NCBI GenBank assembly: GCA_002691025.1
Contig: NZGT01000088.1
Coordinates: 26,870 to 72,496, forward strand
DNA: 45,627 nt
From: Spirochaeta sp.
Lineage (GTDB): Bacteria; Myxococcota_A; UBA9160; UBA4427
Direction of reading: 5' to 3'
Shown here piece after piece: positions 1 through 45,627 of this stretch. The notes beneath the pieces were generated by a model that was given only the letters and a program-made list of their open reading frames with translations, ran no database searches and was not told where the DNA came from. The position numbers and the translations under genes are program-made. How positions within the stretch are numbered: the stretch's first letter is position 1; the number at the start of each line of letters is the position of its first letter.

Positions 1-1
1 C

Positions 2-904
2 TTCTTCGTCAAGACCCCCCCACACGGAGAGCCACAGCGAAGTCTCGTTCTCGGAAGCGGAATGGGTCGCCGCGAGATCCTCTTCTATCGCCATGCCACC
101 CGGGATCTACCGCTGCGTGTACCGGAGGTCTACGCAGCGGAAATCGACGAGAAGAGCCAACGCTTCATACTCTTGATCGAAAATCTCGACACTTCGGGAT
201 GCCTTTTTCCCGATACGACCCAGGGCGTCGGGCCGGCTCTCGCCGAACGAGCCATGAATGATCTGGCCGCTCTTCATGAACATTTCGCTCACATCGAGGC
301 CCAAAGCCCTCCTCTCGAATTCATCGAGCCCCCGCTCTGTCAGCCCGAATTCGCCCAGGGGATGCTCGAGCATGCCCTCTCGCGCCGCCGCGATGACATG
401 AATCCCGCCTTTGCTCGCATCGCGGAGCTCTACCTCGAAGACGCTCTGGGTGTGCACGAAGCCTGGAATACCGGCGACCTTGTCGTGACCCATGGAGACA
501 CCCACCTCACGAACCTCTTCATCGAGAACGACCGACTGGGTTATTTCGACTGGGGTTGCTTTGCTCGCGCCTCGGCGGCCCGAGATGTCGCCTACTTCAT
601 CTGCATGGCCCTCTCCATAGAAGACCGCAGACAACACGAATCCCACCTCCTTGAGCACTACCTCAAGCAAAGAAAGAAGCTCGGCGGGCAACCGCCCAGC
701 CTCGATCGGGCCTGGCGGGACTTCAAGATCCAGACCAGCTACACGGTGGTGGCCGCAGCACCGACCCTCCTCCACCCCAAGGACCGAGATACCGCCGATG
801 CCCGCTACGCCCGGCTTTTTTCGGCTCGGGCCCTGGCGGCGGTCGAAGACCACGGGTCCGACGAGTGGCTGAAAGCAGCCATGTCCGAAGAGAAAAAGCG
901 CTGA
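2..904 (+). CDS. APH/ecdysteroid-kinase-like phosphotransferase (5' truncated by window edge)
   Basis: The reading frame is open to the first codon of the window, and the residues before the first ATG (62) fit the family: a VK-T-P-P segment that looks like the ATP-anchoring lysine, then R-R-E-I-L-F-Y as in the E-x-x-F-Y helix. The true start therefore lies outside the window. The catalytic Brenner loop is visible as HGDTHLTNLF, followed by the metal-binding D-W-G, both hallmarks of the aminoglycoside/choline kinase-like fold. Family members phosphorylate hydroxyls of small molecules; close relatives include DUF1679/ecdysteroid-kinase-like proteins and acyl-CoA-dehydrogenase-associated kinases. 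The substrate cannot be read from the sequence. The next gene follows after 138 nt on the same strand. Confidence 0.8.
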   Translation, partial: FFVKTPPHGEPQRSLVLGSGMGRREILFYRHATRDLPLRVPEVYAAEIDEKSQRFILLIENLDTSGCLFPDTTQGVGPALAERAMNDLAALHEHFAHIEAQSPPLEFIEPPLCQPEFAQGMLEHALSRRRDDMNPAFARIAELYLEDALGVHEAWNTGDLVVTHGDTHLTNLFIENDRLGYFDWGCFARASAARDVAYFICMALSIEDRRQHESHLLEHYLKQRKKLGGQPPSLDRAWRDFKIQTSYTVVAAAPTLLHPKDRDTADARYARLFSARALAAVEDHGSDEWLKAAMSEEKKR

Positions 905-1042
905 GCGGGCCGAAAGGCAGCCGAATCCCGCCCACTCGTGCCCGCACTCCTACAGGAAAAGTCGAAAACATGTAAACTACGTGGATTCGAGCGGGCGGCC
1001 TCACGGCCAACCCCATCGCCTCTATCTGACTTGGGAGCCAAA

Positions 1043-1687
1043 ATGAAACTGGTGATTCGGATCCTTCTTTTGAGCCTGTTCGCAGGGACGGCCACCGCGG
1101 CAGAAGGAAGTCGGGCTTATATTGCCTTCCAACCGTTCGGACAGACTTTTTCGGGGAGCGCCACAGCCCTGGAGCAGACCGACGGCTTGAGCCGCTCCAA
1201 TACGTTCGGTGGCTCCCTCGGATTTTCCATGAATGACTATCTCATGTTTGATCTGGTTTCGGTCAACTATTCGGACCTGGACTATTCGAGCAATGCGACT
1301 TCAACCAGCGTGAGCACCGTGAACATCATCAGCGAAGTGAGAGTGGGCATGTTCGGGGGGGACTTCCCGGTCAAACCCTATGCGGCGGTGGGACTGGGCG
1401 CATCAAACGTCAGCTTCCAATTCGGGGACACCAGCACCTATCCCGATATCGATGCCTGGGGGCTTGCGTGGGAAGCGGGAGGCGGACTCGATCTCCCCAT
1501 CGGCGACAACGGTATCTCGTTGGGTATTTTCTATCGCTACCGAAGCTCTGTGGCCTTGAGCAACAACTGGCACCCCGTCTCCCCCAGGCGGAACATGACC
1601 GAGGAACAGCAGGCCATCTACTACTCGGAATGGGAAGTCAGTTATCACGCCATCGGACTGGAACTTCGTTTCGGAGGCGTTCGCTAG
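1043..1687 (+). CDS. Outer-membrane beta-barrel protein with signal peptide
   Basis: 214 residues. I chose the ATG at 1043, not an upstream in-frame ATG at 938, because a GGGAG motif sits just before it and the protein then begins with a classic signal peptide: MKLVIR, a hydrophobic stretch, and a cleavage site near residue 20 (TATAA/EG). The mature part has alternating hydrophobic/aromatic strands, glycine-rich turns (Y-A-A-V-G-L-G-A, E-A-G-G-G-L-D) and ends in a strand finishing L-E-L-R-F-G-G-V-R, like OmpA/OprF-type small barrels with about eight strands. It probably sits in the outer membrane. No specific function can be inferred. It converges on tlyA. Confidence 0.75.
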   Translation: MKLVIRILLLSLFAGTATAAEGSRAYIAFQPFGQTFSGSATALEQTDGLSRSNTFGGSLGFSMNDYLMFDLVSVNYSDLDYSSNATSTSVSTVNIISEVRVGMFGGDFPVKPYAAVGLGASNVSFQFGDTSTYPDIDAWGLAWEAGGGLDLPIGDNGISLGIFYRYRSSVALSNNWHPVSPRRNMTEEQQAIYYSEWEVSYHAIGLELRFGGVR

Positions 1688-1727
1688 AACGCGTTCCGAA
1701 CAGGCCGATCCCGCTCTGATTCCTGCC

Positions 1728-2495
1728 TTAGTCCCGCGCCTGCTCTCGGCGCAGAAGGATGAAGATCTCACGGTTGCCACTCGGGCCGGCCAACCGGCTA
1801 TCGGCCCGCTGCAACAGCCCGTAGTGTTCCTCGGATGCGGCTTCCACAACCGAGGCCACGGCCTCCTCGCGAAGAGGTTCCTCTCGAACCACGCCGCCTT
1901 TGCCCACCTTCTCCTTGCCGACTTCGAACTGGGGTTTGACCATCAGGAGCCACAGGGCCTCGGGCGCCACCCGGACAAAGGCGGGCATCAGCAAGCGCAA
2001 GGAAATGAACGAGACGTCGGCCACCACAAGCTCAATCGGCCCGGAAACATCCTTCGCTTCGAGGTGACGAACATTCACCCTCTCCCGCACTTCCACACGT
2101 GAATCCGCTCTCAGCTTTTCATGGATCTGGCCACGCCCCACATCCACCGCCAGGACATGTCGCGCTCCGGCCTGCAGCAGACAATCCGTAAACCCGCCGG
2201 TCGAAGCCCCCGCGTCCAGACAGGACAGGCCCTGGACGTCAAGATCAAAATCCTCCAGTGCGCCCGCCAGCTTGTCGCCCCCTCGTGAAACAAAGCGGGA
2301 AACTTCCCCACGCAGACGAATCGCCGCGGTATCGGGAATGCTGCGACCCGCTTTGTCTACCGGGACATCGTCCACCAGGACGACACCCGAGAGGATCAGG
2401 GCCTGGGCGTGGGTGCGCGACGACGCGAGGCCATCCTCCACAAGTCGCTCATCCAGACGGCGACGGCCTCGGCCACGAGACGACCCGGACGGCAG
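1728..2495 (-). CDS. tlyA: TlyA-type rRNA 2'-O-methyltransferase (S4 domain + FtsJ-like domain)
   Basis: Predicted to methylate 2'-OH of cytidine in 16S/23S rRNA, as known for TlyA. An N-terminal S4 RNA-binding domain (R-L-D-E-R-L-V, then S-R-T-H-A-Q-A-L-I) is followed by a Rossmann methyltransferase with the SAM motif CLDAGASTGGFTDCLLQAGA and D-V-S-F-I-S. The usual-start GTG at 2441 would cut off the first S4 helix. Extending in frame recovers R-R-R-L-D-E-R-L, and the only plausible initiator after the dxs stop is CTG at 2495, 7 nt after a GGGAG motif, giving 255 residues, normal for TlyA. The extension lies in the same frame as dxs, just after its TGA (2511). Family call firm, start less so. 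Confidence 0.88.
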   Translation of the reverse strand: MPSGSSRGRGRRRLDERLVEDGLASSRTHAQALILSGVVLVDDVPVDKAGRSIPDTAAIRLRGEVSRFVSRGGDKLAGALEDFDLDVQGLSCLDAGASTGGFTDCLLQAGARHVLAVDVGRGQIHEKLRADSRVEVRERVNVRHLEAKDVSGPIELVVADVSFISLRLLMPAFVRVAPEALWLLMVKPQFEVGKEKVGKGGVVREEPLREEAVASVVEAASEEHYGLLQRADSRLAGPSGNREIFILLRREQARD

Positions 2496-2510
2496 GTTCC
2501 CGCTCCCGCT

Positions 2511-4408
<1,898 letters not shown>

Positions 4409-4412
<4 letters not shown>

Positions 4413-5245
4413 GCTTTCCTCCGCACTGCAAAACGGGCCAGAGCCCGGAGCGGCTCGGCCCGCTCACCCATGCCTTCAATTCGCGAAAGAGCAGATTCAA
4501 GCAGGGCTTCCGCTCGCTCAAGACAGGCTTCGCGGCCCAACAAAGAAACCAACGAACACCCACTCTCATCCTCATCGGCATCCAGACCGTCATCGGCAAT
4601 CTGGAAGGCCACCCCGACTTCCAGGCCGAAGGCTCCCAGAACCGCCAATTGATCCTCAGAAGCGGAAGCCAGTCGCGCGCCGCCAGAGACACAGGCCTGG
4701 ATCAGCGCCGCGGTCTTTCTCTCATGGATACTGAGAACGAAGGCTTCGTCACCGGGATTTTCGCCTTGACGAAGGTCGTCCACTTGCCCCCCCACCAACC
4801 CGGCGGGCCCGATGGCCCGTGCCAGGTCGCGGGCCGCGCGCCCCGACCTTCCAGGGTCGGTATCCATCAACAAACCTTCAAAAGCCAGACTCTGCAAAGC
4901 GTCACCGGCCAGGACCGCCGTGGCTTCGCCCCACAAGACGTGGACGGTGGGACGGCCCCGACGCTCTTCGTCATCGTCCATGCAGGGGAGGTCATCATGA
5001 ATCAAGGAATAGACGTGAATCAATTCCACGGCGGCCGCCATGGGGAGAGCGGATTGCAAAGGCCCTCCCACGGCTTCGGCCGCTGCGAGAACCAACCCCG
5101 GACGAAAGCGCTTGCCGCCCGGAAAGACCAGATGCCGCATGGCCCCGTGAAGGTCCGCCGGCGCGGCGTCCAGCGGGGGGAGCCATCGTTCCAACACGGC
5201 ATCCACAGCGGGGCCGTGCTCGAGCAACCAGGCCTGGGCGTCCAT
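4409..5245 (-). CDS. ispA: Short-chain polyprenyl (farnesyl/geranyl) diphosphate synthase
   Basis: 278 residues, trans-isoprenyl diphosphate synthase fold. It condenses DMAPP/IPP to C10-C15 diphosphates. The first aspartate-rich motif is at residues 84-90 (DDLPCMD, the type with two inserted residues typical of bacterial FPP synthases), preceded by G-G-K-R-F-R-P. The second motif is Q-I-A-D-D-G-L-D, where most homologues have D-D-I-L-D. Product length cannot be fixed from sequence; FPP is most likely. The ATG at 5245 overlaps the xseB stop by one base (TGATG), and the 3' end overlaps dxs, the classic xseB-ispA-dxs arrangement of proteobacteria. Confidence 0.93.
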
Positions 5246-5565
5246 CAGAACGCTCCTTCTTCGGCCGCGTTTTCTTCATTGGAGTCAAACTCGAAAGCCT
5301 GGGCCTCCTGGCCTCCGCTTTGTTCAACCAGAATCTCGATACGACGATCCGCGGAATCCAATTCTTCGCTGCACCGTCGACTCAGTGCGACACCGCGTTC
5401 AAACTCAGCCAGAGCCTGCTCGAGGGGAAGCTCCCCGTCCTCAAGCTTGTCCACCACCGCCTCCAAAGCGACGAGAGCCTCTTCGAAGGACATGGACTCT
5501 TCCGTTTCCGGGGCTGAATCGGCGGTCGGGGCGTCTTTTCCCTGCTTTGACTTTGCTTTCGCCAT
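5245..5565 (-). CDS. xseB: Exodeoxyribonuclease VII small subunit
   Basis: 106 residues. It partners XseA in the exonuclease that degrades single-stranded DNA from both ends. The core M-S-F-E-E-A-L-x-x-L-E-x-V-V-x-x-L-E-x-G-E-L-P-L-E-Q-A-L-A-x-F-E-R-G is the XseB signature, flanked by a Lys/Ala-rich N-terminus and an acidic tail of about 30 residues that is longer than in E. coli. No clear Shine-Dalgarno precedes the ATG at 5565. 125 nt separate it from xseA, a gap large enough for an internal promoter. Confidence 0.93.
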   Translation of the reverse strand: MAKAKSKQGKDAPTADSAPETEESMSFEEALVALEAVVDKLEDGELPLEQALAEFERGVALSRRCSEELDSADRRIEILVEQSGGQEAQAFEFDSNEENAAEEGAF

Positions 5566-5690
5566 AGTGGATTGAAATTACCAGAGGGATCCCCCCACGA
5601 CAAACGCCGCATATCCGGAACAACTTGATCCCAAAGGACTTTTTCAAGTGGACACCAGGCCCACCGGCCCTCAGGCGAGCGATCCGAGCC

Positions 5691-6905
5691 TCAATCCTCC
5701 GAATCCACCACCGCGCGAACCTCGCCTTCGCCGAGACGAATCTCCAATCGATCGCCCGCGGTCACTTCGTCTTGACTGCGAAGCAGAGTGCCATCGGATT
5801 CTTTTCTCACCAGCGCGTAGCCCCGGGCAAGAACTCCCAGCGGGGAGAGAGAATCGAGACGCGCCACCCGACGAGCCAGATGGGCCCGTGTGATTTCCGC
5901 ACGATGCAGCGCCGCCCGAAACAGCGCCTGCCGCGCCGATCCCATTCGACGCCGCTGAGCGGCCAGGCGAGCCGAAGGCGCCAGCCGCCTCAGAACCTCT
6001 CGCTCCCGAGACCAGGCTTGTGTTCGACTTGCATGCCATCCTCGGATGGCCGAAACCAATCGGCTCCACTGATACGCCAGATCACGCGCCAACTGATCTC
6101 CATCCGGAAGCACAGCCGCGATGGCGGCCGAAGGCGTAGGCGCTCGCAGGTCAGCCACCAGGTCCACCAGGGTGACATCGGTCTCATGCCCCACACCGGT
6201 GACCACCGGGACCGGACTCTCGAAAACCGCACGGACGACTTCTTCCGCATTGAAGCACCAGAGATCCTCAAGTGATCCCCCGCCTCGCGCAAGCACGATC
6301 ACATCCACTTCAGGCGCCTGCGCCACCGCTTCCAAAGCCGCCACGATTTCGTGCTCGGCCCCTTCCCCCTGAACCCGGGTGGGCGAGACCAGGAGGGGCG
6401 TCGAGGCGGAGCGAAGCCCCGACACTTCAATGACGTCGCGGACCGCGGCACTCGTGGGCGACGTCACCACGCCCACTCGCCGGGGAAAAGCCGGAATCGA
6501 GCGCTTGTGATCCTCACCAAAGAGACCCTCCTCAGCCAGACGAGCGCGCAACTGTTCAAAAGCCAGTTGCAACGCGCCTTGCCCCTGAGGCTCAAGCTTT
6601 CGAACAATGAGCTGAAGCTCGCCGCGTTTGTCGTAGACGGAAACATCGGCATACACCACCACCTCAAGACCGTCCTTGAGTTCAAAAGGCACACGAGAAG
6701 CGGCCTGCCGGAAGAACGCCGCTCGGATTCGCGCCTTGGCATCGCCCAATGAAAAATAGAGGTGACCGGAACTCGGCCTGGAGAGACCACTGATCTCCCC
6801 CATCACCCAGATGCGTCCCACTCGATCCTCAAGCAATCCATTGAGGCCGCTGATCAGATCCGAAACCGCATGCACTCTACGCTGTCGAGGGGACGTCTCA
6901 CTCAC
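5691..6905 (-). CDS. xseA: Exodeoxyribonuclease VII large subunit
   Basis: 404 residues, starting at a GTG (6905) 9 nt after the ctpA stop. An N-terminal OB fold (residues about 10-105, with V-M-G-E-I-S-G and S-G-H-L-Y-F-S-L-x-D) binds ssDNA. The catalytic region carries P-R-R-V-G-V-V-T-S-P-T-S-A-A-V-R-D, then ARGGGSLEDLWCFNAEEVVR and P-V-V-T-G-V-G-H-E-T-D-V-T-L-V-D, all characteristic of XseA. A helical C-terminal part follows, shorter than in E. coli (456 residues). xseA and xseB being adjacent supports a functional complex. Confidence 0.96.
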   Translation of the reverse strand: MSETSPRQRRVHAVSDLISGLNGLLEDRVGRIWVMGEISGLSRPSSGHLYFSLGDAKARIRAAFFRQAASRVPFELKDGLEVVVYADVSVYDKRGELQLIVRKLEPQGQGALQLAFEQLRARLAEEGLFGEDHKRSIPAFPRRVGVVTSPTSAAVRDVIEVSGLRSASTPLLVSPTRVQGEGAEHEIVAALEAVAQAPEVDVIVLARGGGSLEDLWCFNAEEVVRAVFESPVPVVTGVGHETDVTLVDLVADLRAPTPSAAIAAVLPDGDQLARDLAYQWSRLVSAIRGWHASRTQAWSREREVLRRLAPSARLAAQRRRMGSARQALFRAALHRAEITRAHLARRVARLDSLSPLGVLARGYALVRKESDGTLLRSQDEVTAGDRLEIRLGEGEVRAVVDSED

Positions 6906-6914
6906 GACGAGGCC

Positions 6915-8402
6915 TCACTCACCCTGGGATTCCGCGGCGGGGGGCGGCCCCTCATCCACGGCTTCATCGGCCGGGACCGTGAGAGCCGCCGCCTTCTGAT
7001 TCCTCTGCTCACTGAGCTGATCGAAGTAGCTCCAGCTCTTGAGTACCTCGAGGGCTCGACTCAGGAGCACGTCCTCTTCTTCGGTCTCTTGGGCTTCCAC
7101 CTCCGCTTCCTCGCTTGCGTTCTCCTGCCCGGAGGCCGAGGGCTCGGGGGGCGTTGATCCGCTTTCGGATCCGGGGCTCGCCTGGCCATGTGTCAGATGA
7201 CCGCGCAGGTCCGCCTCCCTCAGTCGGCGCATCAAGACGCCTTCACTGGGTGAGTTGGGATGGACCTCGATATCGGGCTCGATCCCCACCTCCTGGATGG
7301 AGCGGCCCGATGGCGTGTAATAAAGAGCCGTGGTCAAACGCAGTCCCGCACCGCCTTCCAGGGGATAAACGGTCTGCACCGACCCTTTTCCAAACGTACG
7401 CGTGCCCATCACCAGGCCTCGGCCGTGATCCTGGAGCGCACCCGCCACGATCTCCGAGGCGCTGGCACTTCCCGCATTCACCAGAACCACGATGGGGTAG
7501 TCCGGTTCATCCATGCCGGCCTGAGAACGATAGTCTTCGCGTTGCGACGCATCCCGGCCCTGGGTATAGACGATCAAACCGTCATCGATCCAGTAGTCGG
7601 CCATGGCGACGGCCTGATTCAGGAGCCCCCCCGGATTGTCTCGCAAATCGATGACCATGCCCTTGAGACCCTCTTGATTCTCCTCGTGCAGCTTGGCCAG
7701 TTCCTTGGCCAGTTCCACCTGCGTCCGCTCCTGGAAAGCGCGCACATTCAGATGCACGTAGCCGGGTGACAGCGTGGCTCCCTCCACGGAGGCCATTTTC
7801 ACCACATCACGCCGGATCTTGAAGGGACGAGGCTCTTCAAAACCCTCACGCCAGAGATAGATCGTGATTTCCGTGCCCAGTTCGCCGCGCATCAACGAAA
7901 CGGCCTCGACCAGATTCATGTCCTGGGTTTCACGACACGTCTCGTCGGCTCCCCAGTTTTCGGGCACGACAGTGGGACAGATCACGGTGATCTGATCACG
8001 AGGCTTGACCCCGGCGCGAAACGCCGGCGTTCCTTCAATGGGAGACACCACTTCGATATAACGATCCTTGGCCTTCGTGACTTCGATACCCAGCCCGTGG
8101 AACTCCCCACGCGTATCCACCTGCATCTCGTCGAAATCCTTGGGGTCCATGTACGACGAGTGGGGGTCGAGTTCCCGGAGCAGACCATGCAGGGCGCTCT
8201 GCATCAGTTCATGCTCATCCACCTCGGAGACATAGTTCTGCCGGACCAGGTCGAGCACGCTGGCAAAAAGAGCGAGATCGTCATACTGCACCGCAGCGCG
8301 GCCAAGGCTCCAGCCGCCGAAAAGGATCAGCGCCATGAAAGCGGCTGCGACTCCCAGCGACCATGACCGCAGTGCCACGGAAAGACTTCTTCTTTTGGAC
8401 AT
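6915..8402 (-). CDS. ctpA: S41 family C-terminal processing peptidase (CtpA/Prc-like)
   Basis: 495 residues. The ATG at 8402 was preferred over the longer frame (to 8474) because GGAG lies 6 nt upstream and the protein then begins M-S-K-R-R-S with one N-terminal membrane anchor (about residues 13-35). A PDZ domain (about 100-190) precedes the tail-specific protease domain with Ser314 (in GSASASE) and Lys339 (in FGKGSVQ), the 25-residue spacing seen for the Prc Ser/Lys dyad. An insertion carrying Cys142 and Cys156 lies inside the PDZ region. The C-terminal ~80 residues are Glu/Ser/Ala rich and probably disordered. It likely works in the periplasm, next to the envC operon for peptidoglycan hydrolase control. 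Confidence 0.93.
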   Translation of the reverse strand: MSKRRSLSVALRSWSLGVAAAFMALILFGGWSLGRAAVQYDDLALFASVLDLVRQNYVSEVDEHELMQSALHGLLRELDPHSSYMDPKDFDEMQVDTRGEFHGLGIEVTKAKDRYIEVVSPIEGTPAFRAGVKPRDQITVICPTVVPENWGADETCRETQDMNLVEAVSLMRGELGTEITIYLWREGFEEPRPFKIRRDVVKMASVEGATLSPGYVHLNVRAFQERTQVELAKELAKLHEENQEGLKGMVIDLRDNPGGLLNQAVAMADYWIDDGLIVYTQGRDASQREDYRSQAGMDEPDYPIVVLVNAGSASASEIVAGALQDHGRGLVMGTRTFGKGSVQTVYPLEGGAGLRLTTALYYTPSGRSIQEVGIEPDIEVHPNSPSEGVLMRRLREADLRGHLTHGQASPGSESGSTPPEPSASGQENASEEAEVEAQETEEEDVLLSRALEVLKSWSYFDQLSEQRNQKAAALTVPADEAVDEGPPPAAESQGE

Positions 8403-8501
8403 CCTGGACTCCATCGGAAAAGCCCGCACGTACGGCCGACTTGGACCTGAGAAACCGAACGGACCTCTTCCCATTCCGGGGAGGCTCCGCTCTGGGGCAT
8501 C

Positions 8502-9680
8502 CTACCCCTTTGCCAACCATTCCGCCGGATCAAGCGGCGCTCCGCCGCGACGCACCTCGAAATAAAGCCCCGGACCTTCAAGGCTGCCCGTCTCCCCCAC
8601 CGTCCCCAGTACCTGACCGGACTTGAGTTGATGGCCGACCTGAACGCGAATCTGTGACAACTGGCCCGATACCGTGAAATAACCCGAACCGTGATCCAGG
8701 ATCACGATCTTTCCGTACCCCCGAAACCAACCTGCAAAACGAACCCGTCCGGGAGCCACCGCCCACACCTGCTCTCCCAGACTCGCGGAAAACTCGACTC
8801 CTTTGCGAAACGTCTGGGTCCGGTACTCGGCATCGACCACGCGACCATAGGGGCGACGAACCCGCCCACGAACCGGCCGACGCAATTCTCCTTTGCGACT
8901 GGCAAAGCTTCGTGTCCCCGCCGATCCCGAGCCCGCTCCTGGATCTTCATCACCGAGCCCCGAAAGTGTTTCCTGGAGGGCCAAGGCGGCCTGCTCGAGA
9001 CCCTGGAGAAGAGCGCGCTCGCGCGTGCGATTCGTACGGACTTCATCCAGGAGAACGCGTCTGTCGGTCTTCTCCGCCTCCAAGGCCACTCGCCGGGACT
9101 CCCACCGCGCCCGTTTCGAGACCACAACGCTCTGTGCCTGGATCGCTTGACCGCGCAGGTCTTCAAGCTCAAGCCACTGCGATCGGAACCGGGCCAGCAG
9201 ATCCGCGTCGGTCTTGAGAATCCGCTCGAGGTTCCATAATTTTGAAAACATCTCGCGTAGATCTTCCGATGCAAAAAGAAGGCGAAGCGGCCCCTCCGAA
9301 CCGGCCTTGTAGAGCGCCACCGCCCTTTGCGCCATGAGTCGTCGGGTGTCCTGCATGCGGGACTCCAGGGTCCCCAGCTGGCGGTCTACGCCTCGCACTT
9401 CTTCTTGAGCCGCCTCGAGTTCCCGCGTACTGACTTCCACCTGGGAATCCATTTCATCCAACCCCCGGTCGACATCCTCCAACAACTGGACCAGGTCGCG
9501 CTCCTCCCGCTCATGACCCACCACGCGGAGGCGGCTTTCGGCAATTCGGGCGCGCAACCGGGCGAGCTCCGGGTCGCTTGTCTCGACCTGTGCCTCGCCA
9601 ACCCAGGCCAGGCTCAGCCCCACAAGGAGACTGAGTCCAAAAAGAACGAAGCGGCTCCTTGCCTCGAAGCGACACCGCAT
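8502..9680 (-). CDS. envC: Murein hydrolase activator EnvC (coiled coil + degenerate LytM domain)
   Basis: 392 residues with an N-terminal signal/anchor (F-V-L-F-G-L-S-L-L-V-G-L), a long coiled coil (about residues 30-240, Glu/Arg/Leu rich) and a C-terminal LytM/M23 domain. The zinc ligands of active M23 peptidases are absent: the H-x-x-x-D site reads R-K-G-V-E, the central H-x-H partner reads V-S-G, and the last motif is L-Y-F-E, as in E. coli EnvC. It should therefore activate amidases and not cut murein itself, under control of FtsEX. Its ATG shares one base with the ftsX stop (TGATG). The C-terminus R-R-x-G-x-P-L-D-P-x-x-W-L matches the family. Confidence 0.92.
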   Translation of the reverse strand: MRCRFEARSRFVLFGLSLLVGLSLAWVGEAQVETSDPELARLRARIAESRLRVVGHEREERDLVQLLEDVDRGLDEMDSQVEVSTRELEAAQEEVRGVDRQLGTLESRMQDTRRLMAQRAVALYKAGSEGPLRLLFASEDLREMFSKLWNLERILKTDADLLARFRSQWLELEDLRGQAIQAQSVVVSKRARWESRRVALEAEKTDRRVLLDEVRTNRTRERALLQGLEQAALALQETLSGLGDEDPGAGSGSAGTRSFASRKGELRRPVRGRVRRPYGRVVDAEYRTQTFRKGVEFSASLGEQVWAVAPGRVRFAGWFRGYGKIVILDHGSGYFTVSGQLSQIRVQVGHQLKSGQVLGTVGETGSLEGPGLYFEVRRGGAPLDPAEWLAKG

Positions 9681-10576
9681 CAGGATCGCCTGTTCAGCAA
9701 AGCCGCCATGGAGCCCACGAGGCCGAGCAAGGCCCCTCCCAGCACCAGGCGGAGGATCTCCGCAAAACCGAAGAAACGGGGCTCGGTCTGACCCAACAAG
9801 AAGGTCAGGCCGTATTCAAGGGAAGGAAGCAGGACCAGGAAGCAGAGCCAGAGAAGACCCGCAGCCAGACCGCCTCCAAGCATGCCCTGCAGTGTCCCCT
9901 CAAGAAGAAAGGGCGTTCGCATGAAGGTGCGACTGGCTCCAACCAGATCCAGGATGTCGAGCTCATCCCGGCGCGCGTACAAGCCCAACTGGATCGTGTT
10001 GGCCACGATCAGAAGCGTCGCCAACGACAGCACCACAGCCACCGCGTAACCCGACACACGAATCAACGAAGCCACGCGTGCGTACCCGTCGATCCACTCA
10101 CGACCGTGGCGAAGTTCTGCGATCCCAGGAAGGTCCACCACCGCCTCTTCGAGCACGGAAAAGCCTTCCAGGCTGCGGTCCTCGGGGTTGAGTCGCATCT
10201 CCAAAGAAGCCGGCAGGGGGTTGTCGGCAATCCCTTCCAGCAAAGCCGCTCCACCGGTCATACGACGAAAGCGTTCAAGAGCCTCTTCTTTATCGACCAC
10301 GGCCACGTACTCGATCACTCCCACAGCGAGAATGGTCTTGGCGAGATCACTGGCTTGCTCGGGCGTAAGATCGTCTTCCAGATACGCGGTGACCGTGAGA
10401 TCTTCAGCGAAGCGATCGAGCATCCCTTCCATGTTGACCACAACCAGGGAGAACGCCCCCACAAGGAAGAGCGCCACCGAAATGGTGACCACGGAAACCC
10501 AGGCCGTGACGCCAGAACCTCGGAATCCACGCCAGGCAGCCCGAGACAGGATCGCGCCAATCACCCAGAGGCGCAT
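9680..10576 (-). CDS. ftsX: Cell-division ABC transporter permease FtsX
   Basis: 298 residues. Four membrane segments in the FtsX layout: one near residues 20-45, a periplasmic loop of about 100 residues (V-T-A-Y-L-E-D-D-L-T onward, the EnvC-binding region), then three segments in the C-terminal half. A-R-R-D-E-L-D-I-L-D-L-V-G-A-S is the typical FtsX cytoplasmic motif. I use the ATG at 10576, whose A is shared with the ftsE TGA; a TTG one codon earlier is less likely. A G-rich stretch (GAGGGGGG) serves as ribosome site. With FtsE it transmits division signals across the inner membrane. Confidence 0.95.
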   Translation of the reverse strand: MRLWVIGAILSRAAWRGFRGSGVTAWVSVVTISVALFLVGAFSLVVVNMEGMLDRFAEDLTVTAYLEDDLTPEQASDLAKTILAVGVIEYVAVVDKEEALERFRRMTGGAALLEGIADNPLPASLEMRLNPEDRSLEGFSVLEEAVVDLPGIAELRHGREWIDGYARVASLIRVSGYAVAVVLSLATLLIVANTIQLGLYARRDELDILDLVGASRTFMRTPFLLEGTLQGMLGGGLAAGLLWLCFLVLLPSLEYGLTFLLGQTEPRFFGFAEILRLVLGGALLGLVGSMAALLNRRS

Positions 10577-11319
10577 CAACGACCGCCCCCCTCAAGATCC
10601 ACCTCGGTCAGACGGCCCCCCTCGAGGTTCAAGGTTCGCATTCGATACCGCTCCACCAACGCAATATCATGGGTGGCCACGATGACCGTGGTGCCTCGAT
10701 TGGCCGCCGCCATCATCAACTCGATGATCTCCACGGAAAGTCCAGGGTCGAGATTCCCGGTGGGCTCATCGGCGAGCAGGATCTCGGGCTCACCCACCAG
10801 GGCACGTGCAATGGCCACCCTCTGCTGCTCTCCCCCGGACAGGGACATCGGATGATGATATCGACGGTGCTGGAGTCCGACCTGCCGCAGTGTATTGAAG
10901 ACCCGGGAGCGGGCCTCCCGACGCGGCGTGCCCACCACATCGAGGGCGAAACCGACATTCTCTTCGACGGTGCGATGAGAAAGAAGTTTGAAGTCCTGGA
11001 AAACGACACCGACGCGTCTTCGCAAAGCCGGCACCGCCCGCCCCTGCAAGCGAGCAATATTGCGACCCAGAACCAGGATCTGGCCTTCGTTGGGGCGCTC
11101 CGCGGCAAACAACAGTTTGAGAAGCGTGGTCTTCCCGGCACCACTCTGGCCCGTGATGAAAATGAATTGACCCCGCCCTACCTCGAGCGATACATCCTGC
11201 AGTGCCCATGTCCCCGGCAGATACGATTTGGAGACATGAAACATCCGCACGGGATATTCATCGCGGGGATGAAACTGCCTGGAGGCAGATACCTTGTCTG
11301 GACCCGGACCAACGACCAT
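10576..11319 (-). CDS. ftsE: Cell-division ABC transporter ATP-binding protein FtsE
   Basis: 247 residues in the longest form. Walker A GQSGAGKTT (57-65), signature LSGGEQQR, Walker B I-L-L-A-D-E-P-T-G-N-L-D and the switch histidine A-T-H-D are intact, and the overall sequence tracks FtsE (H-V-S-K-S-Y, V-F-Q-D-F-K-L-L, R-T-V-E-E-N-V). Typical FtsE proteins begin at the residue corresponding to V24/M26, so the real start may be GTG at 11250 or ATG at 11244; none of the three has a strong Shine-Dalgarno. It forms the ATPase of FtsEX, and overlaps ftsX by one base. Confidence 0.94.
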   Translation of the reverse strand: MVVGPGPDKVSASRQFHPRDEYPVRMFHVSKSYLPGTWALQDVSLEVGRGQFIFITGQSGAGKTTLLKLLFAAERPNEGQILVLGRNIARLQGRAVPALRRRVGVVFQDFKLLSHRTVEENVGFALDVVGTPRREARSRVFNTLRQVGLQHRRYHHPMSLSGGEQQRVAIARALVGEPEILLADEPTGNLDPGLSVEIIELMMAAANRGTTVIVATHDIALVERYRMRTLNLEGGRLTEVDLEGGGR

Positions 11320-11366
11320 CGGGAACCAGTGTAGCCGCCTGTCCGATTGACGCGACGAAATATGTA

Positions 11367-11645
11367 TCAGGAAGGAGAGTCACAGGATCGGATTTGTGTG
11401 TCCCACTCTCCACAAAGGAGCGCATTCAACATGGCCTGATGCTGCGCTTTCATCATTTCCCGGATTCGAGTCGTAAGATCGGACTTCCCCAGATGATCGG
11501 CATAGTCGGACCGGGTTACGCTCACCACGGCACCCCGGAGAAAGAGGTGGGTGATCACCCGAGGCCGATCCAGGCCTCCGTCTTCCGTTTGAACATGGAA
11601 GACTCGACCCGCGTATTCCGCGTCGGAATTGAATCCCTGAAGCAT
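11367..11645 (-). CDS. Short conserved protein of unknown function (HVQTED motif)
   Basis: 92 residues from an ATG at 11645, preceded by GGGGAAAGG at a good distance; longer readings of the frame run through ackA antisense and are not credible. The segment G-F-N-S-D-A-E-Y-A-G-R-x-F-H-V-Q-T-E-D-G-G, then I-T-H-L-F-L-R-G-A-V-V and an amphipathic helix ending M-M-K-A-Q-H-Q-A-M-L, resembles from memory a family of short uncharacterised proteins common in deltaproteobacterial genomes. It is compact, soluble-looking and has no signal peptide. It sits 47 nt upstream of ftsE on the same strand, so it may be the first gene of the division operon. Function unknown. Confidence 0.72.
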   Translation of the reverse strand: MLQGFNSDAEYAGRVFHVQTEDGGLDRPRVITHLFLRGAVVSVTRSDYADHLGKSDLTTRIREMMKAQHQAMLNALLCGEWDTQIRSCDSPS

Positions 11646-11871
11646 CCGGTGCGCCTTTCCCCTGGAAGAACGAGGGCACTTCTGCCACCCGGCCCTCCAC
11701 CCGTTGTATCGGCGCCTCGACGTAATACTGAACCCAAGCCGGGCACCCCTCAGGGAAGCGACCTTCTCCCGCCCCAACCCACTGCCAGGCTCCCTTTTCG
11801 AGGCGCCGGAAAACTGCGCATCCGTGGTAGGGTATCGGCCCCGGATTCCCCGGTGGCGGACCCCAAGAAAG

Positions 11872-11897
11872 ACGAGGGATCGGGAACCGATCCTCGT
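11872..11897 (+). promoter_or_regulatory. Hairpin in the ackA leader
   Basis: A hairpin of about 11 bp with one bulged G and a GAA loop (arms ACGAGGGATCGG and CCGATCCTCGT) is followed by TTTCATT and ends about 20 nt before the ackA ATG. It could be an attenuator or could mask the ribosome site, which is otherwise weak. It lies in the 273-nt divergent region between the 92-residue gene and ackA; I see no gene in that region. Confidence 0.3.
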
Positions 11898-11918
11898 TTC
11901 ATTCGAGTCGACTTTCGC

Positions 11919-13040
11919 ATGCATATCCTGGTCATGAATTGCGGATCTTCTTCGGTGAAATTTGCCGTAGTCGATCCTGAAAACGGGCAACGCCGTTTTG
12001 AAGGGCATCTCGAATGTTCACGAGAGGATCTCGAATCCACTCTGGACGAAGCAATGAATCAGATCCGCACCTGGACTGAATCCCAAGGAGAGATCCAGGC
12101 TGTCGGTCACCGCGTGGTTCACGGAGGAGAGCTCTTCCAGAACTCCGCCCTGATCGACGACTCCGTGATCGAATCCATTGAATCCCTTTCAAGCATGGCC
12201 CCGCTCCACAACCCGGCGGGCCTCAGCGGAATCAAGCGCCTGCGCATGGCCTTTCCTGCCCTCCCCCAGGTCGCCGTCTTCGACACCGCCTTCCATCACA
12301 CTCTCCCCGAGCGCGCATACCTCTACGCGATTCCGAAAGCGCTGCACAAGGAGCACGGAGTCCGCCGCTACGGTTTTCACGGAACCTCTCATCGCTTTGT
12401 GGCGGAAGAATCCGCTCGCAGGCTTCAACCGAAGAGGCCCCACAGCCGCCTTGTCACCGCGCATCTGGGCAGCGGTTGCAGTCTCTGCGCGGTTCTGGAC
12501 GGAAGAAGCATCGACACCAGCATGGGATTGACCCCACTGGAAGGTCTTGTCATGGGAACCCGTTCAGGAGACGTCGATCCGGGCCTCCACGGTTTTCTCG
12601 CCGACCGGCTTGGGTTGGACCTGCCGGGCATCGAGAGACTCCTGAATCGTGAAAGCGGCCTTCTCGGGATTTCCGGGGTTTCGGGTGACATGCGAGAACT
12701 CGAGCGCGCTGCGGAAGGCGGAAATCAAGATGCGGAACTCGCGCTGGAAATCTTCGCCTACCGGCTCGCGCGGCAGATCGCAAGCATGCTCGTGCCCCTG
12801 GGTGGCCTCGATGCCCTCGTGTTCACCGGCGGAATCGGCGAGAACTCCCACGGAATCCGCGAGCGTACGATACGCTGCCTCGGCCACCTCGGCCTGGAAC
12901 TCGACGACTCCCTGAACCGGATACACGGAATCGAGGACCGGGGAATCATCAGCGGGCCGACGGGCCCCGCCATCCTGGTGGTCCCCACCGACGAAGAGTG
13001 CCTGATCGCCCGGGATACCGCGGCCCGACTGGCGGGATAG
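11919..13040 (+). CDS. ackA: Acetate kinase
   Basis: 373 residues from the ATG at 11919; the same frame is open far upstream but homology begins exactly here (V-M-N-C-G-S-S-S-V-K-F, the phosphate-binding signature 1). Signature 2 G-F-H-G-T-S-H is present, as are H-R-V-V-H-G-G, V-A-H-L-G-S-G-type (A-H-L-G-S-G-C-S), M-G-L-T-P-L-E-G-L-V-M-G-T-R-S-G-D-V-D-P and F-T-G-G-I-G-E-N. It interconverts acetate/ATP and acetyl phosphate/ADP. At 373 residues it is a little shorter than the usual ~400. No phosphotransacetylase gene is in the window. It heads a plus-strand run of acyl-CoA genes. No clear Shine-Dalgarno is visible. Confidence 0.95.
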   Translation: MHILVMNCGSSSVKFAVVDPENGQRRFEGHLECSREDLESTLDEAMNQIRTWTESQGEIQAVGHRVVHGGELFQNSALIDDSVIESIESLSSMAPLHNPAGLSGIKRLRMAFPALPQVAVFDTAFHHTLPERAYLYAIPKALHKEHGVRRYGFHGTSHRFVAEESARRLQPKRPHSRLVTAHLGSGCSLCAVLDGRSIDTSMGLTPLEGLVMGTRSGDVDPGLHGFLADRLGLDLPGIERLLNRESGLLGISGVSGDMRELERAAEGGNQDAELALEIFAYRLARQIASMLVPLGGLDALVFTGGIGENSHGIRERTIRCLGHLGLELDDSLNRIHGIEDRGIISGPTGPAILVVPTDEECLIARDTAARLAG

Positions 13041-13092
13041 CGACGACCGAGTCACCCTTTCCAGACCACGAGAACAACACAAGGAGCCTTCA

Positions 13093-14703
13093 TTGGAGAA
13101 GCATTACGCGACCATCTGGGAATCCATCACCGACGTCATCGGGGATCGGGAAGCGCTGGTTCACGGCGAGAACCGACTCACCTGGAGCCAGTACGACAAC
13201 CGCGCGTCCCGTATGGCCCAGGCCCTGACCGAGGCCGGACTCGGTGCTGACTCGAAAATCGGCCTCTATCTCTACAACTCCAATGAATACCTCGAGGCCC
13301 AGTATGCGGGCATGAAGATCCGCGGTGTGCCGATCAACGTGAACTACCGCTATCTGGACGATGAACTCCTGTATCTCCTGGACAATTCCGATGCCGAAGC
13401 CCTGTTCTTCCATTCCAGTCTGGGAGATCGAGTGGCCCGCGTGATGGAACGAGCCAAGAAGGTCCGTGTGTGGATCCAGGTCGACGATGGGGGAGAGTCG
13501 GTCCCCGGCGCGGTCGCGTACGAAGACCTGATCGCCGCCCATGACCCGGCCGCTCGTATCAAGCGAGCCGACGACGATCTCTACATGCTCTACACCGGTG
13601 GCACCACCGGCATGCCCAAGGGCGTGATGTACGACATTGGCGCCATGGTCCAGTTCTTCATGTCCCTGGGCTTTCCCATCCTCGGTCTTGGAAACCCGGA
13701 ACCCAAGGAGGTGGCCTCGGTCGTCAAGGCCTCCTTCGATGAAGGCCGCAACATCAATTCCATTCCCGCTTGTCCCCTCATGCATGGAACCGGAATGTGG
13801 CTGGGGGCCTTCATGCCTCATCTCGCGGGTGGCAAGGTCATCACCCTGCCCAGCCGCTCCCTGGACTCATCCGAACTCTGGCAATCCGTCCAGGACGAGA
13901 AAGCCACGCAGGTTGTCATTGTCGGCGATGCCTTTGCCAAACCCATGCTCAAGGCCCTCGAAGAAGCCAAGGAGGCCGGTCGCCCCTATGACCTCTCCAG
14001 CGTCGGCATGATCATCTCCTCGGGTGTCATGTGGACCACCGAAGTCAAACAGGCCATGCTCGAATGGCACGGCTTCATGCTGATCGATGCCATGGGCTCC
14101 ACCGAAGGCAGCATGGGAATGCAGGTCACCACGCGAGGCAATGTCGGAGAGACGGCTCGCTTCTCGAAGGGTGAGAATACCAAGGTCTTCACCGAGGACG
14201 GTCGCGAAGTCGAACCCGGCTCGGGAGAAGCCGGCATGGTGGCCGCCGGAGGCACTGTGCCTCGCGGCTACTACAAGGACGAAGAGAAGAGCGCTGCCAC
14301 CTTCAAGACCATCAACGGAGTTCGCTACTCCTTCCCTGGAGATTGGGCCCTGGTCGAAGCGGACGGCACACTGACCCTGCTCGGACGCGGCTCGAACTGC
14401 ATCAACACTGCGGGCGAAAAGGTCTACCCCGAAGAAGTCGAAGAAGCCGTCAAACAACATGACGATGTCGTGGATTGCCTGGTGGTGGGCGTAGAGGATG
14501 AGAAGTTCGGCCAACGCGTCACCGCCGTGGCCTCACTGATTCCGGAAAGCGCAAGCGACGCCGACGCGGTCCGCGAATTCACCCGAACCAAACTCGCCGC
14601 CTACAAGGTACCGAAGCAGATCCTGATCGTGGATCAGGTCAAGCGCGCACCCAACGGCAAAGCGGATTACAAATGGGCCAAGAACCAGATCGAGTCCCAG
14701 TAG
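13093..14703 (+). CDS. AMP-dependent acyl-CoA synthetase (FadD19/FadD3-like)
   Basis: 536 residues, starting at TTG (13093), which is placed 6 nt after a near-perfect AAGGAG. ANL superfamily enzyme: ATP/AMP loop YTGGTTGMPKG (167-177), the A5-like G-S-T-E-G, the hinge D-W-A-L-V/R-G segment and the catalytic C-terminal Lys523 in N-G-K-A-D-Y. Sequence style (N-V-N-Y-R-Y-x-x-x-E-L-x-Y-L-x-D-N-S-D-A) is closest to the FadD19/FadD17 group that activates steroid side chains and other long or branched acids, so a bulky acid substrate is likely; this is an inference. It is followed by a crotonase 63 nt downstream, consistent with one beta-oxidation-type pathway. Confidence 0.9.
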   Translation: MEKHYATIWESITDVIGDREALVHGENRLTWSQYDNRASRMAQALTEAGLGADSKIGLYLYNSNEYLEAQYAGMKIRGVPINVNYRYLDDELLYLLDNSDAEALFFHSSLGDRVARVMERAKKVRVWIQVDDGGESVPGAVAYEDLIAAHDPAARIKRADDDLYMLYTGGTTGMPKGVMYDIGAMVQFFMSLGFPILGLGNPEPKEVASVVKASFDEGRNINSIPACPLMHGTGMWLGAFMPHLAGGKVITLPSRSLDSSELWQSVQDEKATQVVIVGDAFAKPMLKALEEAKEAGRPYDLSSVGMIISSGVMWTTEVKQAMLEWHGFMLIDAMGSTEGSMGMQVTTRGNVGETARFSKGENTKVFTEDGREVEPGSGEAGMVAAGGTVPRGYYKDEEKSAATFKTINGVRYSFPGDWALVEADGTLTLLGRGSNCINTAGEKVYPEEVEEAVKQHDDVVDCLVVGVEDEKFGQRVTAVASLIPESASDADAVREFTRTKLAAYKVPKQILIVDQVKRAPNGKADYKWAKNQIESQ

Positions 14704-14766
14704 ATCCGCCTCTCCACACCCACCCCATAGGCCGCCGCGACCCGGCGACTCCAGAAAGAGGATCCG

Positions 14767-15540
14767 ATGTCCGACGAAGTACTCCTGCTTGAGAAGAGCG
14801 ATGGCATCGCCACCATCACCCTGAACCGCCCCGATGCCATGAATGCCCTCTCCAGAAAACTCTCCGACGCCCTCAGCTCCGCGTTCCGGGAGATCCAGGA
14901 CGATCCGGATGTCCGGGTGGCCGTGGTCACCGGAAACGGAAAGGCTTTCTGTGCCGGCATGGACCTGAAAGAACTCGGGACCGGGGGAGACGAGAGCCGG
15001 GGTACCAAGATCGGCAACCCCACGGCGGACGCCATGCGAAGCTTCGAGGGACCGATCATCGCCGCCGTGAACGGATTCGCGATCACGGCCGGCTTTGAGC
15101 TGGCGCTGGCCTCGGATGTCATCATTGCCTCCACAAAGGCCCACTTTGTCGACAGTCATGTCCGGGTTGGAATCCTGCCTGGCTGGGGACTGGGCGTACG
15201 GCTGCCCCGCCTGATCAGCGTGGGCCGAGCCAAGAGCGTATCCCTGACCGGAAACCCCATTGATGCCGCAACGGCTGAAAGATGGGGGCTGGCGACCCAG
15301 GTCGTAGAACCCGATGAACTCCTGCCCACCGCCCACGCCTTGGCGCAAGACATGGCTTCTTGCGATCCAGAAATGCTTTTCAGCTATAAAAAGCTGATCA
15401 ACGACTGCATGGGTATGACCATGGCGGAAGCCATCCCCTACGAGACCGCGACCTCAACGGCCGGAGCTCTTGAGGTCACAGCCAGTCAGATCGAGCAAAG
15501 ACGAGCCGCGGTCCAGGAAAGAAATCGGGACCGATCCTGA
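14767..15540 (+). CDS. Enoyl-CoA hydratase/isomerase family protein (crotonase)
   Basis: 257 residues, GAGG just before the ATG. Crotonase fold: oxyanion-hole segment F-C-A-G-M-D-L-K-E-L (61-70) and V-N-G-F-A-I-T-A-G-F-E-L-A (101-113). Glu111 matches the first catalytic Glu of rat mitochondrial hydratase (E144), but the second (E164) is replaced by His131 in the segment D-S-H-V-R-V-G-I-L-P-G. Many EchA paralogues share this D-x-H-x-R pattern, so it may catalyse a related reaction and not classical hydration. Acts cytoplasmically on CoA thioesters, probably those made by the synthetase upstream. Confidence 0.9.
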   Translation: MSDEVLLLEKSDGIATITLNRPDAMNALSRKLSDALSSAFREIQDDPDVRVAVVTGNGKAFCAGMDLKELGTGGDESRGTKIGNPTADAMRSFEGPIIAAVNGFAITAGFELALASDVIIASTKAHFVDSHVRVGILPGWGLGVRLPRLISVGRAKSVSLTGNPIDAATAERWGLATQVVEPDELLPTAHALAQDMASCDPEMLFSYKKLINDCMGMTMAEAIPYETATSTAGALEVTASQIEQRRAAVQERNRDRS

Positions 15541-15560
15541 GCACAAAAGGAGTCCTCGCC

Positions 15561-16484
15561 ATGGAAGAACTGATCGGACAGAAGATCCTGGTCACCGGGC
15601 CCGCCGGACAGATCGCCCTGCCCCTGGCTTCACGGCTCGCCCGGGAAAACGAGGTCTGGGGCATCGCACGGTTCTCTGAACCCGACTCTCGCGAAAGGGT
15701 CGAAGCCGCGGGAATCACCACTCGACAGGTGGACCTCGCCGATCCGGACTGGGGGGACCTGCCGGACGACTTCGACACCCTCCTGCACCTGGCGGCCGTG
15801 ATCGTACCCGGCGAAGACTTCGACACCTCCATGAAGATCAACGCGCAGGGAACCGGCCATCTGATGAGTCGCTTCCGGAACGCGCGAGCGTGCCTCGTCA
15901 TGTCCAGTTGCGCGGTCTACGCCTCACCGGCCCAGGGTGATCATGCCGTCAAGGAAACCGACCCTCTCGGAGGCAGCCACCAACCCTACGCGCCGACCTA
16001 CTGTGTGTCGAAGATTGCTCAAGAAGCCGTCACCCGCTTTGCGGCCCAGGAGTATCAACTCCCCACTGTCCTCGCTCGGATGAATGTCGCCTACGGGGAC
16101 AACGGAGGGCTGCCGGCCATGCTGCTTGACGGCATGCGGGCCGGGCATCCGGTTCCCGTCCTGCCGGGCCGACCCTCGCTTTGCTCTCCGATCCACGAAG
16201 AAGACATCTTCGCGCAGACCCCTCGGCTCCTTGAATCGGCCTCGGTGTCCACCACCATTACCAACTGGGGGGGAGACGAGGTCGTCGAGATCCAGGAACT
16301 CACGCGCCACATCGCCGAACTGACGGGGCTTGAACTCAACCTCATCGAATCCCCCGATGGCATCCACCACTATCTCCTCGATCCGACGCGGAGGCAGTCC
16401 CTGGCCGGACGGTGTCAGGTGCCATGGCGAGAAGGCGTGCAACGCATGATCGCCGCGAAATACCCCGAACTGCTGAAAGCCTGA
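15561..16484 (+). CDS. NAD(P)-dependent epimerase/dehydratase (extended SDR)
   Basis: 307 residues, AAGGAG 8 nt before the ATG and only 20 nt after the crotonase stop, so co-transcribed. N-terminal Rossmann motif T-G-P-A-G-Q-I-A (12-19, where most relatives have T-G-x-x-G-x-I/V-G), catalytic Ser115/Ser116 and the Tyr147-x-x-x-Lys151 pair (YCVSK). Extended-SDR architecture with a C-terminal substrate domain. Linked to acyl-CoA genes, it may act on a steroid or hydroxy-acyl substrate and not a nucleotide sugar; that is an inference from context only. Confidence 0.87.
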   Translation: MEELIGQKILVTGPAGQIALPLASRLARENEVWGIARFSEPDSRERVEAAGITTRQVDLADPDWGDLPDDFDTLLHLAAVIVPGEDFDTSMKINAQGTGHLMSRFRNARACLVMSSCAVYASPAQGDHAVKETDPLGGSHQPYAPTYCVSKIAQEAVTRFAAQEYQLPTVLARMNVAYGDNGGLPAMLLDGMRAGHPVPVLPGRPSLCSPIHEEDIFAQTPRLLESASVSTTITNWGGDEVVEIQELTRHIAELTGLELNLIESPDGIHHYLLDPTRRQSLAGRCQVPWREGVQRMIAAKYPELLKA

Positions 16485-16560
16485 GCGCAACAAGCAGGGC
16501 CGACAGCCCCTGATCCTGTCCCCGAAATCCCGTCGGCGTTTCAGTGCACGGGCTCTCGCC

Positions 16561-19236
16561 TCATCCCTCGGACGTCTGCCGGATGGCGTCGACCTTCTCT
16601 CGCAGCGTATCGCCGATGACCTGCGCGGCCGGCATGCCTTGCAGCGAGAAGTGGTCTCCGGGAACGGGCCTCTGCTCAAAAGGCCCCAGGATGTGACGGT
16701 CCCAGCCCAGGGTCTGGGTTCCGTAGTCGCGCAGGCTGCCCTCGGTGTAGAAGAGCACCGTCGGGATATCGGTGGTCTTCTTGCAGCGATAACGCCGGCT
16801 GATCAGCTTGTCCGACCTCTCCAGACTGGAGACACCCACCCTCTGATTCAACGCATAGATGATCGACTCAGAAAGAAACGGCAAGCGTCCTGCTTTCTGG
16901 GCCTGCCACAACGAATCCAACAGGTTTCCCCGAAGCATGGGTGACCACTCATCCAGAGGCTTTCGAAGAAGCCTGGAAATCGAGGCCGCACTGATTCCAC
17001 GAGCCTCGCCCAGCCAGTTCTTCTTGGCTTCGCTGGCCACCTCCGGAAACCCAGTATCCATGAGAGCCAGAAGCGCCGGAGGAGAACCGGCTTCGTTCAG
17101 TCTCTGAGCCACTTCGTAGGCGATCACGCCCCCGATCGAATACCCCATCAAGATATGGGGTCCTTCAGGCCGAAGGCGAAGGATCTCGGCCGCATACGCC
17201 TTGGCCATGCGGGACCAACTCACCCAGACCGGAGCCTCGCCGTAGAACCCTTGACGCTCAAGCCCGTAGAAGGGCACGTCGGAGCCCAGCGCGCGAGCGA
17301 TCTTCCTGAACCCGATGACATCCCCGAAAATCCCTGGAATACAGAATACGGCCGGCGACGATTCGCCCGCGCTCAGCGCCACCGCAAATCCATCATGACT
17401 CCCGGGGTGGCCAGCCTCGATGAGTGATGCGAGGGCTTCCACTGAAGCCGCCTCGAAAAGAACCACCGGTCGCATCTCGATCCCGAATTCTTCCTGGATC
17501 CACTGGGTCAAGGTCAGCGCAGAAAGAGAGTCTCCACCGAGATCAAAGAAGTCTTCGTCCACGCCCACATTCTCGACCTGGAGCAGGCCGGACAGATACA
17601 CCACGACTTTCTCTTCTGTCTCCGAACTCGGAGCCTTGCGCACGCCTTCGGCTTCACTGCGTTTGCGCCCCTCCATGCCAAAATGCTCGGCGAGTCCTCC
17701 TCGCAAAGGCTTCCCGGTGGCGTTGCGCGGAATATCACTTTCCTTGATGAAGATGATCTGATGCGGAACCTTGAAATGGGCCAACCGCTGAGCTGCAAAT
17801 TTCCGAAGCTCACTCTTGGTGAGCGAAGCCCCTTCACGAAGCACCACGGCGGACGCCACGTCCTCACCGAGTCGATCATCCGGGACCGCAAACGTCACGG
17901 CCGCTTCCACATCGGGATGCAGGGTCAGCTCATCATCGACACCCGCAGGCGAGATCTTCTCTCCCCCGCGGTTGATGATCTCCTTCACGCGCCCGGCCAG
18001 GTAGAGGAATCCCCTGGCGTCGAGTTCACCCAGATCCCCGGTCCGCATCCAGTCGCCCACAAAGAGTTCTGCATTCTCCTCGGGCATGTTCAGATACCCC
18101 GAGAACACATTCGGTCCTCGAATCACGACCTCGCCCACTTTCCGCGGCGACAGGACCTTGTGGCCCGGACCCAGGATCGCGATTTCCTGGCCCAATTCCT
18201 TTCCCACCACGAAGCCCACGGAGCCGGGCTGCTGCCGACCTTCCCCCAACGGGTTGGCGGTGGAAAGCCCTGCCCCTTCGCTCAGACCGTAGGCTTCGAT
18301 CAGGGGAGCTCGATAGATCTCATCGGCCTGAGCCGCGAGACTGGCCGTCCCCCCGGACCCTCCCGAAAGAATGAAGCGGACCTTCTTGGTCTCTTCCGGA
18401 AGCGGGGCCCGAGCCAATTCATCCAGGATCGCCCGATGGAAGGTCGGCGTCGCACCGAACCAGGTCGGCGCAAATTCGCGAAGGACATCGCCAAAAAGAG
18501 CGGGAGCAAAATCGAGCAATGAAACAAGGCTCCCTCCCGAGAGCAGGGGTATGAAGCCCTGATGGATACAACCAAAAACGTGGAAAAGCGGCATGATCCG
18601 GACGCAACGATCGGAAGGAGAAAGCCCATAATGAGCGGTGGTCAGCGCCACCGAAGCGCAGAGGTTCTTCTGCGTAAGCGGCACAGGCTTTGATTGCGCC
18701 GTCGTGCCGGAAGTCAGGACGATCAGGGCTACATCGTCGGACGTCGCAGAGGCAAAGCTCTCGGGCTTCGCTTCGGCGGTCGGAGCCGAATCGGATTTCC
18801 ACTCCACCGAGGAGAGACCCGCTGAACGCTCGGGTTCAGCGGTGCTCTCGAAAACGGGAATCCCGCAGGCCTGCGCGGCCGCCACCGCTGGCGAAGTCGA
18901 CCCCGCCTCCACCAGCAGGCCCCGCGCCCCAAAAGAAGCGAACTGATCCTCGAATTCGGCCTGGGTATACGCCGGGTTGAGAGGAACCGCCGTTGCAGAT
19001 ACGGCCAGTCCCATGATGAGGAATTGCTGCTCCACGGATTGAGGCATGACGATGGCCACCGCGTCGCCACGTCCAATCCCAAAGCGATTGAAGCAGGACG
19101 CAAGGGATTCCATCTCGGCCAGCAGTCGACCAAAAGAGAGGGGATCACGATCCGGAGCCAGAATGGCAGGCACATCCGGCCTCTCCTGCGCCCAATAGGA
19201 GAAACCCTCATGAAGAGTTTCGAACAAAGCACCCAT
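16561..19236 (-). CDS. NRPS-like adenylation-carrier-thioesterase (A-T-TE) protein
   Basis: 891 residues in three domains. Adenylation domain 1-~520: P-loop TSGTTAQSKPV (175-185), A-Y-G-L-S-E-G (315-321), G-R-V-K-E-I-I-N-R-G-G-E-K-I-S-P (415-430), catalytic Lys509 in N-A-T-G-K-P-L. This domain resembles the AAE3/Pcs60 (oxalyl-CoA synthetase-like) branch of acyl-CoA synthetases, not typical NRPS A domains. Carrier domain ~545-610 with phosphopantetheine Ser570 (LGGDSLSAL). Type I thioesterase ~630-890 with Ser700 (GYSIGG), Asp727 and His862 (GDHFSL). It has no condensation or reductase domain, so it probably activates an acid, holds it on the carrier and releases or dimerises it. No PPTase gene in the window. 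Start at 19236 has a weak ribosome site. Confidence 0.92.
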   Translation of the reverse strand: MGALFETLHEGFSYWAQERPDVPAILAPDRDPLSFGRLLAEMESLASCFNRFGIGRGDAVAIVMPQSVEQQFLIMGLAVSATAVPLNPAYTQAEFEDQFASFGARGLLVEAGSTSPAVAAAQACGIPVFESTAEPERSAGLSSVEWKSDSAPTAEAKPESFASATSDDVALIVLTSGTTAQSKPVPLTQKNLCASVALTTAHYGLSPSDRCVRIMPLFHVFGCIHQGFIPLLSGGSLVSLLDFAPALFGDVLREFAPTWFGATPTFHRAILDELARAPLPEETKKVRFILSGGSGGTASLAAQADEIYRAPLIEAYGLSEGAGLSTANPLGEGRQQPGSVGFVVGKELGQEIAILGPGHKVLSPRKVGEVVIRGPNVFSGYLNMPEENAELFVGDWMRTGDLGELDARGFLYLAGRVKEIINRGGEKISPAGVDDELTLHPDVEAAVTFAVPDDRLGEDVASAVVLREGASLTKSELRKFAAQRLAHFKVPHQIIFIKESDIPRNATGKPLRGGLAEHFGMEGRKRSEAEGVRKAPSSETEEKVVVYLSGLLQVENVGVDEDFFDLGGDSLSALTLTQWIQEEFGIEMRPVVLFEAASVEALASLIEAGHPGSHDGFAVALSAGESSPAVFCIPGIFGDVIGFRKIARALGSDVPFYGLERQGFYGEAPVWVSWSRMAKAYAAEILRLRPEGPHILMGYSIGGVIAYEVAQRLNEAGSPPALLALMDTGFPEVASEAKKNWLGEARGISAASISRLLRKPLDEWSPMLRGNLLDSLWQAQKAGRLPFLSESIIYALNQRVGVSSLERSDKLISRRYRCKKTTDIPTVLFYTEGSLRDYGTQTLGWDRHILGPFEQRPVPGDHFSLQGMPAAQVIGDTLREKVDAIRQTSEG

Positions 19237-19389
19237 CTCGCCAAAATAACCCAGCTGGAATCGAGGTTCATCAAAATTGCACAGAGAGGAAGGAATTTAT
19301 CCGGTCACTCGCCCCTATAAGCAACCGGCAAATCACGACCCATGTATCGGCACGAACTCACCAAACCAGCAGAACCATGCGTTTGCCGC

Positions 19390-20547
19390 TCAGCCAGCAG
19401 GACGAAGCAGCCAACGACCTGCACGAAGCGCTTCCGGATCCCCATGCACCTTCCCGGGATCATCGGCCAACTTGATGACCGGGACGCCATCGATGCTCCA
19501 CATCTTCAGGACCACATGAATGGGCTCGCTTCCTGCGAAGTCATTGGTGAAGTGGGTTCCGATACCGAAGCTCAGCCGGATCCGGCCTTTGAAATACCGC
19601 TGGATCGCGAGAGCCTTTTCGACATCCAGGCCGTCACTGAACACGATGGTTTTTGTATCGGGTCGGATGCCAATGGATTCATAATGACGAATGATGCGGT
19701 CTCCGAAAGCAAAGGGATCGCCACTGTCGTGCCGGACTCCGTCCAGGGTTCGAGCCAGAGCCGGATCGAAATCCGCCAGGAAGGCGTCCAGCCCAAAAGT
19801 GTCGGTCAGGGCGATCCCCAGACGACCTTCGTAGATTTCGATCCAGCGTTGCAGCGCACGTTGATTCGCATGAGGCAAACCCTCCAAGCCGGAGACACCC
19901 ATGATCCACTCGTGGGCCATGGTCCCGATGGCCATCAGGTCGAAGACGCGGGCAAAGTGCAGATTCGATGTGCCGGTAAAGCCGGTTTTCCCCATCGCTT
20001 GTCGAATGAAGATCTCCTGGCTTTGGGGATTCCGTCTGCGACGAGTTCCGAAATCGGCGAAGAGACATCCCCCTTGGCTCAGGGCCGTCGACTTGCCATC
20101 TGCCATCCTGGCCTGATCATCCAGGGTCCAGTTCGTATCGCAATGGATGAAATACTGTTCAGTGATGACCGCCAGCAGGGGTACTTCCCACAAGATCGTC
20201 TGGCTCCATAGGCCTCGCACACGGAGATGGAACTGCCCCTGATCGTCAATGCGGAAATCGAGCTCATCCGGATTGAAGCGGTAGTCATGGAGATAGGCGA
20301 GGAAATCAGGACGGTCCAGGACGTCCAGTCGATCCCGTATATAGGCGACCTCCTCGGCTTGCAGTCGCATCTCAGCCAGCTGGTCCAGCTGCCTTCTGAA
20401 TCCCTGAAGAAAGGCCTCGTTGTACCCACCACGCGGATCACGATCGAAAAAACGATACTCAACCTCGGCATCCGGGTAATGACGAAGCACCGCATTCATC
20501 ATCGTGAATTTATAGAGATCGTTATCGAGGATCGACTGAATGGGCAC
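19390..20547 (-). CDS. pncB: Nicotinate phosphoribosyltransferase
   Basis: 385 residues. The longer frame (to 20685) carries an unrelated Arg-rich leader; I chose GTG at 20547 because GGAG lies 6 nt upstream and the protein then starts at S-I-L-D-N-D-L-Y-K-F-T-M, the family N-terminus. Other hallmarks: R-R-x-x-Y/F-D-F-x-G-T-R-R-R, G-T-S-N-L-H-F-A, the phosphorylatable His212 in I-G-T-M-A-H-E-W (H219 in E. coli numbering) and R-H-D-S-G-D-P. It converts nicotinate plus PRPP to NaMN in NAD salvage (Preiss-Handler pathway). Divergent from the TMTC-like gene; tandem repeats lie just upstream. Confidence 0.96.
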   Translation of the reverse strand: MPIQSILDNDLYKFTMMNAVLRHYPDAEVEYRFFDRDPRGGYNEAFLQGFRRQLDQLAEMRLQAEEVAYIRDRLDVLDRPDFLAYLHDYRFNPDELDFRIDDQGQFHLRVRGLWSQTILWEVPLLAVITEQYFIHCDTNWTLDDQARMADGKSTALSQGGCLFADFGTRRRRNPQSQEIFIRQAMGKTGFTGTSNLHFARVFDLMAIGTMAHEWIMGVSGLEGLPHANQRALQRWIEIYEGRLGIALTDTFGLDAFLADFDPALARTLDGVRHDSGDPFAFGDRIIRHYESIGIRPDTKTIVFSDGLDVEKALAIQRYFKGRIRLSFGIGTHFTNDFAGSEPIHVVLKMWSIDGVPVIKLADDPGKVHGDPEALRAGRWLLRPAG

Positions 20548-20605
20548 CCAAGGCTCCGTTTTGAGGCGCGTCTGGCCCGCGCGGAGTCTAGTGGAATCCG
20601 GGAAA

Positions 20606-20633
20606 AGGCGTACCCACCTCCAGGCGTACCCAC
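20606..20633. repeat. Two 12-bp direct repeats upstream of pncB
   Basis: AGGCGTACCCAC occurs at 20606-20617 and again at 20622-20633, 16 bp start to start, in the 202-nt divergent region between pncB (start 20547) and the TPR membrane protein (start 20750). Tandem exact repeats 60-90 nt upstream of a start suggest an operator or activator site for pncB, or for both genes. I do not recognise the sequence as an NrtR or NiaR box. No gene is visible in this intergenic region. Confidence 0.45.
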
Positions 20634-20749
20634 TCAAGCCCAGAGCCGACAAGCGAACCGGAGATGATTTGCAGCCCCATGGCATTCCGAACTACTCTTT
20701 GCCGGGCCTCCCCCTTCTTGCATTCAAATGCTCGGGAAAGTCCGCAAAA

Positions 20750-22606
20750 ATGCCCGACAAGGCCTCGCCGGCTCCCATCAACCTACGGATCACCCTGCTC
20801 TGTGTGGCCTTGATTTCCGTCCTCACGGCCTTGATCTACGCCCAGGTGATCGAGCATGAGTTCATCGACTGGGATGACTACAGCTACTACGTCCACAACC
20901 CCCATCTGGATGGCGTGTTCTCTTTCGTCGATTTCACCAAAGCCTTCACAGAGCCCTATTTCGCCAACTGGTCGCCTCTGTCTTCGATTTCCATCCGGTT
21001 GGGAGATGCGGTGCATGGACTCGATCCCGGCTGGGTCCTGATCACCAATGTCGTGCTCCACGGACTCGCGGCAATCCTGCTCTTCCTGGCCCTGTACCGA
21101 CTCACAGGCCAGTGGGCCCCCAGTGCCTTCGTGGCTCTCGCCTTCGCGGTTCATCCCCTTCACGTGGAGTCGGTCGCCTGGGCGTCCGAAAGAAAAGACG
21201 TCCTCGCCGGCTTCTTCTGGATGGGCACGCTCTGGGTCTATGCCCTCTACACCGAAAACAAATCGGGACCGCGATACGCGGCCGTGCTTCTTCTTTCCCT
21301 TTTGGCCCTGCTCGCCAAGCCCTCCGCCGTCCCACTCCCCCTGACCCTGCTGCTTCTCGACTTCTGGCCCCTTCACCGTCTAGTGGAGACGCGCGAGAGG
21401 AATCGGGCCCTTCTCGAGAAGGTCCCCCTGGTGCTGATCGCCGTCGGCATAAGCCTCTCCACCTACTGGGCCCAATCGTCGGCGGGCGCGGAACACTCCG
21501 ACCTCTACCCCTTCGATCAGAGACTGATCAACGCAGGGACGAGTTATTGGAAGTACGGGGTCGATTTCTTCTGGCCCAGCCAACTTTCACCCTATCACGT
21601 CTACCTCTCCGAGGATGTCCTCTACTCATGGCCAAGCCTCTTCTTCTTCCTCGCCCTGGTCGCGCTCACCGGGCTGGCTTTCTCGCAGTCCAGGAAACGA
21701 CCCTATCTCCTGATGGGTTGGATCTGGTTCGGCGTCACCCTGGTCCCCATGGTGGGCCTGATCCAGGTCGGCGGTCAGTCTCGCGCGGATCGCTATATGT
21801 ACATCCCCGCCATTGGCCTCGCCCTGGCTCTGGCCTGGTGGGGGAAGGAATTTGCCGAGAAGCGACCGTCTCTACGGCGGCCCCTGATTGTTCTCGGCCT
21901 CATCGTGACCCTGGTCTGGACCGGCCTCGCTCGGCACCAGGTCGGCTATTGGGAGAACACCCTCACACTCTTCAATCATGCGGTCGATCTCAACCCCGAC
22001 AACCAGATGGCTCACGACAAACTCGGCGTCACCCACTGGAACAACGGAGAGGCTGAACTCAGCGAAGAGCACTTCAAACGGGCTCTTGAGGTCAGACCCG
22101 AATGGGGGGAGTCACGCCTGCGCCTGGCACTCGTATACAACGCCCAGGGGCGGTTCGATGAAGCCCGATCCCAGCTCCGGCTCGCACTGGCCACAGGAGC
22201 GGACCCGGCCGAAGTCCATGCCGGCCTCGGTATCGCGGCCCAACAGACGGGAGATGACCCCCTGGCCGCCATCGAGTATCGACGCTCCCTTGACCTCGAA
22301 CTCGTCAACGAAAGATCGGCCATCACCAACAACCTCGCCTGGCTCCTGGCCACGACGCAATACCGCACTCTCCGGGATCCGCAGGAGGCCATTCGCCTGG
22401 CTCAACTGGCCAGCGAAGCCGACCCCCTGCACGCCGACTACAAGTCCACCCTGGCGGCCGCCCATGCCGCCGCGGGTGACTTCCCCATGGCGGTCTCGAC
22501 CCAACTGGAGGCCCTGGCCCTGCTGGACGAAGAAGCCGACCCCGAACAAGAGGTGCTCTTCCAAGGCCAGCTGAGACGCTTCCGCGCCGGCATGCCCGTC
22601 CACTGA
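20750..22606 (+). CDS. TMTC-like polytopic membrane protein with C-terminal TPR repeats
   Basis: 618 residues from ATG 20750 (the in-frame extension upstream crosses pncB's promoter). About 10-11 membrane segments in residues 10-420 are followed by TPR-like helical repeats to residue ~600 (A-x-x-x-L-G-V-x-H-W-N-x-G-x-x-x-x-A-E-x-x-F-x-x-A-L). The loop motif F-I-x-W-D-D-x-x-Y-Y-x-x-N-P and the H-P-L-H-V-E-S-V-A-W-x-x-x-R-K-D segment match bacterial DUF1736/TMTC proteins, relatives of eukaryotic O-mannosyltransferases of the GT-C fold. It probably moves a sugar from a lipid carrier to a protein or glycan on the periplasmic side. No clear Shine-Dalgarno. Confidence 0.85.
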   Translation: MPDKASPAPINLRITLLCVALISVLTALIYAQVIEHEFIDWDDYSYYVHNPHLDGVFSFVDFTKAFTEPYFANWSPLSSISIRLGDAVHGLDPGWVLITNVVLHGLAAILLFLALYRLTGQWAPSAFVALAFAVHPLHVESVAWASERKDVLAGFFWMGTLWVYALYTENKSGPRYAAVLLLSLLALLAKPSAVPLPLTLLLLDFWPLHRLVETRERNRALLEKVPLVLIAVGISLSTYWAQSSAGAEHSDLYPFDQRLINAGTSYWKYGVDFFWPSQLSPYHVYLSEDVLYSWPSLFFFLALVALTGLAFSQSRKRPYLLMGWIWFGVTLVPMVGLIQVGGQSRADRYMYIPAIGLALALAWWGKEFAEKRPSLRRPLIVLGLIVTLVWTGLARHQVGYWENTLTLFNHAVDLNPDNQMAHDKLGVTHWNNGEAELSEEHFKRALEVRPEWGESRLRLALVYNAQGRFDEARSQLRLALATGADPAEVHAGLGIAAQQTGDDPLAAIEYRRSLDLELVNERSAITNNLAWLLATTQYRTLRDPQEAIRLAQLASEADPLHADYKSTLAAAHAAAGDFPMAVSTQLEALALLDEEADPEQEVLFQGQLRRFRAGMPVH

Positions 22607-22719
22607 TCTCCGGCCCCCCAACCCGTCCATTGGGCGTGGTATTCTACGCAAACGAATTCCATTCCCCGGAACCCTGGAAGGTGGTTTCTTCCAGGACTCC
22701 CTCAAAGACGGAGAACCGC

Positions 22720-23784
22720 ATGACTCAAATCGACCCCGACAAGCTCAAACAACTTTCTTTCTCCGTCTGGAATTTCAAGCAGGGTGAAATGGTTTCCATG
22801 ATGATCCACCTCGGAGACCGACTCGGGCTCTACCGAGCCATGGATGGAGCCGGGCCCATGACGGCCGCGGGTTTGGCGGACCGCACGGGCCTGAAGGAAC
22901 GCTGGCTACTCGAATGGCTGCGAGGTCAGGCTGCGGCTCGGCTGGTGGACTCTTCCGATGGCGAAACCTTCGAACTCTCGGCCGAAGCCGCCGCTGTGTT
23001 GTCCGATGAAACGGGCCTTTCTTTTGCCGCCGGCGCCTTCTCTTCTCCCATGCCCCCGGAAACCCTCGACAAGCTGGCTGAAGCCTTCCAGACCGGAATC
23101 GGCCTGAGCTACGAAGAACTGGGACCCAATGCCGCTCACCGCACGGAACGCATGCTGGGGCCCTGGACGCGGCAGGCTCTCGTTCCCGACCTCATCCCCC
23201 GACTCGACGGAGTCAAGGAAAAGCTCTCCAACGGGGCACTGGTCGCCGACGTGGGCTGTGGCGGTGGCATCGCGGTGGCCACCATGGCGGCGGCCTTTCC
23301 GGATTCGACCTTTCACGGCTATGACCCGAGCAACCACGCCATCAGCCGCTGCAACGACAAGGTCAGCCAGGGAGACTTGAAGAACCTGCAGACTTTCGTC
23401 GCCGGCGGCGAAGACCTGCCAAAGGAGCCCACCTACGACTTCATCATCACGTTCGATTGCCTCCACGACATGACGCACCCGGCCGAAGTGGTTTCGGCCA
23501 TCCGACGCGCACTCAAGCCCGATGGCACCTGGCTCATCAAGGACATCCGCAGTTCCGGGAATTTCCAGACGAACATGAAGAACCCCATGCTCGCCATGTT
23601 CTACGGCTTTTCGGTTTCCGCATGCATGTCGTCCGCTCTTTCGAAGCCAGACGGCGCGGGACTGGGAACCCTGGGCTTCCCGCCTGAAGTCGCGGAAAGC
23701 ATGACACGGGAGGGCGGGTTCAGCCGATTCACGCTGCACGACATCGACGATCCGAGCAACCTCTACTACGAGGTACGGCCCTGA
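22720..23784 (+). CDS. SAM-dependent methyltransferase with N-terminal winged-helix domain
   Basis: 354 residues; GGAG precedes the ATG at 22720. The N-terminal ~95 residues form a winged-helix dimerisation-type domain (L-G-L-Y-R-A-M-x-x-A-G-P-M-T-A-A-G-L-A-D-R-T-G-L), and the C-terminal Rossmann domain carries motif I D-V-G-C-G-G-G (177-183) and a Y-D-P acidic loop, then F-D-C-L-H-D-M-T-H-P. The layout matches the Rv2258c-type/small-molecule O- or C-methyltransferases. The substrate is unknown. Probably co-transcribed with nothing: the next gene converges on it 48 nt downstream. Confidence 0.88.
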   Translation: MTQIDPDKLKQLSFSVWNFKQGEMVSMMIHLGDRLGLYRAMDGAGPMTAAGLADRTGLKERWLLEWLRGQAAARLVDSSDGETFELSAEAAAVLSDETGLSFAAGAFSSPMPPETLDKLAEAFQTGIGLSYEELGPNAAHRTERMLGPWTRQALVPDLIPRLDGVKEKLSNGALVADVGCGGGIAVATMAAAFPDSTFHGYDPSNHAISRCNDKVSQGDLKNLQTFVAGGEDLPKEPTYDFIITFDCLHDMTHPAEVVSAIRRALKPDGTWLIKDIRSSGNFQTNMKNPMLAMFYGFSVSACMSSALSKPDGAGLGTLGFPPEVAESMTREGGFSRFTLHDIDDPSNLYYEVRP

Positions 23785-23832
23785 ACACGCGGCCTTCCGG
23801 CCCTTCCCTGTCGCTCCTGCCCAGAGCCCACC

Positions 23833-24534
23833 TCAAGCCGGGATCCGGAAGACTTCATCCGAAATCCACATGATGGACTGAGCGCGGTCGACGAATTTTT
23901 CTTCGTCTTCCGCAAAGCCCATGTCCCCATTGGACCGTCCCGCCTCAAGCAACGCATCCACCGAGGCCAGATGCAGGACGGAAACACTGCTGAAGTGTCG
24001 AAACGAAAAGCCCGAAAGCCGGATGGCACGCGCCGTGGCGTCGGGATCCAGATGGATCTGGGTATATCCCTGTATGCCTTCCATACTGAGTCCAAACCTG
24101 GAGTGCTCTTCCGCGTAGTACCGCAGGTAGGCCTCCGCGGTGAAGTCATCCCGCCGCTTCATGCAGTACTGATAACGGATGGACGTGGGCTCGCCGGTCC
24201 GGAAGACCTTCTTCGCACCGACCTGGGCCACCGAAAGTTCCGGTTGGATGAGTGAATCCAGCCGAGAACCCACCTCGCGACTCCATCCCTGGAAATGGGT
24301 GTCCGCATCAGGTGCATGCAATTCCAACTCAAGCGAAGCATCAAAGCCCTGAACGGGACCTCCATCGCCGGCCATTCGAAACAGGTCCTCTTGTTGGGCC
24401 GACATCACCGTGGCCGAAATCGGTTCGCCCTGAAGACCAGCACACCACTCCCGAGCCAACTCAAGCAGACGGCCTACCAGTTCGGCGGATCTTCCTGGGC
24501 GAGCCCGGAAATGAAGAAGGAGAAGGGACTGCAT
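23833..24534 (-). CDS. EthD-domain protein (dimeric alpha-beta barrel)
   Basis: 233 residues; GAGG is suitably spaced before the ATG, 9 nt after the stop of the TTC38-like gene, so the two form an operon. Two ferredoxin-like repeats are visible: an N-terminal one (L-L-L-L-H-F-R-A-R-P-G-R-S-A-E-L, an ABM-monooxygenase-like beta-alpha unit) and a C-terminal EthD unit (Y-C-M-K-R-R-D-D-F-T-A-E-A-Y-L-R-Y-Y-A-E-E-H). EthD proteins occur beside oxidative ether or polyketide degradation genes; the biochemical role is usually not established. Cytoplasmic, no signal peptide. Confidence 0.75.
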   Translation of the reverse strand: MQSLLLLHFRARPGRSAELVGRLLELAREWCAGLQGEPISATVMSAQQEDLFRMAGDGGPVQGFDASLELELHAPDADTHFQGWSREVGSRLDSLIQPELSVAQVGAKKVFRTGEPTSIRYQYCMKRRDDFTAEAYLRYYAEEHSRFGLSMEGIQGYTQIHLDPDATARAIRLSGFSFRHFSSVSVLHLASVDALLEAGRSNGDMGFAEDEEKFVDRAQSIMWISDEVFRIPA

Positions 24535-24543
24535 GAAGAGACC

Positions 24544-25836
24544 TCAGATGAAATGGGACGTGGACTTCCGGGTGCCCGGGAAGACGTCGAACAAAGCAGC
24601 CATGGATTCCCTCCGGCCCAGCTTCTCGAACGCCCTGAGCAACGTGACTCGGAACAGATCGTTCTGAGCGTCACTCCCTCCCACTCGTGGAATCTCGCGA
24701 ATGGCAGGTTCAAGAGACTCCACCACGCCCGACGCATCTCTCCTCCCCCAGGCAATCGCCGCCTCCACGACAGGAATTCCAGCTTCCCTCCAAACGAGGC
24801 GACGGTCTTCGGGCTGTGCCTTCGCCGATTGCTCCACCGCTTCTCGCAAGCACACCACATCCTCGTCCCGACCCACGCGAGAAAGAGCATGCGCATGGTG
24901 GGCCGCCACGAACGGGTTCATGCCTTCGGAAGAGAGGGATGCGCAGGCCTCCGCCACCTCACTCCAGATCTTCTCATCCACCTCAAGACCCGCCATCTCT
25001 ATACGCCAGAGCAAGGAGACGGCATCCACCTGCTCAGAGCACGAGTCGGGCGTCTGTCCCCAGATCACATCCTTGAAGAGTTGGAAAGTGCCCTCTTCAT
25101 CGCCATCCAGGAGTCTGAAAAGAGCCAGGTGCCATGCGTTGTGCCCATGGATCGAAAAGAGAGGGTGGGTCCACATAGGGAGGAAACCTTCCTGTTCTCT
25201 TCTACCTCGAGCGAGATCATCCGTCACAAACGCCGCGTGAGCCAAGGCGTGATGCGTCCACGCCGACTCAGGGCGAAGACCCAATGCGCGATCCGCCTGA
25301 CGACGAGCCTCTTCATATCGTCCATCCAGTTCCAACGAGAAGGCATACATCCCGAGCAGCTCAGCATGATCGGAATTGTGCGGGGCCAGCCTTTCCATCT
25401 GGGCTCGATAGCGGGGGCCCGCATGATGCTGCCCCGTCAGGTAGTAGAGGAACTCGCAGGCTTTGGCCGATACCAGATCACGCGGAAACTCGGAGGTGAG
25501 TTGCTCCAGACTCCGCATCGCACCTTCGAGGTCATCCTTCAACCAGAGTTGGAGTGCGTCGAAGAAGTTGCGTTCGCGAACCCCTGCATCCCCGAGAGAA
25601 GGCTCTGCCCGATGCAACCAGTTGGCTGCCGTTCGATTCCCCTCGCGCGTACCCGCATAGACGAAAAAGAGAGCGGCATACATCTGCAGGAGGGCACAAC
25701 CGGGAGCGCGCTCCGCCGCATCGACGATGCCGTCGAGCCCGCCCTCCATGGCCAGCAGTCGCTCACGGAACAAATCCATCGCCGCGATGGATTCAGCATC
25801 CGCACCAGTCACCGAGAGCCCTCGCGAGTCATCCAT
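24544..25836 (-). CDS. TTC38-like tetratricopeptide repeat protein
   Basis: 430 residues, helical repeats throughout. The block H-A-L-A-H-A-A-F-V-T-D-D-x-x-x-G and later H-N-A-W-H-L-A-L-F-R-L-L-D-G-D recall the TTC38 family (a conserved TPR family found in bacteria and animals), in which the matching histidines are conserved. The N-terminal A-L-F-F-V-Y-A-G-T-R-E-G and Y-Y-L-T-G-Q-H segments are also family-like. No signal peptide; cytoplasmic. No molecular function is established for the family. The ATG at 25836 lacks a good Shine-Dalgarno; another start nearby is possible. Divergent from the secreted protein at 26010. Confidence 0.75.
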   Translation of the reverse strand: MDDSRGLSVTGADAESIAAMDLFRERLLAMEGGLDGIVDAAERAPGCALLQMYAALFFVYAGTREGNRTAANWLHRAEPSLGDAGVRERNFFDALQLWLKDDLEGAMRSLEQLTSEFPRDLVSAKACEFLYYLTGQHHAGPRYRAQMERLAPHNSDHAELLGMYAFSLELDGRYEEARRQADRALGLRPESAWTHHALAHAAFVTDDLARGRREQEGFLPMWTHPLFSIHGHNAWHLALFRLLDGDEEGTFQLFKDVIWGQTPDSCSEQVDAVSLLWRIEMAGLEVDEKIWSEVAEACASLSSEGMNPFVAAHHAHALSRVGRDEDVVCLREAVEQSAKAQPEDRRLVWREAGIPVVEAAIAWGRRDASGVVESLEPAIREIPRVGGSDAQNDLFRVTLLRAFEKLGRRESMAALFDVFPGTRKSTSHFI

Positions 25837-26009
25837 TCACGACGAGTTTGGGAAATTACATATCCCCCCGCAAGCGATCTGGAATGCTCCCCTCTGGGAA
25901 CTCACGCAGCCTTCGACGGCAGGCCAGCATGCCAATTCATGCAGAACCCTGGAAGTGGACAGATCATCGAAATGCGGACTACGCTTCTGGATCTTCACAG
26001 GAGGTCCAC

Positions 26010-26585
26010 ATGGCCCAGATCACACGTACTCCGACCCGACCCAGGCATCTTCTTCTGCTTCTTCTTTCCGGACTCCTGCTGGCCGGTCCAGGATGGGCGG
26101 ACGACAAGCAGCGCGCCATGATGACGGTGGTGGGCGCGACCGCCAACGCCGACGGAAAATCCCAGATCGATTCCCAGATCATCGAGGAGTGCGTACAGAG
26201 TCTGCCCACGGCGTCGGAATTGGAGCCCGTGGTCAACGCGAAGTCGAAATACCTGAAAATGATCAACGGCGACATCAACGACAACCGATCGGTCAGGACC
26301 TACAGCGCGGAAATCGATCTGACCTACGTGATCTTCCAACGGCGGCTCGTGACCGTGACCACCAGTTCGATTGAAAAAAGCGAACCCGTCTTCAAGGAAG
26401 TCGACGGTCGATTCGACCAGTCAAAACAGTTTGTCTCCAACTCGGAAAACGGAGACGCCTACGCGGGCCGTGAGTACGTCCACGACTACTACTTCTCGAC
26501 GGCCGAGGCGGCCATCAAGGATGTCAAATCCCGGGCCAATGCGTGGCTGAAGCAGAAAAGAGCCACCATGTGCAAGCCGAAGTAG
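26010..26585 (+). CDS. Secreted/periplasmic protein of unknown function
   Basis: 191 residues. The ATG at 26010 has an almost perfect AGGAGG 5 nt upstream, which decides the start against longer readings of the frame. Residues 1-30 are a strong signal peptide (R-P-R-H-L-L-L-L-L-L-S-G, cleavage near G-W-A/D-D). The mature domain has a cluster of short strands (T-Y-S-A-E-I-D-L-T-Y-V-I-F, V-T-V-T-T-S-S-I) and a C-terminal helix ending K-R-A-T-M-C-K-P-K; Cys residues near 61 and the C-terminus could pair. I do not recognise a family. It precedes the GT39-like gene by 69 nt. Confidence 0.78.
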   Translation: MAQITRTPTRPRHLLLLLLSGLLLAGPGWADDKQRAMMTVVGATANADGKSQIDSQIIEECVQSLPTASELEPVVNAKSKYLKMINGDINDNRSVRTYSAEIDLTYVIFQRRLVTVTTSSIEKSEPVFKEVDGRFDQSKQFVSNSENGDAYAGREYVHDYYFSTAEAAIKDVKSRANAWLKQKRATMCKPK

Positions 26586-26654
26586 AGCGAATCGGGTCGA
26601 ACGCCTTGCTCCAGAGGCTCAAGAACGAGGCTCGAACTCTGTTAGAATTCCGGC

Positions 26655-28190
26655 ATGCAGCGCGAGACTCTGCCCAAGGTGCAACCGAAAAGGCTTGAGA
26701 ATATCCTCTGGCTTTTTTCCGTGGCCGTCGTCGTGGGTCTCGGAATTCAACGTTTTGTTGAAAACGGAGCCTTGTGGATCGATGAGGCTTTCATCGCGAT
26801 CACGGTGGAAAGCGCGGGCGCACTCGATCTCTTCGGTCCCGTGGGCATGGGCCACAGCTTCCCTCGGATCTATCTGCTCGCCATCGACGGCCTGACCCAG
26901 GCTCTCGGCTACGAGACCTGGGTCCTGAGATTGCTTCCTCTCGTCTTCTTCGCTCTGGCGACAGCCCTCTGGTTCCGACTGCTCTTCAATCGGATCTCGG
27001 CCTTCCCCATCTTGATGGTGCTGGCCCTCTTCCTCAACCTGCTTCCCGTGAGTTGGTTCGAATACTCGAGTGCATTCAAGCAGTATTCCTTCGATGTCTT
27101 CGCTGCACTCCTGCCCTTCTTTGTCAGCGAAGACCGGCTGAAGAAATGTTTCCAAGAAGGCCGGTCGCGTTGGATCGCCTTTGTGCTCGCGATTCCTGGC
27201 GCTCTCTCCTACACGTACGGGATCGTCCTCATCGCCCGGCTCGCCGGCTGGTATGCCTATTCACTTCGAGATCGACAGCCTCGCCTCAACCCGGGAGCCG
27301 TGGCCATCGCACTCGTCAGCTTCGTGCTGGCCTCGACGAGCCTCTACCTCACCGATATCCAGTTCATGTCGAACTCCGTCTATGACTTCTGGCGGGGCTC
27401 AACCCTTTCTTCCGATGGAATCTCACGTCTGCGCTTGATCCAACAACTCGTCCTGGGTCCCTATTCGGGACTTCAAGAAGTCGGCCAGCCTGACGGAGTT
27501 CCTCTTCTCTTCCTCTACTTCCTCTACGCCGTCTTTGCGCTGGGCCTCTTGCGTATCCTCCTGGGTTCGATCCACCCGCGCTTTGATGCGGGGCCCTCCC
27601 ATTGGGGCAGTCGCTCCCTGGGTGCGCTGGCCGGCGTGATGGGCCTTCTTTGCGCGTCGTGGCTCATCGACTACCCGATGGCCTCGGGACGTCTGACCCT
27701 CTTCGTCCTCCCGCTACTCCAGGTCATTCTTTTCGAGGGGTTCTGCACCATCCATCGCGAGGTGGAAAAGCTCCGGGCCGGAGCGTGGATCTCCGTTGGG
27801 CTCGGAATCGTCTGGCTTGCCTGTGTGGCACCTTCCGCAGTCGAAACGAGCCTTCGTTTCATCGAACGGGAGAATCGCGACAACGTCCGATCCCTGTATC
27901 CGCAATTCGAGGCCCACGCGGACCTGCCCATCTACACCATGCCCTTGCTTGTTCCCACCGTGCTCGCCACGCCCAACGGACCTGACTCGTCGCGCTTTGT
28001 CATGGGCCCCCCCATAGACACCATCCCGTGGGGTCAGGAGATCTTCATCATCGACACACATCAGGGACAGTCTCGATATACCGAGGGAAACCCTTTTCCC
28101 CGCATGAAAAACGCGGCGACCCAGATGGACAAACTCCAAGGAAGCTTCGACACGATCTACCTCTACCGCGCGAAATTTCCGGTCCGCTAG
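26655..28190 (+). CDS. GT39-like polytopic membrane glycosyltransferase (predicted)
   Basis: 511 residues with roughly 10-11 membrane spans between residues 15 and 400 and a C-terminal soluble domain. The first periplasmic loop carries L-W-I-D-E-A-F, equivalent to the acidic D-E motif of PMT/ArnT-type GT-C enzymes, followed by H-S-F-P-R-I-Y. It likely transfers a sugar from a polyprenyl-phosphate donor. No Shine-Dalgarno is seen; a TTAGAAT box lies only about 10 nt before the ATG, which would fit a leaderless transcript. The acceptor is unknown. Confidence 0.72.
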   Translation: MQRETLPKVQPKRLENILWLFSVAVVVGLGIQRFVENGALWIDEAFIAITVESAGALDLFGPVGMGHSFPRIYLLAIDGLTQALGYETWVLRLLPLVFFALATALWFRLLFNRISAFPILMVLALFLNLLPVSWFEYSSAFKQYSFDVFAALLPFFVSEDRLKKCFQEGRSRWIAFVLAIPGALSYTYGIVLIARLAGWYAYSLRDRQPRLNPGAVAIALVSFVLASTSLYLTDIQFMSNSVYDFWRGSTLSSDGISRLRLIQQLVLGPYSGLQEVGQPDGVPLLFLYFLYAVFALGLLRILLGSIHPRFDAGPSHWGSRSLGALAGVMGLLCASWLIDYPMASGRLTLFVLPLLQVILFEGFCTIHREVEKLRAGAWISVGLGIVWLACVAPSAVETSLRFIERENRDNVRSLYPQFEAHADLPIYTMPLLVPTVLATPNGPDSSRFVMGPPIDTIPWGQEIFIIDTHQGQSRYTEGNPFPRMKNAATQMDKLQGSFDTIYLYRAKFPVR

Positions 28191-28268
28191 CTATCTCCGC
28201 CTTGCTTTGGCACTCTCCCGTCTCATCAGAGAACACGACTCAACCAACCCAACAAGGGAGAGTAAACC

Positions 28269-28922
28269 ATGTACCGATTTCGAATCCTGATCGGCCTCCT
28301 GGCCGCCGTCAGCATGTCCTCCATCGCGAGCGCGCAAGACCAGTACAGTGCCGCGGGTCCCTATGTACAACTCGCCGGTAGCTATGCGCTGTGCAGTCTC
28401 AACGCGGCAGACGGAGGCGGAGGTGACTGCGGGGATGCCGTGGACAACTCTCTGGGCCTCAATGCCCGAGTCGGCTTCCGATTCAACCGTTTCATCTCAG
28501 TGGAAGGCCAGATCGAATGGATTTCAGGATTCGATGCCAAACCGGGAACCATTCAAGCCCCTCCCGCTGGATTGACCGAGGCATCCATTGAAGCGGTCAC
28601 CTACACGATCAATGCCCGGCTCTACCCCATCGAGGGACGGATCCAGCCCTACGCCATCGTGGGACTCGGCGGCGAGAATGTCTGGCTGAATACGAATATC
28701 GGAAATTCAGACACCTTCACCTCTTTTGTCGGTCGTTTCGGCGCGGGTCTGGATATCTACTTGACCAGCCAACTCGCCTTGACGGGTGAATTCACCTATG
28801 TGGCCGCCACGGAAGCCAAGGCCACCTATTACGGACCTTGGTGGGGAGAGTACTGGACCAACAACAGCGGCCTTGACCCGAGCTACATGTCCGTCAGCTG
28901 GGGACTCTCGTATCGGTTCTAG
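28269..28922 (+). CDS. Outer-membrane beta-barrel protein
   Basis: 217 residues, GGGAG ribosome site before the ATG. Signal peptide of about 22 residues (L-I-G-L-L-A-A-V-S-M, cleavage A-S-A/Q-D). The mature protein shows barrel-type alternation: V-Q-L-A-G-S-Y-A-L, A-R-V-G-F-R-F-N-R-F-I-S-V-E-G-Q, P-Y-A-I-V-G-L-G-G, L-A-L-T-G-E-F-T-Y-V and a final strand V-S-W-G-L-S-Y-R-F ending in Phe, the outer-membrane insertion signal. A short Gly-rich loop with two Cys residues (C-S-L-N-A-A-D and D-C-G-D) may be disulfide bonded. Porin-like or OmpW-like; function not assignable. Confidence 0.8.
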   Translation: MYRFRILIGLLAAVSMSSIASAQDQYSAAGPYVQLAGSYALCSLNAADGGGGDCGDAVDNSLGLNARVGFRFNRFISVEGQIEWISGFDAKPGTIQAPPAGLTEASIEAVTYTINARLYPIEGRIQPYAIVGLGGENVWLNTNIGNSDTFTSFVGRFGAGLDIYLTSQLALTGEFTYVAATEAKATYYGPWWGEYWTNNSGLDPSYMSVSWGLSYRF

Positions 28923-28924
28923 AG

Positions 28925-28948
28925 AAAGCCACGCAAGCAGCGTGCTTT
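28925..28948. terminator. Possible hairpin terminator between convergent genes
   Basis: Arms AAAGCCACGC and GCGTGCTTT (one bulged C, loop AAGCA) lie just after the outer-membrane gene and before the end of modC, which converges on it. There is no proper U tract, so the termination call is weak. Confidence 0.3.
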
Positions 28949-28978
28949 GATGCTCCGGGGCCCGCTGGCCAGAACCGA

Positions 28979-30067
28979 CTAGGCCAGCCTTCGGATGCTA
29001 TGAGCCTTGATGATCACCTGAACCTGGCGCCCCGGCGTCAGGTTCAGTTTTTGGACCGCCTCGTGGGTCACTCGAGCCACCAGGGTATCGGGCGTATCGA
29101 CATAGACCAGCGTGCCCTCGTCGCCCCGCTCACATCGCGTGACCTCACCCGCCAGGATATTCCGTGCGGAGAGATTCGCAGTCTGCCCCGTGGCGATCAG
29201 GATGTCGTCAGCGGGAAGAGCCAGCTTGACCTCCGTGCCGATTTCCAACTCCCAGGGAAGATCGAGCCGGAGTCCCGAATGGGTTTCGACTCGAGGAGCG
29301 CCGCCACTCGCGCCGGGAACGATGCTTCCTTCAATCACATTCTCCGTCCCTGATAGCCTGGGCAGAGCCAACACAGGCCGACTCCAGAGCACATCCCGAG
29401 GAGAGCCCTCCGCCACGAGTCGGCCGCCGTCCATCACCGCGACCCGATCTCCGATCAGCATGGCCTCATCGGGATCATGGGTGATGTAGATCATGGGCCA
29501 ATCCATCTCATCGCGAACGCGCAGGAGATAGGGGAGGACTCTCGCTCTGAGCCCCACATCCAGGGCCGCCAGGGGCTCATCGAGAAGGAGAGCACGCGGC
29601 CCCGAAGCCATGGCCCGTGCCAGGGCGACTCGACTCTTCTCACCGCCCGAAAGATCGGAAACCGGTCTCGTCAGGAGATGCCCGATCTCGAGCACGTCCA
29701 CGGCACGCTCAAGAAGCCGAGTCGATGCCTCCCCTGCCCTGGACTGACCGAAGGCCAGATTGCCAGCCACATCCAGATGGGGAAAAAGCGATGGAGCCTG
29801 GGGGACCCAGCCCAGTTCTCGGGCATGCGTCCGAAGATGCAGACCCTTCTGGGAATCGTCCAACCACTGCCCCCGAAGCTTGATGCGCGACGACGAAACC
29901 GGAGTGAGCCCCAGGATGCATTCCATCAGGGTACTCTTCCCCGCGCCACTGGGGCCAAAAAGGACAAGCACGCGCTCATCCCACTCAAGCGAGAAATCCA
30001 GTGCGAACCCCGAACGCTGGACCTTGACTTCAATACAGGAAGAACTCTCCGGGCGAACCTCCGTCAT
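28979..30067 (-). CDS. modC: Molybdate ABC transporter ATP-binding protein
   Basis: 362 residues from ATG 30067, placed after a G-run and overlapping the modB stop by 4 nt (ATGA); the longer frame runs antiparallel through modB and is rejected. Walker A GPSGAGKST, signature LSGGEKSR, Walker B A-L-L-L-D-E-P-L-A-A-L-D and switch T-H-D-P are intact. The C-terminal ~120 residues include a TOBE/MopI-like domain (L-S-A-R-N-I-L-A-G-E-V, then V-Q-V-I-I-K-A-H-S-I-R) that binds oxyanion in ModC. Provides ATP hydrolysis for molybdate uptake; no modA is next to it. Confidence 0.9.
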   Translation of the reverse strand: MTEVRPESSSCIEVKVQRSGFALDFSLEWDERVLVLFGPSGAGKSTLMECILGLTPVSSSRIKLRGQWLDDSQKGLHLRTHARELGWVPQAPSLFPHLDVAGNLAFGQSRAGEASTRLLERAVDVLEIGHLLTRPVSDLSGGEKSRVALARAMASGPRALLLDEPLAALDVGLRARVLPYLLRVRDEMDWPMIYITHDPDEAMLIGDRVAVMDGGRLVAEGSPRDVLWSRPVLALPRLSGTENVIEGSIVPGASGGAPRVETHSGLRLDLPWELEIGTEVKLALPADDILIATGQTANLSARNILAGEVTRCERGDEGTLVYVDTPDTLVARVTHEAVQKLNLTPGRQVQVIIKAHSIRRLA

Positions 30068-30735
30068 GTTCGATCCCCCCGACGAAGCCAGCCTTCCGCC
30101 ACCAGCATGCTGACCAGAGCCAGAACGAACGAAACAGCCCCCAACATCAAGGCCCCTGAATCGTCCCCAAGCTGCACGCGAGACCAGAGACCCAGCGACA
30201 GCGTTTCGGTGCGCCCGGGGATGATGCCCGCCACCAGGGCTGTCGCACCGAACTCTCCGAGTCCCCGCGTAAAACACAAGAGCGAACCGTAGATGACGCC
30301 GCGTCTCGCAAGCGGCAGCGTCACTCGCCAGAACACCTGGACGCGCGTCAAGCCCAACGTACTGGCCAGTCGCTCATGCCCCTGATCCACTTCAGCAAAG
30401 CTCTGCTCGCAGCTTCTCACCAGGAGCGGAAAGCCCACCGTCGCCGCCGCGATGGCGGCCGCCCACCAGGTAAAGACCAGGCGAATTCCCAGCATTTCCA
30501 GAATCGATCCCAAGGGTCCTTGAGGGGCCAGGAGAACCAGCAAGAAGAGACCGACGGCCACAGGCGGAAGCACCATGGGCAGAGCGATTACGGCCTGCAC
30601 AAGACTCCTTCCACGAAAGCGGAAACGAGCCAGTCCGTACCCCACCAGGATGGCCGGTGGGAGCGCGAGAAGAGTGGCCGTGAGCGCCACACGAAGCGTG
30701 AGCGCAACGAGTTCAAGAAGGTCGGGGGTCGCCAT
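30064..30735 (-). CDS. modB: Molybdate ABC transporter permease
   Basis: 223 residues with five predicted membrane spans. The first helix (T-L-R-V-A-L-T-A-T-L-L-A-L-P-P-A) and the E-A-A-like loop coupling to ModC (A-S-T-L-G-L-T-R-V-Q-V-F-W-R-V-T-L-P-L-A) are characteristic of ModB, as is F-x-R-G-L-G-E-F-G-A-T. Forms the membrane channel of the ModABC importer together with ModC, which follows with a 4-nt overlap. No substrate-binding ModA gene is visible up- or downstream; it may be elsewhere. Confidence 0.92.
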   Translation of the reverse strand: MATPDLLELVALTLRVALTATLLALPPAILVGYGLARFRFRGRSLVQAVIALPMVLPPVAVGLFLLVLLAPQGPLGSILEMLGIRLVFTWWAAAIAAATVGFPLLVRSCEQSFAEVDQGHERLASTLGLTRVQVFWRVTLPLARRGVIYGSLLCFTRGLGEFGATALVAGIIPGRTETLSLGLWSRVQLGDDSGALMLGAVSFVLALVSMLVAEGWLRRGDRT

Positions 30736-30787
30736 GCTGGAAAAACTCTACCGCGCACGGGCTCGTCCGCACGTTCGGCCCGATCAC

Positions 30788-31702
30788 TCAATCCACGCCG
30801 CGCCCGGGATCGGGGCCAAAGCGATCTCGCCATGCGGCCCAGAACGTCTCGTCCGACTCGATTCGATGCAGATCCACCCAGTCCTGATCCGAGAGTCGGC
30901 TCCGACGGGCCAGATTCCTTTCGGCGTCCCGGCCCACGACCCGGCGCAGGGGCCCCTCCTCCGACTCCAGCGCCGCCACAACCTCATCGGCCACGAGTCC
31001 GGCTTCCGAGCCCTCGGTCGCTTCGTTTGCAAAGATCCCACCGGTTCGGCGATAGGTGGATTCATAGGGCGTGTTCTCAGGCCAGGGCACGTTCTTCTCC
31101 ATAGCGGCCGTAAAGGTCAAGCCCGGCTCGACGATGACCACGCGAATTCCGAAGCGCACCACCTCCAAGGAAAGAGTCTCCAGTGCGGCTTCCATCGCAT
31201 ACTTGGTGGCACAATAGGCGGCGTTGGCCGGCATGACGAAGCGACCTGACTGAGAAGAGATCCCGACAATCGAACCCGAAGCCTGCTCTCGCATCGAGGG
31301 AAGAACCGCCTTTACGCACCGGATCACGCCCAGGTAGTTGGTCTCCATCAGGCTCTGGAATTCCAAAAGAGAAGTATCCTCGATGCTGGATCCCGCATGG
31401 AAGCCCGCATTCGCCACGAGGTGATCGAGGCGACCTGATTCAGAGAGAACAGACGCCACGGCCTGGTCGACCGACGCGTCGTCAGTGACATCGAGGATGA
31501 TCGGCGTGATGGAGAGTTCTTCCGAGGTCGCCGTTTCCAGAAGCGCGTCGCCTCGGGAAGGATCGCGCATGCTGGCCCAGACCCGATGACCGCGACGAGC
31601 CAATGCCAGGGCGGACGCCGCACCAATGCCCGTGCTGGCCCCGGTGATCAGCGTGACCGGCCGATCCCTTTCAGGCCTGGAGTCGGAAGGGATGCGACTC
31701 AT
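30788..31702 (-). CDS. Short-chain dehydrogenase/reductase
   Basis: 304 residues. Classical SDR: cofactor motif T-G-A-S-T-G-I-G (20-27), N-A-G (98-100), catalytic Ser149/150 and Tyr163-x-x-x-Lys167 (YCATK). The C-terminal ~80 residues are longer than in a minimal SDR. The ATG at 31702 lies within the end of the VOC gene (32-nt overlap) and has an exact GGAGG 6 nt upstream, so the overlap appears genuine. Uses NAD(P); substrate unknown. Part of a minus-strand block with the VOC, SDR, DegT and carotenoid oxygenase genes. Confidence 0.88.
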   Translation of the reverse strand: MSRIPSDSRPERDRPVTLITGASTGIGAASALALARRGHRVWASMRDPSRGDALLETATSEELSITPIILDVTDDASVDQAVASVLSESGRLDHLVANAGFHAGSSIEDTSLLEFQSLMETNYLGVIRCVKAVLPSMREQASGSIVGISSQSGRFVMPANAAYCATKYAMEAALETLSLEVVRFGIRVVIVEPGLTFTAAMEKNVPWPENTPYESTYRRTGGIFANEATEGSEAGLVADEVVAALESEEGPLRRVVGRDAERNLARRSRLSDQDWVDLHRIESDETFWAAWRDRFGPDPGRGVD

Positions 31703-32135
31703 CCAGCACCTCCAGCAATTCGATCACATTCCCATCAGGATCACGACCGTATGTGGCCACAATGCCGGTCCCGCTGTCCTGGGGAGGGCAATGGAACTCC
31801 ATTCCCGCTTCGCAAAGCCGCTCGTATTCTGCCTGGATCCCCTCCACCAGGAAACAGAGATGGGTAATCCCGTGATCGCAAACCGGTCGATCGAGCGCCT
31901 GCGACCTGGCGTCAGGCGCGGAAAACTCGAAGACCTCGATCATGGAGTCCTCTCGACGAAGCATGACCGCCTGGGCGGCCGTCCCCTCGATACCCATGAT
32001 TGAATCGACGCCCGCGTAGCCTTGGGGCCAGTCCATCTCCATGACCACCTCGAACCCGAAGAGATCCCGATAGAAAGTCACCGCCCGCTCGAGGTCGGGC
32101 GTTGAAATCGCCGTGTGATGAAGGCTCCGAATCAT
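31671..32135 (-). CDS. VOC family (glyoxalase/dioxygenase-like) protein
   Basis: 154 residues with the paired beta-alpha-beta-beta-beta fold: H-H-T-A-I-S-T-P-D-L-E-R-A-V-x-F-Y-R-D-x-x-G-F and, in the second half, G-I-T-H-L-C-F-L-V and R-D-P-D-G-N-V-I-E-L-L-E. His6/7, the second-half His and the C-terminal Glu are positioned like metal ligands of VOC enzymes. AGAGGAG precedes the ATG. It could be a lyase, isomerase or epimerase (methylmalonyl-CoA epimerase-like size); the reaction cannot be stated. Overlaps the SDR downstream by 32 nt. Confidence 0.85.
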   Translation of the reverse strand: MIRSLHHTAISTPDLERAVTFYRDLFGFEVVMEMDWPQGYAGVDSIMGIEGTAAQAVMLRREDSMIEVFEFSAPDARSQALDRPVCDHGITHLCFLVEGIQAEYERLCEAGMEFHCPPQDSGTGIVATYGRDPDGNVIELLEVLDESHPFRLQA

Positions 32136-32173
32136 TTTTCAATCTCCTCTCTGAGTGCTCGCTCGGCTCAACG

Positions 32174-32923
32174 TCAGGCCGAAAGGCCGCCATCCACCGG
32201 AAGGACGGTCCCCGTGATATGAGCCGCCTCATCGGAAAGAAGAAAGGAAATCACATTCGCAATCGTCTCCGGCTCACACAGGCCATTCACGGCACTGGGA
32301 ATGGTCTTCAAGACACCCGGATCCCCATCTTCGGGAAAGGGAATGTCCAGCATCGCCGTGTTGACACCCCCGGGCGCCACGGCATTGACTCTCACCTTTC
32401 GATCACTGAACTCCTTGGCCAGCGAACGTGTCAACTGGATGAGGCCACCCTTGGAAGCGCAGTACGCAGCATCGTACGGAAGCCCCACCAGGCCGGCGAG
32501 AGAGGCCACGTTGACCACCGCCCCACCCTCTTTGGCCAGGTGCGGAAGCAGGGACCGACAAACCAGGAAAGCGCCCGTCAGGTTGACGCCGATGATCTTG
32601 AGCCAGGTTTCCACTGGAAAATCTTCGGTCCGGCCATAGACCTGCATGCCCGCGGCATTGCACAAAAGGTGCGGAGAGCCCCACTCCCCCACGATGGCCT
32701 CGGTGGTCTCCGCCACCGACTCCGGATCGGACACATCGCAGGCCAGAGCCAGAGCCCGGCCCCCCGCCGCGCTCACCGCGGCCGCCGTGCTTTGAGCGGC
32801 CTCCGCCGAAAGGTCAAGAACGGCGACTTGAGCTCCTGCACTGGCCAACTTGAGTGCCAGGGCCTGCCCGACTCCGCCCCCGCCTCCGGTAATGACGGCC
32901 GAACGTCCCACGAATGCCTGCAT
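32174..32923 (-). CDS. Short-chain dehydrogenase/reductase
   Basis: 249 residues from ATG 32923 (GGGGGAACGAG before it); an ATG 10 codons earlier adds an unconserved leader. Motifs: T-G-G-G-G-G-V-G (12-19), N-A-A-G (89-92), Ser141, Tyr154-x-x-x-Lys158 (YCASK) and the C-terminal P-G-G-V-N-T-A-M typical of 3-oxoacyl-ACP-reductase-like SDRs. NAD(P)-dependent, with an alcohol/ketone substrate. Lies 38 nt upstream of the VOC gene in the same direction, so probably one transcript. Confidence 0.9.
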   Translation of the reverse strand: MQAFVGRSAVITGGGGGVGQALALKLASAGAQVAVLDLSAEAAQSTAAAVSAAGGRALALACDVSDPESVAETTEAIVGEWGSPHLLCNAAGMQVYGRTEDFPVETWLKIIGVNLTGAFLVCRSLLPHLAKEGGAVVNVASLAGLVGLPYDAAYCASKGGLIQLTRSLAKEFSDRKVRVNAVAPGGVNTAMLDIPFPEDGDPGVLKTIPSAVNGLCEPETIANVISFLLSDEAAHITGTVLPVDGGLSA

Positions 32924-32998
32924 CTCGTTCCCCCCATTCCGAGCCGTGCTCACCGAGGTCTCGTCACCCGACGGTCCAGGTCCAGGCAGGCTTTCGCA

Positions 32999-34237
32999 TC
33001 ACGAATCGCTCGTGACCTCTCCGTCTGCCTCAACGAATTCATCCAGCACCTGATACAGGTACTCACAGTCCTCGCGCGTCATGGTCGGATGGCAGGGAAG
33101 CATGATGCCGTGCTCCATGATCTGGTCGCAATTCCCCAGCCCGTCCGGATGCAATCGGTACTCGTACCCCTGCATCATCGGGTGTCGTGTGATGTTGCCC
33201 GAGAAGATCACCCGACACATGATCCCCGCATCTTCCAGATGGATCTGGAGTTTCCTCCGGCTCCACCCCGTCTCGGGACGAACCTGTGTGGGGTAGCAGA
33301 GCCACGTGGTTTCGGTCTCGGGAATGATGGTCGGAAGAATGAAGCGGTCACCGTATTTCTGGAGATGCTCGGTGTGCCAGTTGAACCGTTCTTCTCGCAG
33401 ATTCCACAAGGTCTCGATCTTGTTCATCTGCTCGATCCCGAAGGCCGCCCCACACTCGCTGGGAATGAACCCGTACGCATTCTCTTCAAAGATGAAGAGC
33501 CCGTCGTACTCCAGACCGTCGAGATCCTCCAGGAAACGCCCGTCACTATCCTTGGCTCGCGTACCGGAAATCCATTTCTCCGAAGATCGACCCCATGCCC
33601 GCAGCGACAGGGCCCGATCCAGGAATTCGATGTCGTCGAAGAAGACCATCCCCCCGGTCCCCAACGCCGTGATGATATGGTGCGGAGAAAAACTGGTAAT
33701 CGAGATATCCGCACGAGAAGCCGTGGGTCGACCTCGCAATTTCCCACCCAGGGTATCGGCACTGTCGTGGATCACGAAGAGATCATGTCGATCCGCGATC
33801 TTCCTGACCTCATCCCAATCACAGATGCCGCCCACCAGATCAGGGATCAGGATGGCGCGGGTCTTGTCGCTCACCACCGCTTCGATCTGATCGATACGAG
33901 CCTGATAGTCATCCAGCCCCACGTCCAGGAAGACCGGCGTACAGCCAACATGGTAGATGGCCGCCACATCCGAGGAAAAAGTCAGCGCGGGCGTAATGAC
34001 CTCGGAGCCACGAGGAAGATTCGCCAGCCGAAGGGCCACCATCAAGGCCGACGAACCGGAGTTGACCATTACGCCATGGGCTTTGCCCATATACTCCGCC
34101 ACTCGACTCTCGAACTCGGCCACCTTCTTTCCCGGAAGCAGTCCCAGAGGATCGTGCAATTGTGCCATCACGGCGTCGATCTCGTTCTGGTCGTACATCG
34201 CACCGGAATAACGCACGATACGGGGCTCAATCGGCAT
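32999..34237 (-). CDS. DegT/DnrJ/EryC1/StrS-family PLP protein with His at the Lys position
   Basis: 412 residues from ATG 34237, which has GGAG 6 nt upstream (the TTG at 34249 is less likely). Fold-type I PLP enzyme with G-S-S-A-L (61-65), the pyridine-anchoring Asp in I-H-D-S-A-D-T-L-G-G (156-165), and the active-site segment S-F-S-P-H-H-I-I-T (182-190). Where sugar aminotransferases have the Schiff-base Lys, this protein has His187, as in ColD and the E1/RfbH 3-dehydratases (H188 and H220 there). It is therefore more likely a PLP/PMP-dependent sugar C-3 dehydratase than an aminotransferase. No other deoxysugar gene lies nearby, so the substrate is uncertain. Confidence 0.85.
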   Translation of the reverse strand: MPIEPRIVRYSGAMYDQNEIDAVMAQLHDPLGLLPGKKVAEFESRVAEYMGKAHGVMVNSGSSALMVALRLANLPRGSEVITPALTFSSDVAAIYHVGCTPVFLDVGLDDYQARIDQIEAVVSDKTRAILIPDLVGGICDWDEVRKIADRHDLFVIHDSADTLGGKLRGRPTASRADISITSFSPHHIITALGTGGMVFFDDIEFLDRALSLRAWGRSSEKWISGTRAKDSDGRFLEDLDGLEYDGLFIFEENAYGFIPSECGAAFGIEQMNKIETLWNLREERFNWHTEHLQKYGDRFILPTIIPETETTWLCYPTQVRPETGWSRRKLQIHLEDAGIMCRVIFSGNITRHPMMQGYEYRLHPDGLGNCDQIMEHGIMLPCHPTMTREDCEYLYQVLDEFVEADGEVTSDS

Positions 34238-34286
34238 CTTCTTCTCCAAACGATCTTCGGGTTCCAGTTCTTTGGCCTGGCCCTCT

Positions 34287-34317
34287 ACGCTAGCACCTTG
34301 AGCCTCACCTCCGTCAA
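34287..34317 (-). promoter_or_regulatory. Possible promoter for the DegT-like gene
   Basis: On the minus strand TTGACG (34312-34317) is followed after 19 nt by TAGCGT (34287-34292), about 50 nt upstream of the DegT-like ATG, between the carotenoid oxygenase stop and the next gene. The -35 is 5/6 to consensus but the -10 is poor and the spacer long. Confidence 0.25.
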
Positions 34318-34323
34318 GCCGCT

Positions 34324-35658
34324 TCAGGCATCGGGCGCCCAGTTGCCGTGGAAACCGAAAGGAACCCTTTCAGGTAGCTCGATGACGGCCACGGGTTCGC
34401 CCTGGAAGTCCTGCGCATCCAGGATCACTACATCTGCTCCATTCCGCCTCTTGTCGTGCACGTAGGCGAGAAGCCAACCTTCGTCTTCCCCCGCTTCGTC
34501 GTGACGAGGCACGAAAACGGGCTCCTGGAACTGCCGATGCTCGCCTTCATTGCGCTCGAGGGTCTCTCCAGTCTGCAGGTCATGCTTGAGAAGCCCCCCG
34601 TAGAGAAGCCCCTCGCCCACATGACCGCAATAGCCATACCGATAGGGCTTTCCGATCAACCGCTCGTCCATCCGCGGAAACTCCTGGCCCCGTTCATCCA
34701 GGCGGCTTTCCTTGACGGCTCCACTCCTCGGATCGATCACCCACCGATCCAGCGTGGGTGTGCCCTCATTCGGGCCCGTCATATCCGTCGCAAACATCTT
34801 GGGGTGACGCACGACATCGAGAACCACACGACCACTTGAATCCTCATAGGAGTTCAACGGATGGAAGAGGAAGCAGGGGTCCACCTCGTGCCAGGTGACA
34901 TCATCCGCCTCTCCGTCACGGGGGAGAAGACCCACCCGGGTGCCGTAATCATCGAACCATCGATAGGGAAGCGGGTATCCCTTCATCAGGAGTTCAGGAT
35001 CGAACAACACGGGCATATCGAAAACAATGAAATAATTCTCCGTGATCGAACAATCGTGGACCATGGTCTTGCCTGGAACCGGAATGGAAACCGTCTTGCG
35101 TACCTTTCCATCCGTCCCCACTACGTTGTAGTGGAGTTCATCGAGCCCTACGAAGTAGCCCACCACATGAAGCTCTCCCGTATCGGGATCCCTCTTCGGA
35201 TGAGCCGAGAAAGGACCCGGAAGGGTTCCCTCGAAATCAGATCGAGCCACGGTCTCGAGTTCATCCGTCAACTCAACCGGATTCCCACCGGCTTCGACGA
35301 TCGCGAAAGTCTTCCCAGCGTGGGAGATGATATTGGTATTCGCCCCTCCCGAACCGATTTCCGAGAAGCGGGGCCCCGGCGTTTTCGGCCCCCCCTTGAC
35401 TTCACAGACTTCATCGTCGCGCACGAAGCGGCTGCGATACTGCACGGCTTTGCCGTCCCGCAGCCAGAGCCCATGGGCCAGCCCATTGCCAACAAACCAA
35501 TGGTAGTTCGGGCCGGGTTCGGAGACCGGGTTGGGCCCGATGCGCATCAGACGACCGTTCAACTCGGGCGGGATCTGGCCTTTCACGGGCAGGTCGTGGG
35601 CTGTCGTCTCCTCGAGTACCGGTGCGTAGTTGTCTTTCAAATAGGCGCTTTCGCTCAT
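34324..35658 (-). CDS. Carotenoid cleavage oxygenase (RPE65/CCD family)
   Basis: 444 residues from the second of two adjacent ATGs (35658; the first at 35661 is only 3 nt from AGGAG). The non-heme iron site has four His residues at the usual spacing: His153 (S-A-H-P-K), His201 (V-H-D), His266 (L-F-H-P) and His437 (F-H-G-N-W). The N-terminal L-x-G-x-x-P-x-x-L-x-G-x-x-x-R-x-G-P-N-P motif is also clear. It oxidatively cleaves C=C bonds of carotenoids, apocarotenoids or stilbene-like phenols. No carotenoid biosynthesis gene is in the window apart from dxs and ispA 30 kb away. Shares no regulator gene with its neighbours. Confidence 0.93.
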   Translation of the reverse strand: MSESAYLKDNYAPVLEETTAHDLPVKGQIPPELNGRLMRIGPNPVSEPGPNYHWFVGNGLAHGLWLRDGKAVQYRSRFVRDDEVCEVKGGPKTPGPRFSEIGSGGANTNIISHAGKTFAIVEAGGNPVELTDELETVARSDFEGTLPGPFSAHPKRDPDTGELHVVGYFVGLDELHYNVVGTDGKVRKTVSIPVPGKTMVHDCSITENYFIVFDMPVLFDPELLMKGYPLPYRWFDDYGTRVGLLPRDGEADDVTWHEVDPCFLFHPLNSYEDSSGRVVLDVVRHPKMFATDMTGPNEGTPTLDRWVIDPRSGAVKESRLDERGQEFPRMDERLIGKPYRYGYCGHVGEGLLYGGLLKHDLQTGETLERNEGEHRQFQEPVFVPRHDEAGEDEGWLLAYVHDKRRNGADVVILDAQDFQGEPVAVIELPERVPFGFHGNWAPDA

Positions 35659-35813
35659 CATGCTCTCCTCTGGATCCGGGATGGGAGAGTCCCTGAACCT
35701 TGAAGGCAGACCAGGAAGCCTCTTCACGAAGCCACTCTCCCGAACTCTCACGAGGCCAACTCCCATCGGCCCTTCTGTAACTACTTGTTTCTGCTCGACT
35801 TTAACTCAAACCC

Positions 35814-35856
35814 GTCCATCATGGACCCCAATCAGGAAAAATGATCCGATTCGGAT
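35814..35856. promoter_or_regulatory. Two 13-bp palindromes, centre-to-centre 30 bp
   Basis: GTCCAT-C-ATGGAC (35814-35826) and ATCCGA-T-TCGGAT (35844-35856) are perfect 6-1-6 palindromes sharing TCC-N5-GGA. Centres at 35820 and 35850 are 30 bp apart, close to three helical turns. They lie in the 290-nt region between the divergent carotenoid oxygenase and lipoprotein starts, so a regulator binding there could control both. I see no gene in this region. Confidence 0.4.
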
Positions 35857-35948
35857 TCCACTGACGACTGTTCTCTCATACGGGAAAAAAGAGAGACCTG
35901 AAATGACTCAGCCGCCTCTTTCCTCCCACTGCCAAGAGGAACAGAACC

Positions 35949-37466
35949 ATGACATTCGAAATCATCCGCAAATTCTCCTTCACCGCTTGCCTCCTGGCAC
36001 TCGTCTCTCTTCTGAGCGTGGCCTGTGACTGGAATCAGTTCGGGAACGGTCCAACCAACCCCCATAACAGCACCTTCGCCGGCCCGGTTCGGGGCATCAC
36101 CTTCCAAAGGGACCTGATGCACCCAATGGGTAGCGTCAATCACCAATTCGAGGCCGGTGTCACTGCAGACAAGCACGGCGCCCTCTACGTGAGTTCCTAC
36201 GATCGGTATATCAGCGCCTACTCGCCGGTCGGCACCCTGGCCGGTCAATACGACCTCGGACTTCCGGGTCCGCGGGCCGTTCCCTTCATCGCATCCAAGC
36301 AATCGGACCCCAAGCTCTCCATGATCTTCACCGGAGCCGAGGGAGGTGGCTTTCACGCCATCGAAGTCGCCAAGACCACGATTCTGTCATTCGCATTGAC
36401 ACTGGCCGATGTCGATATGACGTTCGGCCCCAGCGAAAGCTCACCCAAGCAAGCGCAAGACAAGACCCTCTACATCGTGGACAAGCTGGGCGAAGTCCGG
36501 CGCTATCAGTTCTCAGGCGGAATCCTCACCCTGCTGGGCACCTACCATCTGTCTGAAGCCGTGACCGGTGGGATTGCACTCTACGATTTCGATCCCCAGT
36601 GGGCGGGTGAGGAAGTCCTGGTGGCCACGACAGCTGGCAACCTGCACGTTCTCGACAGCACACTGTCCTACGTTCTCTGGACGAATGCCGATGGTGCTCC
36701 CACCGTGGACCAATACTATGCCGGAGTCACCGTCGCTGAGCGCGGGAACCTGCCGCCGATCGCCGTGCTCCCCATCGCAAACCATGGGACAAGCACAGGC
36801 TCACCCAATTCGGGACTCGTGCGAGCCATCAATCTGCAGACCCGGTTGACCGAGTGGGAGATCATTCCGTCTCAGTCGACCCTGGGTTCTCACGCCATCG
36901 AAGGCAGCATCGCCCTCCTCTTCGAACAACACGTGCCCACAGGAAACCCCACCACCACACCCGGTGGAGGAACGGTCACCGTGGACAACCCCAACGGCGG
37001 AGTCATCACCGGGGGTGGGCTTTCCACCGTAAGCGGAGACATCTCCATCAACCTCAATGGAGGCGGAGTCGTCGGGAACCCCAACGACGACATCACCACC
37101 ACGGGAGACGACGATACGACTACGAACGTCAACAACGTCAACATGATGACCGTCTACCATGCCACCTTCGCCAGCACAGATCGGTTCCTCTATGGGATCG
37201 ACCTGGTCTCCGGCACCGAGGTCTGGCACGCCCAACTCGCGGACCGGGCATGGGATGCTCCCGTGGTCGATCGTGACAACATCATCTATGTCGGTGATGG
37301 GCAGTCAAACCTCTACGCCTTCGAAGGCAAAGCCCCGATGCACGGAGCGCTCATCTGGTTCGACAACCGGATCGCAGGCGGACCCACGGATATCGTCAAA
37401 CTCGGCATCCAGGGTCAAAACGAACTCCTCGTCGGATCCGGAACCCGAGCGTACCGCTTCCGCTAG
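35949..37466 (+). CDS. Lipoprotein with beta-propeller (PQQ-like) repeats
   Basis: 505 residues; AGAGGA before the ATG. Signal peptide ends in a lipobox L-S-V-A-C with Cys26 and Asp27 at +2, which in E. coli retains lipoproteins in the inner membrane. The rest has beta-propeller blades, seen best in G-N-L-H-V-L-D and V-W-H-A-Q-L-A-D-R-A-W-D-A-P-V-V-D, then N-I-I-Y-V-G-D-G-Q-S-N-L-Y-A-F, the PQQ-like blade pattern. A Gly/Asn/Thr-rich insertion (about residues 330-398, DNA 36937-37146) interrupts the propeller. No catalytic motif found; a BamB-like or cargo-binding role is a guess. Confidence 0.78.
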   Translation: MTFEIIRKFSFTACLLALVSLLSVACDWNQFGNGPTNPHNSTFAGPVRGITFQRDLMHPMGSVNHQFEAGVTADKHGALYVSSYDRYISAYSPVGTLAGQYDLGLPGPRAVPFIASKQSDPKLSMIFTGAEGGGFHAIEVAKTTILSFALTLADVDMTFGPSESSPKQAQDKTLYIVDKLGEVRRYQFSGGILTLLGTYHLSEAVTGGIALYDFDPQWAGEEVLVATTAGNLHVLDSTLSYVLWTNADGAPTVDQYYAGVTVAERGNLPPIAVLPIANHGTSTGSPNSGLVRAINLQTRLTEWEIIPSQSTLGSHAIEGSIALLFEQHVPTGNPTTTPGGGTVTVDNPNGGVITGGGLSTVSGDISINLNGGGVVGNPNDDITTTGDDDTTTNVNNVNMMTVYHATFASTDRFLYGIDLVSGTEVWHAQLADRAWDAPVVDRDNIIYVGDGQSNLYAFEGKAPMHGALIWFDNRIAGGPTDIVKLGIQGQNELLVGSGTRAYRFR

Positions 37467-37501
37467 CCCAAGCCTCCCACCCGTGACTTGAAGTCACAAA
37501 A

Positions 37502-37535
37502 AAGGATGGAGTCCCTTACAAGGGGCTCCATCCTT
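37502..37535. terminator. Strong hairpin, rho-independent terminator candidate
   Basis: A 16-bp stem (arms AAGGATGGAGTCCCTT and AAGGGGCTCCATCCTT, one G-U pair, effective loop TTACAA) follows the lipoprotein gene by 36 nt. On the plus strand it is followed by TTGTTTG; on the minus strand it is followed directly by TTTTTT, a better terminator context. A small inverted repeat GTGACTTGAAGTCAC (37483-37497) precedes it. It probably ends lipoprotein transcription. Confidence 0.7.
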
Positions 37536-37697
37536 GTTTGTATGCGTGCCCCGAGCCGATCCGACTCCTCCACCGGAAGGATCTTGATATCCCGCCAGAA
37601 AATCGGACAAAAGCCCTTTCTGACGGGTCGACATCAGCACTAGAATCGAGGGACTTCGAAAAAGGGATCCATCCAACCGGATAGAAAAGAGAAGATT

Positions 37698-38771
37698 GTG
37701 AGTCTACGAATCATCCAATGGGCAACAGGCGGTGTCGGACGAGCCGCCATCCAAGGCATTCTTTCCCACCCCGAGCTCGAGTTGGTTGGCGTCTGGGTTC
37801 ATGGCGAAGAAAAGAACGGGAAGGATGTGGGCGAGATCTGCGGAATGGACCCCATCGGCCTGAAGGCCACTCAGGACATCGATGCGCTACTCGCCATGGA
37901 AGCCGACTGCGTTCTCTACTCGCCCATCATGGCGCAGCCCAAAGAAGTCTGTCGCATCCTTGAATCCGGAAAGAACGTCGTCACACCTCTGGACTGGTTC
38001 TATCCGGGTGATCGTGACGTCTCCGAACTCGAGGCGGCCTGCCTGGCCGGTGGTTCGACTCTTCATGGAACCGGAATCCATCCCGGTGGAATCACCGAGC
38101 GATTCCCCCTGATGATCTCCGCTCTTTCCCAAGCCATCACCCACGTTCGGGCCGAAGAATTTTCCGACATGCGAACCTACGGGGCTCCTCTGGTCGTCAG
38201 TGAAATCCTCAAATTCGGGAAAACACCGGAAGAAGCGTTGGCCAACCCGATGCTTGGAATGCTCGGAACCGGCTTCGGCCAGTCCATCGACATGGTGGCC
38301 GCTGAACTCGGCTTCGATCTCGATCCGGAGAAACGAACTCTTCACGAAGTGGCTGTCGCGACCAAGCCCATCGACTCCCCGATCGGGCCGATCGAGCCCG
38401 GCCTGGTCGCCGCCCAACGCTTTACCTGGGAAGGTCTGGTTCGCGGCGAATCCGTCATCACCGTGATCACCAATTGGCTGATGGGAGAGGAAAACCTGGA
38501 ACCGGCCTGGGATTTCGGTCCCGAAGGAGAGCGCTTTGAAGTCGAAATCAAGGGCGACCCGGGCTGCAAGGTCAGCTTCCACGGCTTGCATCCCGAGTCC
38601 ATCGAAGCCGGCCTCAAGCAGAATCCAGGCATTGTCGCCACGGCCACCCACTGCGTGAGCGCCATCCCCTATGTCTGTCGAGCCGAACCGGGAATCGTCA
38701 CCTACCTCGACCTCCCCCTGGTGGCGGGACGGGCTGCCCCTGAACTCTCGGTTTCTCCAAAGAGCGACTAG
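37698..38771 (+). CDS. Dihydrodipicolinate-reductase-like / amine dehydrogenase-family oxidoreductase
   Basis: 357 residues from GTG 37698 (weak purine stretch upstream). N-terminal Rossmann motif I-Q-W-A-T-G-G-V-G-R-A-A (residues 6-17) followed by L-E-L-V-G-V-W-V-H and later a C-terminal domain with F-G-Q-S-I-D and T-W-E-G-L-V. It resembles proteins annotated as dihydrodipicolinate reductase which, in several cases, are native NAD(P)H amine dehydrogenases (AmDH4/CfusAmDH type) reducing imines to amines or deaminating amines. The exact reaction is not provable here. A TAGAAT hexamer at 37641-37646 is a possible -10. Next gene encodes an APC permease. Confidence 0.8.
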   Translation: MSLRIIQWATGGVGRAAIQGILSHPELELVGVWVHGEEKNGKDVGEICGMDPIGLKATQDIDALLAMEADCVLYSPIMAQPKEVCRILESGKNVVTPLDWFYPGDRDVSELEAACLAGGSTLHGTGIHPGGITERFPLMISALSQAITHVRAEEFSDMRTYGAPLVVSEILKFGKTPEEALANPMLGMLGTGFGQSIDMVAAELGFDLDPEKRTLHEVAVATKPIDSPIGPIEPGLVAAQRFTWEGLVRGESVITVITNWLMGEENLEPAWDFGPEGERFEVEIKGDPGCKVSFHGLHPESIEAGLKQNPGIVATATHCVSAIPYVCRAEPGIVTYLDLPLVAGRAAPELSVSPKSD

Positions 38772-38822
38772 GCGGCTCCCATTGAGGGTGTGAGCCCGCA
38801 ACGATTTTCGAGCCTATCTAGG

Positions 38823-38851
38823 TTAGTCTGTCCGCCCAGGCCAAATATACG
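38823..38851 (+). promoter_or_regulatory. Possible sigma-70-like promoter for the APC permease
   Basis: TTAGTC (38823-38828), a 17-nt spacer and TATACG (38846-38851) lie 80 nt upstream of the likely GTG start. Consensus match is moderate. Confidence 0.35.
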
Positions 38852-38931
38852 ATTCGCCAACAGAATTGAGATCCCTTGAGCAATCAGAAAGGGGGCTGAG
38901 CAGGCGGCCTCTTTTCCAGGAGTTTCCGGAA

Positions 38932-40365
38932 GTGGACAAGAACGTCGACAAGCCGAAGAAAGGCCTCTCCGTTTTTGCCTTGGTGATGATCACCACTGGG
39001 ATCATCACCAGTATCCACGGCGCTCCCTCCATGGCCGAGTACGGCTACTCCCTGATCTCCATCTATGTGCTCGTGGCCCTGGTCTTCTTGCTGCCGTCGG
39101 CCTTGATCTCCGCCGAACTGGCCACGGGATGGCCCGAAGATGGCGGAGTCTACGTGTGGGTCAAGAAAGCCTATGACGAACGCATGGCTTTCGTGGCCGT
39201 CTGGCTTCAGTGGATCGAGAATGTAATCTGGTTTCCATCCATCCTGACCGTGGCCGTGGTGGCTTCTGTCTATGGGTTCTACCCATCCTTGAAAGACGAA
39301 CGTCTTTTCATCTTCATTTCCATCAATAGCCTCTTCTGGCTTCTGACACTGACCAATCTGTTCGGAGCGCGTGCGGGAAGCTGGGTCGCCAGCATTGGAA
39401 CGGTATTCGGCCGGATCCTCCCCATTCTCTTCATATTCGGCCTGGCCCTGGTCTACCTCGGACAGGGAGAGACGCCCGCCATTACTTTTGCCTGGAACGA
39501 CCTGATCCCGGATCTCGGCGACACACAGAAACTCTCCTTTGTTGTGGGCGCTTTCCTGACTTTCGCCGGCATCGAGGCTTCCGCATCCAACGCCGCCGCG
39601 GCCAGGAATCCACATCGGGACTACCCCATCGCCATCATCACATCGGCCGGAATCGCCCTGGTCCTGGTTACCTTGATCGCCTTATCGATTGCCATAGTCG
39701 TACCCAGCGCAGAGATTGACCTGGCTGCAGGCATCATGCAGGCGATCGAGATCCTGCTTCAGAAAACCGACTTCGGATGGCTCCTCGCCGTGGCTGGTAT
39801 CTTGATCGCGCTTGGAATGGTGGGCGAAGTCAACAACTGGATTCCCGCCCCGACACGAGGCCTTCTCATCGCGGGAAAAGACGGCGCCCTGCCCCGCTAC
39901 TGGCAAGGAGAAAACCGCTACTCCGCGCACCAGCCCATCCTGATCTCCCAGGCTTTCGTGTTCAGCGCCATGTCGAGCATCTATCTCTTCTTTGATGTGC
40001 AGGTCGCCTTCTGGCTGATGAACATCGTGCCCACCATGCTCTACATCCTGATGTATATCCTGATGTTCTCTGCTGCTGTCAGGCTTCGGCACCGCCACCC
40101 CGATGTGCCCCGCCGATACAGGGTGCCCTTCGGAAATTGGGGCATCACCGCACTGGCTGTCCTTGGGTCATCGGCCGGCCTGATTGCCATTGCCTTTGCT
40201 TTCATGCCGCCCAGTCTGGTCCCCCCGGACCAACGCACCGGATACGTCACCGTCATCGCCATCGGGTTCGTGACGTTCTCAGTACTCCCTTTCGGACTCT
40301 ACGCACTGCGAAGCCCATCGTGGAGGCCAGACGAGCCTGAGAACCACTCTTCTTCAGAGAACTAG
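38932..40365 (+). CDS. APC superfamily amino acid/amine permease (GadC-like)
   Basis: 477 residues from GTG 38932 (AGGAG 9 nt upstream); the longer frame starts at a TTG without ribosome site. About 12 membrane segments. Residues M-A-E-Y-G, then L-P-S-A-L-I-S-A-E-L-A-T-G-W-P-E-D-G-G-V-Y-V-W and W-L-Q-W-I-E-N-V-I-W place it in the GadC-like/glutamate-GABA antiporter branch of APC transporters. It probably moves an amino acid or amine across the inner membrane. The adjacent amine-dehydrogenase-like gene suggests an amine or aminated acid as cargo, which is an inference. Confidence 0.9.
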   Translation: MDKNVDKPKKGLSVFALVMITTGIITSIHGAPSMAEYGYSLISIYVLVALVFLLPSALISAELATGWPEDGGVYVWVKKAYDERMAFVAVWLQWIENVIWFPSILTVAVVASVYGFYPSLKDERLFIFISINSLFWLLTLTNLFGARAGSWVASIGTVFGRILPILFIFGLALVYLGQGETPAITFAWNDLIPDLGDTQKLSFVVGAFLTFAGIEASASNAAAARNPHRDYPIAIITSAGIALVLVTLIALSIAIVVPSAEIDLAAGIMQAIEILLQKTDFGWLLAVAGILIALGMVGEVNNWIPAPTRGLLIAGKDGALPRYWQGENRYSAHQPILISQAFVFSAMSSIYLFFDVQVAFWLMNIVPTMLYILMYILMFSAAVRLRHRHPDVPRRYRVPFGNWGITALAVLGSSAGLIAIAFAFMPPSLVPPDQRTGYVTVIAIGFVTFSVLPFGLYALRSPSWRPDEPENHSSSEN

Positions 40366-40492
40366 ACCCGAGACAAAGCCCGACCAGAAGAGACGTCCTT
40401 GCTGGATCTGCATCCCGCACTCACCCCCAACAGAATCCTCACAGGTCGATATCGTTTTAACTCGCTATCGTCCGTGGCCAAAGGAGACTCAC

Positions 40493-41359
40493 ATGATTGA
40501 GGGACAGCGAATCGTCGTGACAGGAGGGGCTGGCTTCATCGGCAGCCACCTCGCAGAGGCGCTGAGTTCGACCCAAAGCAACGAGGTCATCTCCCTTGAC
40601 AACTATTTCACGGGCTCGAAAAGCAACCATGTACCCGGCGTTGAGTACATCGAGGGGCACACCCGAGACATCGCTGAATTGATTCCCGAGAAGCCCGACC
40701 TGGTCTACCACCTCGGAGAGTATTCACGTGTTGAGCGAAGCTTCTCCGAGACCAGCACAGTATGGAAACTGAACAAAGCCGGTACCTTCGGCGTCGTAGA
40801 ATACTGTCGGGACCATGACGCCAAGCTTGTCTACGCAGGCTCCAGCACCAAGTTCTCAGACGGTGGGTTGGGACGCGATCAAAGCCCCTACGCGTGGACC
40901 AAAGCGACCAATACGGAGATGATCGCGAATTACGGACGGTGGTTCGGACTCCGCTTTGCCATCACCTATTTCTACAATGTATACGGACCCAGAGAGATCG
41001 TTTCCGGCGACTACGCCACTGTGCTCGGAATCTTTGCGCGCCAATTCAAGGAAGGAAAACCCCTGACTGTTGTCTCTCCGGGAACACAACGACGAAACTT
41101 CACTCACGTGAAGGACATCGTGCGTGGGTTGCTTCTCGTGGGAGAGCACGGAACCGGCGACGAGTACGGACTCGGTGCCGATCAGAGTTATTCCGTCATG
41201 GAAATCGCAAAGCTCTTTGACACGGAAATCCAGATGCTCGACGAGCGCCCCGGAAACCGGATGGATGCTGCACTGGATGCCGACAAGGCCAAATTCCTGG
41301 GGTGGCGAGCGGAGCATTCCGTGGAAGACTACATCAAGGAAATCGTGGAACGATCATGA
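40493..41359 (+). CDS. NAD-dependent epimerase/dehydratase (nucleotide-sugar type)
   Basis: 288 residues, AAAGGAG 6 nt before the ATG. Rossmann motif G-G-A-G-F-I-G (11-17) followed by S-H-L, catalytic Ser117/118 and Tyr133-x-x-x-Lys137 (YAWTK), the hallmarks of extended SDR nucleotide-sugar epimerases/dehydratases such as GalE or RmlB. It contains the N-V-Y-G-P and R-R-N-F-T-H-V-K-D-I segments seen in UDP-sugar epimerases. The exact sugar is unknown. The next gene, kch, starts 55 nt later; a weak imperfect hairpin (41365-41388) lies between. Confidence 0.9.
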   Translation: MIEGQRIVVTGGAGFIGSHLAEALSSTQSNEVISLDNYFTGSKSNHVPGVEYIEGHTRDIAELIPEKPDLVYHLGEYSRVERSFSETSTVWKLNKAGTFGVVEYCRDHDAKLVYAGSSTKFSDGGLGRDQSPYAWTKATNTEMIANYGRWFGLRFAITYFYNVYGPREIVSGDYATVLGIFARQFKEGKPLTVVSPGTQRRNFTHVKDIVRGLLLVGEHGTGDEYGLGADQSYSVMEIAKLFDTEIQMLDERPGNRMDAALDADKAKFLGWRAEHSVEDYIKEIVERS

Positions 41360-41414
41360 AAAAACAGGGTCCACACGAAAGGGTCCTGATTCTCGCTAGA
41401 TTCCAGGAATAAGC

Positions 41415-42578
41415 TTGCAGTCCGCAGAACAAAACAGACGCCAGATCTGGCTGAACCGATTCTGGTCCATGTGGCCCCAGGCCCCGATCGGCACGGCGGT
41501 CATACTGGCCGGTATCCTCAATATTGTAGACGGATTGAGATATCCGGCTGTGGATCTGGCGGGCCTCGAACCCCTGCTCAAACTGGACGACTCGCTCTGG
41601 ACACTGGGGAGTGGTAGTCAGATCGTCCTGGGTGGCCTTCTCATCATGGTCGGCATCGGGCTCCTCTGGCGACTCTCGGTGGCCTGGTCGTTTGCCGTCG
41701 TGATCATGACGATCACAGTGGGTGTCAACCTGATTCAGGAGAAGTGGCAGTTCTCCCTCTTTCTTCCCGGGGTCGTACTGTTGGCCGCATTGGCCTTCCG
41801 AAAGAAATTCAACCGCAGAGCGACGGGCGCCAATCTCGTATTCTCACTCGCTAGCATGATCGCCGTCACCGCGTACGGCAGTTTCGGAAGTCTCCTGCTC
41901 GGCCGTGGCTTCGAGCCCAAGATCTCCGACATCGCCACATCCTTCTATTTCACGGTGGTGACGCTTTCCACAGTGGGCTACGGCAGCACGACTCCCGCCA
42001 CCCTGGAAGCCCGCCTGTTCGTGGTCTCCCTGATCGTAGTGGGCCTATCGATCGTGGCCACCATTACAGCCTCTGTCATCGGGCCCGCCTTGTCGGGCGA
42101 GTTGACCCGCATATTCCAGCCCGAGGAGAAGAAAATGAAACCGAGCAATCACGTCATCCTGGCAGGCGACGGTCCCATTTCGACCAACGCTGCGATTGAA
42201 CTGACTGAAAAGGGAATCCCTTTCATCCAGATCCTTTCACCGGGCGCCACGAGCAGCACTCCTGCGGATCAAATCATTCGGGGGAACCCCTGCGAAGAAT
42301 CGATCCTGACGGATGCAGGCATCCAGTCAGCCCGGTTGGTGATTGCCGCTCAACAAGACGATGGACAGAACGCGTTCATCTCGCTGGTCGCCAAGGACCT
42401 CAAAGAAGACATCTCGGTCCTGGCAATCGCCAACTCGGTCAGCGCGATCGCTCGGCTCAAGCTTGCCCGAGCCGACCTCGTCTTCGCCCCCAATGCCCTG
42501 GGCGGCAGGATCATGGTGGATCTGGTCATGGGCAAGGAAATCTCAGAAGATCATCGAGACCTCATCGAAGGAATATAG
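41415..42578 (+). CDS. kch: Kch-like potassium channel with RCK (TrkA-N) domain
   Basis: 387 residues from a TTG at 41415 (AGGAAT a few nt upstream). The N-terminal half holds about six membrane segments, the pore with selectivity filter T-V-G-Y-G (186-190) in S-T-V-G-Y-G-S-T-T-P, and the following helix. The C-terminal half (from ~241) is an RCK domain with I-L-A-G-D-G-P-I-S and Q-N-A-F-I-S-L-V-A-K-D-L. It follows E. coli Kch closely in length and layout, including Met241 at the position of E. coli Met240, an internal start. Here GAGGAG precedes it by 6 nt. Inner membrane; K+ transport. Confidence 0.93.
   Translation: MQSAEQNRRQIWLNRFWSMWPQAPIGTAVILAGILNIVDGLRYPAVDLAGLEPLLKLDDSLWTLGSGSQIVLGGLLIMVGIGLLWRLSVAWSFAVVIMTITVGVNLIQEKWQFSLFLPGVVLLAALAFRKKFNRRATGANLVFSLASMIAVTAYGSFGSLLLGRGFEPKISDIATSFYFTVVTLSTVGYGSTTPATLEARLFVVSLIVVGLSIVATITASVIGPALSGELTRIFQPEEKKMKPSNHVILAGDGPISTNAAIELTEKGIPFIQILSPGATSSTPADQIIRGNPCEESILTDAGIQSARLVIAAQQDDGQNAFISLVAKDLKEDISVLAIANSVSAIARLKLARADLVFAPNALGGRIMVDLVMGKEISEDHRDLIEGI
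42123..42137 (+). promoter_or_regulatory. Internal ribosome site and ATG for a free RCK domain
   Basis: GAGGAG (42123-42128) stands 6 nt before the in-frame ATG 42135 of kch, codon 241. Translation from it would give a 147-residue soluble RCK polypeptide ending at 42578. E. coli Kch is reported to make an equivalent product from Met240. Not annotated here as a separate CDS, because expression is inferred. Confidence 0.6.
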
Positions 42579-42662
42579 AGAACGGAGCAGATCCCCTCCG
42601 AATCCCGGGACGAAACCATCATCTCATCGCCGAGAAGCCTGCCTGTCGCGTGGAGCCTCCGA

Positions 42663-44870
42663 ATGTCCGAGAAGATACAGCCCTCGATCTGTCGCTTCTG
42701 TCATGCGAATTGCGGGATCCTGGTTGAAATCGAAGACGGACGTCCGATCCGAGTCCAGGGAGATCCGGACAACCCTGCGTATGCCGGCTTCACCTGCGCC
42801 AAGGGCCGACAACTTCCCAAGCAGCACACTCATCCGGAACGCCTCCTCCACTCGCAGAAACGGGACGAAGACCACCGCTACGCCGATATTTCCAGCCAGC
42901 AGGCCATTGATGAAATCAGTCAGAGAATCCAGGCCCTCGTAGCCGAGCACGGGCCTCGCTCGGTGGCCATCTATCCAGGCACCCATTCAGGGCCCCACCC
43001 TGCTTCCATTCCCACCGCCGTCGGATGGATGATCGGTCTCGGATCGCGAATGGTTTTCACGTCAAGCTCGATCGACCAACCCGGAAAACACGTCGCCAAT
43101 GCAATCCACGGACGCTGGCTGGCTGGATCGTATACCCTGCGCGAATCCGATGTGTGGATGTTGATCGGAAACAACCCCATCATCTCGAATTCAGGGGGCC
43201 TTCCCCCTTCGAACCCCAGCCGCCATCTACGCGAGGCCAAGGAAAAGGGTCTAGAACTGATCGTGATCGACCCCCGCCGAACGGAGGTGGCCAGATCGGC
43301 CGATATCTATCTCCAACCCCGGGCCGGCGAGGACCCTACCCTGATCGCAGCCATGCTTCATGTCGTTCTGCGAAAAGGTCTCTACGATCACTCTTTCTGC
43401 ATGGAGCATGTGGCGGGCTTCTCCCAACTTGAAGAAGCCGTGGCTGACTACACTCTGGAATACGCAGCAAAAAGAGCGGGCGTGCGCGCCTCCGATCTCG
43501 AAGCCGCCGCCTGTACTTTTGCCAACCGAAGCAAAGGCTGCGGAGTGGCCGGAACCGGCCCCAACATGGCTCCCCATGGCAACCTGACCGAATACCTGCT
43601 GCTCTGTCTCAACAGTGTATGCGGGAAGTGGAGGCGAGAGGGTGAAGCGATCCCCAACCCCGGAGCCCTTCTCCCCCGCGCGACCCCCAAAGCCCAGGCA
43701 CTTCCGCCACGGCCGGGCTGGGGACGCGGCGAAACCCTTCGCTCTCGGGACCTGGGCAGCTCCGCTGCGGGTTTGCCCACCGCGGCTCTCGCCGACGAAA
43801 TACTCTACGGCGGCGACGGCGGGGTGCGTGCCCTCATCTGCATAGGAAGCAACCCGGTGGCGGCCTGGCCCGACCAACTCAAGACCCTACGGGCCATGGA
43901 AAACCTCGACCTCCTCGTCTGTCTCGACATCAAGATGTCTGCCACCGCCCGACTGGCCGACTACGTCATCGCCCCCACGCTTTCACTGGAAGTTCCGGGC
44001 GTGTCTGTTTCGAGTGAAGCCATCGAGCAGACCTACATTGCGCACGGCTACTCGGAACCCTACGCCCAGTACACGCCGGCCCTCGTCGAGCCACCCGCAA
44101 ACTCTGATGTCATCGAAGAGTGGAAGTTCTTCTACAGGCTTGCGCAGCGAATGGGTATCCAGCTCAACCTGTATCCGATCCGCCCGGAAGCCGGCACGCT
44201 GCGCGAAAAACGGAATCCCATTGAACTCGACATGTCGAAGGAGCCCACCTCGGATCAGATGCTCGAATATCTGATGAATGGATCCCGGATCGACCTCAGT
44301 GAAATCCGCCGTCACCCACACGGCAAGATCTATGACGATGCGACAGCACGGGTCGAACCGGCGGATCCAGACTGCCCAGACCGACTCGATGTCGGAAACC
44401 CGGATATGCTGGAAGAACTCGAAGGCGTACTTGAAGAAGTCCCGAACGAGCGGCTACGCGGAGAACCCGAAACCACCGAAGAAGAGTTCCCCTTTCAGCT
44501 GATTTCAAGAAGACTCCCCAACGTCTACAACTCGTCCGGTCGGGACATCGACAAGCTGACACGTGGCAGAACCTACAATCCGGCCTTCTTGCACCCGGAC
44601 GACCTGCGAGAGCTCGATATCGAAGCGGGCGATCTGATTGAAATCGTTTCTCGTCATGCTTCGATCCTCGGAGTCGCCGAAAAGGCGCCCGAACTTCGCA
44701 GAGGTGTTCTCTCCATGGCCCATTGCTTTGGAGACAGCCCGGATCACGACAACCGCACCCGAGAGATCGGGAGCAACACCGGACGCCTGATCAACAATGA
44801 AGTCGACTTCGACCCGCATTCCGGAATTCCCCGAATGAGCGCCATTCCGGTGGCAATCAGGCCCGCCTGA
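42663..44870 (+). CDS. Molybdopterin-dependent oxidoreductase (DMSO reductase family)
   Basis: 735 residues; GGAG before the ATG. A [4Fe-4S] site is formed by Cys10, Cys13, Cys17 and Cys45, the spacing of formate dehydrogenase H. The Mo-bis-MGD region shows D-Q-P-G-K-H-V-A-N-A-I-H-G, G-N-N-P-I-I-S-N, R-R-T-E-V-A-x-x-A-D, A-G-T-G-P-N-M-A, G-S-N-P-V-A-A-W-P-D-Q and, near the C-terminus, D-H-D-N-R-T-R-E-I-G-S-N-T-G. No signal peptide, so probably cytoplasmic. No Cys or selenocysteine is found at the usual Mo-ligand site; Asp138 is a candidate ligand. Likely needs the ModBC importer encoded 12 kb away. Substrate unknown. Confidence 0.88.
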   Translation: MSEKIQPSICRFCHANCGILVEIEDGRPIRVQGDPDNPAYAGFTCAKGRQLPKQHTHPERLLHSQKRDEDHRYADISSQQAIDEISQRIQALVAEHGPRSVAIYPGTHSGPHPASIPTAVGWMIGLGSRMVFTSSSIDQPGKHVANAIHGRWLAGSYTLRESDVWMLIGNNPIISNSGGLPPSNPSRHLREAKEKGLELIVIDPRRTEVARSADIYLQPRAGEDPTLIAAMLHVVLRKGLYDHSFCMEHVAGFSQLEEAVADYTLEYAAKRAGVRASDLEAAACTFANRSKGCGVAGTGPNMAPHGNLTEYLLLCLNSVCGKWRREGEAIPNPGALLPRATPKAQALPPRPGWGRGETLRSRDLGSSAAGLPTAALADEILYGGDGGVRALICIGSNPVAAWPDQLKTLRAMENLDLLVCLDIKMSATARLADYVIAPTLSLEVPGVSVSSEAIEQTYIAHGYSEPYAQYTPALVEPPANSDVIEEWKFFYRLAQRMGIQLNLYPIRPEAGTLREKRNPIELDMSKEPTSDQMLEYLMNGSRIDLSEIRRHPHGKIYDDATARVEPADPDCPDRLDVGNPDMLEELEGVLEEVPNERLRGEPETTEEEFPFQLISRRLPNVYNSSGRDIDKLTRGRTYNPAFLHPDDLRELDIEAGDLIEIVSRHASILGVAEKAPELRRGVLSMAHCFGDSPDHDNRTREIGSNTGRLINNEVDFDPHSGIPRMSAIPVAIRPA

Positions 44871-44924
44871 GCCATCCGGCAGTCCGCCCAGCAGCCCCCA
44901 TGGGCCCTGGCACAAAGAACGAAC

Positions 44925-45626
44925 CTACTGGTTCTCCGGCAACTCGCTCAAGATGTCCGTCACACCCTGGTCGGTGCGAGCCGCGCTGAGCGTGCTCGAC
45001 TCATACGCATCCTCATCCGCGCGCTCTGTCTTTTCGCGGAAGGCGCTCATGGAATCCGGCCATTGCGTCACCACCCGACCACTCGGGCTTCGGTAGTAGC
45101 CATTGCAGTTCGCCTGCCAGGCCTTGACGCCTCGAATCGCATCCTGGACCCAATCATTGTACTGATCCATCGCCACCGGCTTTACATCCATCCAGCCCAG
45201 CCCTTCGTCCGCAATCCGCTTGATCTGCCTGACCGAATATTCGGCCTGATACTCGATCATGGAAAGAATCGAACCGTTGTTCGTATTCGGGCCATAGAGC
45301 ATGAAGAGATTCGGAAAACCCGAAACCGTGATTCCAAGGTAGGCCTGGGCGCCGTCACTCCAGGCCTCCTCGATGTGCAGCCCGCCTCGACCCTTGACCT
45401 CGATGGCCGAAAGGTACTTCGTGGTGGAGAAACCCGTGGCAATGATCAGCGTATCCACCGGACGACTTTTCCCATCCTCCGTCACGATGGAATCCGATGT
45501 CACATGGCTGATGGGATCCGTCACGAGCTCAAGGTTGGGCCGATTGAAGGCAGGATAGTAATCGTTTGAAATAAGCGGACGCTTGCATCCGAAGGGATGC
45601 TGCGGCTTCATCTTCGCCCTGAGATC
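44925..45626 (-). CDS. Baeyer-Villiger-type flavin monooxygenase (5' part outside window)
   Basis: C-terminal ~233 residues of a larger protein. The frame stays open to the window edge, and the first ATG (45611) lies inside a conserved internal block: F-G-C-K-R-P-L-I-S-N-D-Y-Y-P-A-F-N-R-P-N, so the start is missing. Later D-T-L-I-I-A-T-G-F and G-F-P-N-L-F-M-L-Y-G-P-N-T-N match class B flavin monooxygenases of the cyclohexanone/phenylacetone family; the FAD and NADPH fingerprints would be upstream. It oxidises ketones to esters, using FAD and NADPH. Converges on the molybdopterin oxidoreductase. Confidence 0.92.
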   Translation of the reverse strand, partial: DLRAKMKPQHPFGCKRPLISNDYYPAFNRPNLELVTDPISHVTSDSIVTEDGKSRPVDTLIIATGFSTTKYLSAIEVKGRGGLHIEEAWSDGAQAYLGITVSGFPNLFMLYGPNTNNGSILSMIEYQAEYSVRQIKRIADEGLGWMDVKPVAMDQYNDWVQDAIRGVKAWQANCNGYYRSPSGRVVTQWPDSMSAFREKTERADEDAYESSTLSAARTDQGVTDILSELPENQ

Positions 45627-45627
45627 A

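Follow-up and report, generated by a model that had tools for sequence, protein, structure and literature searches.

A stand-alone A-T-TE protein whose adenylation domain appears to descend from oxalyl-CoA synthetase

A gene in the 45,627-nucleotide stretch of DNA analyzed here (the window) encodes one protein in which an adenylation (A) domain, a thiolation or carrier (T) domain, and a thioesterase (TE) domain follow one another. Phylogenetic trees and matches to solved structures show the A domain to be, by sequence, a descendant of oxalyl-CoA synthetase (OCS/AAE3). What appears to be new here is that an OCS-clade A domain in an A-T-TE protein has lost five residues that are invariant in OCS; as far as its residues tell, the protein is an OCS by descent and not by signature. 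Our preferred reading, to which we assign a probability of roughly 0.6, is that of an OCS-derived, single-module synthetase without a condensation (C) domain, in which a rebuilt pocket would accept a larger acid of lower polarity, the enzyme's own carrier would hold it, and the TE would release a condensed product.

Domain layout, reality, and distribution of the fusion

The gene lies on the reverse strand of the window, and its main features, together with the evidence for each, are as follows.

16561..19236, (-): A-T-TE gene, 891 aa plus stop; ORF with ATG start, Pfam domains, full-length homologue in G001 (56%)
17710..19200, (-): adenylation domain, residues 13-509, OCS/AAE3 clade; Pfam AMP-binding and AMP-binding_C, trees, PDB matches
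17710-17712, (-): catalytic Lys509 codon of the A domain; motif RNATGK
17419..17607, (-): thiolation (carrier) domain, residues 544-606; Pfam PP-binding, 57 bits
17527-17529, (-): phosphopantetheine Ser570 codon; motif LGGDS
16636..17349, (-): type I thioesterase domain, residues 630-867; Pfam Thioesterase, 88 bits
17137-17139, (-): TE residue Ser700 codon; motif GYSIGG
17056-17058, (-): TE residue Asp727 codon; residue checked
16651-16653, (-): TE residue His862 codon; residue checked

All four Pfam domains scored above their curated cutoffs, with AMP-binding (residues 13-382) at 209 bits and AMP-binding_C (residues 435-509) at 46 bits preceding PP-binding and Thioesterase, and the same scan of the 891-aa protein detected no C domain. 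These calls bear out a preliminary description of the sequence, which had proposed a stand-alone A-T-TE protein lacking a C domain and with all active sites intact; K509, S570, S700, D727, and H862 are indeed all in place within the expected motifs. A single 891-aa A-T-TE protein at 16561-19236 (-) is thus confirmed.

Another species of the same genus (G001), the sole other genome of that genus among the 90 genomes of the class that were searched, encodes the same fusion, with 56% identity over residues 3-890. The presence of a full-length homologue in a second species argues against an assembly fusion; absence of the fusion from close relatives had been named beforehand as a reason to doubt it, and it is present in G001 at full length. 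Differences between the two genes amounted to 0.35, 0.28, and 0.66 at the first, second, and third codon positions, respectively, and each of the three domains (A, T, and TE) showed its largest share of differences at the third position, the pattern that a gene maintained by selection should show. A short linker has diverged between the two proteins (30% identity over 23 residues). Given the full-length homologue and the codon-position pattern, the fusion is probably not an artefact of assembly or gene calling.

The fusion is rare and was found at full length in two species of one genus. A search of 60 genomes, including the window's own, at E <= 1e-100 returned matches in that genome, in G001 (full length), and in G055 (A domain only). 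With the whole protein at the same threshold, 4 of the 90 genomes of the class, again including its own, gave matches, two of which were full length and both of the genus, while G055 and G080 matched over the A domain only. Extending the search to the phylum at 1e-95 retrieved the same four genomes out of 377. Two further classes of the phylum, searched at 1e-90, gave matches in 1/52 and 6/317 genomes, all of them limited to the A domain, so that the A-T-TE fusion was seen in 0/52 and 0/317 genomes, counts that would miss weaker or fragmented fusions falling below the thresholds used (1e-100 to 1e-90). Seven OCS-type ORFs from these two classes end 1 to 6 residues past the match, i.e., without a carrier or TE. 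Plasmids gave 2,931 matches among 72,556 records at 1e-5, and among the 30 matches listed, only a protein from Gemmobacter aquarius extends past the A domain with an E value below 1e-50; five of the 30 were inspected, corresponding to the Gemmobacter protein, two larger NRPS genes (H2 and H12), and two stand-alone OCS-type genes (H14 and H15). Viral contigs yielded 38 pattern matches and no relative. A scan of genome contigs with the window protein as a single-sequence query, where an alignment query might reach further, returned one distant ligase (25%).

Ancestry of the adenylation domain and replacement of OCS-invariant residues

The best three PDB matches of residues 1-519 were all oxalate--CoA ligases, namely 5ie0 (5e-96), 6qjz (5e-92), and 8aff (1e-75), with alignments beginning at residues 16, 33, and 54, respectively. 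We take these three entries to be Arabidopsis and yeast enzymes. The next matches were malonyl-CoA synthetase entries, starting from 4e-53, and the best NRPS match of the whole A-T-TE protein was EntF, at 2e-40.

A tree of 36 rows placed the A domains of the window protein, G001, and Gemmobacter in one clade with the three solved OCS enzymes and four bacterial stand-alone OCS-type proteins (support 100/99), and the six NRPS-type A domains formed a separate clade (100/100). When seven more OCS-type proteins of the phylum were included in a tree of 26 rows, the OCS clade comprised 17 rows with the same support of 100/99, many other branches in both trees being long and weak. An annotated malonyl-CoA synthase from Neorhizobium paired with a protein of the window's own genome (C47; 100/99) outside the OCS clade, and the window A domain did not group with it in the 36-row tree. 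Long-branch warnings concerned two pairs of outside rows in the 36-row tree and, in the 26-row tree, the genome's own C112 on the NRPS side; both trees were built with those rows in, and in our opinion they do not touch the OCS clade. The earlier placement of the A domain on an AAE3/OCS-like branch, and not among amino-acid A domains, therefore holds in both trees, and the clustering of residues 1-520 with NRPS A domains, which would have spoken against it, was not observed with the six included here.

Within this clade, the window protein departs from OCS at five positions, whose codons are listed below as read from the alignment.

18715..18717, (-): Leu174 codon; His in 14/14 OCS-type sequences; outside the pocket blocks
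18574..18576, (-): Phe221 codon; His in 14/14 OCS-type sequences
18367..18369, (-): Leu290 codon; Arg in 14/14 OCS-type sequences
18358..18360, (-): Gly293 codon; Ser in 14/14 OCS-type sequences
18268..18270, (-): Gly323 codon; His in 14/14 OCS-type sequences

At columns 174/221/290/293/323, the 14 OCS-type rows, of which three are entries named oxalate--CoA ligase or oxalyl-CoA synthetase and 11 count as OCS-type from their sequence, all read H/H/R/S/H, and both the window and G001 proteins read L/F/L/G/G. None of the five residues of the His/His/Arg/Ser/His set (0/5) is kept in the window protein. These five residues presumably bind oxalate in OCS, as their strict conservation and the Arabidopsis structure suggest. 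The replacement of polar OCS residues by small or hydrophobic ones argues for a less polar, larger acid, and the loss of invariant residues means that "oxalyl-CoA-synthetase-like" probably describes the ancestry of the domain and not its substrate.

Changes at OCS-invariant columns are concentrated around the acyl pocket, as delimited by blocks that follow the NRPS specificity regions and were set after the alignment had been viewed, with column 174 falling outside them. In the window protein, 9/17 invariant columns were changed within these blocks versus 13/82 elsewhere (p=0.002, one-sided Fisher), with 69/82 columns kept outside the blocks. The G001 protein gave 9/17 versus 11/82 (p=0.0009, one-sided Fisher), although the two proteins belong to the same genus and are not independent in these statistics. 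As a control, each OCS row was compared with the other 13, which revealed no block changes in 12 rows, one in L051, and two in yeast Pcs60; the latter has 13 changes outside the blocks, equal to the window protein, but only 2 inside.

The Gemmobacter aquarius plasmid protein (WP_108437355.1, 873 aa, L015:14905-17523, +) resembles the window protein in having an OCS-clade A domain, a PP-binding domain, and a C-terminal thioesterase-like region. The two share 34.8% identity over residues 20-733 and 38.8% over the A domain. It differs in its TE, for which the match is just over the cutoff (28.3 versus 26.4 bits) and a Cys (GNCKG) takes the place of the Ser. At the five columns it reads L/G/R/A/P and has therefore lost four of the five OCS residues; its enrichment of changes in the pocket blocks is not significant (5/17 versus 15/82, p=0.23, one-sided Fisher). 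At a distance of 8-10 kb upstream of the Gemmobacter gene, the opposite strand carries sulfotransferase and P450 genes. In the best trees, the A domains of the three A-T-TE proteins fall on one side of a branch, without support (79/54 and 53/76), so that one common fusion and two separate fusions are both possible. Tentatively, and at somewhat worse than even odds, we suggest that OCS may have given rise, perhaps repeatedly (in the genus and in Gemmobacter), to a self-contained A-T-TE class, that the fusion would have gone together with the loss of OCS-invariant residues, and that this class would have a small-molecule product of its own.

Genomic setting

Regarding the source of the T-TE portion, no near relative beyond G001 (53%) was found in the window's own genome or in the listed plasmid records. 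The closest comparisons within the genome were with the NRPS C127 (36% over 212 residues) and the A-T-TE protein C112 (35% over 199 residues), those with plasmids ranged from 28 to 31% among the 25 listed of 836 records, and a T-TE tree of ten rows gave no resolution. C112 is itself a second stand-alone A-T-TE protein (L026:1319-4105, +, G000:C112, an ORF of 929 aa); its A domain falls among those of NRPSs and carries Ser, not Asp, at the first code position. The same draft genome also contains large NRPS-type genes on C127 and C76, recognized by similarity only, with ORFs of 1560, 2160, 1296, and 2126 aa.

A nicotinate phosphoribosyltransferase (NAPRT) gene lies upstream on the same strand (ORF 19390-20685), 153 bases from the A-T-TE gene, and an epimerase, an enoyl-CoA hydratase, and an acyl-CoA ligase are encoded downstream, facing it. 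Between 16400 and 19500, no promoter-like site was found and terminator-like sites were not in excess over shuffles. The NAPRT had no match in G001 at 1e-30, and the epimerase is not beside the G001 gene, its best G001 match (44%) being on another contig. Since the G001 contig ends just past the A-T-TE gene, the comparison of neighborhoods covers the upstream side, where ORFs of at least 200 aa (C86, from base 4,000 onward) had only the A-T-TE gene and generic SDR and ligase families in common with the window. The shared SDR (39% identity) is separated from the A-T-TE gene by about 11.5 kb in the window and was not accepted as synteny. No conserved gene cluster was thus found between the window neighbors and the upstream side in G001, and the neighboring genes offered no clue to the substrate, which leaves the A-T-TE gene an orphan for now. 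A recent foreign origin was likewise rejected: codon usage is ordinary, with the lowest divergence of 27 window ORFs, a measure on which long ORFs score low by length.

Two other observations concern the surroundings of these genes. The window encodes a homologue of RPE65-family carotenoid oxygenases at 34324-35766 (-). Elsewhere, a stand-alone OCS-type gene is followed by an overlapping 2-dehydropantoate-2-reductase-like gene in Rhodobacteraceae SC52 (annotated) and in G055 (as read from the ORFs), at L016:4983-7492 and L013:3116-5694, a possible OCS gene pair.

Proposed activity and relation to known enzymes

According to the preferred reading, the A domain with its rebuilt acyl pocket would adenylate a less polar, larger carboxylic acid, possibly an aryl acid or a medium alkyl or hydroxy acid, and the acyl group would then pass to the phosphopantetheine on Ser570 of the protein's own carrier instead of to CoA. 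PPTase-family genes (PF01648) were found above the cutoff in both the window's genome and G001, so the carrier could be primed. From there, the acyl group would move to Ser700 of the TE, and an ester, lactone, or dimer might leave the enzyme as the condensed product, following the mode of release that has been proposed for A-T-TE "NRPS-like" enzymes. We therefore expect the substrate to be some acid other than oxalate or an amino acid, held by the carrier of the protein itself until the TE releases it. The use of this carrier instead of CoA, the class of substrate, and condensation instead of hydrolysis are steps that we infer, release being the weakest of them. The preliminary description had proposed that a carboxylic acid may be loaded and a hydrolyzed, cyclized, or dimerized product set free in an orphan small-molecule pathway, and any of these products may be the actual one.

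The protein has a carrier domain and a type I TE in cis in common with canonical NRPS modules, as judged from Pfam, and is unlike them in lacking a C domain, in having an A domain outside the NRPS clade, and in having no Asp at code position 1. It shares with OCS/AAE3/Pcs60 (5ie0, 6qjz, 8aff) its ancestry, overall sequence, catalytic Lys, and adenylation motifs, and is unlike them in its fused carrier and thioesterase and in the replacement of the five invariant polar residues. Fungi are a well-known source of A-T-TE "NRPS-like" enzymes, and bacteria have them too, RalA and EchA among them (PMC10316625, PMC9047271, PMC5523082). In the characterized fungal enzymes, aromatic keto acids are the substrates of the A domain, and the TE condenses two of them (PMC9047271). 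As described there, the alpha-keto-acid synthetases (fungal quinone synthetases, RalA, EchA) resemble the window protein in domain order, lack of a C domain, and a TE placed after one carrier. The excerpt of another source reports two orphan single-module A-T-TE proteins in Pseudomonas, "NRPS 3" and "NRPS 5", the latter with a predicted threonine specificity and the former with no known one, and it states no link to OCS (PMC8719888). A literature screen, mostly of titles and the starts of abstracts, found no report of an OCS-derived A-T-TE protein, which is no proof that there is none in print.

The order that the window protein shares with these synthetases, A-T-TE without a C domain, could also mean that it is itself an alpha-keto (aryl-pyruvate) synthetase of the kind represented by RalA, EchA, and the fungal quinone and furanone synthetases, and that its TE would condense two aryl-pyruvates. 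Depending on whether it is located by motif or with MAFFT, the first NRPS code position of the window protein is His219 or Val220, neither of which is Asp, and Val at this position is reported to mark keto-acid activators (PMC10316625). However, Val or Ile occupies the Val220 column in 7/7 OCS rows of the same MAFFT alignment, so that Val220 does not separate keto-acid activators from OCS. The window A domain also belongs to the OCS branch in our trees, and the sole aminotransferase that Pfam detected in 30 window ORFs, a DegT/DnrJ/EryC1-family protein, is encoded about 14 kb away. We consider a keto-acid synthetase unlikely.

Alternatively, the TE may only hydrolyze, making the protein an editing or degradative device or, with the TE as a proofreader, an in trans loading partner for the NRPSs of the genome. 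The ordinary Ser-Asp-His residues of the TE and the NRPS-type genes elsewhere in the genome (C76 and C127) agree with this, and sequence cannot tell a hydrolyzing TE from a condensing one. Against it, a TE that follows a single T domain in cis is the order of releasing modules, and no NRPS gene was seen beside the A-T-TE gene; overall, we regard a purely hydrolytic role as improbable. That the protein is still an OCS or another oxalate user, with an oxalyl-carrier that would be used or hydrolyzed by the fused TE, fits its place in the OCS clade, its best PDB matches, and the fact that no separate OCS was seen in its own genome (85% complete), where the next best match pairs with malonyl-CoA synthase, but is very unlikely with 5/5 polar residues replaced and most columns elsewhere kept.

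We retain the OCS-derived, condensing synthetase as the preferred reading, with a protein that probably makes a small molecule. At 2.7 kb and with a single protein product, the gene is small enough for a search for its substrate and product that uses expression of this gene and no other, and the five named positions provide a small and direct test of what changed. The characterized A-T-TE enzymes described in the cited sources take aromatic keto acids. An OCS-based A-T-TE enzyme would add a new route by which a CoA ligase of primary metabolism becomes a natural-product enzyme.
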